From: Azoarcus sp.
GTDB lineage: Bacteria > Pseudomonadota > Gammaproteobacteria > Burkholderiales > Rhodocyclaceae
Assembly: GCA_030656215.1 (NCBI GenBank)
Contig: JAUSOD010000021.1
Span: forward strand, 1 to 57,529
Reading direction: 5' to 3'
Length of the DNA: 57,529 nucleotides
The notes beneath the pieces are model-generated. The model did not search any database, was not told where the DNA came from, and was given only the letters and a program-made list of their open reading frames with translations. Position 1 is the stretch's first letter; every line of letters starts with the position of its first letter. Position numbers and translations under genes: made by a program. Positions 1-57,529 of this stretch are shown here, piece by piece.

Positions 1-441
1 TCCAAGGTGGACGACTTGTCGCGGGTCAACAACGACATGCAGAACCTGCTCAACAGCACGGAGATCGCCACCGTCTTTCTCGATGGCCGGCTGCACGTAC
101 GCCGCTTCACCCCGCCCGCCTCGCGCATCATCAAGCTCATAGCAGTCGATGCCGGTCGGCCGCTGTCAGACCTCGCAAGCGATCTGGTGTACCCCACGCT
201 GGAAGAGGATGCCCGCGAAGTGCTGCGCACACTCATCTTCTCGCAGAAGGACGCAGCGGCGCGCGACGGCCGCTGGTTCACGGTGCGCATCATGCCCTAC
301 CGCACCATGGAGAACATGATCGATGGCGTGGTCATCACCTTCATCGATATCACCGTAGCCAAGCAGCTCGAGGCGAAGCTGCGCGCGGCCGTCGCGCACA
401 ACCGTGACAAGCCTGCGGACGGGGTAGCCGACGGCGAGTGA
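1..441 (+). CDS. C-terminal PAS segment of a larger signalling protein (5' partial)
   Basis: The reading frame is open from the first base of the window, so only the last 146 residues of the protein are visible. They form one PAS domain: a sensor core beginning near LLNSTEIATVFLDGRL, the strand pair around WFTVRIMPYR, and the closing VITFIDITVAKQLEAKL helix. This tail, with its ARRFTP-like segment (here VRRFTPPASRIIKL), resembles the PAS module at the end of CheB/CheR-PAS fusion proteins, which link chemotaxis-type methylation enzymes to histidine kinases. That assignment is an inference because the catalytic part lies outside the window. The gene runs convergently into the c-di-GMP regulator that follows. 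A GTG at position 7 is an in-frame internal codon, not a convincing start. Confidence 0.6.
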   Translation, partial: SKVDDLSRVNNDMQNLLNSTEIATVFLDGRLHVRRFTPPASRIIKLIAVDAGRPLSDLASDLVYPTLEEDAREVLRTLIFSQKDAAARDGRWFTVRIMPYRTMENMIDGVVITFIDITVAKQLEAKLRAAVAHNRDKPADGVADGE

Positions 442-467
442 GCGAGGCGGAAAACCGGCACGGCGTG

Positions 468-496
468 CGACCGACGGGCTAAGCTCAGCCCGGTCG
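468..496. terminator. Possible bidirectional terminator stem-loop
   Basis: Arms CGACC/GGTCG and GGGCT/AGCCC pair around a short loop, with a 3-nt bulge. The structure sits between two convergent genes and overlaps the stop codon of the downstream one. It has no U-tract, so intrinsic termination is uncertain. Confidence 0.3.
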
Positions 497-3400
497 CCCC
501 CGCACGAAATCGACAATGCGCTCGGGCGCCAGCGGGCGGCTGATCAGGTAACCCTGCAACTCGTTGCACTTGAACAGCCGCAGGAAGCGGGCCTGATCCT
601 CGTCTTCCACCCCTTCGGCGATCACCTTCAGATCCAGCGAATGGGCCAGCGAAATGATGGTCGACACGATGGTCATGCTCTCCGGGCTGTCGCCCATGGT
701 CGCCACGAACGAACGATCGATCTTGAGCGCATTCACCGGCAGCTTGGCCAGATAGCCGAGTGAAGAATAGCCGGTGCCGAAATCGTCGATGGCGATCTCG
801 ATACCCATGCGCCGGATCTCGGCCAGGCGCGCCACATTGGCATCGAGGTCGGTCATGATCATGCTTTCGGTGATCTCCAGATCCAGCCAGCTGCCCTTGT
901 TCCGTAAGCCGCCCCCGAGCTCATCCCAGCGCTCATCCCCCCACTGCGGCCCCCCGAACGCATCCACTACCTGCCGGATCGATTCCACAAAGTCGGGCTG
1001 CTGCAACTGCAGTGGCGACACGTTGACCGCGACCCGCAGCGGTTCGAGCCCAGCCATCCGCCATACCCGCATGTCGGCAAGCGCCTTGCGGATCGCCCAC
1101 AGACCGACCGGTATGATCATCCCGGTTTCCTCGAGAATGGGGATGAAGTGGCCGGGCTGCACCAGGCCGCTGGCGGGGTCGTTCCAGCGCAGGAGCGCCT
1201 CCAGCCCGGTCACTTTGCCGGTGGCGCCACTGATCTTGGGCTGGTAATGGAGCACGAATTCGTCGCGCTCCAGCGCCTGCCGCAGCCGGTTCTCGCGCAG
1301 CAGGGTCTCGGCGATCAGCGCATTCATCTCCGGCCCGTAGAACAGGTAGCTGACGCCGGAGCTCTTGGCCTTGCGCAAGGCGGCCTCGGCATTACTGATC
1401 AGGGTGTCGGCGTCGTCATCGGGGCCGCTGCACACCGCAATACCGGCCGAGATGGTGATGCGCAGCTCATGTTCGTTCACCACCACCGGCCGGTCGAGCG
1501 CCGCACCGGCGGCTTTTTCGATCAGATGGGCGATATCGGTCAGCTCGTACGTACCGCAGATGACGCCGGCAAACTGATCCACGGTAACGCGCGCCACATC
1601 GCCTGCTTCGGGCCACACTTCCACGAAGCGGCGGGCCAGTTCGCGCAACACGTTATCGCCCACCTGGCGCCCGAAGGTGTCGTTGATGTTGCGAAACCGG
1701 TTCACGTCCCACAGCACCACGGCGACCCGGTCGCCCGGGTGATGGCGGCTGGCCTGCAGCGCCACACCGAGACGATCGAGCAGATGCGCGCGGTTGGGCA
1801 GGCCGGTGAGCACATCGTGGTAGGCCAGATAGGCGAGCATGTCCTGCTTGGCGATGTACTCGAGTGCGAACGAGATATCGTTCGCGAGCTCCGTCAGCAG
1901 CGACAGCTCCTCCGTGGTGAAAAAGTCGGGTTCGTGTGCGTAGAGCACCAGGACACCGGTCACGCGCGTGTCGACAATCAGCGGCAGCGCAATCAGCGAT
2001 CGGTATCCACGCCGCTGCGCCTCTTCCCGCCGCCTCCCGACCGGATCTACCCCGGCCAGCTCGTTGAGAACGCAGGGGGTCCCCTCGCGCAGTGCCTGGC
2101 CCACCGCGCCCATTCCTGCCCCGACATCGCTGCGCAGCGAAAGTCGGTCGGCGCCGATATCGTCGCCGACCCCCGCCCACGCGACCGGGACGACCTCCTC
2201 CGTGTCGGCATCGACCTCACCCACCCAGGCAATCCCGAAACCGCCCTCGTCGACCGCAATGCGGCACGCCTCGCGGAACAGCTGGAGACGATCGTGAATC
2301 CGCACGATGACCGAGTTAATGCCGCTCAGTACCGCGTATACACGGGTCAGGCGCAGAATGCGTTGCTGCTGTGAGATACGTTCGAAGAACCGGCCGATCT
2401 GCCCCCCGAGCGTAACCAGCGTATTGGCCAGCTCCGAATCCAGTTCGCTGGTCTCCAGCCTGAACACATCGATGATGCCGGTGACCCGCTCGCCGACCAT
2501 GATCGGGATCGCTCCACCGGACTGCAGTCCCAACACCTGGGCGGCCTGCAGCCTGAGAAAACCCGGCTCACGTGACAGATCGGACGCCCACACCGGCTTT
2601 TCGGCCGCCCACGCCGCACCCGGCAGACCATCGTCCGGCGCCAGCGTCATCCGCCGTGACTGCGCCATAAACTCACCGGAGTGCGCCATCGGGCGACACC
2701 AGACGTCGACACAGTGCAGCCGGCGTTCGACTTCGTCCACCCGCCACAGCGTGGCTGCCGCAAACCCCAGATCGTTGCAGATGGCGGCGAGAAGCTTTTC
2801 GGTCGCGCCCTCCACGCCGGCCGACTCGTTGAGTATCCGCGCCACGCTGAACTGCGCCTCGAGATGGTGTTGGGTACGCTCGCGCTCCGCGATCTGGGCC
2901 TCGAGTTCGTGCGCGTAATCCTGAAGTTTTGCGTACAAGCTGCCGTTCTCGTAGATCCGTCCGGTCTGGGCCGCGAGTATCCTGAGCACCTCGAGGTCGT
3001 CAGCGGAGAATCCCGAGTCGTCCGCCTTATTGCCGAGACAGATCCATCCGTAGCTCGCCGACAGCGACTTTACCGGTGCGGCCAACAGCTCGCGCACCAG
3101 AGGATAGCCCGCAGGAAGGCCGGTATCGCCATACTTGTCCGGCGGCAGACGCAGGTGCAGCTCGACCGCATCCCGATACACCCGTCCCAGCTGACCGCTG
3201 TCGAGCCGCAACGCTTCCATGCGGGCAAGGGTGTCCGGTTCGATGCCGCAGTGGCTGGCGTGCGCAAGTGCGTCACCGCCCGCCGCGCGCACCGCCACCG
3301 TGCCATATTCGGCCCCGAGCAACGTGCGCGCCCCACGGCACACATGGGCAAGCAGTCGTTCCTTGTCGCGCTCGGATGCCAGTTGCAGATTGAGTTCGAT

Positions 3401-3898
3401 CAGGGCCGCAAGCTTGTCATTGACCCCCTGCAGCTCGCTCACCTTCTGCGTCAACTTGGTGCTGAGCAGGTTGAGATGCTGGCGCTCGAACTCGCCGCCG
3501 GGCAATGGCACCGAAGGCTGGATTCCGTTTCCCTGCCCGAGAATGGCATCGACGACGGCCATCATCTCCTGCGCGTCGATCGGCTTGGTCAGCACCTTGC
3601 TCACCCCGCAGGCTTCAGCCAGCTGGCGCGCGTCGAGCTCCAAAAAGTGGGCCGAACAAAAGACCACCGGGATGGCGGCGATGGCCGGATCAGCTCGCAA
3701 GCGGCGCACAAACTCGTAGCCATCCATTTCCGGCATCAGGATGTCGCAGATGATCAGGTCGGGGCGCTCCCTGCTCACCAGTTCGAGCGCGCTGACGCCG
3801 TCATCGGCCTCGCTGATCCGGTGCCCAAGGGGTTTGAGCAAGGTGGCGAGAAGCTCGCGATTGACCGCGACATCATCGACCACCGCAATCAGGGCCAT
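485..3898 (-). CDS. REC-GAF-GAF-GAF-GGDEF(degenerate)-EAL c-di-GMP regulator
   Basis: This 1137-residue cytoplasmic protein begins with a receiver domain (about 1-120; acidic pair D8/D9, phospho-acceptor D52 in CDILMPEMDG, and KP at the end). A coiled linker and three GAF sensor domains follow (about 165-310, 345-500 and 520-680), then GGDEF (about 700-850) and EAL (about 870-1130). The GGDEF signature is lost: the loop reads VTVDQFAG, so cyclase activity is unlikely. The EAL domain keeps EALLRW and AIDDFGTGYSSLGY, so the expected output is c-di-GMP hydrolysis, with the dead GGDEF perhaps binding GTP as an allosteric site. The gene overlaps the preceding response-regulator gene by 10 bp, and the histidine kinase lies just upstream of that. 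The three probably form one operon in which the kinase phosphorylates one or both receivers. The ligands of the GAF domains cannot be read from sequence. Confidence 0.9.
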   Translation of the reverse strand: MALIAVVDDVAVNRELLATLLKPLGHRISEADDGVSALELVSRERPDLIICDILMPEMDGYEFVRRLRADPAIAAIPVVFCSAHFLELDARQLAEACGVSKVLTKPIDAQEMMAVVDAILGQGNGIQPSVPLPGGEFERQHLNLLSTKLTQKVSELQGVNDKLAALIELNLQLASERDKERLLAHVCRGARTLLGAEYGTVAVRAAGGDALAHASHCGIEPDTLARMEALRLDSGQLGRVYRDAVELHLRLPPDKYGDTGLPAGYPLVRELLAAPVKSLSASYGWICLGNKADDSGFSADDLEVLRILAAQTGRIYENGSLYAKLQDYAHELEAQIAERERTQHHLEAQFSVARILNESAGVEGATEKLLAAICNDLGFAAATLWRVDEVERRLHCVDVWCRPMAHSGEFMAQSRRMTLAPDDGLPGAAWAAEKPVWASDLSREPGFLRLQAAQVLGLQSGGAIPIMVGERVTGIIDVFRLETSELDSELANTLVTLGGQIGRFFERISQQQRILRLTRVYAVLSGINSVIVRIHDRLQLFREACRIAVDEGGFGIAWVGEVDADTEEVVPVAWAGVGDDIGADRLSLRSDVGAGMGAVGQALREGTPCVLNELAGVDPVGRRREEAQRRGYRSLIALPLIVDTRVTGVLVLYAHEPDFFTTEELSLLTELANDISFALEYIAKQDMLAYLAYHDVLTGLPNRAHLLDRLGVALQASRHHPGDRVAVVLWDVNRFRNINDTFGRQVGDNVLRELARRFVEVWPEAGDVARVTVDQFAGVICGTYELTDIAHLIEKAAGAALDRPVVVNEHELRITISAGIAVCSGPDDDADTLISNAEAALRKAKSSGVSYLFYGPEMNALIAETLLRENRLRQALERDEFVLHYQPKISGATGKVTGLEALLRWNDPASGLVQPGHFIPILEETGMIIPVGLWAIRKALADMRVWRMAGLEPLRVAVNVSPLQLQQPDFVESIRQVVDAFGGPQWGDERWDELGGGLRNKGSWLDLEITESMIMTDLDANVARLAEIRRMGIEIAIDDFGTGYSSLGYLAKLPVNALKIDRSFVATMGDSPESMTIVSTIISLAHSLDLKVIAEGVEDEDQARFLRLFKCNELQGYLISRPLAPERIVDFVRGRPG

Positions 3899-4311
3899 GT
3901 CTCACCTCCGCTGCGCGCATCGCCACGCGACTGGGCGCGCAGCGAGGGCGGAAGATACTGCTCGAGCTCGGCGACAAAGCGCTCGACTTCGATCGGCTTG
4001 GAAAAATAACCATCGAAACCCGATGCGAGCACCTTCTCGCGATCGCCGATCATCGAGAAAGCCGTCACCGCAATCAGTGGAATGTGGCACAAGCGCTCGT
4101 CGCGCTTGATCTGGAAGGCCACTTCATAGCCATTCATCTTCGGCATCTGCAGATCGCAGACGATCAGGTCCGGCCGCTCGTGCCGCGCCAGGGTGAGCGC
4201 AAGTTCGCCATCCACCGCGGTCAGCACCGTGTAACCGTGGGCCTGCAGCAGATAGCGCATCAATTCGAGGCTATGAGGGTGATCTTCGGCAATCAGGATG
4301 CGCGCGGTCAT
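3889..4311 (-). CDS. Single-domain response regulator (CheY/DivK-like)
   Basis: This 140-residue protein is a stand-alone receiver domain. It has the acidic pair in LIAEDH, the phospho-acceptor Asp in VCDLQMPKMNGYE, the Thr of AVTAFS and the KP of FSKPIEVERF, so every receiver catalytic position is present. There is no output domain; a 20-residue polar tail follows the fold. It lies between a histidine kinase gene (3-bp gap) and a REC-GAF-GGDEF-EAL gene (10-bp overlap), so it is co-transcribed with both. It may work as a phosphate shuttle or act through protein contacts. It is almost certainly a real gene; the physiological signal is unknown. Confidence 0.9.
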   Translation of the reverse strand: MTARILIAEDHPHSLELMRYLLQAHGYTVLTAVDGELALTLARHERPDLIVCDLQMPKMNGYEVAFQIKRDERLCHIPLIAVTAFSMIGDREKVLASGFDGYFSKPIEVERFVAELEQYLPPSLRAQSRGDARSGGETWP

Positions 4312-4314
4312 GGT

Positions 4315-5799
4315 CTAAGCCTCCCGCAGCGACACAACAAAGCGGCTGCCCTTGCCCACGGTGCTGTGACAGTGCAGCTCTCCACCCAGCAATTCCGCCA
4401 GCTTGCGGCTCAGATGCAGCCCCAGCCCGGTGCCCTCGCCGCCCTTCCTGCGTGCCGCCTGGCCCTGCACAAAGGCACCGAACAGCACAGCCTGATCTTC
4501 ATCACTGATGCCGGGGCCGGTGTCTTCGACCGCGAACTCCATCCTGCGGCCGGCACCGGAGTCACTCATGCTCAACTGGAGAAGCACATGGCCGCTGTCG
4601 GTAAACTTGATCGCATTGTTCGCCAGGTTGAGCATGATCTGGTTCAGCGCACGCCGATCGGTGCTGAACACCGCCGCCGCCTCGGGAAGCTCGACCAGAA
4701 GCTGAAGTCCCTTGGCCTGTGCCATCGGCTGCAAGGACGCCGCCGTATCGCGCACCAGGCTGCTGCATTCGGTGGGTTCGGGGTTGAGCTGGACCTTGCC
4801 GGCCTCGATCTTGGCCAGATTGAGCAAGTCGTTGATCAGGGCCAGCAGATGCCTGGCATTGCTGCGCACAATCTCCAGCTGATGGGTCTGCTCGGCGTTC
4901 AACTCGCCCGGCAAGCCCATCAGCAGCGTGCCGGTAAAACCGATGACCGCATTGAGCGGGGTGCGAAGCTCGTGACTCATGTTCGCGAGGAAACGGTCCT
5001 TGGCCTGGTTTGCCTGCTCCAGCTCCAGGTTCTTTTCCTGCAGCGCCTTCTCGAAGCGCTTGCGTTCGCTGACATCGCGAATGGCGCTCATGACCAGCGG
5101 CGTTTCCTCCGTTCTCAAGGGACTCAGGCTGATCTCGACCGGAAACTCGGTGCCGTCCTTGCGCAGGCCGTACAGCTCCAACCCCGCCCCCATGGCCCGG
5201 GTCCGCGGCTGGGAAAAATAGTGTGAGCGGTGCCCCTTGTGCCCCGGACGGAAGCGCTCGGGTAGCAACAACTCCACCGGCGAGGCGCGCATCTCACCCG
5301 GCCCGTAGCCGAACAGGCGCTCCGCCTGCGAGTTTGCGATCAGGATATGCCCGGTCGGATTGACGATCACGATGCCGTCCGGGGTCGATTCGAGCAACTC
5401 GCGATAGCGCAATTCCAGCGACTTGCTGTCGCGCTGGACCTTGAGCGAGGTGACGTCCTTCTCGGAAAAAAGCAGCCCCGCACCTTCACCATCGGCCGCC
5501 GGGGGTACCGCCAATCCGGACACATCGACGTAGATCAGGGTCCCGTCCTTCCTGCGGCGCAAGGTCTCGAAGGTGGCTTGTCCTGCGTGCAGCGTCTCGG
5601 CGATGAAGCCCCGCTGCTCGTCAAGCCGGTCGGGAATCACGATCAGCGTGTCGATCGTCATCCCCAAGGCTTCATCCGCTGCGTAGCCAAACATCTGCTC
5701 CGCACCGGCGCTCCATTGGCGCACCCTGCCCTCCCCGTCAAGCAACATCAGCGCATCGGGAAGGCGGGCCATCCACAGCTCGGCATGGTTGGAAAACAT
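4315..5799 (-). CDS. PAS-PAS sensor histidine kinase, soluble
   Basis: This 494-residue kinase has two N-terminal PAS domains (about 10-125 and 130-250), a HisKA dimerisation domain with the phospho-acceptor His276 in FLANMSHELRTPLNAV, and a HATPase domain with the N box (NLANNAIKFTDSG), G1 box (DTGPGIS) and G2 box (GTGLGLHLSRKL). No transmembrane segment or signal peptide is visible, so it senses a cytoplasmic cue. PAS ligands such as haem or flavin cannot be assigned. The start is supported by AAGGA about 6 bases upstream. It is the first gene of a three-gene minus-strand unit with a single-domain receiver and an EAL-type regulator, which suggests a phosphorelay that lowers c-di-GMP. Confidence 0.92.
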   Translation of the reverse strand: MFSNHAELWMARLPDALMLLDGEGRVRQWSAGAEQMFGYAADEALGMTIDTLIVIPDRLDEQRGFIAETLHAGQATFETLRRRKDGTLIYVDVSGLAVPPAADGEGAGLLFSEKDVTSLKVQRDSKSLELRYRELLESTPDGIVIVNPTGHILIANSQAERLFGYGPGEMRASPVELLLPERFRPGHKGHRSHYFSQPRTRAMGAGLELYGLRKDGTEFPVEISLSPLRTEETPLVMSAIRDVSERKRFEKALQEKNLELEQANQAKDRFLANMSHELRTPLNAVIGFTGTLLMGLPGELNAEQTHQLEIVRSNARHLLALINDLLNLAKIEAGKVQLNPEPTECSSLVRDTAASLQPMAQAKGLQLLVELPEAAAVFSTDRRALNQIMLNLANNAIKFTDSGHVLLQLSMSDSGAGRRMEFAVEDTGPGISDEDQAVLFGAFVQGQAARRKGGEGTGLGLHLSRKLAELLGGELHCHSTVGKGSRFVVSLREA

Positions 5800-5939
5800 G
5801 CGTAATCCTTATTGTTTTGGCACAGCTGCCGCCACGCCGGCCGATGACTTAAGGGTAGCATTCTAACCAGCTATTACCCGAGCAATAAAGTCAACTTTCC
5901 ATCCGAACTGTAAGCATCGTCGATGGGCGGCGGCCCGAC

Positions 5940-5968
5940 TTGCCAATACAGCACCGATTAAGTACTAT
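5940..5968 (+). promoter_or_regulatory. Sigma-70-type promoter of the suf operon
   Basis: TTGCCA (5940-5945) and TACTAT (5963-5968) are separated by exactly 17 bases, with the Rrf2-regulator start 32 bases downstream and an AAGGAAG ribosome site at about 5985. The -10 region is embedded in an AT-rich, partly symmetric stretch (TTAAGTACTATTTAA), a plausible place for the operon's own Rrf2 regulator to bind; that operator role is inferred. The remainder of the 201-bp gap shows nothing else recognisable. Confidence 0.6.
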
Positions 5969-6000
5969 TTAACCCAGACAGCAGAAGGAAGTGGATCGCC

Positions 6001-6543
6001 ATGCTACGCATCAGCAAGATTACTGACTACGGCACCCTGATCATGACCCACATGGCATGGCAGCCGGAACGCCTGTACAGCGCGGCCGAACTGGCCGACA
6101 GCCTGGGGCTTGGGCTGCCCACGGTAAGCAAGGTGCTAAAGGCGCTCGGTCGCCATCAGCTGGTAAGCAGCCTGCGCGGTGCGCATGGCGGCTACAAGCT
6201 GGCGCGCCCCGCACGGGAAATCACCGTAGCCGACATCGTCGACGCCCTGGAGGAGCAGCCCTTTGGGCTCACCGAATGCAGCGCCAGTTCGGGCGTTTGC
6301 GGCCTCGAGAGCGGCTGCCGCATCCGGGTGAACTGGATGCACATCAACACCGTGGTGCGCCGTGCGCTGGAGGACGTCAAGCTTGCCGACATGATCGAAC
6401 CGGTCCCCCACGTCGTGCTCGGCGCCCCCGCCGCACTCCCCACCGTGGCGGCGAGCGGCCACGGCGATCATGCGGCCGCCCTTGCGGCCAACGTACACCC
6501 TGTTCGCGGACCCGACAGCCGGGCCAAGCACCCCATCTCATGA
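6001..6543 (+). CDS. Rrf2-family regulator of the SUF Fe-S assembly operon
   Basis: This 180-residue IscR-like transcription factor has a winged helix-turn-helix at about 1-70 (recognition region [16 protein letters not shown], wing [12 protein letters not shown]) and three cysteines, C93, C100 and C106, spaced like the [2Fe-2S]-binding cysteines of IscR. Family knowledge says such proteins sense cluster status and repress SUF genes when clusters are plentiful. The last ~40 residues are an Ala/His/Pro-rich extension not needed for the fold. The gene is first in the suf operon, with sufB 16 bp downstream, which fits autoregulation. The ATG is supported by AAGGAAG upstream. It is unrelated to the cyanobacterial repressor called SufR, so no symbol is given. 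Confidence 0.92.
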
Positions 6544-6559
6544 CCTGGAGGCCAGTACC

Positions 6560-8071
<1,512 letters not shown>

Positions 8072-8083
8072 GGAGAATCACAC

Positions 8084-8859
<776 letters not shown>

Positions 8860-8863
<4 letters not shown>

Positions 8864-10245
8864 GTGCGATCGACATCTGGGTGCGGGATTTCCACGCCCG
8901 CGCAGGGCAGCTACCCGGGGCGCAACTGCCCTGGCTTGCCGGGCTGCGCCAGCGCGCCATCGAGCGTTTTGCCGACGAAGGCTGGCCAACGCGGCGGCGC
9001 GAAAACTGGGCGCACACCTCGCTTGCCTTCATGGAAGGACAGACTTTCGATGCGCCTGACACAAGCGCCGATGCGGCCAGCGAAGTCGCGACCGAACACC
9101 CGGCCACCACCCTCGCCCGCCTGCGAGCGGATAACGCCGAGCCTGGCCACTGGCTGGTGTTCGTCGGTGGGCGTCATGCGCCGACGCTGTCGGCCATCGG
9201 CACCCTGCCCGCCGGCGCCACGCTGAGCAGCCTCGCCGATGCGCTCGCACAAAAGGCCGACGGCACCGCCAGCGCGGTGGAGCAGGCCTTCGGCAGCAGC
9301 GATGACGGCGACAGCCCCGCCGCCCTCAACGCCGCGCTCGCCGCCGACGGCGCCTATCTGCGCCTCGCCCGCGGGGTGGCGGTGGAAGAGCCGATCCACC
9401 TCGTGTTCATCGCCGATGGCACCGAAACGACCCGTCACCTGCGCAACCTGGTGATCGCCGAGGCCGGTGCCCAGGCCACGCTGGTCGAGCACTACCCGGA
9501 TGGCGGCGCGAACACAGGCGAAAACCCCGGCGCCACGCTGACCACCGCGGTGACCCGGATCGAGGCTGGCGCCGATGCCCGCATCACCCACCTCAAGCTG
9601 CAGCAGGAAGCCGAACAGGCCATCCACCTCGCCACCCTCGACGTGCGCCAGGGGCGCGGCTCGGTGTTCGCCTCGCATTCGCTGTCCTTCGGCGCGCGTC
9701 TGGCACGCAACGACATCCGTACCCGCTTCGACGGCGAAGGCGGCGAGGTGCTGCTCAATGGCCTGTATCACGTCGATGGCCGTCGCCATGTCGACCATCA
9801 CACCCTGATCGACCACGCCACCCCGCGCTGCAGCAGCCGCGAGTTCTATCGCGGTCTGATCGACGGCAACGCCCGCGGCGTGTTCGCCGGGCGCATCGTG
9901 GTGGCGCAGGACGCCCAGCGCAGCGACGCCATGCAGCGTTGCGACAACCTGCTGCTGTCGCGCCAGGCCGAAGCCGACGCGCGTCCGGAGCTCGAGATCT
10001 ACGCCGACGACGTCAAGTGCGCGCATGGCGCCACCGTGGGCCAGATCGACGACGACAGCCTGTTCTACCTGCGCTCGCGCGGGCTGGACGAAGTGCGTGC
10101 GCGCAACCTGCTCACCTACGCCTTTGCCGCCGAGGCGCTGGCGCGCATCGAGCTGCCGGCGCTGCGCCGCCGCGCCCGCGCCGCCCTGCTCGCCCGCCTG
10201 CCCGGTGCCGATGCGCTCAGCGAATTGCTGGAGGAAGTGCTATGA
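8860..10245 (+). CDS. sufD: SufD, Fe-S scaffold partner subunit
   Basis: This 461-residue paralogue of SufB forms the SufB-SufD heterodimer bound by two SufC molecules and is needed for iron acquisition during cluster assembly. The N-terminal helical region (WPTRRRENWAHTSL) is typical, and the C-terminal beta-helix holds HVDHHTLIDHATPRCSSREFYRG, GVFAGRIVV and the closing DDVKCAHGATVGQIDDDSLFYLRSRG signature, which includes the Cys-Ala-His conserved in SufD. It overlaps sufC by 4 bp at its start and sufS by 4 bp at its end. Nothing is truncated. Confidence 0.95.
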
Positions 10246-11566
10246 ACACACTCTCCGATGCGCTGCGCCAAAATGTCCCCAACTCGGCCCAAACCCCGGC
10301 CCGCGCTCCCGCGCCGGCCCCGGCGCTGACTCCGATATCCGCGACGCTGAACGTGGCTGCCGACTTCCCCATCCTCGCGCGTCCGGTGCATGGCCGCCGC
10401 CTGGCCTACCTGGACAACGGCGCCACCACGCAAAAGCCCGAAGCGGTGATCGACGCCGAAGCGCGCTTCTATCGCGAATCCAACGCCAACATCCACCGTG
10501 GCGTGCACTGGCTGTCGCAGCACGCCACCGATCTCTACGAGGCCGCGCGCGGCACGGTTCAACGCTTCATCAACGCGCCACGCGCCGATGAGATCGTGTT
10601 CACCCGCGGCACCACCGAGGCCATCAACCTGGTCGCCTACAGCTGGGGGCGGGCCGAGTTGCGCCCCGGCGACGAGATCCTGATCACCACCATGGAGCAC
10701 CATTCCAACATCGTGCCGTGGCAGCTGCTGTGCGACCACACCGGCGCGGTGCTCAAGGTGGTGCCGATCAGCGACGCAGGTGAACTCGATCTCGCGGCCT
10801 TCGATGCGCTCCTCACCTTGCGCACCCGGCTGGTGGCGATCACCCACATCTCCAACGCGCTCGGCACCATTATTCCGGTCGCGGCACTGACCGCAAGCGC
10901 CCATGCCGTGGGCGCGATCGTGCTGGTCGACGGTGCCCAGGCGGTGGCCCACCAGAAGGTGGACGTGCAAGCGCTGGGCTGCGACTTCTATGCGTTTTCC
11001 GGGCACAAACTCTACGGCCCGACCGGCATCGGCGTGCTGTGGGGCCGCGCCGAGCTGCTCGCGGCAATGCCGCCGTGGCAGGGCGGCGGCGACATGATCC
11101 GCACCGTCAGTTTCGAGCGCACGACCTACGCCGACGCGCCTCAGCGCTTCGAGGCCGGCACCCCGAACATCGCCGGCACCATCGGCCTGGCGGCGGCAAT
11201 CGACTATGTCAGTGCAATCGGCATCGAGCGCATCGCCGCCCACGAACACGCGCTGCTGGTGCATGCCACCGCGGCGCTGGCCGCCATCCCGGGCATACGC
11301 CTGATCGGCACCGCCGCGCACAAGGCGGGCATCCTGTCCTTCATGGTCGAGAGCATCCACCCGCACGACCTGGGCACCATCCTCGATGCCGAAGGGGTGG
11401 CGATCCGCGCCGGCCACCACTGCGCGATGCCGCTGATGACGCGCTTCGGCATCCCCGGCACCGCACGCGCATCGCTCGCGATGTACAACGACGAAACCGA
11501 CATCGCCGCGCTGGTCGCCGCCATCTACAAGGCCCAGGACCTGTTCGGCACGCGGAGACCCGCAGC

Positions 11567-11570
<4 letters not shown>
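10242..11570 (+). CDS. sufS: SufS, group II cysteine desulfurase
   Basis: This 442-residue PLP enzyme converts cysteine to alanine and delivers persulfide sulfur for cluster assembly. The PLP lysine is K256 in SGHKLYGPTGIG, and the persulfide cysteine is C394 in HHCAMPLMTRFG; EHHSN and the DGAQ motif are also present. The RSGHHC-like active-site loop identifies the SufS rather than the IscS branch. The start at 10242 overlaps the sufD stop as ATGA. The first ~45 residues are an Ala/Pro-rich extension (PARAPAPAPALTP) beyond the usual ~406 residues, probably disordered. The stop overlaps the start of sufU, its likely sulfur acceptor. Confidence 0.96.
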
Positions 11571-12031
<461 letters not shown>

Positions 12032-12127
12032 ACACGCCGCTCGCACCACCCCTCAGCTGGAGCCGCCCCTTGAGCGGGCGCGGACAGCACGCGGGCCGGC
12101 CCGCCTATTTACTGGAAGGAGATAGCC

Positions 12128-12697
12128 ATGGGTGACCGCTACGGCGAAACCGATTCCCGCGTCCTGAGCCGCGATTGCGCGGTGATCAGCGTGCCCTGGG
12201 GCAAGCCCGACACCCTGGAGGAAGGCAGCTACGCTCTGATCACCCAGCGTCTGGGCGGTTCGATCACGGTGATGAACGGCGGCAACCTGTACCGCATCGA
12301 CGAACGCAATGCCGATGCGCTCGGGCTCGAGCCACAACTGCCCGACATCGCCCTGCCCGCAGCCGGCGGCACGGTCGACGCCGAATCGATCGAACGCATG
12401 GCCTGGACCCACCTGGGCACCTGCTACGACCCCGAACTGCCGATCGACATCGTCAATCTGGGCCTGGTCTATGCCTGCACCGCAGAACCGCTGGCCGACG
12501 GCACCTTCCGCCTCGCGGTAAAGATGACCCTGACCGCCCCCGGCTGCGGCATGGGCACCCTGATCGCCGACGAAGCGCAGGAAAAGCTCAAGACCATCCC
12601 CGGCGTCAGTGACGCCATCGTCGACCTGGTGTGGGACCCGCCGTGGAGCCGCGAGATGATGAGCGAGGCGGCAAGGCTGGAAATGGGGATGTTCTGA
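12128..12697 (+). CDS. sufT: SufT, MIP18/DUF59-family Fe-S maturation factor
   Basis: This 189-residue protein has a short N-terminal SufT-specific module (about 1-85, with GGSITVMNGGNLYRID) and a C-terminal MIP18/DUF59 domain (about 100-180) marked by CYDPELPIDIVNLGLVY, MTLTAPGCGMG and VWDPPWSREMMS. Family knowledge places SufT in cluster trafficking or maturation of high-demand Fe-S enzymes. The conserved C in TAPGCGMG is retained. A strong site, GGAAGGAGA, precedes the ATG. It is the last gene of the suf operon; a repeat array follows. Confidence 0.9.
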   Translation: MGDRYGETDSRVLSRDCAVISVPWGKPDTLEEGSYALITQRLGGSITVMNGGNLYRIDERNADALGLEPQLPDIALPAAGGTVDAESIERMAWTHLGTCYDPELPIDIVNLGLVYACTAEPLADGTFRLAVKMTLTAPGCGMGTLIADEAQEKLKTIPGVSDAIVDLVWDPPWSREMMSEAARLEMGMF

Positions 12698-12756
12698 CGG
12701 CCTGGAACGGCGGGCGTGAGCCACGAATCGTCGCCCTGACACAGTACGCGCGGGTT

Positions 12757-13112
12757 CGATAGGACACTCAGTCGGCTGCAGGTGCCAATGCAAGTGCCAA
12801 CACCTGACGTCAGTGCCCGAATCACCACCTTCGGCGGACTGAAGTCCGCCCTACGGCGGCTGTCCGATCGGCATGGCCGAAACGATGTTTTTCGTAGGAC
12901 CGACTTCAGTCGGCCACAGGTGCCCAACTCTGGCGCTGGCGCCCGAATCACCTCCTGCGGCGGACTAAAGTCCGCCCTACGGCGGATGTCCGATCGGCAT
13001 GGCCGAAACGATGTTTTTCGTAGGGCCGACTTCAGTCGGCCACAGGTGCCCAACTCTGGCGCAGGCGCCCGAATCATCTCCTGCGGCGGACTGAAATCCG
13101 CCCTATGGCGGC
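12757..13112. repeat. Tandem 126-bp REP/BIME-like palindromic repeat array
   Basis: Units starting GCCCGAATCA at 12815, 12941 and 13067 are spaced exactly 126 bp apart, giving two full copies and a partial third; a decayed half unit begins near 12757. Each unit carries two facing palindromes: GGCGGACTGAAGTCCGCC (12833-12850; variants at 12959 and 13085) and GGCCGACTTCAGTCGGCC (13024-13041; 14-bp core in copy 1), each flanked by CCCTACG or its complement CGTAGG. A small TCGGC-ATG-GCCGA hairpin lies between them. The arrangement matches bacterial REP pairs (BIMEs). It fills most of the gap between sufT and the glucan synthase and could act as a transcript terminator for both convergent genes. 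A related copy lies at 52731-52872. Confidence 0.88.
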
Positions 13113-13187
13113 GGTGCTCGTGACGGGCGATTGACTCGGATAATTGTATTCACGGCGTTGATCGGCGCCGGGGCCACTTCATCGCAC

Positions 13188-16100
13188 TCAATGACCCGCT
13201 CGCCGCGCCTGCAGGTCGATCTCGACCTGATGATCCGCCCCGTCGTTGACCAACGCGATCAGGCCGTCGGCGCGAAGCACCCCATCGACGCTCACTCGCT
13301 GTACATCCTCCTGGCCACCTTCGCTGGCTGGTGTCTGGACGACCGTGATGTGATACATCGTGTCCCGATAACGGTAGCGCATCCTGAACCCCGGCCAGTT
13401 CGCCGGCAGGCACGGCGTGACATGCAGGGTCTCGCCCGCGAGCCGCAGGCCGAGCAGGGACTCCGTCATCAGGCGGTACAGCCAGCCAGCCGAGCCGGTG
13501 TACCAGCTCCAGCCGCCCCGACCGATGTGGGGCGCAAGAGCATAGACGTCGGCCGCGACCACATAGGGTTCGGCCTTGTAGATCGCGACCCCCGTGGCGG
13601 ACAAGGCGTGGTTGGCCGGGTTGATCATGGTCATCAGCATCCACGCACGTTCGCGCTCGCCCAGCGCGGCGAAGGCCATTGCCGCCCAGATCGCGGAATG
13701 GGTGTATTGGCCGCCGTTTTCGCGCACGCCCGGCACATAGCCGCGGATGTAGCCCGGATCGAGGCTCGAGGTATTGAAGGGCGGGTCGAGCAATTGCATC
13801 AGGCCGTCGTCCGGGCGCACCAAGCGTTCGGCGACCGCATTCATCGCCCGCCGCACACGCCCCGCGTCGCCCACCCCGGATAGCACCGCCCAGCTCTGAG
13901 AGATCGAATCGATGCGGCACTCCTCGCCCTCAGCCGTACCCAGCGGGGTGCCATCGTCGAAGTAGGCACGCCGGTACCAGTCGCCGTCCCAGCCATGCTC
14001 CTCGAGGTTCCGTCCCAAGCGGCGCGCCTCCTCGCGGCAGGTGTCGCCAAAGCTGCCGTCGCCGTGGGCCCGCGCCACGCCTTCGAACTGGCGCAACACC
14101 TCGCACAGGAAGAAGCCGAGCCAGATGCTCTCGCCCCTGCCCCCGATGCCGACCAGGTTCATGCCGTCGTTCCAGTCGCCCGACCCCATCAGCGGCAATC
14201 CGTGCTCGCCAAAGCGCAGGCCGTGGCTGATGGCACGCACACAGTGTTGATACACGCTGGCGCTGTCGTCAGAGCGGCCAGGCAGGTCGTAGTAGGAGTC
14301 GTCCTCCGCCGGAACCGGCCGCCCCTCTAGAAAGGGTGCCGTTTCGTCGAGCACCCCGGTGTCCCCGGTTGCGCTCACGTAGCGGCACACCGCCAGCGGC
14401 AGCCACAGATAGTCGTCCGAACAGTGGGTGCGCACGCCGCGCCCCGACGGGGGATGCCACCAGTGCTGCACATCGCCCTCCCGAAACTGGCGCCCGGCGC
14501 ACAGCAGCAGGTGGGCGCGCACCCGCGCCGGCTCGGCGTGGATCAGGGCCATCACGTCCTGCAACTGGTCGCGAAAACCGAAGGCGCCGCCGGACTGGTA
14601 GTAGCCGCTGCGTGCCCACACCCGACAAGCCAGGGTCTGATATACCAGCCAGCCGTTGGCGAGCACGTCAAAGGCTGGATCGGGCGTTTCCACCTGCACC
14701 GCAGCCAGAGTCCGGTTCCAGTGCGCATGCACTGCATCGAGTGCGCCGCTCGCCGCCAGACTGCCACGGAAGCGCTGCACCAGCGCGGACGCATCGCCGG
14801 CATCACGCCCGACGCCAAGGCGGAACACGAGTTCGTGCGCGTCGCCGTCGGCCACATCGAAGACCACCTGGACAGCGGCACACGGATCCAGCGCAGCACC
14901 CACCTTGCCCGACAGGCGTGCGCGCCGCATCGCCGCCGGATTGGCGAGGGTCCCGTTGCGGCCGAGAAACTCGTTGCGGTCGCCGCTTACATTGCGCGTC
15001 GGACCATCGACGTCGAAGAACGCCACCCGGTCGGAAAACTCGGTGCTGTACGGGTTGCGTGCAAACAGCGCGCCGCTGCGGGGATCGATCTCGGTATTCA
15101 GGTGCATGGCCGTTTTCGCCTGCAGATCTCCCAGCACCCACTCGACGTAGCCGGTAGCGGACAGGCGGCGCGGACGGCCGGATTCGTTGCGCACTTTCAG
15201 TACCGAGAACTTGATCGCGGCGTCGATCGCGACATAGATCCAAAGCTCGGTATGGATGCCGTCGCAGCGGGTTTCAAACACGCTGTAGCCGAAGCCGTGG
15301 CGGACCCGATAGTGCCGTGCTGTGCGCGCTGGCAAGGGCGTGGGTGTCCAGACCAGGCCGCTTTCTTCGTCGCGCAGATAGATTGCCTCGCCGCCGGCAT
15401 CGCTCACCGGATCGTTGTGCCACGGCGTGAGGCGGAACTCGTGCGCGTTCTCGCTCCATGTGTACGCGACGCCACTTTCGGAGATCACCGTACCGAAGGA
15501 AGGATTGGCCAGCACGTTGGACCACGGCGCGGGCGTCACCGCACCGGGCGCGAGTCCAATTACATATTCGCGCCCGTCGGGGGTGAATCCGCCGAGGCCA
15601 TTGGCCAGGATCAGCGGCTGCGGGTCGGGCGCAAGGGCCATGGCTGACTCGCGCGCCATCGGGCGGCTCGCCACAAACTGCGGCGGGCGTGGCTCCGCAA
15701 GCCGGCGGTGATCGAGCTGCTCCTCCAGCGAACCTCGTGCATCGGTGATCACGACCCGTGCCACTGACTGCAGCAGGATGCGATCTTCGCTCGGGATCTG
15801 CTCGGCCGGGCGCACGAAGATGCCGCCCGGGCGGTCGACCACGCCGGCTTCGATGCCAGAGGTGATCATGCCCATGATCTGATCCTGCAGGCGCTGGCGG
15901 TAGCCGGCGTGATCCTCGTTCCAGATCACCAGATCCACGGCCAGTCCCTTCAGGCGCCAGTAGGCATGGGCCTGCACCAGCTGGCGCACGAGGTCGACGT
16001 TGGCGAAATTGGCGATCTGCAGCAGCACGATAGGCAGGTCGCCCGAGATTGCGTAGCCCCACAGGCCGGACTGGCTGCGGCGATTGCGGATCAGTAGCGC

Positions 16101-19100
16101 GGGGTCCGGGCGCAGCGAGGCATTGGCATGGATCACTGAACTGGCCAGCCGCGCATAGAGTTGGGCGTCGGCCTCGGTCGCATTGAGCTGGCGCAGCATC
16201 ACCTGGCCGTGGGTCCAGGCGAGATCGAACACACGATCGGCCAGATGGCGGTCCTGGTATTTGTCGATCAGGCACAGTGCTTCGTCGCGGGTCCGGGCGA
16301 TGCCCGACACGATGTCGATGGTGACCGACTGCTCGGGGTCGAGGCTGACCGGGCAGCGGATCGCGACGATAGGATCGAGCACCGGCCCCGCACTGCCCGA
16401 CAGCATCCCGGCCTCATGCATGGCTGCCGGGGCGGCCACGCTACGGGTGCGGCCGATAAAGCGTGCACGATCGGTCTCGTACGACATCTCGCCCGCCTCG
16501 GCGCCATGCACCGCCATCAGATGCAACATCCACGGCGAGCGCTCGCTGGCCGAGCGCGGCCTGCGCATGCACAGTATGGCGCGCCGCGCGGGCAGGATCT
16601 CGGTCTGCACGAACAGATTGCTGAATGCCGGGTGCAGCGCATCCGCGTCGGCCGGTGCGATCACCACTTCGGCGTAGCTGGTGAGTTCGATCTCGCGACG
16701 CTGGCCCGAGCGGTTGGTGATGCGGACCCGGCGCAGCTCGATGTCGTCCTCGGGCGACACGACGATCTCGGTGTAGGTCTCGATCAGGCCGGCGCCCGCG
16801 CCGGTGCCGATGGCGTCGCGGCGGCGAAACTCGGCGCGGCCCTCGGAGAAGATCGCCTCATAGAGCTGCGCGCGCCGCAGTGTGGGCTGATGCGCGGTCG
16901 ACCAGTAGGCCCCGCTGTGCAGGTCGCGCACATAACAGAAGGTGCCGCGATTGTCGCAGGTGCCGTCCTCGCGCCAGCGCGTGAGCGCGAGATCGCGCCA
17001 GCGGCTGTAGCCCCCCCCGGCATTGGTGAGCATCACGTTGTAGCGGCCGTTGGACAGGAGCTGCACCTCGGGCGTCGCGGTGTCGGGGCTGTCGAACACC
17101 CGGATCAGCATCTCCGTGGTGTCGGCGGTCGAGTGCTCGGCAAATCGCTGAACGGTCTGCGAGAACAGCGCACCCGCCTTGGGAACGCGCTCCTGCAGCA
17201 GCAGCATGACCGCCTGGAAACGCGGGTCCGACTCGAACCGCGCCTGCATCGGACGATCGAGGAGCAGATAGGCGAGCGCAAGCAGACTCATGCCCTGGTG
17301 GTGAGCCATGAAGGAGCGCACCACCACCCGCGACTGGCCGCGGCGCTGACGCGCCGGGGTGTAGTCGATGGCCTCGTGGAAACCGAAACGGCCAGAGAAG
17401 CCCTCGGCGGCAAGGCGCTGCAGGTTGCGGCAGGCCTCTTCCGGGGCCACCATCAGCGCCATCACCGAGGCGTAAGGGGCAATCACGAGGTCGTCGGCGA
17501 GTCCGCGCTTGAGCCCCAGACCCGGCACCCCGAAGGCTCGATACTGGTAGTTGAGATGCACGTCCACCGTGTTGTAGCCGGACTCCGAAATCCCCCACGG
17601 CACGCCGCGCTGCCGGCCGTACTCGATCTGCCGCGCGACCGCCGCCTTGCAGGTCTGATCGAGCAAGGTGTTGTCATAGGTCGGCATCACCAGCAGGGGC
17701 ATCAGGTACTCGAACATCGAGCCGCTCCACGACAACAGGGCGGGCTCGCCGCCGACGCGGGTCAGCAGACGCCCGAGCGCGAACCAGTTCTCCTGCGGCA
17801 CCTGGCCCTGGGCGATGGCGACGAAGCTGCTCAGCCGTGCTTCGGATGCAAGCAGGTCGTAATAGCTTGCATCGGCGCGGCCTTCGGACACGTTGTAGCC
17901 GATGACCAGCAGATGACGCCCCTTGTCATACAGGAAGTCGTACTCCATGCAGGAGAGTTCGCACGCGTGCACCGCCAACGCCTCGATTTGCGCGATTCGC
18001 GCTCGCGCGCGCTGGCTCCCGACCGCGAGTTGAGCGCGAAAGGCGTCCAGCCCGTCGCGCTGCGCATTGCTTGCCGCCGCGTCGAGCCGGCGCACGATCT
18101 CCGGCACCAGCGCCTCATCCAGCGTCGCCAGCGTGCGCAGCGACGGACAACCGACGAGCGCCTCCAGTCCACCCGGTACGGGCGACAACAAGAGCCAGGG
18201 GGCAAGCAGCTCGAGCTCGGTCAGCAGTTCGCGGCATTGGCGCGTCAGCGCTGCGGCCCAGAAAGCCGCGTCGCTGTCGGACGCCGTATCGTCCCGGGTC
18301 AGGAGTCTGTCCACGATGCCGGGCAGCGCCGCAGCGCGGGATTCGAGGCGAAGCAGGGTCGCATGTACGGCCGTGAGGCTTGCCGGGGGTGCCGCCAGTA
18401 CCGCGTCCAGATCGCTGCGGAGTGCGTGCAGCGAATCCGCCGCCGCGCCGCCGGGCGCCATCGCGTCCTCCACCGCGTCGAGTGTGTCGGCGAGGCCTTG
18501 AAACAGCCGCGGCGAAGCGACCGCGTCGTCGGCCAGTGCGAGCAGACCCGCGCTGAGCGTCAGCAGATGGCCGGCAAGGTTGCCGCTGTCGACCGTCGAG
18601 ACATACAGCGGCGGCAGCGGATCGAGGGTCTCTGTGTCGTACCAGTTGTAGAAGTGCCCGCGGTGGCGCGCCAGCCCGTCCATCGTGCGCAGGGTATTGG
18701 CCGTGCGCGTGAGCAAGACGCCGCCGCCGATGTAGCCGAAGTCATAGGCCGCCAGGTTGGCCAGCAGCGCCATGCCGATATTGGTCGGTGAGGTACGGTG
18801 GGCGACCGACACAACACGATAGGCCTGGCTGTTGTCGGGCGGCAGCCAGTGATCCGCGGCGCCGACATGGGTTTCGAAAAAACCCCAGGTCCGCCGCGCA
18901 AGGGCACGCAGAAAGCGCGTTTGCAGCGGCGTCAGATGCGCCTCGCGGCGCGGCAGCGGACGGCTGATCCACCATGCGATCAGCGGCGACCCCAGCCACA
19001 GCAGCAGTATCGGCAGCGCCACGGTCAGGGCCGAGGGGCCCACGGTGGTGCTCACAAGAAGTAGAAAGATCGTCACCACGATGGCTGTGGCCGGCCCAGC

Positions 19101-22061
19101 CCACATCGAGCGCAGCGCAGCGCTCAGGTCGCTGCGCCGGGCCAGCTTGCGCTCGATTTCGGACGACGGACTCCATTCCAGCAGGCGCCGGCGGCTGACA
19201 CACATCCGCCACAGGGTGCGCGCGATCGCGTCCAGACTGAGAAAGGCCTCATAGGGCAGGCATGCAATCTCGAATACAAGCTGCGCCAGCTGGCGCGATA
19301 CCGAGTGCCCGACGGTACCAAGGTGTTGCATCGGCGAGATCTCATCGGGCTTGCGCACAAGTTCGAGCATCGCTGCGAACAAGGCAGGCAACAGCAGGAT
19401 GGCGATCACCACCAGGGTCCACAACCACGGCTGCCCCAGTAGCGTCCACCCGAGCACCAGCAACAGCGTCAGCGCCACGGGTACGAGGCTGCGCCGGAGA
19501 TTGTCGATCAGCTTCCATTGGGACAGCGCAGACAGCGGATTCGACTGACGGTGCTCGCGCTTCGCCCCGGCACTCGGGCCACAGCCGCAGGGCACCCACG
19601 GCAAGATCCAGCCACCGAGCTGCCAGTCGCCCCGCATCCAGCGCTGGCGGCGACTGACGTCGGCGCTGTAGCGCGACGGATAGTCTTCGAACAGTTGCAC
19701 GTCGCTGAGCAGGCCCGAGCGGGCGAAGCAGCCTTCGATCAGGTCGTGACTGAGAATCCGGTTCTCGGGGAAACGCTCACCCAGCGCCTGCTCGAAGGCA
19801 TCCACGTCGTAGATGCCCTTGCCGATGAAGGAGCCCTCGCCGAACACATCCTGATAGACATCCGAGACTGCACGCGTATACGGATCGAGACCCGGCTCGC
19901 CGCCGTACAGGCGCGCATAGCGCGAGCGATTGCTCCCCGGCAGGCTTACCGCAACCCTCGGCTGCAAGATGCCGTAGCCCTCCACCACGCGCAGCCGGCC
20001 CGCGTCGTATCGGGGACGATTCAAGGGGTGCGCCATCGCACCGACGAACTGGCGCGCCACATCGCGCGGCAACTGGGTGTCGGTGTCGAGCGTGATCACA
20101 TACTTCACGTTGGACAGGATGGCCGTGTCGCCCACGACCAGGTCGAAACCGCCGCCCGCCTGCCCCGGCGCCCTGCCGCGCAGCAGCGCGTTCAGGTCCG
20201 CCAGCTTGCCGCGCTTGCGCTCGTAGCCCATCCACACCCGCTCCTGCGGGTTCCAGCTGCGGGCACGGTGAAACAGGAAAAAGATGTCGCCGCTGCCCTG
20301 ACGTGTGCCATCCGCGTACTTGCGGTTCAGCGCCTCGATCCGCGTTCGCGCAAGCTGTTCGAGCGCGGCATCCTCGGGCAGCGTCGCCTGCGCCGCGTCG
20401 AGAAAGTCGGTGAGCAGCCCGAAATGCAGGCTTTGGTCCCGGTTGGCCAGGAAGCGGACCTCGAGCGCTTCGACCAGAGTCTCGATGTCATCCGCGCTGG
20501 TAAGCATGGTCGGCACCACCACCAGCGTGCGCAGCTGGGTGGGGATGCCCCTTGAGAAGTCCATCCGGGGCAAGGGATGCGGCGTCACCAGCACGGTCGC
20601 CAGCCAGTTCACGAGCGCCACCGCGAGCTGGCTCGCCGCCAGCAGCGCAATGCCCGATATCAGGATGCCCACCGGCAGCATCACCCAACCGGGCGTATCG
20701 GACGGCCAGCGAAGCGGTCCGGTCCACGCCAGCAGGCTAAGGCCGATGACGGACACGATCAATGCAATCGCACCCAGGTACAACGGCAGGGACCAGCGTG
20801 CCGCTGCCCCGCGCATGGATTCAAGGGCCGAACGACGGGGCCGGACGATGCGCTCGAGTTGGCGCTCGCCCTTGTCGATCAGGTAGTAGCCGACGTGGGC
20901 CTCGCGCGCGTCGGCACCACCACCTGCTGCGGCCGCGGCGCCGGCGTGTGCCAGCGCCACCACCTGGCGCGCCACTTCGCCTTCGCTGAGACGGCTGCGG
21001 CGGGCAATCTCTTCGGTTGCATGGCGATAGCGGTCGCGGGTCGCAAATTCCATCCGCCCATAGACGCCGCCCGGGTCGCCGCGCAGGGTCTGCTCGACTT
21101 CGCTCATGGTTTCGACGAACTCGCGCCAGTCCATCGCGCCCAGCACCCGAAGGCTGCCGATGCTGTTGCTGATCGAAACCTGATCGGCCGCCTGCTGCTG
21201 GTTCTCCAGCAGCACCAGTTGCTCGATGGTCTGGCCCGACTCGGACAAGCGTTGTTCGATCCAGGTCAGCGGCAGGGCCAAAGCCGAGCCCCGCCCCTGC
21301 AGCTTGCGCGCGAGTTCGGCCACAAAGGCAGTACTCATGGGCGGACCGGATCGCGCCATGTCGGCGACGACCAGGATCAGGCTCTTCGGATCGGTTTCAG
21401 CAGCCGAGATCATCTGATCGGCCCACTGAGCGGCCAGCGTGTGCTCGGCCCAGTCTTGCGAGATGCGCGCGCTGACCCGGCGCAGGTTCTCGATCACCGC
21501 CAGCCGGAGCATGATCGGAATCGCCCACAGCTCGCCCAGTTTCAGGCTGGAAACGCTCTGGTAGGCCGCGACGAAGCGGCTCAGACTATCGGTATCCACG
21601 CGGCCGTCACCGTGGGCGATGGTTTCGAGCGCGATGTCATACACCCGCGGGCGCCCCGCCGAGGGCCCACGCTCCAGACGCGGGAGTTCGCGGCTGTAGC
21701 CACTGGGCAGGTGCCGCTTGGCGGTGCGGATCTGCTCGTCGATGAGGTAAAAATTGTCGAGCAGCCACTCGCCGGCCGGCGTGATGCGTCGCCCTTCGGC
21801 GACCGCGACGGTAAGCAGCCGGCACACGCCGACCAAGGTATTCTCGTTCTCGGACAGCCGCGCCAGGAGCCGGTCCGGCGAGCCTGGGGCGCTCAAGCGA
21901 TGGGCCGCCGCAAGCGCCTTGCCGTGCTGCGCCATCTGATCGGCGTTGAACAGCTCGGCTCGCAGGGGCGCATCGTCAGGGGCTGGCCGTGGGCTCCTGT
22001 CAGGGACGAATCGCGACTTCAATGCCTGCAGAAGGCCGCTCAGGCCCGTGTTTTTGGTCAA
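13188..22061 (-). CDS. ndvB: Cyclic beta-1,2-glucan synthase (NdvB/ChvB/Cgs-like)
   Basis: This 2957-residue membrane enzyme should make periplasmic cyclic beta-1,2-glucan from UDP-glucose, an osmoadaptation and surface-interaction polymer. Domain order: soluble N-terminus (about 1-415), membrane segments (about 424-446 and 455-485), a GT84 glycosyltransferase with D659-T-D661 and the QRW motif at Q806-W808, further membrane segments (about 850-897 and 990-1034), a glycoamylase-like region (about 1100-1530), and two GH94-type regions (about 1670-1960 and 2200-2900). The last has FRDQLQD near 2494 and W2630-N-D2632-G-M with the GH94 catalytic Asp, which trims chain length by phosphorolysis. 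Alphaproteobacterial homologues are of similar size (about 2850). The only start after the upstream stop is TTG at 22061 with no clear ribosome site; the first ATG is at 21935. Translational coupling to the small gene 18 bp upstream is likely. Confidence 0.93.
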   Translation of the reverse strand: MTKNTGLSGLLQALKSRFVPDRSPRPAPDDAPLRAELFNADQMAQHGKALAAAHRLSAPGSPDRLLARLSENENTLVGVCRLLTVAVAEGRRITPAGEWLLDNFYLIDEQIRTAKRHLPSGYSRELPRLERGPSAGRPRVYDIALETIAHGDGRVDTDSLSRFVAAYQSVSSLKLGELWAIPIMLRLAVIENLRRVSARISQDWAEHTLAAQWADQMISAAETDPKSLILVVADMARSGPPMSTAFVAELARKLQGRGSALALPLTWIEQRLSESGQTIEQLVLLENQQQAADQVSISNSIGSLRVLGAMDWREFVETMSEVEQTLRGDPGGVYGRMEFATRDRYRHATEEIARRSRLSEGEVARQVVALAHAGAAAAAGGGADAREAHVGYYLIDKGERQLERIVRPRRSALESMRGAAARWSLPLYLGAIALIVSVIGLSLLAWTGPLRWPSDTPGWVMLPVGILISGIALLAASQLAVALVNWLATVLVTPHPLPRMDFSRGIPTQLRTLVVVPTMLTSADDIETLVEALEVRFLANRDQSLHFGLLTDFLDAAQATLPEDAALEQLARTRIEALNRKYADGTRQGSGDIFFLFHRARSWNPQERVWMGYERKRGKLADLNALLRGRAPGQAGGGFDLVVGDTAILSNVKYVITLDTDTQLPRDVARQFVGAMAHPLNRPRYDAGRLRVVEGYGILQPRVAVSLPGSNRSRYARLYGGEPGLDPYTRAVSDVYQDVFGEGSFIGKGIYDVDAFEQALGERFPENRILSHDLIEGCFARSGLLSDVQLFEDYPSRYSADVSRRQRWMRGDWQLGGWILPWVPCGCGPSAGAKREHRQSNPLSALSQWKLIDNLRRSLVPVALTLLLVLGWTLLGQPWLWTLVVIAILLLPALFAAMLELVRKPDEISPMQHLGTVGHSVSRQLAQLVFEIACLPYEAFLSLDAIARTLWRMCVSRRRLLEWSPSSEIERKLARRSDLSAALRSMWAGPATAIVVTIFLLLVSTTVGPSALTVALPILLLWLGSPLIAWWISRPLPRREAHLTPLQTRFLRALARRTWGFFETHVGAADHWLPPDNSQAYRVVSVAHRTSPTNIGMALLANLAAYDFGYIGGGVLLTRTANTLRTMDGLARHRGHFYNWYDTETLDPLPPLYVSTVDSGNLAGHLLTLSAGLLALADDAVASPRLFQGLADTLDAVEDAMAPGGAAADSLHALRSDLDAVLAAPPASLTAVHATLLRLESRAAALPGIVDRLLTRDDTASDSDAAFWAAALTRQCRELLTELELLAPWLLLSPVPGGLEALVGCPSLRTLATLDEALVPEIVRRLDAAASNAQRDGLDAFRAQLAVGSQRARARIAQIEALAVHACELSCMEYDFLYDKGRHLLVIGYNVSEGRADASYYDLLASEARLSSFVAIAQGQVPQENWFALGRLLTRVGGEPALLSWSGSMFEYLMPLLVMPTYDNTLLDQTCKAAVARQIEYGRQRGVPWGISESGYNTVDVHLNYQYRAFGVPGLGLKRGLADDLVIAPYASVMALMVAPEEACRNLQRLAAEGFSGRFGFHEAIDYTPARQRRGQSRVVVRSFMAHHQGMSLLALAYLLLDRPMQARFESDPRFQAVMLLLQERVPKAGALFSQTVQRFAEHSTADTTEMLIRVFDSPDTATPEVQLLSNGRYNVMLTNAGGGYSRWRDLALTRWREDGTCDNRGTFCYVRDLHSGAYWSTAHQPTLRRAQLYEAIFSEGRAEFRRRDAIGTGAGAGLIETYTEIVVSPEDDIELRRVRITNRSGQRREIELTSYAEVVIAPADADALHPAFSNLFVQTEILPARRAILCMRRPRSASERSPWMLHLMAVHGAEAGEMSYETDRARFIGRTRSVAAPAAMHEAGMLSGSAGPVLDPIVAIRCPVSLDPEQSVTIDIVSGIARTRDEALCLIDKYQDRHLADRVFDLAWTHGQVMLRQLNATEADAQLYARLASSVIHANASLRPDPALLIRNRRSQSGLWGYAISGDLPIVLLQIANFANVDLVRQLVQAHAYWRLKGLAVDLVIWNEDHAGYRQRLQDQIMGMITSGIEAGVVDRPGGIFVRPAEQIPSEDRILLQSVARVVITDARGSLEEQLDHRRLAEPRPPQFVASRPMARESAMALAPDPQPLILANGLGGFTPDGREYVIGLAPGAVTPAPWSNVLANPSFGTVISESGVAYTWSENAHEFRLTPWHNDPVSDAGGEAIYLRDEESGLVWTPTPLPARTARHYRVRHGFGYSVFETRCDGIHTELWIYVAIDAAIKFSVLKVRNESGRPRRLSATGYVEWVLGDLQAKTAMHLNTEIDPRSGALFARNPYSTEFSDRVAFFDVDGPTRNVSGDRNEFLGRNGTLANPAAMRRARLSGKVGAALDPCAAVQVVFDVADGDAHELVFRLGVGRDAGDASALVQRFRGSLAASGALDAVHAHWNRTLAAVQVETPDPAFDVLANGWLVYQTLACRVWARSGYYQSGGAFGFRDQLQDVMALIHAEPARVRAHLLLCAGRQFREGDVQHWWHPPSGRGVRTHCSDDYLWLPLAVCRYVSATGDTGVLDETAPFLEGRPVPAEDDSYYDLPGRSDDSASVYQHCVRAISHGLRFGEHGLPLMGSGDWNDGMNLVGIGGRGESIWLGFFLCEVLRQFEGVARAHGDGSFGDTCREEARRLGRNLEEHGWDGDWYRRAYFDDGTPLGTAEGEECRIDSISQSWAVLSGVGDAGRVRRAMNAVAERLVRPDDGLMQLLDPPFNTSSLDPGYIRGYVPGVRENGGQYTHSAIWAAMAFAALGERERAWMLMTMINPANHALSATGVAIYKAEPYVVAADVYALAPHIGRGGWSWYTGSAGWLYRLMTESLLGLRLAGETLHVTPCLPANWPGFRMRYRYRDTMYHITVVQTPASEGGQEDVQRVSVDGVLRADGLIALVNDGADHQVEIDLQARRAGH

Positions 22062-22079
22062 GTCAGCACGTCACACGGT

Positions 22080-22367
22080 TCACTTGAAACGAGCCGTCAT
22101 CTTTTCCATCGCCTTGCCCATTTCGGCCCAGACTTTTTCCGTGCTGTCCTTCATGTCTTCCCAAGCACTCTCGCTGCGCTTGCCCAATTCCTCAAGCGAC
22201 TTGTGGGCCTCTTCACGCTTGAGCTTCATTTTCTCGAGCTCGTTCTCGAAGCTGACCCGGGCGTCGGCGGTCGCCTTGGCGGCCTGCGCCCGCACCAAGG
22301 CCAGGTTTGCGTCCCACTCCTTGAGTTGCGCCTCGAGCTTTTGCTGATATGCCGCTTTGCTAGCCAT
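22080..22367 (-). CDS. Small coiled-coil stress protein
   Basis: This 95-residue, highly charged, entirely helical protein is dominated by heptad-like Glu/Lys/Ala runs (QKLEAQLKEWDANLALV, FENELEKMKLKREEAHKSL) and resembles the sll1863-type coiled-coil stress family. It has no signal peptide or cysteine. AAGGAG lies 6 bases before the ATG. It ends 18 bp before the glucan synthase start, so the two are likely on one transcript. It may associate with the inner face of the envelope or with the synthase; both are guesses. The gene itself is secure on length, ribosome site and composition. Confidence 0.75.
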   Translation of the reverse strand: MASKAAYQQKLEAQLKEWDANLALVRAQAAKATADARVSFENELEKMKLKREEAHKSLEELGKRSESAWEDMKDSTEKVWAEMGKAMEKMTARFK

Positions 22368-22401
22368 GATGACTCCTTGAGTGTTCTATTCGGGGATGAC
22401 C

Positions 22402-22441
22402 CGGCGTCATTGCGCGAACAGGGGTTCGCGCAATGACGCCG
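22402..22441. terminator. Perfect 18-bp stem-loop between two small genes
   Basis: The arm GGCGTCATTGCGCGAAC (22403-22419) pairs without mismatch with 22424-22440 across a 4-base loop; one more C-G pair closes the base. It lies just past the stop of the BON-domain gene on the minus strand. There is no U-run on either side, so it may be a Rho-independent terminator of the U-less kind or a 3'-end stabiliser of the BON transcript. Confidence 0.6.
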
Positions 22442-22454
22442 ACACGGATCCGGC

Positions 22455-22769
22455 TTACTTGATCCGCATGTCGTTCTTGACCGACTTCACCCCGGCCACG
22501 CTGCGCGCCACTTCAACCGCCTTGTTCGCAGCGGCCTGCGAGCTGACGAAACCGCTGAGCTGAACCACGCCCTTGAAGGTCTCGACGTTGATCTCGGCTA
22601 CCTTCAGCGCGGCATCCTCGAAAATCAGGGCCTTTACCTTGGCGGTGATGACGCTGTCGTCCACATACTGGCCCGTTCCTTCCTGCTTCGAGGTGGCAGC
22701 GCAGCCCACCATGGAGGTCAGCGCAAAGGCCAGCATCAGTGCAGAAAAGTACTTTCCGATTTTGTTCAT
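22455..22769 (-). CDS. BON-domain lipoprotein (OsmY/hyperosmotic-stress type)
   Basis: This 104-residue protein has a lipoprotein signal (MNKIGKYFSALMLAFALTSM, then VGCAA with the lipobox Cys) and one BON domain (about 40-104; DDSVITAKVKALIFEDAALKV, VVQLSGFVSSQAAANKAVEVA, VKSVKNDMRIK). BON proteins bind membranes and are often induced by osmotic or envelope stress. The ATG at 22769 is preferred because GGAG lies 10 bases upstream and the signal peptide starts there; the frame opens 28 codons earlier with no signal. A perfect stem-loop follows the stop. Its position next to the osmoprotective glucan synthase fits a stress role. Confidence 0.88.
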   Translation of the reverse strand: MNKIGKYFSALMLAFALTSMVGCAATSKQEGTGQYVDDSVITAKVKALIFEDAALKVAEINVETFKGVVQLSGFVSSQAAANKAVEVARSVAGVKSVKNDMRIK

Positions 22770-23027
22770 GATTGAGTTCTCCAGATGCAATAAAACCGGA
22801 TTCCTGATCCCGTGCCTCGTCAGCGCGTCGCTGTCCGGAGCCGGGCCCTCCACCTTACGTCATCCGGCACGACGAGGCGGGGTTGCGACTAGCCTTAGCT
22901 TGCGGCGTATCGAAACCTCATTGACATCATGATTGCCCGGCGCCCGATGGTCGGTACGCTGGCGCACATATCCGGGCCAGATCCGGCAGTAAGACATGGG
23001 CAAGACCCACGCGGCAACGGGAGCCCG

Positions 23028-25556
23028 CTACGGGACTGACACCGCGAGCCCGGCCCGGCCCCGCTCGCCCGGGCGCCCGCACTCGAACCAGCGTACGACG
23101 TCCTCGGGAGGCAGCGGGTGGCTGAACAGAAAGCCCTGCCCCTCGTCACATAGCCGGGTACGCAGAAAGGCGAGTTGCTCGTGCGTTTCCACCCCCTCGG
23201 CGATGACCCGCTGCCTGAGGTTGATCCCCATGCCGATGACCGCGCTGACGATGGTCGCATCATCGGTCTGGGCACCGATGTCGTGCACGAAGGTCTGGTC
23301 GATTTTCAGGGTATCGATCGGAAAGCGTCTCAGGTAGCTCAGGCTTGAGTAACCGGTGCCGAAGTCGTCGATCGCCAGCTGCACCCCCATGGCCTTCAAT
23401 GCCTGCAGCACCGACACTGACGCCTCCGCGTCATGCATCAGGATGCCCTCGGTCAGCTCGAGTTCGAGATAGCCCGGCGCGAGACCGGTCTCCGCCAGGA
23501 TGAGCGCAACGCCGGAGAGGAAGTCCTTGTGCCGGAACTCCACTGCCGAGACATTGACCGCCACCGGCACCGCACGCAAGCCCGCCAGCTGCCACGCCCT
23601 GACCTGACGACAGGCCTCGCGCAGCACCCAGCGCCCGATTGGCACAATCAGGCCGCAGTTTTCCGCAATGCCGATGAAATGCTGCGGATAGACCATCCCG
23701 AGCTCCGGGTCCTGCCAGCGCAGCAAGGCCTCGACACCGGTCATCGCGCCCGAGGCCAGATCGATCTGGGGCTGATAGTGGAGCAGGAACTCCCCCTGCT
23801 TCAGTGCACGCCGCAGACTGCCTTCGACCAACAGGCGGTGCACGGCACGGGTGTTCATGTCCGCATGAAAGAACTGGTAGTTGTCCCGGCCATTCTCCTT
23901 GGCGTGATACATCGCGGTGTCCGCGTTCTGCATCACCGCGTCGGCGTCGGCCCCATCGTCCGGATACACGCTGATACCGATACTCAGGCTGACATGCAGT
24001 TCGTGCTCGTCGATCTGATGTGATTCGTTGAGTGCAAGCAGCAGTTTGTCGGCGACATGCGCGGCGTCTTGCCCATCCTCGATTTCGGCCAACAGGATCA
24101 CGAACTCGTCTCCACCCTGGCGGCACACGGTATCAGTGTTGCGCACGCAGCCCTCCAGTCGCCTGGCAACCGACTGCAACAGACGGTCGCCGACCGCGTG
24201 ACCGAGTGAGTCATTGATATGCTTGAAGAAATCCAGATCCAGAAACAACAGCGCGACCTGCTTGCGGTGACGCTCCGCCTGGCCGATCGCACGGGTCAGG
24301 CGCTCGGTCAGCAGCACACGATTGGGCAGACCGGTAAGGAAGTCATGCTGGGCCAGATGCGCCATCTTGATTGCCATGGCCTGCGACTTGCTCACGTCGT
24401 GGAACACGATCACCGCGCCCGCAACACGGCCGGCGCGGTCGTGGATGGGCGCAGCCGAATCCTCGATCGCGGACTCGGACCCGTTGCGACGGATCAGTAT
24501 GGCGTTCGCTGCCAGCGCCACCGTTCGGTCCTCCGATATCGCCTGTTCCGCGGGGTTCGCAGCCGGTTGCCGCGTCTTGCCATCGATGATGGTGAACACC
24601 TGAGAAAGCGGCAAACCCTGTGCTTCCTTCCGCGACCAGCCGGTCATGGCTTCCGCCACCGGATTCATATAGGTCACCCGGCTCTGCAGATCAGTCGTCA
24701 CCACGCCATCCCCGATGGACTTGAGGGTAACCTGGGCGCGCTCCTTCTCCTCGAACAAGGCCTGTTCGGCAACGCGCAGCACCTGCTCCGCGGCCTTGCG
24801 CCCGCTGATATCCTCTACGATCTGCACCCGTCCGCGTGACCGTTGTCCAGCATCTTGGATCACCCCCGCATTGAGCCGGGTCCACACCAGGCTGCCGTCC
24901 TCGCGCACAAAGCGGACCTCGGACTGAAACGGCTCATCGTCCTGCACCGCGTCATGCCATTCGGCCAGCACCCGATCGCGGTCCTCGGGGTGGACGGCCA
25001 TGCTCCACTTGGTGCCCAGGGTCTGTTCGAGGCTCAGCCCGGAGATCTCGTGGTAAGCCAGGTTGGTGTAGACACAAGCCCCGGTCGGGTCGGACACGAA
25101 GATACCCAGCGGCGATGCATCGCTCATTGCGCGAAAACGAATTTCACTGCCGTGCAGAGCGTCACGGGAGGTCTTGCGCTCGATCACGTACAGCAGCGCA
25201 CGCGGCAGCCAGTGCGCATCGATATGACCCTTGGCCAGATAGTCGCTCGCACCACTGAGCATGGCTTCCTGCACCGCCTCGTCATCGGTGGCGGAGCTCA
25301 GCACCAGGATCAGCGCACGTGGCGCCGCCTTGAGAATCTGATTGAAGGCTTCGACCCCCTTGCCGTCGGGCAGCGTGAGATCGAGCAGGACAACCTCGAA
25401 CTCCCTCTCGGCCAGCCGCGCGAGCGCATCGGCGAGATGCCTCACCCACTCGACCACGAAGGGGCGCGTCCGTGAACCGGTGAGCGCCTCGAGTATCACT
25501 CTGGCGTCTTCGGGCTCATCCTCGACAAGAAGTACGGCGATCGGGGCCTCGTTCAT
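23028..25556 (-). CDS. REC-PAS-PAS-GGDEF-EAL c-di-GMP regulator
   Basis: This 842-residue cytoplasmic protein has a receiver domain (about 1-125; LLVEDEPED, phospho-acceptor in LLDLTLPDGKG), PAS (about 145-265), PAS (about 275-405), GGDEF (about 415-575) and EAL (about 590-835). The GGDEF motif is intact (CRQGGDEFVILL), with an RNTD inhibitory site five residues before it. EAL is also intact (GVEALLRW, AIDDFGTGYSSLSYL), so both cyclase and phosphodiesterase activity are possible, in contrast to the degenerate protein at 485-3898. The ATG at 25556 follows AAGGAG by 8 bases and matches the receiver's natural N-terminus; the longer open frame upstream is Arg/Cys-rich and unlikely. No partner kinase is adjacent, so it is an orphan response regulator. 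Confidence 0.92.
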   Translation of the reverse strand: MNEAPIAVLLVEDEPEDARVILEALTGSRTRPFVVEWVRHLADALARLAEREFEVVLLDLTLPDGKGVEAFNQILKAAPRALILVLSSATDDEAVQEAMLSGASDYLAKGHIDAHWLPRALLYVIERKTSRDALHGSEIRFRAMSDASPLGIFVSDPTGACVYTNLAYHEISGLSLEQTLGTKWSMAVHPEDRDRVLAEWHDAVQDDEPFQSEVRFVREDGSLVWTRLNAGVIQDAGQRSRGRVQIVEDISGRKAAEQVLRVAEQALFEEKERAQVTLKSIGDGVVTTDLQSRVTYMNPVAEAMTGWSRKEAQGLPLSQVFTIIDGKTRQPAANPAEQAISEDRTVALAANAILIRRNGSESAIEDSAAPIHDRAGRVAGAVIVFHDVSKSQAMAIKMAHLAQHDFLTGLPNRVLLTERLTRAIGQAERHRKQVALLFLDLDFFKHINDSLGHAVGDRLLQSVARRLEGCVRNTDTVCRQGGDEFVILLAEIEDGQDAAHVADKLLLALNESHQIDEHELHVSLSIGISVYPDDGADADAVMQNADTAMYHAKENGRDNYQFFHADMNTRAVHRLLVEGSLRRALKQGEFLLHYQPQIDLASGAMTGVEALLRWQDPELGMVYPQHFIGIAENCGLIVPIGRWVLREACRQVRAWQLAGLRAVPVAVNVSAVEFRHKDFLSGVALILAETGLAPGYLELELTEGILMHDAEASVSVLQALKAMGVQLAIDDFGTGYSSLSYLRRFPIDTLKIDQTFVHDIGAQTDDATIVSAVIGMGINLRQRVIAEGVETHEQLAFLRTRLCDEGQGFLFSHPLPPEDVVRWFECGRPGERGRAGLAVSVP

Positions 25557-25968
25557 GGGCTGCTCCTTCCGATCATGCCGAAGGCCGCTCCGCGACTCCT
25601 TACAAGGCTCAGACAGGGCATTCCATGATCTATGTTTGACTGGATAAAGGGATCTGTTGCAGATGGAGCACGCGCGACAAAACAAGACGGATCGCAACCC
25701 ATCTTCTGTTGCAGCGCAATATGCCCTCACCGTGGGGGCTCGTCTGTACGCCAGCGAACACAGGCTGGCGGCCGCGCGAAACAAACCAGACTCGGCGTGT
25801 GCGCTGCCGTACAGACAGCCGGGCGCACCCGAGCGATACTAAATTCAAGTCCATGCGGCCCATCATCGGGATTGGCCGCGCCCGCCACGCTGGCGGCAAG
25901 CCGGCGCAGCGCGACTAAGGTCTGTCCGGCGCTGACACTGCGACCATTCGATACAAAGGAGAAATGAG
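25557..25968. other. Intergenic region between divergent genes
   Basis: These 412 bp separate the c-di-GMP regulator (minus) from the DUF3309 gene (plus). No convincing ORF or RNA gene is seen. Short dyads are present: CGCCAGC/GCTGGCG (25749-25770) and CCGCCA-CGC-TGGCGG (about 25881-25895). The region presumably carries both promoters, but no clear -35/-10 pair was recognised. Confidence 0.4.
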
Positions 25969-26127
25969 ATGAGCCTGGGCACAATTTTGTTGATAGTGCT
26001 GGTACTGATGCTGCTCGGCGCGATTCCAAGCTGGCCCCACAGTCGAAACTGGGGTTACGGTCCCAGCGGGCTTTTCGGGCTGGTTTTGATCGTGGTCGTC
26101 ATCCTGCTGCTGACGGGCCGACTCTAG
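25969..26127 (+). CDS. DUF3309-family small membrane protein
   Basis: This 52-residue protein consists of two hydrophobic segments, LGTILLIVLVLMLLGAIPSW and GLFGLVLIVVVILLLTGRL, joined by the conserved WPHSRNWGYGPSG loop that marks the DUF3309 family. The function is unknown; members are common in Proteobacteria and often lie near stress or envelope genes, as here. AAAGGAGAA precedes the ATG by a few bases. An overlapping ATG five bases upstream stops after two codons and is not used. The 209-bp gap after it shows no feature beyond weak dyads. Confidence 0.88.
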   Translation: MSLGTILLIVLVLMLLGAIPSWPHSRNWGYGPSGLFGLVLIVVVILLLTGRL

Positions 26128-26336
26128 GAGTCAGTCGGGCTTGAAGCAGTCGGACTTGAGGCAGTCGTGGCACCGGCATGTCCTCACCCAATCCCGCTTG
26201 GGTCTGGTGCGGATGGAGAATTCACGACTGCAAACGAAGCCGCCGCAGGATGACCCGACCCGATGCGGGCTGGTCATCCCTGCGGTGGCCTCGTCAGATT
26301 TCATCGTAAAGTTGGCAGCCTTAAATTGCCGCGGTC

Positions 26337-26507
26337 TTACTTCTTGTTGCCGTCCACCGCATCCTTAATGCTGTCACCCGCCTTCTCGATCGTCTGGTCG
26401 ACCGATTTTCCCGCTTTCTCTGCGGGACCTTCCTTCTGGCAACCTGTGACGGCCACCAGCAACGCACTCATCACCAATACTGCACTGAAGCCTTTACCGA
26501 ATTTCAT
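26337..26507 (-). CDS. Small entericidin-like lipoprotein
   Basis: This 56-residue protein has a lipoprotein signal (MKFGKGFSAVLVMSALLVAV, TGCQ lipobox) and a short mature part built from the repeated helical theme AEKAGKSVDQTIEKAGDSIKDAVDG. Such amphipathic mini-lipoproteins are widespread and often stress-induced; no enzymatic role is expected. The ATG at 26507 is set by AGGAG 9 bases upstream and by the signal peptide; an earlier in-frame start would add 17 residues with no signal. It lies downstream of another small lipoprotein gene on the same strand. Confidence 0.8.
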   Translation of the reverse strand: MKFGKGFSAVLVMSALLVAVTGCQKEGPAEKAGKSVDQTIEKAGDSIKDAVDGNKK

Positions 26508-26591
26508 GCTTGCTGTCTCCTGAAGTAAAACAGACGCCGGCCCGGACATGTCCGGCACCGGCTCACAAATCTTGTCGCGGCCCGATGCAAC

Positions 26592-26623
26592 GCGCCCGAT
26601 CTGTCATCGACGGGATCGGGCGC
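26592..26623 (-). terminator. Strong stem-loop after the glycine-zipper lipoprotein gene
   Basis: GCGCCCGATC (26592-26601) pairs perfectly with 26614-26623 across 12 bases, 35 bp past the stop at 26658. No U-tract follows. A second dyad, CCGGACATGTCCGG (26542-26555), lies closer to the next gene and may be an operator or a second terminator element. Confidence 0.5.
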
Positions 26624-26657
26624 ATCGAACTCACGCACATCACATTCTGACGAGCGC

Positions 26658-26876
26658 TCAGGGTTTGCTGACTTCGTGCCCGATGATGCCGCCGACGGCT
26701 GCGCCGCCCACGGTCCCGACCGCGCTGCCGCCGGTCAGAATTGCACCACCGACCGCACCCGCACCCGCACCAATCACGGTGTTCTTGTCCTGTGACGACA
26801 TTCCGGCACAAGCACCCAGTGCGAACACCATCGCCACGGTGCTTGCACCAAGTGCAAATCGCTGTATCGTTTTCAT
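26658..26876 (-). CDS. Glycine-zipper lipoprotein (OsmB/SlyB-like)
   Basis: This 72-residue protein has a lipoprotein signal (MKTIQRFALGASTVAMVFAL, GACAG lipobox), then a Gly-zipper hairpin of two Gly/Ala-rich helices (VIGAGAGAVGGAILTGG and VGTVGGAAVGGIIGHEV). The pattern matches OsmB-type outer-membrane lipoproteins linked to osmotic or envelope stress. GAAGAGG lies about 8 bases before the ATG. It is followed by a strong stem-loop and another small lipoprotein gene, and faces the protease-MoxR operon divergently. Confidence 0.88.
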   Translation of the reverse strand: MKTIQRFALGASTVAMVFALGACAGMSSQDKNTVIGAGAGAVGGAILTGGSAVGTVGGAAVGGIIGHEVSKP

Positions 26877-27314
26877 TGAATGGCCTCTTCACCTTGTTTT
26901 AACTTGCAGTGATGCACGGACACACAGGATCGTGCATGCCATACACCATCAGGAGCGGCACCGTGGCGCGTGTTGCCGCATAACGAACAGCAATCAGCGA
27001 ACCTAAGCCTACTCCGACGGGTTCATCGTATGGCAAGGCACGCACGCTGTCGGTTGGCTTGCGCACATAGGCGGCCGAGCCTCCGCTCAGGAACTCGCGA
27101 CCGGGCTCGGTGTCTTCCAGCTTGTCGGCGGTACGCTGTTGCAGTACACCGCTGTTGCACTACGCTTACGGTACGCAAACGGCAGCACCTGATGCCCTGC
27201 TCTGCTGGCGCCCGACGCCGGAAGGGGAACGGAACGGCGTGCTGCTTTCGGAACGCGTTTCGGGCCGGGAGCCTTGCCCGAATCGAAGGGGGCGAATGCA
27301 ATGCACCGATCCGG
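26877..27314. other. Divergent intergenic region, probably non-coding
   Basis: These 438 bp lie between the lipoprotein (minus) and protease (plus) genes. The protease frame is open back to 26970, but its translation there is rich in Arg and Cys and lacks any domain, so it is read as non-coding. Promoters for both genes should lie here; none could be assigned with confidence. Confidence 0.4.
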
Positions 27315-28346
27315 ATGCAGCCGATGAAAAGGCCACCTTTGTGCAGCCACTCGCGCCGCACCGGGGCGAGCGGGTCGTCTTCGACTCCACTCACCGACCC
27401 GACGGCCGCCGTAAGGAACACGGCAGCGGCCACGCCGGCGCAATCGGCGGCGGATGATGCGCCGGGGCCTTGGCAGCGCCTGGCCCATCGCCACGAAAGA
27501 CGTCTGTGGCTGCTCGTGCTGGTGCTCGGCGCCCTGGCATTCTGGTGGCGCACGGAGCCACCGGTCGCCGCGCCGCTGAGCTTCGTCCAGATCGATCACC
27601 TGGTGCGCAAGTCGATCGAGGAAAAGCCGCTCACCCCACCAGCCAGGTTGGCCTACGAGCGCATGATCCCCTCGGTGGTCCGCGTGGTCGGGCTGGCGGA
27701 ACCCGAACCGGCCGCGAAGGAAGCGCAGTCACGAAACGGAAAGCCCGGCGGAAAACCGGGGACAAAGCCCGAACCGGCCGACGAGCCCGCCAATCCCGCG
27801 GAGCCGGTCGAACAGGGCGTGGGCACTGGCGTGGTGATCATCGACAACGGCACCATCCTCACCAACCTGCACGTGGTAATGGGTGCGCGTGCAATCCGGG
27901 TAACCTTTGCCGACGGCCTCGAATCCGACGCCCAGATTGTGAACGTGATGTACGAGCACGATCTCGCGGTGCTGCGCACCAGCACGGTTCCCGACGACCT
28001 CGTCGCCGCCACCATGCGCAGCACCGGCGGCCTTGCGCCGGGCGACTCGGTGCTGGCAATCGGCTTCCCCTTCGGCATCGGCCCCTCGGCCTCGGTCGGC
28101 GTGGTGTCGGGGCTGAAGCGCGAATTCCGCTCGCCCGAGGGCAAGCGCGTGCTGACCAACCTGATCCAGTTCGATGCGGCAGCCAACCCGGGCAACTCCG
28201 GGGGCCCGCTGGTGACGATGGATGGCGAGGTGGTGGGGATCGTTACCGCCATCCTCAACCCGACCGAACAGCGCGTGTTTGTGGGGATCGGCTTCGCAGT
28301 ACCGATCGAGAACGCCGCCGCCGGCGCCGGCATGCACCCTTTCTGA
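27315..28346 (+). CDS. Membrane-anchored trypsin-like serine protease without PDZ domain
   Basis: This protein of about 343 residues has an N-terminal cytoplasmic stretch, one membrane anchor (LWLLVLVLGALAFWW, about 65-80), a Pro/Lys-rich linker and an S1C protease domain. The catalytic triad is complete: H186 (TNLHVV), D216 (EHDLAVL) and S295 (NPGNSGGP). The oxyanion loop and the VGIGFAVPI strand are present, but the protein stops 20 residues later, so the PDZ domains of HtrA/DegS are missing. The start is uncertain: ATG at 27315 or 27324, neither with a strong ribosome site. It precedes moxR by 8 bp and is likely co-transcribed. The active site should face the periplasm. Confidence 0.8.
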   Translation: MQPMKRPPLCSHSRRTGASGSSSTPLTDPTAAVRNTAAATPAQSAADDAPGPWQRLAHRHERRLWLLVLVLGALAFWWRTEPPVAAPLSFVQIDHLVRKSIEEKPLTPPARLAYERMIPSVVRVVGLAEPEPAAKEAQSRNGKPGGKPGTKPEPADEPANPAEPVEQGVGTGVVIIDNGTILTNLHVVMGARAIRVTFADGLESDAQIVNVMYEHDLAVLRTSTVPDDLVAATMRSTGGLAPGDSVLAIGFPFGIGPSASVGVVSGLKREFRSPEGKRVLTNLIQFDAAANPGNSGGPLVTMDGEVVGIVTAILNPTEQRVFVGIGFAVPIENAAAGAGMHPF

Positions 28347-28354
28347 GGACGCCC

Positions 28355-29345
<991 letters not shown>

Positions 29346-29371
<26 letters not shown>

Positions 29372-30329
29372 AGGCAGCGCAGCCGGCGCCGAGGCACTCC
29401 TGCTCAGGCTGGAGTGGACCGTGATTCGCCGGCTCGACGGCCTGTTGCAGGGCGACTATCGCACCCTGTGGCGCGGCGCCGGGCTCGACCTTGCGGACCT
29501 GCGCGAATACCAGCACCACGACGACGTGCGCCATATCGACTGGAACGTCACCGCGCGGCTGCAGCAGCCCTATGTGCGCCAGTTCACCGAGGAACGCGAG
29601 CTGTCGGCCTGGTTCCTCGTCGATCTCAGCGCCAGCGTCGATTTCGGCTCCGACACGCGCACCAAGCGCAGCATCGCGCGCGAATTCGTCGGCGTGCTTG
29701 CACGCCTGCTGACGCGCCACGGCAACCGCGTGGGCGCGCTATTGTATGGCACCGAGGTGGACACCGTGATCCCGCCGCGCGCCGGCCGCCTGCATGTGCT
29801 GCACCTGATGCAGCGCATGGCGCGGCGCCCGGTCGAGACCGCCCTTGGGGTGACCCGCCTGGACGAACTGCTGGCGGCTGCCCAACGCGTCATCAAGCGT
29901 CGCAGCACCGTGTTCGTGGTCTCCGACTTCATCTGCCCGACCGGCTGGGAGGCGGTGCTGGCGCAGCTGGCGCGCCGCCATGAAGTGACTGCGGTGCGCC
30001 TGTACGACCCGCTGGAGATGGAGCTGCCCGATCTTGGTCTGGTGACGCTGAACGACGCCGAGAGCGGCGAACAACTGGTGGTCGACACCCGCGACGCCGG
30101 GTTTCGCGCGCGTTTCGCCGCCGCGGCCGCCGAGCGCGAAACCACCTTGCGCACAGCCCTCGCCACCGCCGGGGTGGACACGCTCGAACTCGCCACCGAC
30201 GACGACGTGCTCGACGCCATCCTGCGCTTCACCGACCTGCGCCGCTCGCTGGCGATCCTGTCCAGGCGCAATGCCACCGGCAACGGACTGCCCACCCATC
30301 TCGGCGAACACGGAGCGATCAGACCATGA
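29346..30329 (+). CDS. DUF58 domain protein
   Basis: This 327-residue protein has the DUF58 core: GDYRTLWRGAGLDLADLREYQHHDDVR, matching the conserved G-x-R-S/D-REY-x-x-GDD-x-R-x-IDW pattern, then WFLVDLSASVDFGS with a MIDAS-like DxSxS. The fold is VWA-like and the protein is expected to bind the MoxR ATPase next door. No transmembrane segment is obvious, unlike many DUF58 proteins that carry two. It starts 26 bp inside moxR and ends with an ATGA overlap into the VWA gene, so the three are translationally linked. The client complex is unknown. Confidence 0.9.
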
Positions 30330-31369
30330 CGACGCTGCCGCTCAATTTCATCTGGCCCGAGATGCGGTGGTTGCTGCTTTTGCTGCCGCTGCTGATCGTC
30401 CTCTATCTGTGGTTGCTCCACCGCCGCAAGAAAACCTCGCTGCGCTATGCCGATCTGGCCCTGGTGAGGCAGGCCATGGGCAAAAGTGCGGCCTGGCGCC
30501 GCCACCTGCCGCCGGCGCTGATGCTGCTCGCAATCGCTTCCCTGCTGCTGGCGGCGACGCGACCGACCGCACTCATCAGCCTGCCCTCGCAACAGGAAAC
30601 CATCATCCTCGCCATGGACGTGTCGGGCAGCATGCGCGCCGCCGACGTGCAGCCCAACCGCCTGATCGCTGCGCAGGAGGCGGCCAAGGCCTTTATCGCC
30701 GAGTTGCCGCGTCATGTGCGCGTGGGCGTGGTGCAGTTTGCCGGCACCGCAGCGGTGGTGCAGCCACCCACCCACAGTCGCGAGGACGTGGTGGCCGCGA
30801 TCGACCGCTTCCAGCTCCAGCGCGGTACCGCCACCGGCAGCGGCATCGTGCTATCGCTGGCCACGCTGTTCCCCGAGGCCGGCATCGACCTGTCGCACAT
30901 CACCGGCCAGCGGGCGATGCCGCCGGGCCCGAGCGACCTGCCACAACCGGCGTTCACCCCGGTGGCGCCGGGCTCATACTCCTCCGCCGCCATCATCATG
31001 CTGACCGACGGCCAGCAAACTACCGGCCCCGACCCGCTGGAAGCGGCCAGAATGGCGGCCGACCGCGGCGTACGCGTCTACACCGTGGGCATCGGCACCC
31101 GGGACGGTGACACGATCGGCTTCGAAGGCTGGTCGATGCGGGTCCAACTCGACGAGGAAGCGCTGCAGGCGGTCGCCAACATCACCCGGGCCGATTACTT
31201 TTATGCCGGCACCGCCGAGGACCTGAAAAAGGTCTACCAGAGCCTGTCGACCCGTATCGCGGTCGAAACCAAGGAGACCGAGATCAGCGCCCTGCTTGCC
31301 GCACTGGGTGCGCTGCTGGTGATCGTCGCATCCGGGCTGTCGGTCTGGTGGTTCGGCCGGGTAAGTTGA
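30326..31369 (+). CDS. BatA-like VWA domain membrane protein
   Basis: This 347-residue protein has N-terminal membrane segments (about 10-30 and 57-75), a VWA domain (about 90-300) with a full MIDAS site (D98-V-S-G-S, the ATGSG threonine loop and MLTDGQQ), and a C-terminal membrane helix (LLAALGALLVIVASGLSVWWF). The VWA domain faces the periplasm. This is the BatA class from MoxR-Bat operons; the BatB, TPR and BatD partners are not present here. The fourth gene of the run, it follows DUF58 by ATGA overlap. Roles in stress tolerance and complex assembly are known for relatives; the substrate here is unknown. Confidence 0.9.
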   Translation: MTTLPLNFIWPEMRWLLLLLPLLIVLYLWLLHRRKKTSLRYADLALVRQAMGKSAAWRRHLPPALMLLAIASLLLAATRPTALISLPSQQETIILAMDVSGSMRAADVQPNRLIAAQEAAKAFIAELPRHVRVGVVQFAGTAAVVQPPTHSREDVVAAIDRFQLQRGTATGSGIVLSLATLFPEAGIDLSHITGQRAMPPGPSDLPQPAFTPVAPGSYSSAAIIMLTDGQQTTGPDPLEAARMAADRGVRVYTVGIGTRDGDTIGFEGWSMRVQLDEEALQAVANITRADYFYAGTAEDLKKVYQSLSTRIAVETKETEISALLAALGALLVIVASGLSVWWFGRVS

Positions 31370-31467
31370 GGCCGATGAACTGAGGCCGGATGATTTCTCG
31401 CGCCGTGCGCACAAGCGACCCCTATACTGAAAGCACAATCCCAACAAGATCATCGGAGGAAACGGCC

Positions 31468-31677
31468 ATGTCAGATCACGTGTACAAGATCGTAGAACTC
31501 GTCGGTTCATCGCCCGTCAGTTCGGACGAAGCCATTCGCAATGCCATCGCCCAGGCGAGCAAGAGCCTCCGCCACATGGACTGGTTCGAGGCTACCGAGA
31601 TCCGCGGCCACCTGAGCGACGGCAAGATTGCCCATTTCCAGGTCAAGGTGAAAGTCGGGTTCCGGCTGGAAGACTGA
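31468..31677 (+). CDS. Dodecin, flavin-binding storage protein
   Basis: This 69-residue protein matches dodecin throughout: [19 protein letters not shown], the [14 protein letters not shown] flavin-stacking Trp region and the [16 protein letters not shown] ending. Twelve subunits form a hollow shell that binds and buffers flavins. The ATG at 31468 has GGAGGAAA 8 bases upstream; the frame opens 26 codons earlier without a ribosome site. A TATACT at 31423-31428 may be its -10 element, suggesting its own promoter separate from the MoxR operon 98 bp upstream. Confidence 0.95.
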
Positions 31678-31721
31678 AGCCCGCTGGACCGATCGCCACG
31701 CGATGAGTGGCAACAGGTGAC

Positions 31722-32198
31722 TCATGGCGCCGCTTCCCCGGCCTCCGCGAACAGGGTTCGGATCATCTCCACTCGCCGCCGGTTTACACCGAAATCGTAG
31801 TAGCCGGACTGCGAGGCCGAGCGCACCTGAATCTGGCCGGGCGGATCGAAACGAAACGCCACCTCATCGACGAATCCAAACAGCGCCGAGCGGAATTCGG
31901 CATGGACCGTTCCATCGGCATCGTGCGTGGTCCGCACCCGTTCCATATGGTTGAGGACGGCCATCAAGCGCGCCCGCGCCCGGGCCTCGTCGCCGCTGTA
32001 GCGCAGGGGATCGACCCGCTGGCCTGCAGTAGTCGCCTGGGAAGAAACACAGTTCGGGGACGCCGGACACGGGGCAAGAAAAGACGCGCCCGGACTCGTA
32101 CCGGCCCGCAGTTGCTGTGCGCCGGCCAGACTGCCCAGCACCAGCGCCATCAACAGGCCCACACGATTCACACCGCCTGTCCAGCGTATCATTTTCAT
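31722..32198 (-). CDS. DUF1499 family secreted protein
   Basis: This 158-residue protein has a signal peptide or anchor (VGLLMALVLGSLAGAQQLRAG) and the DUF1499 hallmark CPASPNCVSSQ, followed by VDPLRY and the AEFRSALFGFVDEVAFRFD strand pair. The domain is uncharacterised; members are periplasmic or membrane-associated. AAGGGGAAAA supports the ATG. It follows the LolA-like gene with an 11-bp gap, so the two are an operon, perhaps both working on lipids or lipoproteins in the envelope; that is inferred. Confidence 0.88.
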   Translation of the reverse strand: MKMIRWTGGVNRVGLLMALVLGSLAGAQQLRAGTSPGASFLAPCPASPNCVSSQATTAGQRVDPLRYSGDEARARARLMAVLNHMERVRTTHDADGTVHAEFRSALFGFVDEVAFRFDPPGQIQVRSASQSGYYDFGVNRRRVEMIRTLFAEAGEAAP

Positions 32199-32209
32199 GT
32201 TTTCCCCTT

Positions 32210-32842
32210 TCAGGGCGTGAAGAAGCGTTCTGGAAACACGACGTCGAGTTCGGCGTCGCTCATGTCGACAATCTCGATCAGCCCACCGTTCTCATCGAAA
32301 CTCTGTACCTTCAGCGGAAATCGCGTGTCCTGCGCGAACCACACGCGGTAGCGATGCACGCCGGCAACACTGACGCCGGCCACTGCGCCGATCTCGATTA
32401 CGGTCGCGGGCCGTCCGGCCACTTTGGTGTCGGCCGGCACACTCGCGCTGCCGTGGGCAAGCAGTTCGGCCAGGTTCGCCAACAGTGTACCGACGTCGGA
32501 GTGGTCAACGCGGTGACCGCGCGGGCTGCGAATCAAGCGATTGTCGGGCGACAGGCTCAGCGCCGGCAGATGATCAGGGCCGAAGGGTAGCAGGCGCACG
32601 CGTCGCGCATGGGGATCATGGATCATCACCGTGCCGCCATGAGGGTCGACAAAGTCCATTCGAATCCATCCCGGTCTGCGCCAGGCGTAGCGGATCACCA
32701 TCCGCTCGCCGGCGGCATCGACCGTACGCAGCGTGACGCGGTAACTCTCGAGGGTGCGAAATCGGGCTGCGGCGGTGTCGAGCGGATCAGTTGCCATGAC
32801 CTCACCTGCAATCAGGACGAAGATAGGGAGCCACCTTCGCAC
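32210..32842 (-). CDS. LolA-like/DUF1571-type periplasmic protein
   Basis: This 210-residue protein has a short signal peptide (MRRWLPIFVLIAGEVMA) and a beta-rich body reminiscent of LolA/RseB-fold carriers: FRTLESYRVTLRTVD, VIRYAWRRPGWIRMDFV, GGTVMIHDPHARRVRLLP and the late strand YRVWFAQDTRFPLKVQSFDENG. In the family such half-barrels bind lipid or lipoprotein acyl chains. The exact family call is tentative since only fold-level motifs are seen. It is first in a two-gene unit with the DUF1499 gene. Confidence 0.7.
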   Translation of the reverse strand: MRRWLPIFVLIAGEVMATDPLDTAAARFRTLESYRVTLRTVDAAGERMVIRYAWRRPGWIRMDFVDPHGGTVMIHDPHARRVRLLPFGPDHLPALSLSPDNRLIRSPRGHRVDHSDVGTLLANLAELLAHGSASVPADTKVAGRPATVIEIGAVAGVSVAGVHRYRVWFAQDTRFPLKVQSFDENGGLIEIVDMSDAELDVVFPERFFTP

Positions 32843-32935
32843 GCGCTGATGGATCGAAGCGCGCTTCTTGTCGCGGTATTGATACAGCGTAGTTGATGGA
32901 CGTTCGGATGCAATGGATGTGGCGGGATCGATCTG

Positions 32936-34072
32936 TCAACCCGTCGATGCGTGTGCTCCCACCATTTCCGCCACCCGCTGCCCGATGGCCAGTGATGCGG
33001 TGAGGCCAGGGGATTCGATACCGTAGAGGTGGATCAGCCCGCTTACGCCATGCCGTGCGGGGCCGTCGATGCGAAAGTCGGCGTCGGACTGGCCGGGACC
33101 GACAATCTTCGGGCGCACGCCGGCATAGCCAGGTTGCAGGCGTTCGGCATCGAGTGCGGGCCACCAGGATCGGATGGCGGCGGCAAAGCGCTCGGCGCGA
33201 GCGGGGTCGACATGGTAATCGGGCGTATCGATCCACTCGACATCGGGGCCGAACTTGGCCTGACCGCCCAGGTCGAGGGTGAGGTGCACTCCGAGGCCGC
33301 CGGGCTCGGGAATCGGATAGATCAGGTGCGAGAATGGTGCCTTGCCCGCATAGCTGAAATACACTCCGCGCGCGAAGTAGGCCTTCGGCACCTGCGCCAC
33401 GGCCGCGCTGCGGATGGCGCCGCCAAGCGCCACCGCATCCAGCCCAGCCGCATTGATCACCCAGCGCGCGCGCAATTCCATCGGGCTCTCGCCACCGACC
33501 TGCAGCACCACGCCCCCACCGTCACCCTCGCCGTCGCCATCGGCATGGCCGCCGGTGACCGGGCTGCCGAGCGCGAGCATCGCGCCATGGCGCTCGGCAT
33601 CCCCGAGCAAGGCGAGCATCAGACCATGGCTGTCGACGATGCCGGTGGACGGCGACAGCAGCGCGGCATGGGCGTCGAGTGCGGGTTCGAGCGCGGCAAG
33701 CTCGTCGCGTCCGAGCAGGCACAGGTCGGTAACACCATTTTGCTGCGCGCGATTGGCGATGGCCTGCAGCGCGTCAAGCTGGGCGGCACGGCTGGCAACC
33801 AGCAGTTTGCCGCAGCGCGCATGGGCCACACCGCGCTCGCTGCAGTAGGCATACAACTGCTGCCGACCGTCGACGCACAGGCGGGCCTTCAGCGAGCCGG
33901 GCGGGTAGTAGAGGCCGGCATGGATCACCTCGCTGTTGCGCGCGCTGATCCCGCTGCCGAAGCAGGCCTCGCGCTCGACGATCAGGACTTCGCGCCCCGC
34001 CTCGGCAAGCGCCCTTGCACAGGCGAGGCCGATAACGCCCGCGCCGATCACCACGACATCCACGTTATCCAT
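32936..34072 (-). CDS. FAD-dependent oxidoreductase, L-2-hydroxyglutarate oxidase (LhgO) type
   Basis: This 378-residue DAO-family flavoenzyme has the N-terminal dinucleotide site [20 protein letters not shown], then [25 protein letters not shown], which is characteristic of the L-2-hydroxyglutarate dehydrogenase/oxidase group, and a C-terminal [17 protein letters not shown]. The likely reaction is oxidation of L-2-hydroxyglutarate or a related 2-hydroxyacid with electrons to the quinone pool. A Gly/Asp-rich insert ([13 protein letters not shown]) interrupts the middle. The ATG at 34072 is set by AGGAAGGAAAG upstream and the immediate FAD motif. It is divergent from the TAXI-TRAP operon across a 333-bp shared region, which may link it to the transported substrate. 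Confidence 0.82.
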
Positions 34073-34331
34073 GCGGCTTTCCTTCCTCGGTCTGGCGGAC
34101 TCGGCGATCCGGAACCGGGGTTGTAGCAGAGCCGGAAAGCGACGGAAAGCCCTCCTTGCGCGGCGCTCGCCGATCTTGCCTGGAATGTTGCGTTGCAGTG
34201 TGCGAATCATCCGACCGGCCGGCACGGTCGATTCCGGACTTCCGCCAGCGGCGTGCGCTCGCGACACCGAGGTCTTCATTAACATCAATATAAAACAACG
34301 ACTTAAACATATCCGCTTGCGCCATCCGGGC

Positions 34332-34347
34332 TGGCATTGGGCTTGCT
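34332..34347 (+). promoter_or_regulatory. Sigma-54 promoter of the TAXI-TRAP operon
   Basis: TGGCATTGGGCTTGCT fits the -24/-12 consensus TGGCAC-N5-TTGCW with one change, and lies 58 bp before the binding-protein start. The operon's own DctD-type regulator is a sigma-54 activator. A dyad CGACCG-N7-CGGTCG (34212-34230), about 110 bp upstream, is a candidate activator site. The rest of the 333-bp divergent gap (34073-34405) is relatively AT-rich near 34270-34310 and shows no gene. Confidence 0.8.
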
Positions 34348-34405
34348 AAGAAACAAAGCCAGCTTATGGCCGCATCACCCACACTAATTAAAGAGGAGAC
34401 TTCCG

Positions 34406-35356
34406 ATGAAATCCCTGATCCGCAAATGCGCTGTCGGCGGCATGGTCCTGGCACTGAGCACGGCAGCGTCGGCGACGACTTTCGTCAATGTACTGACCGG
34501 CGGCACCAGCGGGGTCTACTACCCGCTCGGCGTGACCCTGTCGCAGATCTATGGCGAGAAGATTCCCGACAGCAAGGTTCAGGTCCAGGCGACCAAGGCC
34601 TCTGCCGAAAACCTCAACCTGCTGCAGGCGGGGCGCGGCGAGATCGGCTTCTCGCTCGGCGACTCAGTGTCCGATGCGTGGAAGGGCAATGCCGAAGCGG
34701 GCTTTACCAAGCCGCTCGACAAGTTGCGTGCCATCGCTTCGGTGTACCCCAACTACATCCAGATCGTTGCCTTGTCCGACGCCAACATCAAGACCCTGGC
34801 CGACCTCAAGGGCAAGCGCATTTCCGTCGGCGCACCGCGCTCGGGCACCGAACTCAACGCACGCGCCATCCTGAAGGCGGCGGGCCTGTCCTACAGCGAC
34901 TTCGCCAAGGTCGAGTACCTGCCCTTCGGCGAGTCGGTCGAACTGATGAAGAACCGCCAGATCGACGTCACCCTGCAGTCGGCTGGCCTTGGCGTTGCCG
35001 CGCTACGCGACCTGTCGGCTGCGGTGAAGGTGAACTTCGTGCCGGTGCCGGCGGACGTGGTCAGCAAGGTGGGCGATGCCGCCTATCAGCCGTCGGTCGT
35101 GCCGGCCAACACCTACGAGGGGCAGACCGCCGATGTGCCGACCGTGGCGATCAACAACCTGCTGGTGACCCACGAGAAAGTCTCGGACGAGGTGGCCTAT
35201 GAAATGACCAAGGGCATCTTCGAGAACCTCGAGCGCCTCGGCAACTCGCACTCGGCGGCACGCCAGATCAAGCTCGAAACCGCGGCCAAGGATCTGCCGA
35301 TTCCGCTGCATCCCGGTGCCGAGATGTACTACCGCGAAAAAGGCCTGATCAAGTAA
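34406..35356 (+). CDS. TAXI-family TRAP transporter solute-binding protein
   Basis: This 316-residue periplasmic protein has a signal peptide (MKSLIRKCAVGGMVLALSTA, cleaved after ASA) and TAXI-family motifs: VLTGGTSGVYYPLGVTLSQ near the N-terminus, QATKASAENLNLLQAG, GKRISVGAPRSGTELNARAIL and VPTVAINNLLVTHEKV. TAXI proteins capture small carboxylates such as glutamate or 2-oxoglutarate and hand them to a fused TRAP permease, which follows here. AAGAGGAG precedes the ATG. A stem-loop after the stop would let this protein be made in excess over the permease. Confidence 0.95.
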   Translation: MKSLIRKCAVGGMVLALSTAASATTFVNVLTGGTSGVYYPLGVTLSQIYGEKIPDSKVQVQATKASAENLNLLQAGRGEIGFSLGDSVSDAWKGNAEAGFTKPLDKLRAIASVYPNYIQIVALSDANIKTLADLKGKRISVGAPRSGTELNARAILKAAGLSYSDFAKVEYLPFGESVELMKNRQIDVTLQSAGLGVAALRDLSAAVKVNFVPVPADVVSKVGDAAYQPSVVPANTYEGQTADVPTVAINNLLVTHEKVSDEVAYEMTKGIFENLERLGNSHSAARQIKLETAAKDLPIPLHPGAEMYYREKGLIK

Positions 35357-35368
35357 GGGACACGCTGC

Positions 35369-35393
35369 GGGGGTGGAGCGCGACTCCGCCCCC
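35369..35393 (+). terminator. Intercistronic stem-loop between TRAP binding protein and permease
   Basis: GGGGGTGGAG (35369-35378) pairs with CTCCGCCCCC (35384-35393), ten pairs including one G-U, around a 5-base loop. No U-run follows, so partial termination or 3'-end protection of the upstream message is more likely than a full stop. A second hairpin, GGCGC-TT-GCGCC, follows at 35404-35415. Confidence 0.55.
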
Positions 35394-35455
35394 CTCGCCT
35401 CCTGGCGCTTGCGCCGGTACCGGCACCCTCCTGCCCTTCCTGATCCGGAGTCATC

Positions 35456-37489
35456 ATGATTCAAGCTGCCGATTCGCCCGCCGTCGATGCGGGCAAGCGG
35501 ATGCTGCGCGTCGTCTTTTTCAGCGCCATCCTGTTTTCCGTGTTCCAGCTCGTCTCCTCGGCTTTCAGCCCGCTGTCGAGTACCGTCGTCCGTGCCCTGC
35601 ACGTCGGCTTCCTGTTACTGCTGACCTTTCTGCTCTACCCGGTACGCGGCGGGCAAGGCACCACCAGCATTGTCACCAAGCTGGTCGGCTTCGGTGCGCT
35701 GGCGCTGGCGACCTATCACTGGATCTACGAAGCCGATCTGGTGGCCCGCGCGGGTGAGCTGACCGACGCCGACATGGCCGTGGGCGTGGTGACCATCGCG
35801 CTGGTGTTCGAGGCTGCGCGGCGCGTCATGGGGCCGGCGCTGCCACTGATCTGCCTTGCCTTTCTCGGTTACGCCCTGTTCGGCGAACATTTGCCGGGGG
35901 TGCTGGCACACCGCGGCTACGGACTCGACCAGGTCGTCGGCCAGCTCGCCTTTGGCACCGAGGGCATCTACGGCACGCCGACCTATGTGTCGTCGAGCTA
36001 CATCTTCCTGTTCATCCTGTTCGGCGCCTTCCTCGAACAGGCGGGCATGATCACGCTGTTTACCGATTTCGCCCTCGGCACCGTCGGCCACACCAAGGGC
36101 GGTCCGGCCAAGGTGTCGGTCGTGTCCTCCGGCCTGATGGGCACGATCAACGGTTCGGGCGTGGCCAACGTGGTCACCACCGGCCAGTTCACCATCCCGC
36201 TGATGAAGAAGTTCGGCTACACACCCGCCTTTGCTGGCGCGGTGGAGGCGACCAGTTCGATGGGTGGGCAGATCATGCCGCCAGTGATGGGGGCGGTGGC
36301 CTTCATCATGGCCGAGACGATCAACGTGCCCTATGTCGAGATCGCCAAGGCGGCGGCGATTCCGGCGATGCTGTATTTCTTCACCGTGTTCTGGATGGTG
36401 CACCTCGAAGCCGGACGCGCCGGCCTGAAGGGCCTGCCCAAGGAGGAATGCCCCGACCCCTGGGCGGCGGTGCGCAAACGCTGGTATCTGCTGCTGCCGC
36501 TGATCGGCCTGGTCTATCTGCTGTTCGCCGGCTTCACCCCGATGTTCGCCGGCATGTTCGGCCTGGCCCTGACCGTGGTGCTGATCTTTGGCGCCTCGCT
36601 CGCACGGCACCTGAACGGCACCTCGCTGCGCCTGATCTTCTGGATCGCACTCGGGCTTGCGTGCTCGGCCTTTGCCAAATTCGGCATCGTGTCGGTGGTG
36701 GCAGTGATCGCGGTGCTGGCCGTGTTGCTGGCGGTACGCCGCGACGGCCGCGAGACGCTCAAGGTGGCGGTAACAGCGCTGGTCGAAGGCGCGATGCACG
36801 CGATGCCGGTCGGTATTGCCTGCGCGCTGGTCGGGGTGATCATCGGCTCGCTGACCCTGACCGGCGGCGCCACGACCTTTGCCGGCTACATCATCCAGAT
36901 CGGCGACAGCAGTCTGTTCCTGTCGCTGGTGCTGACGATGCTGACCTGCCTGGTGCTGGGCATGGGTATCCCGACCATTCCCAACTACATCATCACCAGC
37001 TCGATCGCCGCACCGGCCCTGCTCGAGCTGGGTGTGCCGCTGATCGTGTCGCACATGTTCGTGTTCTATTTCGGCATCATGGCCGACCTGACGCCGCCGG
37101 TGGCGCTGGCCGCCTTTGCCGCAGCCCCGATCGCCAAGGAAAGCGGGCTGAAGATCGGCGTACGCGCGGTGCAGATCGCGATCGCCGGATTCGTCGTGCC
37201 CTACATGGCGGTGTACGCGCCCGAGCTGATGCTGCAGGGCGACAAGGGCCTGGACGCGACGGTGTACGTGGTATTCAAGGCGCTGCTGGCGGTCACCTTG
37301 TGGGGCACCGCGGTGGTGGGCTACTTCCGCTCGCCGATGAACCCGCTCGAACGGTTGCTGGCCTTCGTCGCCGCCTCTTGCTTGGTGGTGGCGATGCCGA
37401 TCACCGACGAGATCGGCTTTGGCCTCGCATCGGTCGTGCTCGGTTGGCACATCTGGCGCTCGCGCAGCGCCCAGGCGCTGACGGTCTAA
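35456..37489 (+). CDS. Fused TRAP transporter permease (DctQ-DctM, TAXI type)
   Basis: This 677-residue inner-membrane protein joins the small DctQ-like part (about 1-110; membrane spans around LRVVFFSAILFSVFQLV and VGFLLLLTFLLYP) to the large DctM-like part. TRAP permease motifs include SSGLMGTINGSGVANVVTTG, ATSSMGGQIMPPVMGAVAFIMAE, LVLGMGIPTIPNYIITSS and FGIMADLTPPVALAAFAAA. It imports the substrate bound by the TAXI protein using a sodium or proton gradient. About 16 hydrophobic segments are visible. DUF1850 and DctBD genes follow directly, so transport and sensing are one unit. Confidence 0.95.
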   Translation: MIQAADSPAVDAGKRMLRVVFFSAILFSVFQLVSSAFSPLSSTVVRALHVGFLLLLTFLLYPVRGGQGTTSIVTKLVGFGALALATYHWIYEADLVARAGELTDADMAVGVVTIALVFEAARRVMGPALPLICLAFLGYALFGEHLPGVLAHRGYGLDQVVGQLAFGTEGIYGTPTYVSSSYIFLFILFGAFLEQAGMITLFTDFALGTVGHTKGGPAKVSVVSSGLMGTINGSGVANVVTTGQFTIPLMKKFGYTPAFAGAVEATSSMGGQIMPPVMGAVAFIMAETINVPYVEIAKAAAIPAMLYFFTVFWMVHLEAGRAGLKGLPKEECPDPWAAVRKRWYLLLPLIGLVYLLFAGFTPMFAGMFGLALTVVLIFGASLARHLNGTSLRLIFWIALGLACSAFAKFGIVSVVAVIAVLAVLLAVRRDGRETLKVAVTALVEGAMHAMPVGIACALVGVIIGSLTLTGGATTFAGYIIQIGDSSLFLSLVLTMLTCLVLGMGIPTIPNYIITSSIAAPALLELGVPLIVSHMFVFYFGIMADLTPPVALAAFAAAPIAKESGLKIGVRAVQIAIAGFVVPYMAVYAPELMLQGDKGLDATVYVVFKALLAVTLWGTAVVGYFRSPMNPLERLLAFVAASCLVVAMPITDEIGFGLASVVLGWHIWRSRSAQALTV

Positions 37490-37492
37490 CCG

Positions 37493-37879
37493 ATGGCGAT
37501 CTGCCTGAGCACCGCCGCCGCCACCGTGGCGGTGGCGGTACATGCCTTCACCCTGGGGTGGACGCACTCGATCGAGAAAGTGCGCTGGGAGGAGGACTGG
37601 CGGGTCGCCGACGGGCAGCTCGTGCTCGAGGCCGTGCGGGTGCGCGGCCACGGCGCCGGCATGGAGCCGGCGCAGGGCGCCATCTTGCGCGATGGCACCT
37701 GGGAGTGGCACCCTCGCACGGTGCATACCGAACTGCGACTGACCCGATCCGAACACACCGCCGACTACGACTGGTGCGCGCCCGATCGGGCGTGCGTGCC
37801 GATGTCATCCATCCTGCCGTCCGATGGCGGGGTAAGCCGTGTCGCGCCCTGCGCGGACGCGCCGAGCCTGCAACGTTGA
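37493..37879 (+). CDS. DUF1850 domain protein of the TRAP operon
   Basis: This 128-residue protein has an N-terminal hydrophobic segment (CLSTAAATVAVAVHAFTLGW) and the DUF1850 core: FTLGWTHSIEKVRWEEDWRV, then GHGAGMEPAQGA and DGTWEWHP. DUF1850 genes commonly accompany TAXI-type TRAP transporters, but their role is not known; the position suggests a periplasmic accessory to transport. It begins 3 bp after the permease stop and ends 4 bp before the sensor kinase start. Confidence 0.85.
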   Translation: MAICLSTAAATVAVAVHAFTLGWTHSIEKVRWEEDWRVADGQLVLEAVRVRGHGAGMEPAQGAILRDGTWEWHPRTVHTELRLTRSEHTADYDWCAPDRACVPMSSILPSDGGVSRVAPCADAPSLQR

Positions 37880-37883
37880 GCCG

Positions 37884-39767
37884 ATGCTGATGCAGGCATC
37901 GCCAGCGCCAACACCCATGCCCCGGGCCAGCCGCATGCAGCGCGTCGTGGTGGCGCTGCTCTTGCTCCTGCCGCTGTTCTGGGCGGCACATTCCTATCGG
38001 TTCAAGACCGAGCTCGACACCATCGCCCAACATGCCGGCCAGCGGCTGGCCTTGCTGTCGGCCAGCCTGGATGCCGAACTGCTGCGTTTCGAAAGCCTGC
38101 CGGCGGTGCTGGCGCAGCACCCGCAGCTGCGAGCCATGCTTACCAGCCCGAACGACGCCGAATCGGTCGAGCGCACGAATCGCCTGCTCGAAGCGGTGAA
38201 TGACCGCACCGGCGCCGCAATGCTTTACCTGATCGCCCCCGGCGGCAATACGCTGGCGGCCAGCAACTGGCGGCGACCGGATTCCTTCGTCGGCGAGAAC
38301 TACGCCTTCCGCCCCTATTTCCAGCAAGCCCTCGATGGCGGCGTCGGCCAATTCTTCGCGGTGGGAGCGACGACCCGGGTGCCGGGCTTCTTCATCGCCC
38401 ATCCGGTTCGCGACCAGGATCGCGTCGTCGGCGTGATCGCGGTCAAGATCGAGCTCGATCAGCTCGAGAACACCTGGGCAGAGGGCGGCGAATCGGTGAT
38501 GGTGATCGACCGCCATGGCGTCGTTGCGCTGTCCTCGGTCGGGGCCTGGCGCTTCTCCACACTGGCGCCGCTGGCGGACGCCTCGCGGCAGTACCTAGAG
38601 CAGACCCGGCAGTACTACACCGCCGCCTTGGCCCCGCTGGCGCTCAACTGGCTCGACGCCCGCCGCATCGCGCTGAACGGGAAGGAATACCTGGTCGTGC
38701 GCCGGCCGGTGCCATGGGCCGACTGGGACATGCTGATGCTGCAGGACACCACACCTGCATGGCGGGCGGCATGGAGCACGGTCGCTGCCGTGGCGCTGGT
38801 GTTGTGCGTGCTGCTGGTTGCCGCGCTTTACTGGCGCTTGCGTGCGCGCCGGCTGAGGGAGCGCCTTGCGGCCCAGGGTGCGCTCGAGCGCACGGTGGCC
38901 GAGCGCACCGCCGACCTGGCGCAGAGCAACGCCCGGCTGACCCGCGAGATTGCAGAACGGGTCAGCACCGAACACAAGCTGCGCAGCGCCCAACGTGCCC
39001 TGATCGAAGCCGACCGCCTCGCCGCGCTCGGGCAGATGGCCGCCGGGGTGGCACACGAGCTGAACCAGCCGCTGGCGGCGCTGCGAACCTTTGCCGGTAA
39101 CGGACTCGTTCTGCTCGAGCGCAACAAGGCCGATGCGCTGCGCGACAACCTGCAGCAGATGATCGGCCTGGTCGAGCGCATGGCGCGACTGACCTCGCAA
39201 CTCAAAGTGTTTGCCTCGCGCCAGCAGACCGGTGGCGGCCAGGCGTCAGCGAAAGCGGCGATCCAGGTCGTCGCCGGCTGGTTGCGCGAGCGCTTGGACA
39301 AGGCTGCGATCAAGCTCGAACTCAGCGGCGAGGACCGGTACTTCCCGCTGCAGCCTCAGGCGCTCGAACAGGTGCTGTCGAACCTGATCGGCAATGCGGT
39401 GGATGCGCTCGACGGGCGCGCAGACGGCGTGATCGTCGTGCGCAGCGGCGAAAGTGAGGGCCGAATCTGGCTCGAGGTGGCGGACAATGGTCCGGGAATC
39501 GATCCGGCGGTGCGCGATCGCATCCTGCAGCCCTTCTTTTCCACCAAGCCGCTTGGCCAGGGACTGGGGCTCGGACTCCCCATCGTCAGCGACCTGGTCG
39601 AGGGCTCGGGCGGCAGGCTGGAGCTCAGGCCGCGCGAGGGGGGAGGAACAGTGATGCAGGTATCCTGGGTGGCAGGGGCTGCGCGACGTGCGGAGGAAGC
39701 GGAAGACGGCGAGAAAGAGAAAGTGAAAAAGGACAGGGACAAGGACTGGGACAAGGACGAACGATGA
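37884..39767 (+). CDS. dctB: DctB-type sensor histidine kinase for C4/C5-dicarboxylate transport
   Basis: This 627-residue kinase has a membrane span (VVVALLLLLPLFWAAHSY, about 19-36), a periplasmic double-Cache-like sensor (about 40-290; FRPYFQQALDGGVGQFFAVG is typical of DctB), a second span (VAAVALVLCVLLVAALYW), a coiled linker, HisKA with H391 (GVAHELNQPLAAL) and HATPase (NLIGNAVDAL, DNGPGID, GQGLGLGLPIV). ATG at 37884 is used because an upstream GTG would overlap the DUF1850 gene by 41 bp. The last ~25 residues are a charged tail (EKEKVKKDRDKDWDKDER) absent from the family core. It pairs with the DctD gene by ATGA overlap and should report substrate outside the cell. Confidence 0.93.
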   Translation: MLMQASPAPTPMPRASRMQRVVVALLLLLPLFWAAHSYRFKTELDTIAQHAGQRLALLSASLDAELLRFESLPAVLAQHPQLRAMLTSPNDAESVERTNRLLEAVNDRTGAAMLYLIAPGGNTLAASNWRRPDSFVGENYAFRPYFQQALDGGVGQFFAVGATTRVPGFFIAHPVRDQDRVVGVIAVKIELDQLENTWAEGGESVMVIDRHGVVALSSVGAWRFSTLAPLADASRQYLEQTRQYYTAALAPLALNWLDARRIALNGKEYLVVRRPVPWADWDMLMLQDTTPAWRAAWSTVAAVALVLCVLLVAALYWRLRARRLRERLAAQGALERTVAERTADLAQSNARLTREIAERVSTEHKLRSAQRALIEADRLAALGQMAAGVAHELNQPLAALRTFAGNGLVLLERNKADALRDNLQQMIGLVERMARLTSQLKVFASRQQTGGGQASAKAAIQVVAGWLRERLDKAAIKLELSGEDRYFPLQPQALEQVLSNLIGNAVDALDGRADGVIVVRSGESEGRIWLEVADNGPGIDPAVRDRILQPFFSTKPLGQGLGLGLPIVSDLVEGSGGRLELRPREGGGTVMQVSWVAGAARRAEEAEDGEKEKVKKDRDKDWDKDER

Positions 39768-41155
39768 GTGAGCAGTCGATTGAGGTGATGCTGGTGGAGG
39801 ACGACGACGCCTTGCGTGCAGCGGCGCGGCAGACCTTCGTCCTCGCCGACATTCCGGTAAGCGATTTCGCCCGCGCCGAGCCGGCGTTGGTAGCGCTTGC
39901 CGACGGCGTGCCGGCGGTGGTGGTCACCGATGTACGGCTGCCCGGCATCGACGGCATGACGCTGCTGCGGCGCACACGGGCGATCGATGCCGACCTGCCG
40001 GTGATCCTGGTGACCGGTCACGGTGACGTCCGCATGGCGGTGGAGGCGATGCGCCTCGGTGCCTACGACTTCATCGAGAAGCCGTTCGCCCCCGAGCGCC
40101 TGGTGGAAGTCGTTCAGCGCGCGATCGACAAGCGCCGTCTGGTGCTCGAAAACCGCGCATTGAAGGCCCGGCTGGCGAGCAACGACGAGGTCGAGGCGCT
40201 GATCGGCGACAGCGCGCCGATGCGCGAAGTCCGCCGCCTGGTGACCGATCTCGGCGATACCGATGTCGACGTGCTGGTCCTCGGCGAGACCGGCACCGGC
40301 AAGGAAAGAGTGGCGCGCGGCCTGCATGCCGCCGGCCGTCGCCACAAGGGGCATTTCGTCGCGATCAACTGCGCCGCGCTGCCCGAAAGCGTGTTCGAAA
40401 GCGAGATGTTCGGGGTCGAGCCCGGCGCCTACACCGGCGCCACCCGCAGCCGCGCGGGCACGATCGAGCGCGCCAGCGGCGGCACCCTGTTCCTCGACGA
40501 GATCGAGGGCATGGCCCTGCCGCTGCAGGCCAAGCTGCTGCGCGTGCTGCAGGAGCGGGTGGTGGAGCGCTTGGGCTCGAACCGGCTGGTGCCGGTCGAT
40601 TGCCGCATCGTCGCCGCGACCAAGCTCGACCTCGCGGCCGAGGCCGCCGCCGGCCGTTTTCGGGCCGATCTCTATTACCGCCTGAACGTGGTATCGATCC
40701 CGCTGCCGCCGCTACGCGACCGCCGCGAGGACATCCCGCAGTTGTTTGCCGCCTTCTGTCTGCAGGCCGCCGAACGCTACCGCCGCCCCCAGCCCGATCT
40801 GTCGGTCGAGCTGTTCGACTGGTTGATGGCGCAGGACTGGCCGGGCAACGTACGCGAACTGCAACACGCGGCCGACCGTTTCGTGCTCGGGCTGTGGCGG
40901 GTCAATGTCGACACCCCCGGCAGCGGCCCGAACAGCCTTGCGCAAAGGGTGGCCGGCTTCGAACTGTCCTTGATCGAAGGCGCCCTGCGGCGCAGCGGTG
41001 GTGACGTCGCCGCCGCGGCCGAAGCCCTCGGCCTGCCGCGCAAGACCCTATACGACAAGATGGCAAAGTATCGGGTAGAGGTCGAGCGCTACCGCTCGGG
41101 AGAGCTGCATCCATCCGCGGCAGTGCCGGATGTGCGGCATCCACGAAGTCAATAG
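39764..41155 (+). CDS. dctD: DctD-type sigma-54 response regulator
   Basis: This 463-residue activator has a receiver domain (about 5-120; phospho-acceptor D56 in VTDVRLPGIDGM), an AAA+ sigma-54 interaction domain (about 145-380; Walker A GETGTGKE, Walker B GTLFLDEIEGM) and a Fis-type HTH (about 415-450; VAAAAEALGLPRKTLYDKMAKY). The sigma-54 contact loop reads GAYTGA rather than GAFTGA; Tyr at that position is a conservative change but worth noting. Phosphorylated by the DctB partner, it should activate the sigma-54 promoter at 34332. It overlaps dctB by 4 bp. Confidence 0.94.
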   Translation: MSEQSIEVMLVEDDDALRAAARQTFVLADIPVSDFARAEPALVALADGVPAVVVTDVRLPGIDGMTLLRRTRAIDADLPVILVTGHGDVRMAVEAMRLGAYDFIEKPFAPERLVEVVQRAIDKRRLVLENRALKARLASNDEVEALIGDSAPMREVRRLVTDLGDTDVDVLVLGETGTGKERVARGLHAAGRRHKGHFVAINCAALPESVFESEMFGVEPGAYTGATRSRAGTIERASGGTLFLDEIEGMALPLQAKLLRVLQERVVERLGSNRLVPVDCRIVAATKLDLAAEAAAGRFRADLYYRLNVVSIPLPPLRDRREDIPQLFAAFCLQAAERYRRPQPDLSVELFDWLMAQDWPGNVRELQHAADRFVLGLWRVNVDTPGSGPNSLAQRVAGFELSLIEGALRRSGGDVAAAAEALGLPRKTLYDKMAKYRVEVERYRSGELHPSAAVPDVRHPRSQ

Positions 41156-41224
41156 CGATGCTTCACCGGCCTGATCGGCGTGGCGCAGGCGCATTCAATA
41201 GGAGCTTGCCGCGAGCCCGTCGAG

Positions 41225-41521
41225 TCACATTCCTTCGATTAACTCCCTGCCTCTGACGAAACCGAGATCCTCGGCGATGCTTTGAGTGGAGTAGAAGATC
41301 TCACGATCCGACTCGGCACGGGCGCACTCGTCCTCCGGCGTCCCCTCACCGTTGCCGGTAACCCTGACCTTGAACGTCCATTGCTGTCCATGGCCGGCTA
41401 GCTCTTCATTGTCCACGGTACGCGGAGCCGTACAGACATGAATTTGTCTGCCGTGGTACTCCTGCGTCTTCCATTGTGCAGGCTCGTCTGGTGTAGCGTG
41501 CTGACGTAGGGTGTTTTCCAT
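41225..41521 (-). CDS. Hypothetical protein, 98 residues
   Basis: The family was not recognised. The protein is hydrophilic and soluble, with one strand-rich core (WKTQEYHGRQIHVCTAPR, QQWTFKVRVTGNG) followed by an acidic helical end (DECARAESDREIFYSTQSI). It has two cysteines and no signal peptide. GAGGGCAC about 8 bases upstream supports the ATG. It is flanked by the dctD 3' end and a 391-bp divergent region. The codon pattern looks like a real gene, but it could be a small lineage-specific protein of any role. Confidence 0.55.
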   Translation of the reverse strand: MENTLRQHATPDEPAQWKTQEYHGRQIHVCTAPRTVDNEELAGHGQQWTFKVRVTGNGEGTPEDECARAESDREIFYSTQSIAEDLGFVRGRELIEGM

Positions 41522-41633
41522 GGAAGTGCCCTCAGTTGATTAAGGCCGATCGGCCGCAAGCGATACGAAATCGCTTTAAAAATGATGTCCCCCTCCGCAC
41601 TGGAATTCCGTTCGCTGCCGCACGTACTGCATC

Positions 41634-41657
41634 AAGCGAACCTGATCAGGTTCGCTT
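41634..41657. repeat. Perfect 24-bp palindrome in a divergent promoter region
   Basis: The half-site AAGCGAACCTGA is followed directly by its exact reverse complement, giving 24 bp of uninterrupted symmetry centred on TGATCA. It lies in the 391-bp gap (41522-41912) between the hypothetical gene (minus) and the oxidoreductase-UbiA fusion (plus), where a regulator operator would be expected. A smaller imperfect hairpin (GGCGGAG-AAC-CTCTGCC) follows near 41673, and TATACT at 41822-41827 could be a -10 element for the fusion gene. No gene is seen in the gap. Confidence 0.75.
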
Positions 41658-41912
41658 TCGGCGGAGCCCGAGGCGGAGAACCTCTGCCCCACCGAACGAA
41701 AATCACGTTGAACAAACCGCTACGTGCCTACAGCCGGGCGCCGGCCGAGTATTCCTGCTCACCTTTCTCCGTGCCAGCCAAGTTCATTGGAGACTGACCC
41801 ATTGGTTCCAGCACGCGCGCCTATACTTAAGGCAAAAGGCCCGCCGCCGACGTGGGAGCCGCCCGGGCAGGCCTCCGGGATCCTCATTTACCCACACTGG
41901 GAGGTCTGCGCG

Positions 41913-43421
41913 ATGAAGGTGCTGGTCATCCTCGGTCATCCGCGCAGCCCGAGCCTGTGCGCTGCGCTGGCGGCGGCCTATGCGGCGGGCGCGCGCGCGG
42001 CCGGGATGGAGGTGGAGGAGCTCGATCTTGGCCGGCTCGACTTCGACCCGGACGTGCATCCGGTGTCGCCGCGCGATCAGCCGCTGGAGCCCGACCTGGA
42101 GCGCGCGCGTGAGCTTATTGCCTGGGCCGATCACCTCGCGTTCGTCTATCCGGCCTGGTGGGGCGTCGGCCCGGCGCGTCTCAAGGGCTTCCTCGACCGC
42201 GTGTTGTTGCCCGGCTTCGCCTTCCACGAGCGCGACGATGGTCGCCTGGAGGGGCTGCTCGGCGGGCGAACCGCGCATCTGGTGACCACGCTGGACATGC
42301 CGCCGTGGGTCTATCGCTTCATCTACCGGGCCCCCGGCCACAACGCCATGCGGCGCTCAACGCTGGGGTTCTGCGGGATCGAGACGACGCGCATCCTGGC
42401 CTTGGGGCCCGTGCGCGATTCCGGGCCCGCGCACCGCGCGGCCTGGATGGAGCGCACACGCGAGCTCGGATTCTCGCTGGGGCAGGGCGCGCGCAGCGTG
42501 GCCGACCGGTGTGTCGGCAAGCTCGCGGCGTGGGCCAAGGCGTTGCGCCTGCAGTTCTACCCCATGACCTGGGGTGCCTACACGGTCGGGGCCCTGGGCG
42601 CTGCGGCGCTGGCCGGCAGGTGGGATCCGTGGCTCTACTGGCTCGGCTATGCCCTGCTGTTCTTCGCCGAAGCGGCCACGGTGTTCATCAATGAGTGGTT
42701 CGATTACGACAGCGACCGGCGCAACACCCGTTTCGGCCCCTTCAATGGCGGCTCGCGCGTACTCGTCGACGGCGATCTGGGCTTGCGCGAGTTGCAGCTG
42801 GGCGTGGTTGCGAGCGCGATGGTGGCGTTCGCCTGCATCGGGCTGATCCTCGACCGCTTGGCCAGCCTGCCACTGTTGGCCGTGCTGGGGGCGATCCTGG
42901 TGCTGGGACCGGGATACACGGCCCCCCCGCTCAAGCTCGCCTGGCGCGGGCTGGGGGAGCTCGATGTGGCGCTGACCCACAGCCTGGTGGTGATCCTGCT
43001 CGGCTACCTGCTGCAAGGCGGTGGCTGGGCAGACGCTTTCCCTTGGCTGGTGAGCGTGCCGCTGTTCGTGGCGGTCCTGCCCGCCATCATCTTGTCCGGC
43101 ATACCGGATCTGGAAGCCGACCGGGCGGCGGGGAAGGCGACCCTGGCCGTGCGCCTGGGCTCCGCACGGGCGCTGTTGCTGGCCGCGGCACTGGTCGCGG
43201 TAGCGCCGCTGCTGGTGCTGCTGCTAAAAAATAGCCCGGCGCTGCGTGGCAGCTTCGACGGCCTGCTCGCGTGGGTGCTGCCGCATGCCGTCCTGCTCGG
43301 CGTGATGCTTTACCGCCATTGGCGGCAAGGCGCCCTAGCGGTGCGCATCGACCCGCTGATGGTGGTGGCGCTCAGCTATATCCTGTGGTTCGTCGTGGTG
43401 CCGCTGCTACACCTGTGGTGA
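41913..43421 (+). CDS. Fusion of NAD(P)H:quinone oxidoreductase (flavodoxin fold) and UbiA-family prenyltransferase
   Basis: This 502-residue protein has two parts. Residues 1-200 are a Flavodoxin_2 domain: VLVILGHPRSPSLCAALAAA (FMN/FAD phosphate loop), YPAWWGVGPARLKGFLDRVL, and an HLVTTLDMPPW stretch, as in MdaB/NQO1-type quinone reductases. Residues about 215-500 are a polytopic UbiA-type prenyltransferase with both Asp motifs: N260-EWFD264-YDSD268 and the later SGIPDLEADRAAGK. The link NRFGPFNGGSR (here NTRFGPFNGGSR) follows the first motif as in the superfamily. GGGAGG precedes the ATG at 41913. The combination suggests a quinone ring reduced and prenylated by one polypeptide, but the substrate is unknown. 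It could also be MenA-like. No ubi/men neighbours are present. Confidence 0.85.
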   Translation: MKVLVILGHPRSPSLCAALAAAYAAGARAAGMEVEELDLGRLDFDPDVHPVSPRDQPLEPDLERARELIAWADHLAFVYPAWWGVGPARLKGFLDRVLLPGFAFHERDDGRLEGLLGGRTAHLVTTLDMPPWVYRFIYRAPGHNAMRRSTLGFCGIETTRILALGPVRDSGPAHRAAWMERTRELGFSLGQGARSVADRCVGKLAAWAKALRLQFYPMTWGAYTVGALGAAALAGRWDPWLYWLGYALLFFAEAATVFINEWFDYDSDRRNTRFGPFNGGSRVLVDGDLGLRELQLGVVASAMVAFACIGLILDRLASLPLLAVLGAILVLGPGYTAPPLKLAWRGLGELDVALTHSLVVILLGYLLQGGGWADAFPWLVSVPLFVAVLPAIILSGIPDLEADRAAGKATLAVRLGSARALLLAAALVAVAPLLVLLLKNSPALRGSFDGLLAWVLPHAVLLGVMLYRHWRQGALAVRIDPLMVVALSYILWFVVVPLLHLW

Positions 43422-43452
43422 GCCTGCGCGACAACGGATGGCGCGTACGCCC

Positions 43453-43773
43453 TTAAACCGGCATATTCATGATGTCCTGATACGCGCTGACCAGGCGGTT
43501 GCGCACCTGCACCATCTGTTGAAACGACAGACTGGCCTTCTGCAGGTTCACCATCACATCCTGCAGGTTTACGTTGGGGTCGCCAGCGGAGAAATCCTGC
43601 GCCATCGAGCGGGCATCCTTCGACGCTGCGCTCACGTCTTTCAAAGTGTTGTTGAGCACGTCGGCAAAATTGACCCCGCCGGCAACGTCCTCGCCCTGCA
43701 CCGGTTTGTTCTGGGCGGCCTGAGACACCGAGCGTAGCTCGGACAACATTTGATCTATTCCGCGGGTTTCCAT
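43453..43773 (-). CDS. fliE: FliE, flagellar hook-basal body protein
   Basis: This 106-residue export-apparatus/rod junction protein connects the MS ring (FliF) to the rod. FliE marks are FADVLNNTLKDVSAASKDA, the DPNVNLQDVMVNLQKASLSFQ motif and the terminal VRNRLVSAYQDIMNMPV. The ATG at 43773 follows GGGGAG by 5 bases; a GTG two codons earlier is less well placed. It lies alone behind a sigma-54 promoter, downstream of flrC, instead of leading the fliF operon as in most species. Confidence 0.95.
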   Translation of the reverse strand: METRGIDQMLSELRSVSQAAQNKPVQGEDVAGGVNFADVLNNTLKDVSAASKDARSMAQDFSAGDPNVNLQDVMVNLQKASLSFQQMVQVRNRLVSAYQDIMNMPV

Positions 43774-43818
43774 GATCACTCCCCCGGGCTTCGGGTTACC
43801 TGGTTCTGAGAATAGCAG

Positions 43819-43834
43819 AGCAAACCCTGTGCCA
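43819..43834 (-). promoter_or_regulatory. Sigma-54 promoter of fliE
   Basis: Read on the minus strand the sequence is TGGCACAGGGTTTGCT, a full match to TGGCAC-N5-TTGCW. It lies in the 75-bp gap between flrC and fliE, about 46 bp before the fliE start. FlrC, encoded immediately upstream, is the expected activator. Confidence 0.88.
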
Positions 43835-43848
43835 CCACCCGCGTGTGC

Positions 43849-45282
43849 TCATATATCGTGGCCTTCATCACGGTACTGCTGCAGCTTGTAGCGCAGGGTG
43901 CGCTCCGAAATCCCCAACTTTTCAACGGTCCGCTTGCGCGAACCGCCCATCTCGCGCAGCGTCCCGAGGATATGCTCGCGCTCCAGATCCTTCATGTTGG
44001 CCGGCCTGGCGGCGGGATCGGGCACTGACGCGAGCGCCGGAGCGGCAAAAATTGCCGCTGGATTGCCGCCCATGGGCGCAGCGGGTGCCGGTGCAGCGGG
44101 CTGCCACGCTGTGGCGAGCGGCACCGCAGGCATCGGTTCGAACCCCTCGCCGCTCCAGTGCGGCAGGCACAGACGGATGGTTTCGGCGCTCACGGTGTCG
44201 CCGCCGCTCAGGATGAGCGCGCGATGCGCGGTGTTCTCCAGCTCGCGCACATTGCCTGGCCAGCCATAACGCTGCAGCAAGGCTTCCGCTTCAGGCGAGA
44301 AGCGTACCTGCCTGCCCGCGCGCTGGGCGTGGCGACCGAGAAAGTGGTGCGCAAGCGGAACGATGTCGCCGGGACGCTCGCGCAGCGCCGGAATTCCGAG
44401 CGGGAACACGTTCAGGCGATAGTACAAGTCTTCACGGAACCGGCCGGCGGCGATCTCCTTGAGCATGTCGCGGTTGCTGGTGGCGAGCACCCGGATGTCG
44501 AGCGCGATCGGCTTCTTGCCGCCCACCCGCTCCACCTCGCGCTCCTGCAGCACGCGCAGCATCTTGGCCTGCAGACCGAGCGGCATTTCCGAGATTTCAT
44601 CGAGCAGGATGGTGCCGTCCTGGGCCTGCTCGAACTTGCCCGGCTGGGCGCTTTGCGCACCGGTGAAGGCGCCCTTCTCATACCCGAACAGAGTAGCCTC
44701 GAGCAGATTCTCCGGAATCGCGGCGCAGTTGATGGCGATGAACGCCCCCTTGCGCCGCGGCGAGTGGTGATGGATGTAGCGCGCAAACACCTCCTTGCCG
44801 GTGCCCGATTCGCCGGTGAGCAGCACGGTGGCATCGGTCTCGGCAACGCGTGCGGCCAGCGCCAGCAGGTTTCGGGTGAGCGGATCCTCGGCAATGGTGT
44901 CGTCGGCGCCGGGTTGCACGGCTGCATAGCGGCGTACGTTTTCGAGCAGGACATCGGTCTCGAACGGCTTCATCAGGAAGTCGCAAGCACCGCCGCGCAT
45001 TGCCGCCACCGCCTTGTCCACGTCACCGTATGCCGTCATCAGCAACACCGGCAATTGCGGCAATCGGGCGCGGATCTCGCCGAGCAACTGCAGCCCGTCC
45101 ATCGGTTGCATGCGCAGGTCGGAAACGACGAGGTTGAAGGACTGGCGTTCGAGTTCGGCCAGTGCCGAGGGGCCGCCATCGACGCCGGTCACGCCATGAC
45201 CTGCCATCTCCAGGGTAAAGCACACCGCATCGCGCAGCGCGGCATCGTCCTCGACGACGAGGATGTTCAGGTGTTCGATCAT
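43849..45282 (-). CDS. flrC: FlrC/FleR-type sigma-54 flagellar response regulator
   Basis: This 477-residue protein has a receiver domain (D55 in VVSDLRMQPMDG), an AAA+ domain (GESGTGKE, canonical GAFTGA, TILLDEISEMPLGLQAK), a Pro/Ala-rich linker and a C-terminal Fis-type HTH (MGGSRKRTVEKLGISERTLR). In the Vibrio/Pseudomonas scheme FlrC switches on middle flagellar genes from sigma-54 promoters. Two such promoters flank this locus (43819 and 46563), supporting the call. It overlaps flrB by ATGA. The ATG start matches the receiver N-terminus. Confidence 0.93.
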   Translation of the reverse strand: MIEHLNILVVEDDAALRDAVCFTLEMAGHGVTGVDGGPSALAELERQSFNLVVSDLRMQPMDGLQLLGEIRARLPQLPVLLMTAYGDVDKAVAAMRGGACDFLMKPFETDVLLENVRRYAAVQPGADDTIAEDPLTRNLLALAARVAETDATVLLTGESGTGKEVFARYIHHHSPRRKGAFIAINCAAIPENLLEATLFGYEKGAFTGAQSAQPGKFEQAQDGTILLDEISEMPLGLQAKMLRVLQEREVERVGGKKPIALDIRVLATSNRDMLKEIAAGRFREDLYYRLNVFPLGIPALRERPGDIVPLAHHFLGRHAQRAGRQVRFSPEAEALLQRYGWPGNVRELENTAHRALILSGGDTVSAETIRLCLPHWSGEGFEPMPAVPLATAWQPAAPAPAAPMGGNPAAIFAAPALASVPDPAARPANMKDLEREHILGTLREMGGSRKRTVEKLGISERTLRYKLQQYRDEGHDI

Positions 45283-46538
45283 GATGCTGGGGCTCCGCCC
45301 GCCGCAGCGCCGTCACCGGCGTCAGTGGGCATGGAAGGGGATGGTGAGTCGGGTACCGAAGCCGGCGCCGAGCCTGGCACGGAGGGGGCATGATTGAGCG
45401 GCAAGGTCAGCGTGAACATGGAGCCCGCACCGGGCACCGATTGCAGTGCAATGTCGCCGCCGTGCCCGCGCGCCACACCGCGCGCAATGGCAAGCCCGAG
45501 GCCGGTGCCCTCGGCGCGGGTGGTGAAGAAGGGGTCGAACAGACGCGCCTGCACTTCAGGGGCAATGCCGCGGCCGGTGTCACGGATCACGAAGCGCACC
45601 TCCCTGCCCTGCGCGCCGGCACCACTTTCCACGTCACAACTCACCCGCCCCCCAGGCTCGGTGGCCTGAATCGCGTTTTCCAGCAAGTTGGTCAGCGCGC
45701 CGCCCAGCGCCTTGCGGTCTCCGTGCACTGCAAGGTCGCCACAGTCGCAACGCGCGACGAATTCGATCTGACGCGCGCGGGCCAGCGGCTCCAGGGTATG
45801 GGCGAGTTCGGCGGCAAGTTCGCAAACACCGAAATCCTGCCGTCCGAGACTGTCACCGCGGGCAAACAGCAGCATGTCGCGAATCAGGCGCTCGAGATAG
45901 CGCAGCCGCTCGATCGCGCGCTCGGCCACCATCGCGCGCTCGGCCGGGCCGAGCTCGGGCTGGCGCAGGTTGCCGGCATACAGCAGCGCAGCGGCCAGCG
46001 GTGTACGCAACTGGTGGGCAAGCCCGGCCACCATCTCGCCCATTGCCGCCAGGCGTTCGTTGCGCTCGGCCGCCAGGCGCATGCGGTGGGTATCGGTGAC
46101 GTCGTGCACCAACAGAATGCGCTCGTCGCCCGATTCCAGCGCGGTTTCGGACACCGACAGCCGGCGCGTGCCCTCAGGGCACTCAAAACTCATCTCGCCC
46201 GGGGTTTCGGTAGGCTGCAGCGCGCATGCGACGCTGTGCCACGCCTTGCCCGAAAGACCGGGGCCGAACAGTAGCTCGGCCGCACGATTGACCTGCACCA
46301 CCTCGCCTACCCGATTCACCACCACCACGCCGGCCGGCAGCGCCCCCATCAGCACGGTCAGGCGTTCGGTCAGTTGCACCACCTGGCCCTGCAGTGCGTT
46401 GTAAGCGGTGGATAGCTCTTCGGACGCGCGACTGAACAGGGCAAAGGCTTCAGCGAGCTGGGCCGCATCCAGCGGCGGAGCGGCATCCAGCGGTACGGTG
46501 GCAGATTCGGTGGCAGGCTTGGCGGTCGTCGGCATCAT
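45279..46538 (-). CDS. flrB: FlrB/FleS-type flagellar sensor kinase
   Basis: This 419-residue soluble kinase has an N-terminal coiled stretch, a PAS domain (about 70-160; ALPAGVVVVNRVGEVVQVNRAA), HisKA with H175 (AGLAHQLRTPLAA) and HATPase (NLLENAIQATEPGG, DTGRGIA, GTGLGLAIARGVARGHGG). There is no membrane segment, as expected of FlrB, which senses an internal assembly state. The C-terminal 40 residues are a Pro/Ser/Ala-rich tail. ATG at 46538 (a MM start) is chosen with GGAAC upstream; an earlier TTG is unlikely. It should phosphorylate FlrC. Confidence 0.92.
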   Translation of the reverse strand: MMPTTAKPATESATVPLDAAPPLDAAQLAEAFALFSRASEELSTAYNALQGQVVQLTERLTVLMGALPAGVVVVNRVGEVVQVNRAAELLFGPGLSGKAWHSVACALQPTETPGEMSFECPEGTRRLSVSETALESGDERILLVHDVTDTHRMRLAAERNERLAAMGEMVAGLAHQLRTPLAAALLYAGNLRQPELGPAERAMVAERAIERLRYLERLIRDMLLFARGDSLGRQDFGVCELAAELAHTLEPLARARQIEFVARCDCGDLAVHGDRKALGGALTNLLENAIQATEPGGRVSCDVESGAGAQGREVRFVIRDTGRGIAPEVQARLFDPFFTTRAEGTGLGLAIARGVARGHGGDIALQSVPGAGSMFTLTLPLNHAPSVPGSAPASVPDSPSPSMPTDAGDGAAAGGAPAS

Positions 46539-46562
46539 GGTCGATCGTTCCAGTTTCACGGC

Positions 46563-46578
46563 TGGCACTTTAAGTGCA
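46563..46578 (+). promoter_or_regulatory. Sigma-54-like promoter of the fliFGHI operon
   Basis: TGGCACTTTAAGTGCA has a perfect -24 element and correct spacing; the -12 element is GTGC instead of TTGC. It lies 136 bp before fliF. A hairpin, GCGGCA-AAAAA-TGCCGC (46606-46622), falls in the predicted leader. The same stretch is nearly palindromic, so a repressor or reverse promoter use cannot be excluded. Confidence 0.5.
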
Positions 46579-46698
46579 GACTCGTCTATGGTAACCGGCA
46601 AACAGGCGGCAAAAAATGCCGCTTATCCGGCGACGACGCTTGCCGGAGCGGGCGGACAATGCTGACATCCATAAAAGGGCAGGCTTCAGGGGTTCCAC

Positions 46699-48378
46699 AT
46701 GGCCACAGCAGAAAACATCGCCGCACCGCCAGCCAGCGTCATGAACGCCCGGCTGCAGCAGATATTGCAGAACATCAACGCGCTGTCGCAACAGCAAAAG
46801 CTCGCTGGCGCAGCGGCGCTCGCGATCGCCATCGCACTGGTGGTCGGTGTGTTGTTGTGGAACCGCGCACCGGACTACGCCGTGCTGTTCTCCAACCTGG
46901 ACGAGCGTGACGGCGGTCAGATCATCAATGCCCTGCAGCAGCAGAATGTGCCTTACCGCATGTCGCCGACCGGCAACGCCATCCTGGTGCCGCAGTCGCA
47001 GGTACATGACGTGCGCCTGCGACTGGCCGCAGACGGCCTGCCCAAGGGCGGGCTGGTTGGATTCGAGCTGATGGACACGCAAAAGCTGGGCGTTTCGCAG
47101 TTCAACGAACAGGTCAACTATCAGCGCGCGCTCGAAGGTGAGCTCTCGCGCACGGTGCAGTCGATTGCCTCGGTCATGAGCGCACGGGTGCATCTGGCAA
47201 TGCCCAAGCAGACCGCCTTCCTGCGCGACGACCAGAAGCCCACGGCCTCGGTCATGGTGCAGCTGCGTCCCGGGCGCGTGCTCGACGCCACCCAGCTCGC
47301 CGGCATCGTGCATCTGGTGTCGTCCAGCGTGCCGCGCATGCCCGAATCCGGGGTGAGCGTCGTCAACCAGAACGGCGAGCTGCTCACCGGCCAGTCCGAC
47401 CCGATGCGTCGGGCCGGCCTTGATCCGACCCAGCTCGAGTACGTTCGCGAAGTCGAGGCGAGCTTTATCCGCCGCATCGAAACCATACTCGAACCGCTTG
47501 TAGGCAAGGGTAACTTCCGCGCGCAGGTGACCGCCGACGTCGATTTCAACCAGGTCGAGCAGACCGCCGAAACCTACAAGCCCAATCCGTCACCCGACCA
47601 GGCGATCCGCAGTCAGCAGACCACGGAGCAGCTCACCCGCGACCCCGGTCCGCAAGGCGTGCCGGGTGCGCTCACCAACCAGCCGCCGGCGCCAGCCACC
47701 GCGCCGATCACCGCCCCGGCGGTGCCGCCGGGCCAGGCCGCCAACGGCCAACTGCCGCCCAACACCAACCGCAGTGCGGTGCTCAACTACGAGCTCGACC
47801 GCACCATACAGCACACCAAACAGTCGCTCGGTCAGATCAAGCGCCTGTCTGTTGCGGTGGTGGTCAATCACCGCTCGACCACGCTGCCCAATGGCGACCC
47901 GCAGGTCGTGCCGCCAACCGAAGAGGACATCAACCGGATTACCAATCTGGTGCGCGAGGCCATGGGCTACAACCAGGTGCGGGGCGACACCCTCAACGTG
48001 GCGACCAGCCCGTTCGCAATCACGGCTACCACCGAGCCCGAACTGCCGCTGTGGAAGGACCCGGAAATGCTCGACCTGGGCAAGGAGGGGCTGAAGTATC
48101 TGGTGATCCTTGCGGTGATTCTGTTTGCCTACTTCGGCATCGTGCGCCCACTGCTGCGCACGGTGGCGCCCAAGGTATCCGAGGAGGCCGAAGCAGGAGG
48201 TACGGAGGGTGAGGAAGGCGAGGAAGAGGACGCCGAAGTCACCCTGTCCGCCGCAGCACACGGTGACAGCTACGAAGCCCGCCTTGAGCGCGCCCGCGAG
48301 CTCTCCCGCAGCAATCCCAAGATGGTCGCCGACCTGCTCAAGGAATGGATGGGAGTCAATGAGGAGGCACGCAAGTGA
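46699..48378 (+). CDS. fliF: FliF, flagellar MS-ring protein
   Basis: This 559-residue protein forms the membrane ring on which the flagellum is built. It has an N-terminal membrane span (LAGAAALAIAIALVVGVLLW, about 34-53), ring-building motifs (APDYAVLFSNLDERDGGQII, SQFNEQVNYQRALEGELSRT, SVMSARVHLAMPKQ), a Pro/Ala-rich periplasmic loop, a second span (LKYLVILAVILFAYFGIVRP) and a C-terminal FliG-binding tail (NPKMVADLLKEWM). All parts are complete. The stop overlaps the fliG start as GTGA. Confidence 0.97.
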   Translation: MATAENIAAPPASVMNARLQQILQNINALSQQQKLAGAAALAIAIALVVGVLLWNRAPDYAVLFSNLDERDGGQIINALQQQNVPYRMSPTGNAILVPQSQVHDVRLRLAADGLPKGGLVGFELMDTQKLGVSQFNEQVNYQRALEGELSRTVQSIASVMSARVHLAMPKQTAFLRDDQKPTASVMVQLRPGRVLDATQLAGIVHLVSSSVPRMPESGVSVVNQNGELLTGQSDPMRRAGLDPTQLEYVREVEASFIRRIETILEPLVGKGNFRAQVTADVDFNQVEQTAETYKPNPSPDQAIRSQQTTEQLTRDPGPQGVPGALTNQPPAPATAPITAPAVPPGQAANGQLPPNTNRSAVLNYELDRTIQHTKQSLGQIKRLSVAVVVNHRSTTLPNGDPQVVPPTEEDINRITNLVREAMGYNQVRGDTLNVATSPFAITATTEPELPLWKDPEMLDLGKEGLKYLVILAVILFAYFGIVRPLLRTVAPKVSEEAEAGGTEGEEGEEEDAEVTLSAAAHGDSYEARLERARELSRSNPKMVADLLKEWMGVNEEARK

Positions 48379-49376
48379 CCACGCCCGAAGAAGGTATCGA
48401 AAAGGCCGCTCTGCTGCTGCTTACCCTGGGCCCGAGCGAGGCGTCCGAGGTACTCAAGCATCTCGGTCCCCGCGAGGTTCAGAAGCTGGGCATGCACATG
48501 GCGAACATGCCGGCCCAGCCACGCTCTAAAGTGGCACCTCTGCTCGAAGAGCTCAACAGCCATTTCGACAAGGGCTCGCCGATCCACGCCGACGAGGATC
48601 AGATCCGCGAGATGCTGACCATGGCCCTTGGCGATGAACGCGCCGCACACCTCATCTCGCGGGTGCTGCAGGGCTCCGACACCGCCGGCATCGAAAGTCT
48701 GAAGTGGATGGATGCCGCCACGGCTGCCGACCTGATCAAGAACGAGCACCCGCAGATCATCGCCACCATCCTGGTCCACCTCGAGTTCGACCAGGCAGGC
48801 GAGATCCTCAAGCACTTCACCGACCGCCTGCGCAATGACGTGATCCTGCGCATCGCCACCCTCGACGGCGTACAACCGACGGCACTCAAGGAACTCAACG
48901 AAGCCCTCACCCGCATGCTATCCGGCGCCTCAAGCTCCAAGAAAGCATCCATGGGCGGCGTGCGCCACGCGGCCGAAATTCTCAACTTCGTGGGCTCTGC
49001 CACCGAAACCGCGATCATCGACAACGTGCGCGACTACGACCCGGACCTTGCACAGAAGATTCTCGACGAGATGTTCGTGTTCGAGAACCTGATGGACATC
49101 GACGACCGTGGCATCCAGACCCTGCTGCGCGAGGTGCAATCCGACTCGCTGATCGTTGCGCTCAAGGGCGCCGCCCCCGAATTGCGCGAGAAGGTGTTCA
49201 AGAACATGTCGAGCCGCGCCGCCGAGATGATGCGCGAGGACCTCGAGGCCAAGGGGCCGGTGCGGCTGTCCGAAGTCGAAGCGGAACAGAAGGAGATCCT
49301 CAAGATCGTCCGTCGTCTGGCGGAAGAAGGTCAGGTCGTGATGGCCACCAAGGGCGGCGACGATGGCTTCGTCTAA
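48375..49376 (+). CDS. fliG: FliG, flagellar rotor-switch protein
   Basis: This 333-residue rotor protein transmits torque from the stator. FliG marks include AALLLLTLGPSEASEVLKHL, NEHPQIIATILVHL (the EHPQ motif), the ASMGGVRHAAEILNFV helix and the charged C-terminal domain (DDRGIQTLLREVQSDSLIVALKGA, RAAEMMREDLEAKGPVRLSEVE). The start codon is GTG, overlapping the fliF stop, so translation is coupled; this keeps rotor and ring subunits in step. Confidence 0.97.
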   Translation: MTTPEEGIEKAALLLLTLGPSEASEVLKHLGPREVQKLGMHMANMPAQPRSKVAPLLEELNSHFDKGSPIHADEDQIREMLTMALGDERAAHLISRVLQGSDTAGIESLKWMDAATAADLIKNEHPQIIATILVHLEFDQAGEILKHFTDRLRNDVILRIATLDGVQPTALKELNEALTRMLSGASSSKKASMGGVRHAAEILNFVGSATETAIIDNVRDYDPDLAQKILDEMFVFENLMDIDDRGIQTLLREVQSDSLIVALKGAAPELREKVFKNMSSRAAEMMREDLEAKGPVRLSEVEAEQKEILKIVRRLAEEGQVVMATKGGDDGFV

Positions 49377-49388
49377 GGACATTGAAGC

Positions 49389-50138
49389 ATGAGTATTTCG
49401 CGCCACCAGGCCGTCGGCGCCTATCAGCGCTGGGAACCGCCCTCGTTCGACGAAGGCCATGCCGCACCCGCGCCGGGGCAGCATCCGCCGTCGGCACCCG
49501 CTTCAGGTCCCGCACCGGCACCGCAGCATGAACCGGCAGATTCGCTGCCCGCCGATTTCCAGCTGCCCACCGCTGACGACATCGAACGCATGCATGAAGA
49601 GGCGCATGCCGCCGGCCACGCCGAGGGTTACGCGGAAGGTCACGCCAGCGGGCTTAGCGACGGCCTGGAAGCCGGGCGCACCGCCGGCTATGACGAGGGC
49701 AAGGCCCGCGCCGAAACCGAAGCGGCGCGTCTGAAAACGCTCGCCGACAATCTCGATCAGGCGCTCGCCCAACTCGACACCGAGGTAGCCGAGGATCTGC
49801 TTGCCCTGTCGATCGAGATTGCCCGGCAGGTGCTGCAGCACACCCTGGCCGCGCATCCCGACGGCGTCGCGGACACGGTACGTTCTGCACTGGCCCAGGT
49901 GACCCAGGCTCATGCCCAGATCCGGCTCAATCCGGATGACCTCGCACTCGTTCGCGAGCATCTTGGCGAACAGCTCAGCCACGGCAACCACCGCCTGATC
50001 GAAGACAGCAGCATCGCGCGCGGTGGCTGCCGGGTGGAGGCCTCCGGCGCCCAGATCGATGCCACCATGGACACCCGCTGGCGCCGTGTGCTCGAGAGCC
50101 TCGGCCGCGACAAAGCCAAATGGACGCCGGAGGACTGA
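49389..50138 (+). CDS. fliH: FliH, flagellar export ATPase regulator
   Basis: This 249-residue protein binds and regulates the FliI ATPase and links it to the export gate. The N-terminus is Pro/Ala-rich ([19 protein letters not shown]), followed by repeated [17 protein letters not shown] segments typical of FliH, a long helix ([18 protein letters not shown]) and the C-terminal domain ([22 protein letters not shown]). AAGGA lies upstream of the ATG. Its stop overlaps the fliI start. Confidence 0.94.
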
Positions 50139-51538
50139 TGAAGCGCCATGGCGAAACCTGGCGCACCTTCCTGCAGGACGGCCAGCGCCTGGTCGGGGAC
50201 GTGACCCCGTTCGTGAGCGCCGGCCGCCTGACCCGGATCAACGGCCTGGTGATGGAGGCGGCCGGCCTGCGCCTGCCGCTGGGTTCGGGTTGTCTGGTGA
50301 TGGCCCCCGGCGGCGGTTATGTCGAAGCCGAGGTCGTCGGTTTCAATGGCGAGAAACTGTTCATGATGCCGACCGACGACGTCTTCGGCCTCGCCCCCGG
50401 GGCCCAGGTATTGCCGATGGAGGTGAGCCAGCCGCGGCTGGTTGCGGGCAAACCGCTCGGACCCCGAAGGCGGGCGTCGGACCGGGCCAAACACCTTCCG
50501 GTAGGCAATGCATTGCTCGGGCGGGTAGTCGACGGCGCCGGGCGCCCGCTCGACGCCCTGGGTCCGCTGCAAACCGTGGAGACCCGCTCGCTTCAGGGGC
50601 GCCCGATCAACCCGCTCAACCGCGCGCCGATCCGCGCCCCGCTTGACGTCGGCATCCGCGCAATCAACAGTCTGCTCACCGTCGGCCGCGGCCAGCGGCT
50701 CGGCCTGTTCGCCGGCTCGGGCGTGGGCAAGTCAGTGCTGATCGGGATGATGGCGCGCTACACCGAAGCCGACGTGATCGTGGTCGGGCTGATCGGCGAA
50801 CGCGGTCGCGAGGTCAAGGAGTTCATCGAACACAGCCTGGGCAGCGTCGGCCTCGAGCGTTCGGTGGTGGTGGCCGCCCCGGCCGATACCAGTCCCTTGA
50901 TGCGGCTGCAGGGCGCAGCCTACGCCACCACCATCGCCGAGTATTTTCGCGATCAAGGCAAGCAGGTGCTGCTGGTCATGGACTCGCTCACCCGCTACGC
51001 CATGGCCCAGCGCGAGATTGCGCTGGCCATCGGCGAACCGCCGGTGACCCGCGGCTATCCGCCGTCGGTGTTTGCCCGCCTGCCCGCACTGGTCGAGCGC
51101 GCCGGCAACGGCCCGGAGGGCGGCGGCTCGATCACCGCCTTCTACACCGTACTCGCCGAAGGCGACGACCAGCAGGATCCGATCGCCGATTCGGCGCGCG
51201 CCATCCTCGACGGCCACATCGTGCTCACCCGTGCGCTGGCCGACCAGGGCCACTATCCGGCGATCGACATCGAACAATCGATCTCGCGCGCCATGCACAA
51301 CATGGTCGGCGACGAGCATTTCGACAAGGTGCGCCAGTTCAAGCAACTGTTCTCGCGCTACCAGCGCTCACGCGACCTGATCGCGGTGGGCGCCTACCAG
51401 CCCGGCGGCGATCCGTTGCTTGATCTTGCCGTCGGCGCCTACCCGCAACTGGAAGCCTTCCTCCAGCAGCGCATCGACGAGCGCGAAGACTATATCGGCG
51501 CAGTCAATAAACTGAATCAGCTTTTCGCGGGTCACTGA
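50138..51538 (+). CDS. fliI: FliI, flagellar type III export ATPase
   Basis: This 466-residue F1-beta-like ATPase powers export of flagellar subunits. It has Walker A ([17 protein letters not shown]), [14 protein letters not shown], Walker B ([26 protein letters not shown]) and the C-terminal segment [19 protein letters not shown]. The ATG at 50138 shares bases with the fliH stop (TGATG). Surprisingly the usual next gene, fliJ, is not here: a binding-protein gene starts 63 bp after the stop, so fliJ and the rest of the late operon must lie elsewhere. Confidence 0.97.
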
Positions 51539-51601
51539 CGCAAGGGCCCGCGTTATGATTGCCTCCAGACATTTCGCCCATCGTCCGGAAGGAGAACCCG
51601 C

Positions 51602-52690
51602 ATGACCCAACGCCGTCACTTCATGCTCTCGGCTGCAGCGCTGGCTGTTGCCGCCACCCTACCCTTCGGGGCCCTCGCACAGGAAGCGGCGAAGATCGGC
51701 TACGTGTACGTCAGCCCGATCGGCGATGCAGGCTGGACTTTCCAGCACGACGAAGGACGCAAGGAGCTTGAGAAGGCGCTCGGCAGCAAGGTCCAGACCA
51801 AATACGTCGAAAACGTCGCCGAAGGTGCCGACGCCGAGCGCGTGATCCGCGAGTTCGCCGCCAGCGGGCACAAGATCGTGTTCGCCACCAGCTTCGGCTA
51901 CATGAATTATGTCGAACGCGTGGCGAAGCAATTCCCCAACGTAACCTTCCTGCACGCCACCGGCTACAAGTCGGGCAAGAATTTCGGCAACTACAACGCC
52001 CGCTTCTACGAAGGCCGCTACCTGAACGGCGTCATCGCCGGCAAGATGAGCAAGTCCAACGTACTCGGCTACGTGGCCGCCTTCCCGATTCCGGAAGTCC
52101 TGCAGGGCATCAACGCATTCACGATGGGCGCCAGAAGTGTCAACCCGAAGGCCGAAGTACGGGTAATCTGGGTCAACAGCTGGTACGACCCGGGCAAGGA
52201 GCGCGAGGCCGCCATGACCCTGATCAGCCAGGGCGCCGACATGCTCACCCAGCACACCGACTCCACCGCCGTGGTGCAGGCGGCCGAAGAAAAGGGCGTT
52301 TATGCCTTTGGCTACCACTCCGACATGTCGAAGTACGGCCCCAAGGCCCAGCTCACCGCCACCACCCACCATTGGGGCGAGTTCTACACCAAAACTGTGC
52401 AGGAGGTACTTGCCGGCACCTGGAAACCGACCACGGTGTGGGGCGGGTTCAAGGATGACATGATCCGCCTCGCGCCGCTCAACCCGGCGGTGCCCGCCGA
52501 AGTCAAAACCATCGTCAGCGCACTCGAGGGCAAGCTCAAGAGCGGCACCTTCCACCCCTTCACCGGCCCGGTCGTCGACCAGTCGGGCAAGGAGCGCCTG
52601 GCCAGCGGTGCCATCATGGACGACGTCGCGCTGGGCAAGATGGACTTCTTCGTGGAGGGCGTGGCGTCGAAGTTGCCCAACACGAAGTAG
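51602..52690 (+). CDS. BMP/PnrA-family ABC substrate-binding protein
   Basis: This 362-residue periplasmic protein has a signal peptide (RRHFMLSAAALAVAATLPFG, cut after ALA) and the Bmp fold: KIGYVYVSPIGDAGWTFQHDEG, VFATSFGYMNYVERVAKQFP, FYEGRYLNGVIAGKMSKS and GADMLTQHTDSTAVVQAAEE. Members bind purine nucleosides or related compounds for ABC import. GGAAGGAGAA supports the ATG. The guanine deaminase gene follows after a 259-bp repeat region, which supports a purine substrate. No ABC ATPase or permease is next to it here; they must be encoded elsewhere. Confidence 0.92.
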   Translation: MTQRRHFMLSAAALAVAATLPFGALAQEAAKIGYVYVSPIGDAGWTFQHDEGRKELEKALGSKVQTKYVENVAEGADAERVIREFAASGHKIVFATSFGYMNYVERVAKQFPNVTFLHATGYKSGKNFGNYNARFYEGRYLNGVIAGKMSKSNVLGYVAAFPIPEVLQGINAFTMGARSVNPKAEVRVIWVNSWYDPGKEREAAMTLISQGADMLTQHTDSTAVVQAAEEKGVYAFGYHSDMSKYGPKAQLTATTHHWGEFYTKTVQEVLAGTWKPTTVWGGFKDDMIRLAPLNPAVPAEVKTIVSALEGKLKSGTFHPFTGPVVDQSGKERLASGAIMDDVALGKMDFFVEGVASKLPNTK

Positions 52691-52730
52691 CTCAGTGACA
52701 CCGCCGCAGGTGCTGACGCCAGGCGGCGGA

Positions 52731-52872
52731 GCCCGGCATCACCACCTGCGGCGGACTGAAGTCCGCCCTACGGCGGCAGCTCGGTGTTTGGGAGGACGGC
52801 CTGGTTTTCGTAGGGCCGCTCAGTCGGCCACAGTGCTCGGGCGGGCTGTTCGTGCCCGAATCACCACCTGCG
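52731..52872. repeat. Second, decayed copy of the 126-bp REP-like repeat
   Basis: GCCCGGCATCACCACCTGCG at 52731 and GCCCGAATCACCACCTGCG at 52854 are spaced 123 bp, close to the 126-bp period of the array at 12757-13112. The palindrome GGCGGACTGAAGTCCGCC is perfect at 52750-52767. Its partner at 52814-52829 (GGCCGCTCAGTCGGCC) has lost two bases, and the next unit is eroded. It lies between the binding-protein and guanine-deaminase genes; no ORF is supported here. Confidence 0.85.
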
Positions 52873-52949
52873 TCGTGCTGAAAACTGCCATACCGGGCAG
52901 TGCCTATGGATATTGGCTCCGATATCCGACTCAATGAAGGCGCTTGACG

Positions 52950-54242
52950 ATGACCACGCCACTCCACGCCGTCCGCGGTGAACTGCTCCATTTCACTGCC
53001 GACCCGGCCGATGCCGGCGCGGCGGCACTCGCCCACCTGCCCGACGGACTACTCGTCATCGATGACGGACATATCGTCGAAACCGGCCCCGCCGACACCC
53101 TGCTCGGCAAGCTCCCGTCCGATACGCGGATCACCGACTATCGCGGCAAGCTGGTGCTGCCCGGCTTCGTCGACACCCACATCCACTACGCGCAGACTGA
53201 CATCATCGCCAGCTACGGCGAACAACTGCTCGCCTGGCTGGAGAAGTACACCTTCCCCGCCGAGCGGCGCTTCGCCGATCCGGCCCATGCGGCTGAGGTC
53301 GCCAGCTTCTTCTGCGACGAACTGCTCCGCAACGGCACCACCACCGCGCTCGCCTTCGCCACCGTGCATCCGGCCTCGGTCGATGCCCTGTTCGAAGCGG
53401 CACAGCAGCGCCGGATGCGACTGATTGCGGGCAAGGTCCTGATGGACCGCAACTGTCCGGACTTCCTCGCCGACACCGCTCAGACCGGCTACGCCGAGTC
53501 AAAGGCGCTGATCGAAAGATGGCACGGTCGCGACCGCCTGCTCTACGCCGTGACACCGCGCTTCGCCCCCACGTCGACAAACGAGCAGATGACGCTGGCC
53601 GGCCGCCTCTATGCCGAGCACCCCGGCGTGTACCTGCAATCGCATGTCGCCGAGAACCGGGCGGAAGTGGCCTGGGTTGCCGAACTTTATCCCGAGGCAC
53701 GCAGCTATCTCGACGTGTACGAGCGCTACGGCCAGCTCGGTCCGCGCAGCGTGTACGCGCACTGCATCTGGCTCGACGATACCGACCGCCAGCGCATGGT
53801 TTCGAGCGGCGCCGCAATGAGCTTTTGCCCCACCTCCAACCTGTTTCTGGGCTCCGGCCTGTTCGACCTCGACCGCGCGCATGAACTCGGCGTCCGGGTC
53901 GGGATCGGCACCGACGTCGGCGGCGGCACCAGCTTTTCGATGCTGCAAACCCTCAACGAAGCCTACAAGGTGCTGCAACTCAAGGGCCAACACCTGTCCG
54001 CAGAACGTGCTTTCTACCTTGCCACGCTGGGCGGCGCACGCAGCCTGTATCTCGACGACCGCATCGGCAACTTCGAGCCCGGCAAGGAGGCCGACTTCGT
54101 CGTGCTCGATCCGCAGGCAACACCGCTGATCACTCGCCGCATGGCCCGGGCGGACACACTGTCAGAACGATTGTTCGTGCTCATGATGCTCGGCGACGAT
54201 CGCTGCGTGGCGCGCACCCACGTGCTCGGAGAAGCGGTCTGA
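52950..54242 (+). CDS. guaD: Guanine deaminase
   Basis: This 430-residue amidohydrolase should convert guanine to xanthine and ammonia. Metal ligands H77 and H79 (VDTHIHYAQTD), then QSHVAENRAEV, YAHCIWLDD and the distal Asp in GIGTDVGGGTSFSML; the FPAERRFAD segment is typical of guanine deaminase, which separates it from other amidohydrolases. ATG at 52950 has GAAGG 9 bases upstream; a TTG two codons before is less likely. With the upstream purine-type binding protein it points to purine salvage or use as a nitrogen source. Confidence 0.93.
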   Translation: MTTPLHAVRGELLHFTADPADAGAAALAHLPDGLLVIDDGHIVETGPADTLLGKLPSDTRITDYRGKLVLPGFVDTHIHYAQTDIIASYGEQLLAWLEKYTFPAERRFADPAHAAEVASFFCDELLRNGTTTALAFATVHPASVDALFEAAQQRRMRLIAGKVLMDRNCPDFLADTAQTGYAESKALIERWHGRDRLLYAVTPRFAPTSTNEQMTLAGRLYAEHPGVYLQSHVAENRAEVAWVAELYPEARSYLDVYERYGQLGPRSVYAHCIWLDDTDRQRMVSSGAAMSFCPTSNLFLGSGLFDLDRAHELGVRVGIGTDVGGGTSFSMLQTLNEAYKVLQLKGQHLSAERAFYLATLGGARSLYLDDRIGNFEPGKEADFVVLDPQATPLITRRMARADTLSERLFVLMMLGDDRCVARTHVLGEAV

Positions 54243-54263
54243 CAGGCCACTGCGCTGCCTGTC
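54241..54263 (+). terminator. Possible terminator stem-loop after guaD
   Basis: GACAGGC and GCCTGTC pair across 9 bases, overlapping the guaD stop, in the gap before the convergent chemoreceptor gene. No U-tract; weak evidence. Confidence 0.35.
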
Positions 54264-54307
54264 GCCGCAGGAACATCCCCGTCCTGCACTCACGGATGGT
54301 CCCCGGG

Positions 54308-55801
54308 TCATAGCCCGTGCTTATCGCTCACCATACTGCTGATCAGCCGAATCACATCGGCGCTGGCCTCCTCCGCATTTGCCATCTCGCTGACGATGCT
54401 CTCGCGGACCGCGTCGTTGCCCGCCCAGTTGCCCGCGACGCCGTCCACCGCGCGGTGCACCGAAGTGTGCACCCGGGCGTGGGGCTTCTCCAGCGCCTCA
54501 AACGCGCGCGTCTTGCCGAACAGCGCCTGGCCGGAGCCATCGTAATACCACTTGCCGAGACGGCAATTGCGATGATCCACAGCAATCGCTGCCGCCTCGT
54601 CGCACTTGCCGCGGGCTTCCAGCGACACATAGGCGTTTTGCATGTAAATGATGTGATCCATCTTTACCAGCGAGGCAAAGGAAAGATCGCTGGCGCGCCC
54701 AAGTTGTTTGATGGTCTGCTCTGACGAAGCCGCCACCGCAGAAAACTGCTCGCGAAAAGTCGCCACTTCGTCGCCGACCCTGGCGCCCTTCTCGCCAACC
54801 GCAGCGGTATGCTCGACCATGGCATCTACGCGCCCCCGAAATCCATCCACGATGTGGCTGATCTCGCTCGTCGCGGCCTTGGTGCGCTCGGCCAACTTGC
54901 GCACCTCATCGGCAACCACCGCGAACCCCCGCCCGACTTCCCCCGCACGCGCCGCCTCGATCGCCGCATTGAGCGCCAGTAGATTGGTCTGGTCGGTGAT
55001 CTCGGAAATAAGGTGGACAGCGCGCCCGATCGTGCCGCTTGCATCGCCGAGTTCGTTCGCGGCGGTCGTCATCGACTGCATCCGCTCGTTGATGTCCTCG
55101 AGCGCCATGCTGATACGAAGCACATCGTCGCGGCTGCGCGTGGCGCCACTCCGGTTCTCCTCGGCGATCTTGACCACCCCGTCCATCTCCTTCGAGACAA
55201 GGATCAGATCTGCCTGATTGCCCTTCAGATTGCGCAACAGATTGCCGGTATTAAGCGCATGCAACTCCGACCCGAGCCGATGCTGGGAGACGAAGAGTGC
55301 GTTGTCCTCCATCGCCTGAATCGCCCCATTGATGTTCCTGAGCGAGGTGGCAAACTCGCCTGGCAAACCATGGACCAGCGCCCGGCGGTAATACTGGCCA
55401 TCGGCAACCAGGCGAAAACAGGTCGTAATCTCCTTGAAGTAGGTTTCGACCAGATCAAGGAACTCGTTGAATTCCCAGGCCACCTTACCCACCTCACCCA
55501 GGCCCGCAGTATTGGTGATGCGCTCGTGCAGATTGCCGTCGCGACAGGCCAGAATCACTGCCTCCATCCGGTTGAGCGTGGCGAGCGGGCGCTGAAAACG
55601 ACGCCATGCATAGAAACTGAATCCGATCGCCAGCAGCGGGATCACGACCACCGGCCCGTCGAGTCCATGCAGCCAGATCTGCCAGCCGGCAAGCACTGAA
55701 GTCAGAACAACGAAGACCAGGCAGTAAAGTAGAAACTGACGATCGAGAAAAGGAGCCCGACCGCTGGTGACGGAGCGGGTGCGCGAAGTCGTATCAGTCA
55801 T
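54308..55801 (-). CDS. Methyl-accepting chemotaxis protein with C-terminal CZB domain
   Basis: This 497-residue receptor has two close N-terminal membrane spans ([18 protein letters not shown] and [16 protein letters not shown]) with almost no periplasmic loop, a HAMP-like linker, a signalling hairpin with the tip [20 protein letters not shown], and a CZB zinc-binding domain (about 375-490; [29 protein letters not shown]). The Cys and three His of the CZB site are present. Lacking a sensor of its own outside, it should take input from the PAS protein encoded 15 bp upstream, as an Aer split in two. GGAG precedes the ATG. Confidence 0.93.
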
Positions 55802-55816
55802 GAAGTTCTCCGCCGC

Positions 55817-56344
55817 TCAGTCCTGATACAGCCCGAGCACGAACCTGTCGTAGGTCGTGTTCTGGTCCGCAATCAGCTGCTTGAGCAAAGCCATCGAGGC
55901 ATCGGGCGCATTGGCGGGCCCGGCCTCACGCTCGGCACGCATCATCGCCGCGTACACCGGCACGACTGCCCGCACCGCCTCCTCCGATGGCCGCCGGCGC
56001 ACCGAAAAATAGCCCATTGCCTTTCCACTCGCATCGAGATCGGGGGTTACGTTCGCAAAAACCCAGTAAAAATCACCGTCGGAACTCATGTTCTTGACCA
56101 GCCCGAAGAACTCCTGACCCTGTTTGAGCGTTTCCCACATGAAGCGATAGACGCCACGCGGCATGTCGGGGTGGCGCACGATGTTGTGCTGCACACCGAG
56201 CAAGTCGCGCTCGGGAAAATTGGAGATGCGCATGAAGGTCCGGTTGGCGTAAGTGATACGCCCGGTAAGATCCGTCTTGGTGACGATCATCTCGTCGGCA
56301 CCCAGTCGCACTTCGTGCTGGGTGGGTGTGATCTTGTTTTTCAC
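55817..56344 (-). CDS. Aer-type PAS sensor protein
   Basis: This 175-residue soluble protein matches the N-terminal PAS domain of the aerotaxis receptor Aer: ADEMIVTKTDLTGRITYANRTFMRIS, LLGVQHNIVRHPDMPRGVYRFMWETLKQG and GDFYWVFANVTPDLD, then a short helical tail. In Aer this domain binds FAD and senses redox state or oxygen. Here it is a separate protein and must pass its signal to the receptor encoded 15 bp downstream. The start is GTG with GGAGACAG upstream. A sigma-28 promoter lies about 60 bp before it. Confidence 0.9.
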   Translation of the reverse strand: MKNKITPTQHEVRLGADEMIVTKTDLTGRITYANRTFMRISNFPERDLLGVQHNIVRHPDMPRGVYRFMWETLKQGQEFFGLVKNMSSDGDFYWVFANVTPDLDASGKAMGYFSVRRRPSEEAVRAVVPVYAAMMRAEREAGPANAPDASMALLKQLIADQNTTYDRFVLGLYQD

Positions 56345-56403
56345 TACTGTCTCCGTCCGTCATGAGTACCATGGTCACCTGCCAGGGTGCGCCTGAAGGT
56401 GGA

Positions 56404-56430
56404 TTATCGGCAGATCGACAGAAAACTTCA
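56404..56430 (-). promoter_or_regulatory. Sigma-28 (FliA) promoter of the aerotaxis pair
   Basis: Read on the minus strand, TGAAGTTT is followed by 11 bases and GCCGATAA, against the consensus TAAAGTTT-N11-GCCGATAA (one mismatch). It lies 60 bp before the GTG start of the PAS protein and should drive both chemotaxis genes together with the late flagellar regulon. Confidence 0.85.
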
Positions 56431-56525
56431 GTAGCAAACTCAAACCTTGGGTGCGCATTCCCGGGCTGTGCTGCAATGCAGCGATGCGATAGTATGTCCA
56501 GCGACTTTTCCTCGAGGGCTTTTCC

Positions 56526-57529
56526 GTGATTCTGGTAACCGGTGGCGCAGGCTTCATTGGCGGCAACTTCGTACTCGACTGGCTGGCCGGCTGTGACGAG
56601 CCAGTGTTGAACCTGGATGCACTTACCTACGCCGGCAACATGGAAACCCTGGCTTCGCTGGCAGGCGATCCACGTCACGTGTTCGAGCGCGGCGACATCT
56701 GCGACCGCAAGCTGGTGGATGGGCTGCTCGCGACCTACCGGCCGCGGGCCATCGTGCATTTCGCCGCCGAGAGCCATGTCGACCGCTCAATCCAGGGCCC
56801 GGGCGAATTCATCCGCACCAATGTGGAAGGCACTTTCACGCTGCTCGAGGCCGCACGCGCCTACTGGAACACCCTCGACGGCGAGGAGAAGGCCGCGTTC
56901 CGCTTTCACCACGTCAGCACCGACGAAGTCTATGGCTCGCTCGGCGCAGACGACGCCCCCTTTACCGAAACCCATGCCTACGAGCCCAACAGCCCGTATT
57001 CGGCGAGCAAGGCCGCATCCGACCACCTGGTGCGGGCCTGGTATCACACCTACGGCATGCCGGTGGTCACCACCAACTGCTCGAACAACTACGGGCCCTG
57101 TCACTTTCCCGAGAAGCTGATTCCGCTGATGATCGTCAATGCGCTCGCGGGCAAGCCGCTGCCGATCTATGGCGACGGCCAGAACGTGCGCGACTGGCTG
57201 TACGTCAAGGATCACTGCAGCGCGATCCGCGAAGTGCTCGCGCGCGGCCGGCTGGGCGAGACCTACAATATCGGCGGCTGGAACGAGAAGCCCAACCTCG
57301 ATATCGTGCATACCGTATGCGCGCTGCTCGACGAACTGCGCCCCGACCCGGGGGGCAGCTACAGCCGCCTGATCACCTATGTGAAGGACCGCCCCGGGCA
57401 CGACCGGCGCTACGCGATCGATGCGCGCAAGGTCGAGCGCGAACTGGGCTGGCGCCCGGCGGAAACCTTCGAGACCGGTATTCGCAAAACGGTAGAGTGG
57501 TATCTGGCGAACCCCGACTGGGTGGCCAA
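56526..57529 (+). CDS. rfbB: dTDP-glucose 4,6-dehydratase (3' partial)
   Basis: 334 residues are visible and the gene runs off the window. This SDR enzyme makes dTDP-4-keto-6-deoxyglucose for rhamnose or related surface sugars. Motifs: N-terminal [18 protein letters not shown] site, [21 protein letters not shown] (the DE pair of the dehydratase), [10 protein letters not shown] (Tyr-Lys) and [15 protein letters not shown]. The usual length is about 350, so only a short end is missing. The start is GTG at 56526 with CGAGGG upstream. Further rhamnose genes (rfbA, rfbC, rfbD) would be expected just beyond the window. Confidence 0.93.

Follow-up and report, generated by a model that had tools for sequence, protein, structure and literature searches.

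A conserved fusion of a quinone reductase-like domain with a UbiA-type prenyltransferase: a candidate two-step enzyme in scattered bacteria

INTRODUCTION

A single open reading frame (ORF) in a 57,529-nt stretch of Azoarcus sp. DNA (assembly GCA_030656215.1, contig JAUSOD010000021.1, positions 1 to 57,529, forward strand; the whole stretch is referred to below as the window) appears to join a quinone reductase-like flavodoxin domain to a UbiA-type membrane prenyltransferase. Is this one real protein and, if so, what might its two halves do together? An earlier note, made from the sequence of the window, had proposed that an aromatic or quinone ring is first reduced and then prenylated. We examined the integrity, distribution, ancestry, and genomic context of the fused gene and compared it with the nearest known systems.

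RESULTS

One open reading frame encodes two domains

The fused ORF starts with an ATG at 41913 and ends with a stop codon at 43419 to 43421, and the in-frame, two-domain chain claimed in the earlier note was borne out by Pfam matches to Flavodoxin_2 and UbiA. The open frame extends upstream of this ATG, from a GTG at 41724. Given the GGAGG upstream of the ATG and the annotated start of the Roseinatronobacter copy described below, we place the start at 41913. The ORF has a GC content of 69.8%, versus 65.4% for the window, and a GC3 of 87.5%, versus 85.1% and 82.1% for two other window genes. Scanning of positions 41150 to 43800 for a promoter or terminator found none. The features of the locus are as follows.

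41900..41904, + strand: Shine-Dalgarno-like GGAGG, 8 nt before the ATG (read from the sequence)
41913..43421, + strand: fused coding sequence, 502 amino acids, NQO-like flavodoxin domain plus UbiA prenyltransferase domain (ORF, Pfam, homologues)
41913..42443, + strand: Flavodoxin_2/NAD(P)H quinone reductase-like domain, residues 1 to 177 (Pfam PF02525, 116.2 bits)
42150..42164, + strand: PAWWG, residues 80 to 84, identical in all 12 fused copies at P80, W82, W83, and G84 (alignment)
42444..42530, + strand: tail of the reductase half plus basic linker, residues 178 to 206, with no invariant residue in 193 to 206 (alignment of 12 copies)
42531..43418, + strand: UbiA-type membrane prenyltransferase domain, residues 207 to 502, Pfam match at 227 to 471 (PF01040, 73.3 bits)
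42690..42716, + strand: first Asp-rich motif NEWFDYDSD, residues 260 to 268, with N260, D264, and D268 invariant in 12 copies (alignment)
42915..42920, + strand: Y335-T336, invariant in 12 copies and aligned with a YT of UBIAD1 (alignment)
43107..43121, + strand: second Asp-rich motif DLEAD, residues 399 to 403, with D399 and D403 invariant in 12 copies (alignment)

The Flavodoxin_2 match (E = 2e-33; cut-off, 27 bits) was accompanied by an FMN_red match over residues 1 to 98 (55.6 bits; cut-off, 24). When a profile of the fused family was searched against solved structures, the first relative of the reductase half was the NADPH quinone oxidoreductase 3lcm (E = 3.2e-30). H9, P10, P80, W82, W83, G84, P87, L90, K91, D95, and R96 were invariant in 12/12 fused copies, and the invariant residues of this half lie where the chain aligns with solved quinone reductases, the family core segments being present; PAWWG aligned with the corresponding segment of these enzymes. 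We assume that PAWWG and the other invariant core segments have a flavin role, and the reductase half is predicted from its family to use NAD(P)H and flavin.

The UbiA match was likewise above its cut-off (E = 2.4e-20; cut-off, 34.2 bits), and both Asp-rich motifs were present, as the earlier note had claimed. The second residue of the first motif was Glu in 9 of the 12 copies and Asp in the other 3. In PMC4106721, the UbiA superfamily consensus comprises two such motifs, NDXXDXXXD-like and DXXXD, the first of which has a Mg2+/diphosphate role in UbiA enzymes, and Y174/T175 of UBIAD1 are described as equivalent to Y139/S140 of AfUbiA. Y335 corresponds to the near-universal active-site tyrosine of UbiA enzymes and was found in 12/12 fused copies. 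The hydropathy plot showed several hydrophobic segments between residues 234 and 502 at a resolution too coarse to count helices (8 to 9 for the UbiA superfamily), and an AlphaFold model of the fused protein from a two-row alignment had a mean pLDDT of 38.4. Prenyl transfer by the UbiA half is predicted from its family.

When solved structures were searched by profile, the UbiA half had UBIAD1 (8djk; E = 4e-9) as its first relative and chlorophyll a synthase (E = 1.3e-7) as the next; with the whole-length fused-family profile, however, chlorophyll a synthase (E = 1.9e-7) came ahead of UBIAD1 (E = 2.2e-6). MenA-type models were among the best UbiA-side NCBIfam matches, although all NCBIfam matches listed for the fused protein scored below their cut-offs; TIGR00751 scored 40.8 bits against a curated equivalog cut-off of 102.15.

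The fusion is intact in 12 genomes or records

A search for the same architecture across genomes, as the earlier note had suggested, found the fusion intact in 12 genomes or records: the window's genome, 10 other assemblies, and one Roseinatronobacter plasmid. The full-length homologues, at 49 to 78% identity, keep the domain order in single open frames, and no split pair of genes was found. In an alignment of the 12 intact copies, 99 columns were invariant, 48 of them in residues 1 to 192, none in residues 193 to 206, and 51 in residues 207 to 502. All 12 copies keep the domain order; the linker is not invariant. Catalytic positions were kept in both halves of the 12 copies, so neither of the ways in which the two-domain reading might have failed, separate genes in relatives or loss of catalytic residues, was encountered.

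By the Nei-Gojobori method, the reductase half had a dN/dS of ~0.12 and the UbiA half one of ~0.19 when the window copy was compared with that of an Aquisalimonas metagenome-assembled genome (MAG); for genomes G706 and G1114, the values were 0.14 and 0.19, respectively. In the other two pairs of this test, dS was high or saturated. Since full-length homologues occur in open frames and dN/dS lies well below 1 in both halves, the fused frame is not a chance read-through. An assembly error or frameshift joining two genes is vanishingly improbable and was rejected, since the intact copies are independent and come from 12 assemblies or records, one of them a complete plasmid whose annotation gives the gene as a single coding sequence.

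The fusion is sparsely distributed and dispensable

Full-length homologues were found in 4/399 genomes of the order of the window's genome (its own, G310, G167, and G103), in 5/369 of its class (its own, G638, G417, G706, and G568), and in 2/398 of its phylum (its own and G884). Since these partly overlapping sets were even draws and candidates were picked by a first look, the counts are lower bounds. The Aquisalimonas MAG copy is 78% identical to that of the window, and G1114, of the same genus as G706, also carries an intact fusion. Among 124 plasmid records matched in a further search, one covered at least 80% of the query; this copy (WP_277806833.1) lies on a 613-kb plasmid carried by Roseinatronobacter sp. 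S2, an alkaline-spring alphaproteobacterium, and is annotated as one coding sequence, "NAD(P)H-dependent oxidoreductase," an annotation in which the prenyltransferase half has been overlooked. In total, the fusion spans nine families of the window's class plus the Aquisalimonas MAG and the alphaproteobacterial plasmid. None of 16 candidate viral contig stretches encoded a relative.

Interrupted copies were found in two more genomes. G140, which belongs to the order of the window's genome, has a reductase piece in one frame and part of the UbiA half in another that overlaps it; in G1120, which is the second of the 2/11 matching genomes in the order of G638, an in-frame stop lies within the reductase half, and an assembly error is also possible in this genome, which is 88% complete. 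In the order of G884, G884 itself was the sole carrier among 293 genomes. Given that the fused gene is often missing from close relatives (G479, and 9 of the 11 genomes in the order of G638) and is interrupted in G140 and G1120, it is dispensable; the two interrupted copies suggest that it can be lost.

Each half of the fused proteins forms one group

The reductase-domain tree (midpoint root, with bootstrap values not fully settled) contained 42 rows: 10 fused copies (those of G1114 and Roseinatronobacter were not included), the broken G140 copy, and 31 stand-alone relatives drawn from the 47 reductase-only matches in the order, class, and phylum searches, the other 16 being left out. The ten fused copies and G140 formed one clade (100/99). 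The stand-alone relatives end at most 12 residues past the domain, and when 29 UbiA-family queries were run against 37 loci around these relatives, no UbiA gene turned up. The loci comprised 31 with ~1.5-kb flanks (for L017, at the end of a contig, one flank was shorter) and, for six genomes, loci of ~19 kb as well. In a control, 12/12 fused or broken loci matched the same queries.

In the UbiA-half tree, the 12 intact fused copies grouped together (96/98) on the MenA-like side of the tree and were separate from the Escherichia coli MenA, UbiA, CtaB, and HAD-UbiA rows; several reference rows were long, and the tree leaves the deeper placement of the group open. Two subgroups were common to both trees, window plus Aquisalimonas plus G310 plus G638 and G167 plus G884, as joint inheritance of the halves would predict. 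G310 and G638 were ordered differently in the two trees, and the reductase-tree pairings G103 plus G568 and G417 plus G706 lacked resolution in the UbiA-half tree. Taken together, the trees of the two halves appear compatible with a single fusion event.

Carriers look like ubiquinone-type bacteria with an extra prenyltransferase

Eleven carriers were tested for UbiG, menB, and MqnA/D matches, namely, 10 with an intact copy (the set did not include G1114 or Roseinatronobacter) and G140. UbiG exceeded its cut-off in 11/11, whereas menB exceeded its cut-off in 0/11; weaker menB matches were common, the best being that of G140, the genome with the broken copy (325.1 bits versus 342.7). PF02621 (MqnA/D) was over its cut-off in 1/11, the window's own genome (29 bits versus 26), a marginal match that leaves a menaquinone (futalosine) route possible there. 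Given these ubiG and menB counts, ordinary menaquinone synthesis is an unlikely role for the MenA/UBIAD1-like prenyltransferase of the fusion. That the protein is an ordinary MenA was rejected on its score, its place in the tree, and the lack of menB over cut-off.

A strong stand-alone UbiA-family match besides the fusion was present in 10/11 carriers, the exception being G706. Since the fusion is the sole UbiA-family match in this genome, which is 96% complete, we considered whether it replaces UbiA in ubiquinone synthesis. Two other genomes of this genus led us to drop the idea: G1114 (75% complete) carries a strong stand-alone match in addition to the fusion, and G479 carries the stand-alone one, which makes a gap in G706 likely. 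The fused protein therefore looks like an extra prenyltransferase in ubiquinone-type bacteria.

Other UbiA-family proteins were noticed in these genomes. A second, stand-alone MenA-like UbiA protein of ~320 amino acids occurs at L108 (G000:C55:246500-249500, in the window's own genome), L077 (G167:C26), and L109 (G413:C40); the window's own genome and G167 hold it without menB over the cut-off. Reading of the sequences identified HAD-UbiA fusions in two carriers of the fused gene, L085 in G310 and L087 in G638, so the statement of the earlier note that UbiA enzymes normally stand alone was too strong. Presumably, these two are PRK08238-like. L107 (G413) likewise has, by reading of its sequence, a HAD-like domain ahead of a UbiA domain.

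No specific neighbor is shared among the carriers

Pfam searches of seven window neighbors identified a sigma-54 response regulator, a sensor kinase, a DctM TRAP transporter protein, a DUF1850 protein, an NMT1-like binding protein, and FliE; the seventh, a 98-amino-acid ORF, had no Pfam match. Among these seven, to which the scan was limited, there were no quinone genes, in agreement with the earlier observation that no ubi/men genes are near. Elsewhere in the window, positions 13188 to 22061 of the minus strand hold a 2,957-codon open frame, possibly encoding a giant protein.

We compared the window and the plasmid with ORF clusters of ~16 to 20 kb around eight other carriers, for which 30 of the nearest ORFs were searched against Pfam. 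No specific neighbor common to the eight carriers, the window copy, and the plasmid copy was found, which suits a self-contained function; what recurred around the eight was a few clusters of broad families (judged by their scanned members, response regulators, sensor kinases, EAL/GGDEF proteins, and ABC transporters). On the Roseinatronobacter sp. S2 plasmid (L088, 14355 to 25933), the fused gene lies near genes for a sigma-70 family factor, PRC-barrel proteins, a cytochrome P450, catalase, superoxide dismutase, a nitroreductase, and a GMC oxidoreductase, a neighborhood that looks like a stress gene cluster.

Two arrangements were each absent at the other scanned carriers. In G103 (L046, 7006 to 8782), the fused gene and the two electron transfer flavoprotein (ETF) subunit genes diverge, and in the Aquisalimonas MAG (L032, 6032 to 7963), its divergent partner is a Na/H exchanger-TrkA_N (Kef-like) gene. 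Kef channels have KefF-type regulators, which are flavodoxin-like.

DISCUSSION

A self-contained enzyme that may reduce a quinone and then prenylate the quinol

The fused gene, found in bacteria that are scattered and distantly related, is real and conserved and is a candidate for a two-step enzyme. We adopt the reduce-then-prenylate idea of the earlier note, which fits the data, and our best explanation, to which we give roughly even chances of being right, is a self-contained enzyme that would reduce a free quinone with NAD(P)H and then prenylate the resulting quinol, its substrate, prenyl donor, and activity all being predictions from sequence. It would be one membrane protein with two active sites, both on the cytoplasmic face. 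At the N-terminal site, the NQO-like flavoprotein, with NAD(P)H as reductant, would convert a free quinone to the hydroquinone, the nucleophile that a UbiA enzyme needs; the C-terminal UbiA domain, of the MenA/UBIAD1-like side, would then add an isoprenoid chain from a prenyl diphosphate, and this chain would anchor the hydroquinone in the membrane. The ring may be a small naphtho- or benzoquinone that the cell either takes up or forms as a by-product, but this is a guess. So is the proposal that both sites act on the same ring: the joining of the halves in one chain is our sole basis for assigning them a shared substrate.

In AfUbiA, both Asp motifs are on the cytoplasmic side and the N terminus is probably cytoplasmic, according to PMC4106721; this topology would place the soluble reductase on the side where the prenyltransferase cavity opens. 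The same text proposes reduced menadione as the acceptor of UBIAD1, a parallel for prenylation of a reduced quinone. Both the sparse distribution of the fused gene and its dispensability weigh against our explanation.

Alternatives to reduction before prenylation

The reductase half might instead act after prenylation or on the bulk quinone pool, holding the product (or ubiquinone) in its reduced form so that it serves as a membrane antioxidant. The UbiA half would then prenylate a phenol or hydroquinone that can be used without being reduced first. We consider this unlikely. The 31 stand-alone reductase relatives examined, which have no prenyltransferase beside them, and the stress-like setting of the Roseinatronobacter gene (sigma factor, PRC-barrel, catalase, superoxide dismutase, and nitroreductase) speak for it; however, among the 10 copies with inspected nearest neighbors, one had such a setting, and prior reduction explains the joining of the domains equally well.

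It is less probable still that the UbiA half prenylates a nonaromatic or nonquinone acceptor, as in carotenoid elongation or the making of a lipid or pigment, with the flavodoxin half reducing the product or supplying electrons. Some UbiA members do use carotenoid or lipid acceptors. The fused group lies apart from the included MenA rows at an open position on that side of the tree, the score of chlorophyll a synthase against solved structures comes near that of UBIAD1, which it follows, and one remote relative, in Ilyobacter, adjoins a lycopene cyclase gene. Against these points, the best UbiA-side NCBIfam matches include MenA-type models, UBIAD1 ranks first among solved relatives, the partner half is of the quinone reductase type, and no carotenoid gene was among the carrier neighbors scanned or listed.

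Quinone reductases of this family detoxify quinones, so the protein could also be a membrane-bound quinone reductase whose UbiA half serves chiefly as an anchor, but this is very unlikely, since all 12 copies retain the catalytic Tyr and the metal-binding Asn/Asp residues of UbiA without change and the UbiA-half dN/dS is ~0.19 in two pairs.

Implications of coupled reduction and prenylation

Returning to reduction followed by prenylation, when a gene fusion is conserved, there is good reason to believe that its two activities cooperate. Should the coupling hold, a UBIAD1/MenA-like prenyltransferase would be supplied by its own quinone reductase, the fused gene would offer a one-gene system for testing whether ring reduction must precede prenylation, and an undescribed prenylated quinone would be expected in bacteria that seemingly rely on ubiquinone. 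A bolder and doubtful extension is that the protein is a natural single-chain "NQO plus UBIAD1" that captures free naphthoquinones (e.g., menadione), reduces them, and prenylates them to a menaquinone-like membrane quinone in hosts that have ubiG and apparently lack a menaquinone pathway. Reduction and then prenylation would in that case be coupled within one protein; to our knowledge, these steps are not joined in animals.

Comparison with known systems

NADPH:quinone oxidoreductases of the Flavodoxin_2 family (3lcm/4f8y, NQO1, NQO2, and MdaB) are soluble, stand-alone proteins. The reductase half aligns with 3lcm from end to end and with NQO2 over residues 3 to 162, but, unlike these enzymes, it carries a membrane prenyltransferase in the same chain. 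UBIAD1, the vertebrate menaquinone-4 synthase, matches nearly all of the UbiA half, with the second Asp motif and the YT pair aligned, whereas its chain showed no reductase-domain match and the similarity is remote (39.6 bits). MenA (TIGR00751, 1,4-dihydroxy-2-naphthoate prenyltransferase) belongs to the same superfamily and has similar motifs, but the fused UbiA half is separate from E. coli MenA in the tree. The HAD-UbiA fusions also place a soluble domain before a UbiA domain, but their N-terminal domain is different and their UbiA domain is on another branch of the tree.

Literature searches on such fusions, on UBIAD1 and menadione, and on the UbiA superfamily, which covered titles and the starts of abstracts and had supplements and most subscription journals outside their scope, yielded no description of this fusion among the matches listed. 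Flavodoxin_2 and UbiA domains are both of known kinds; what is new is their conserved joining.
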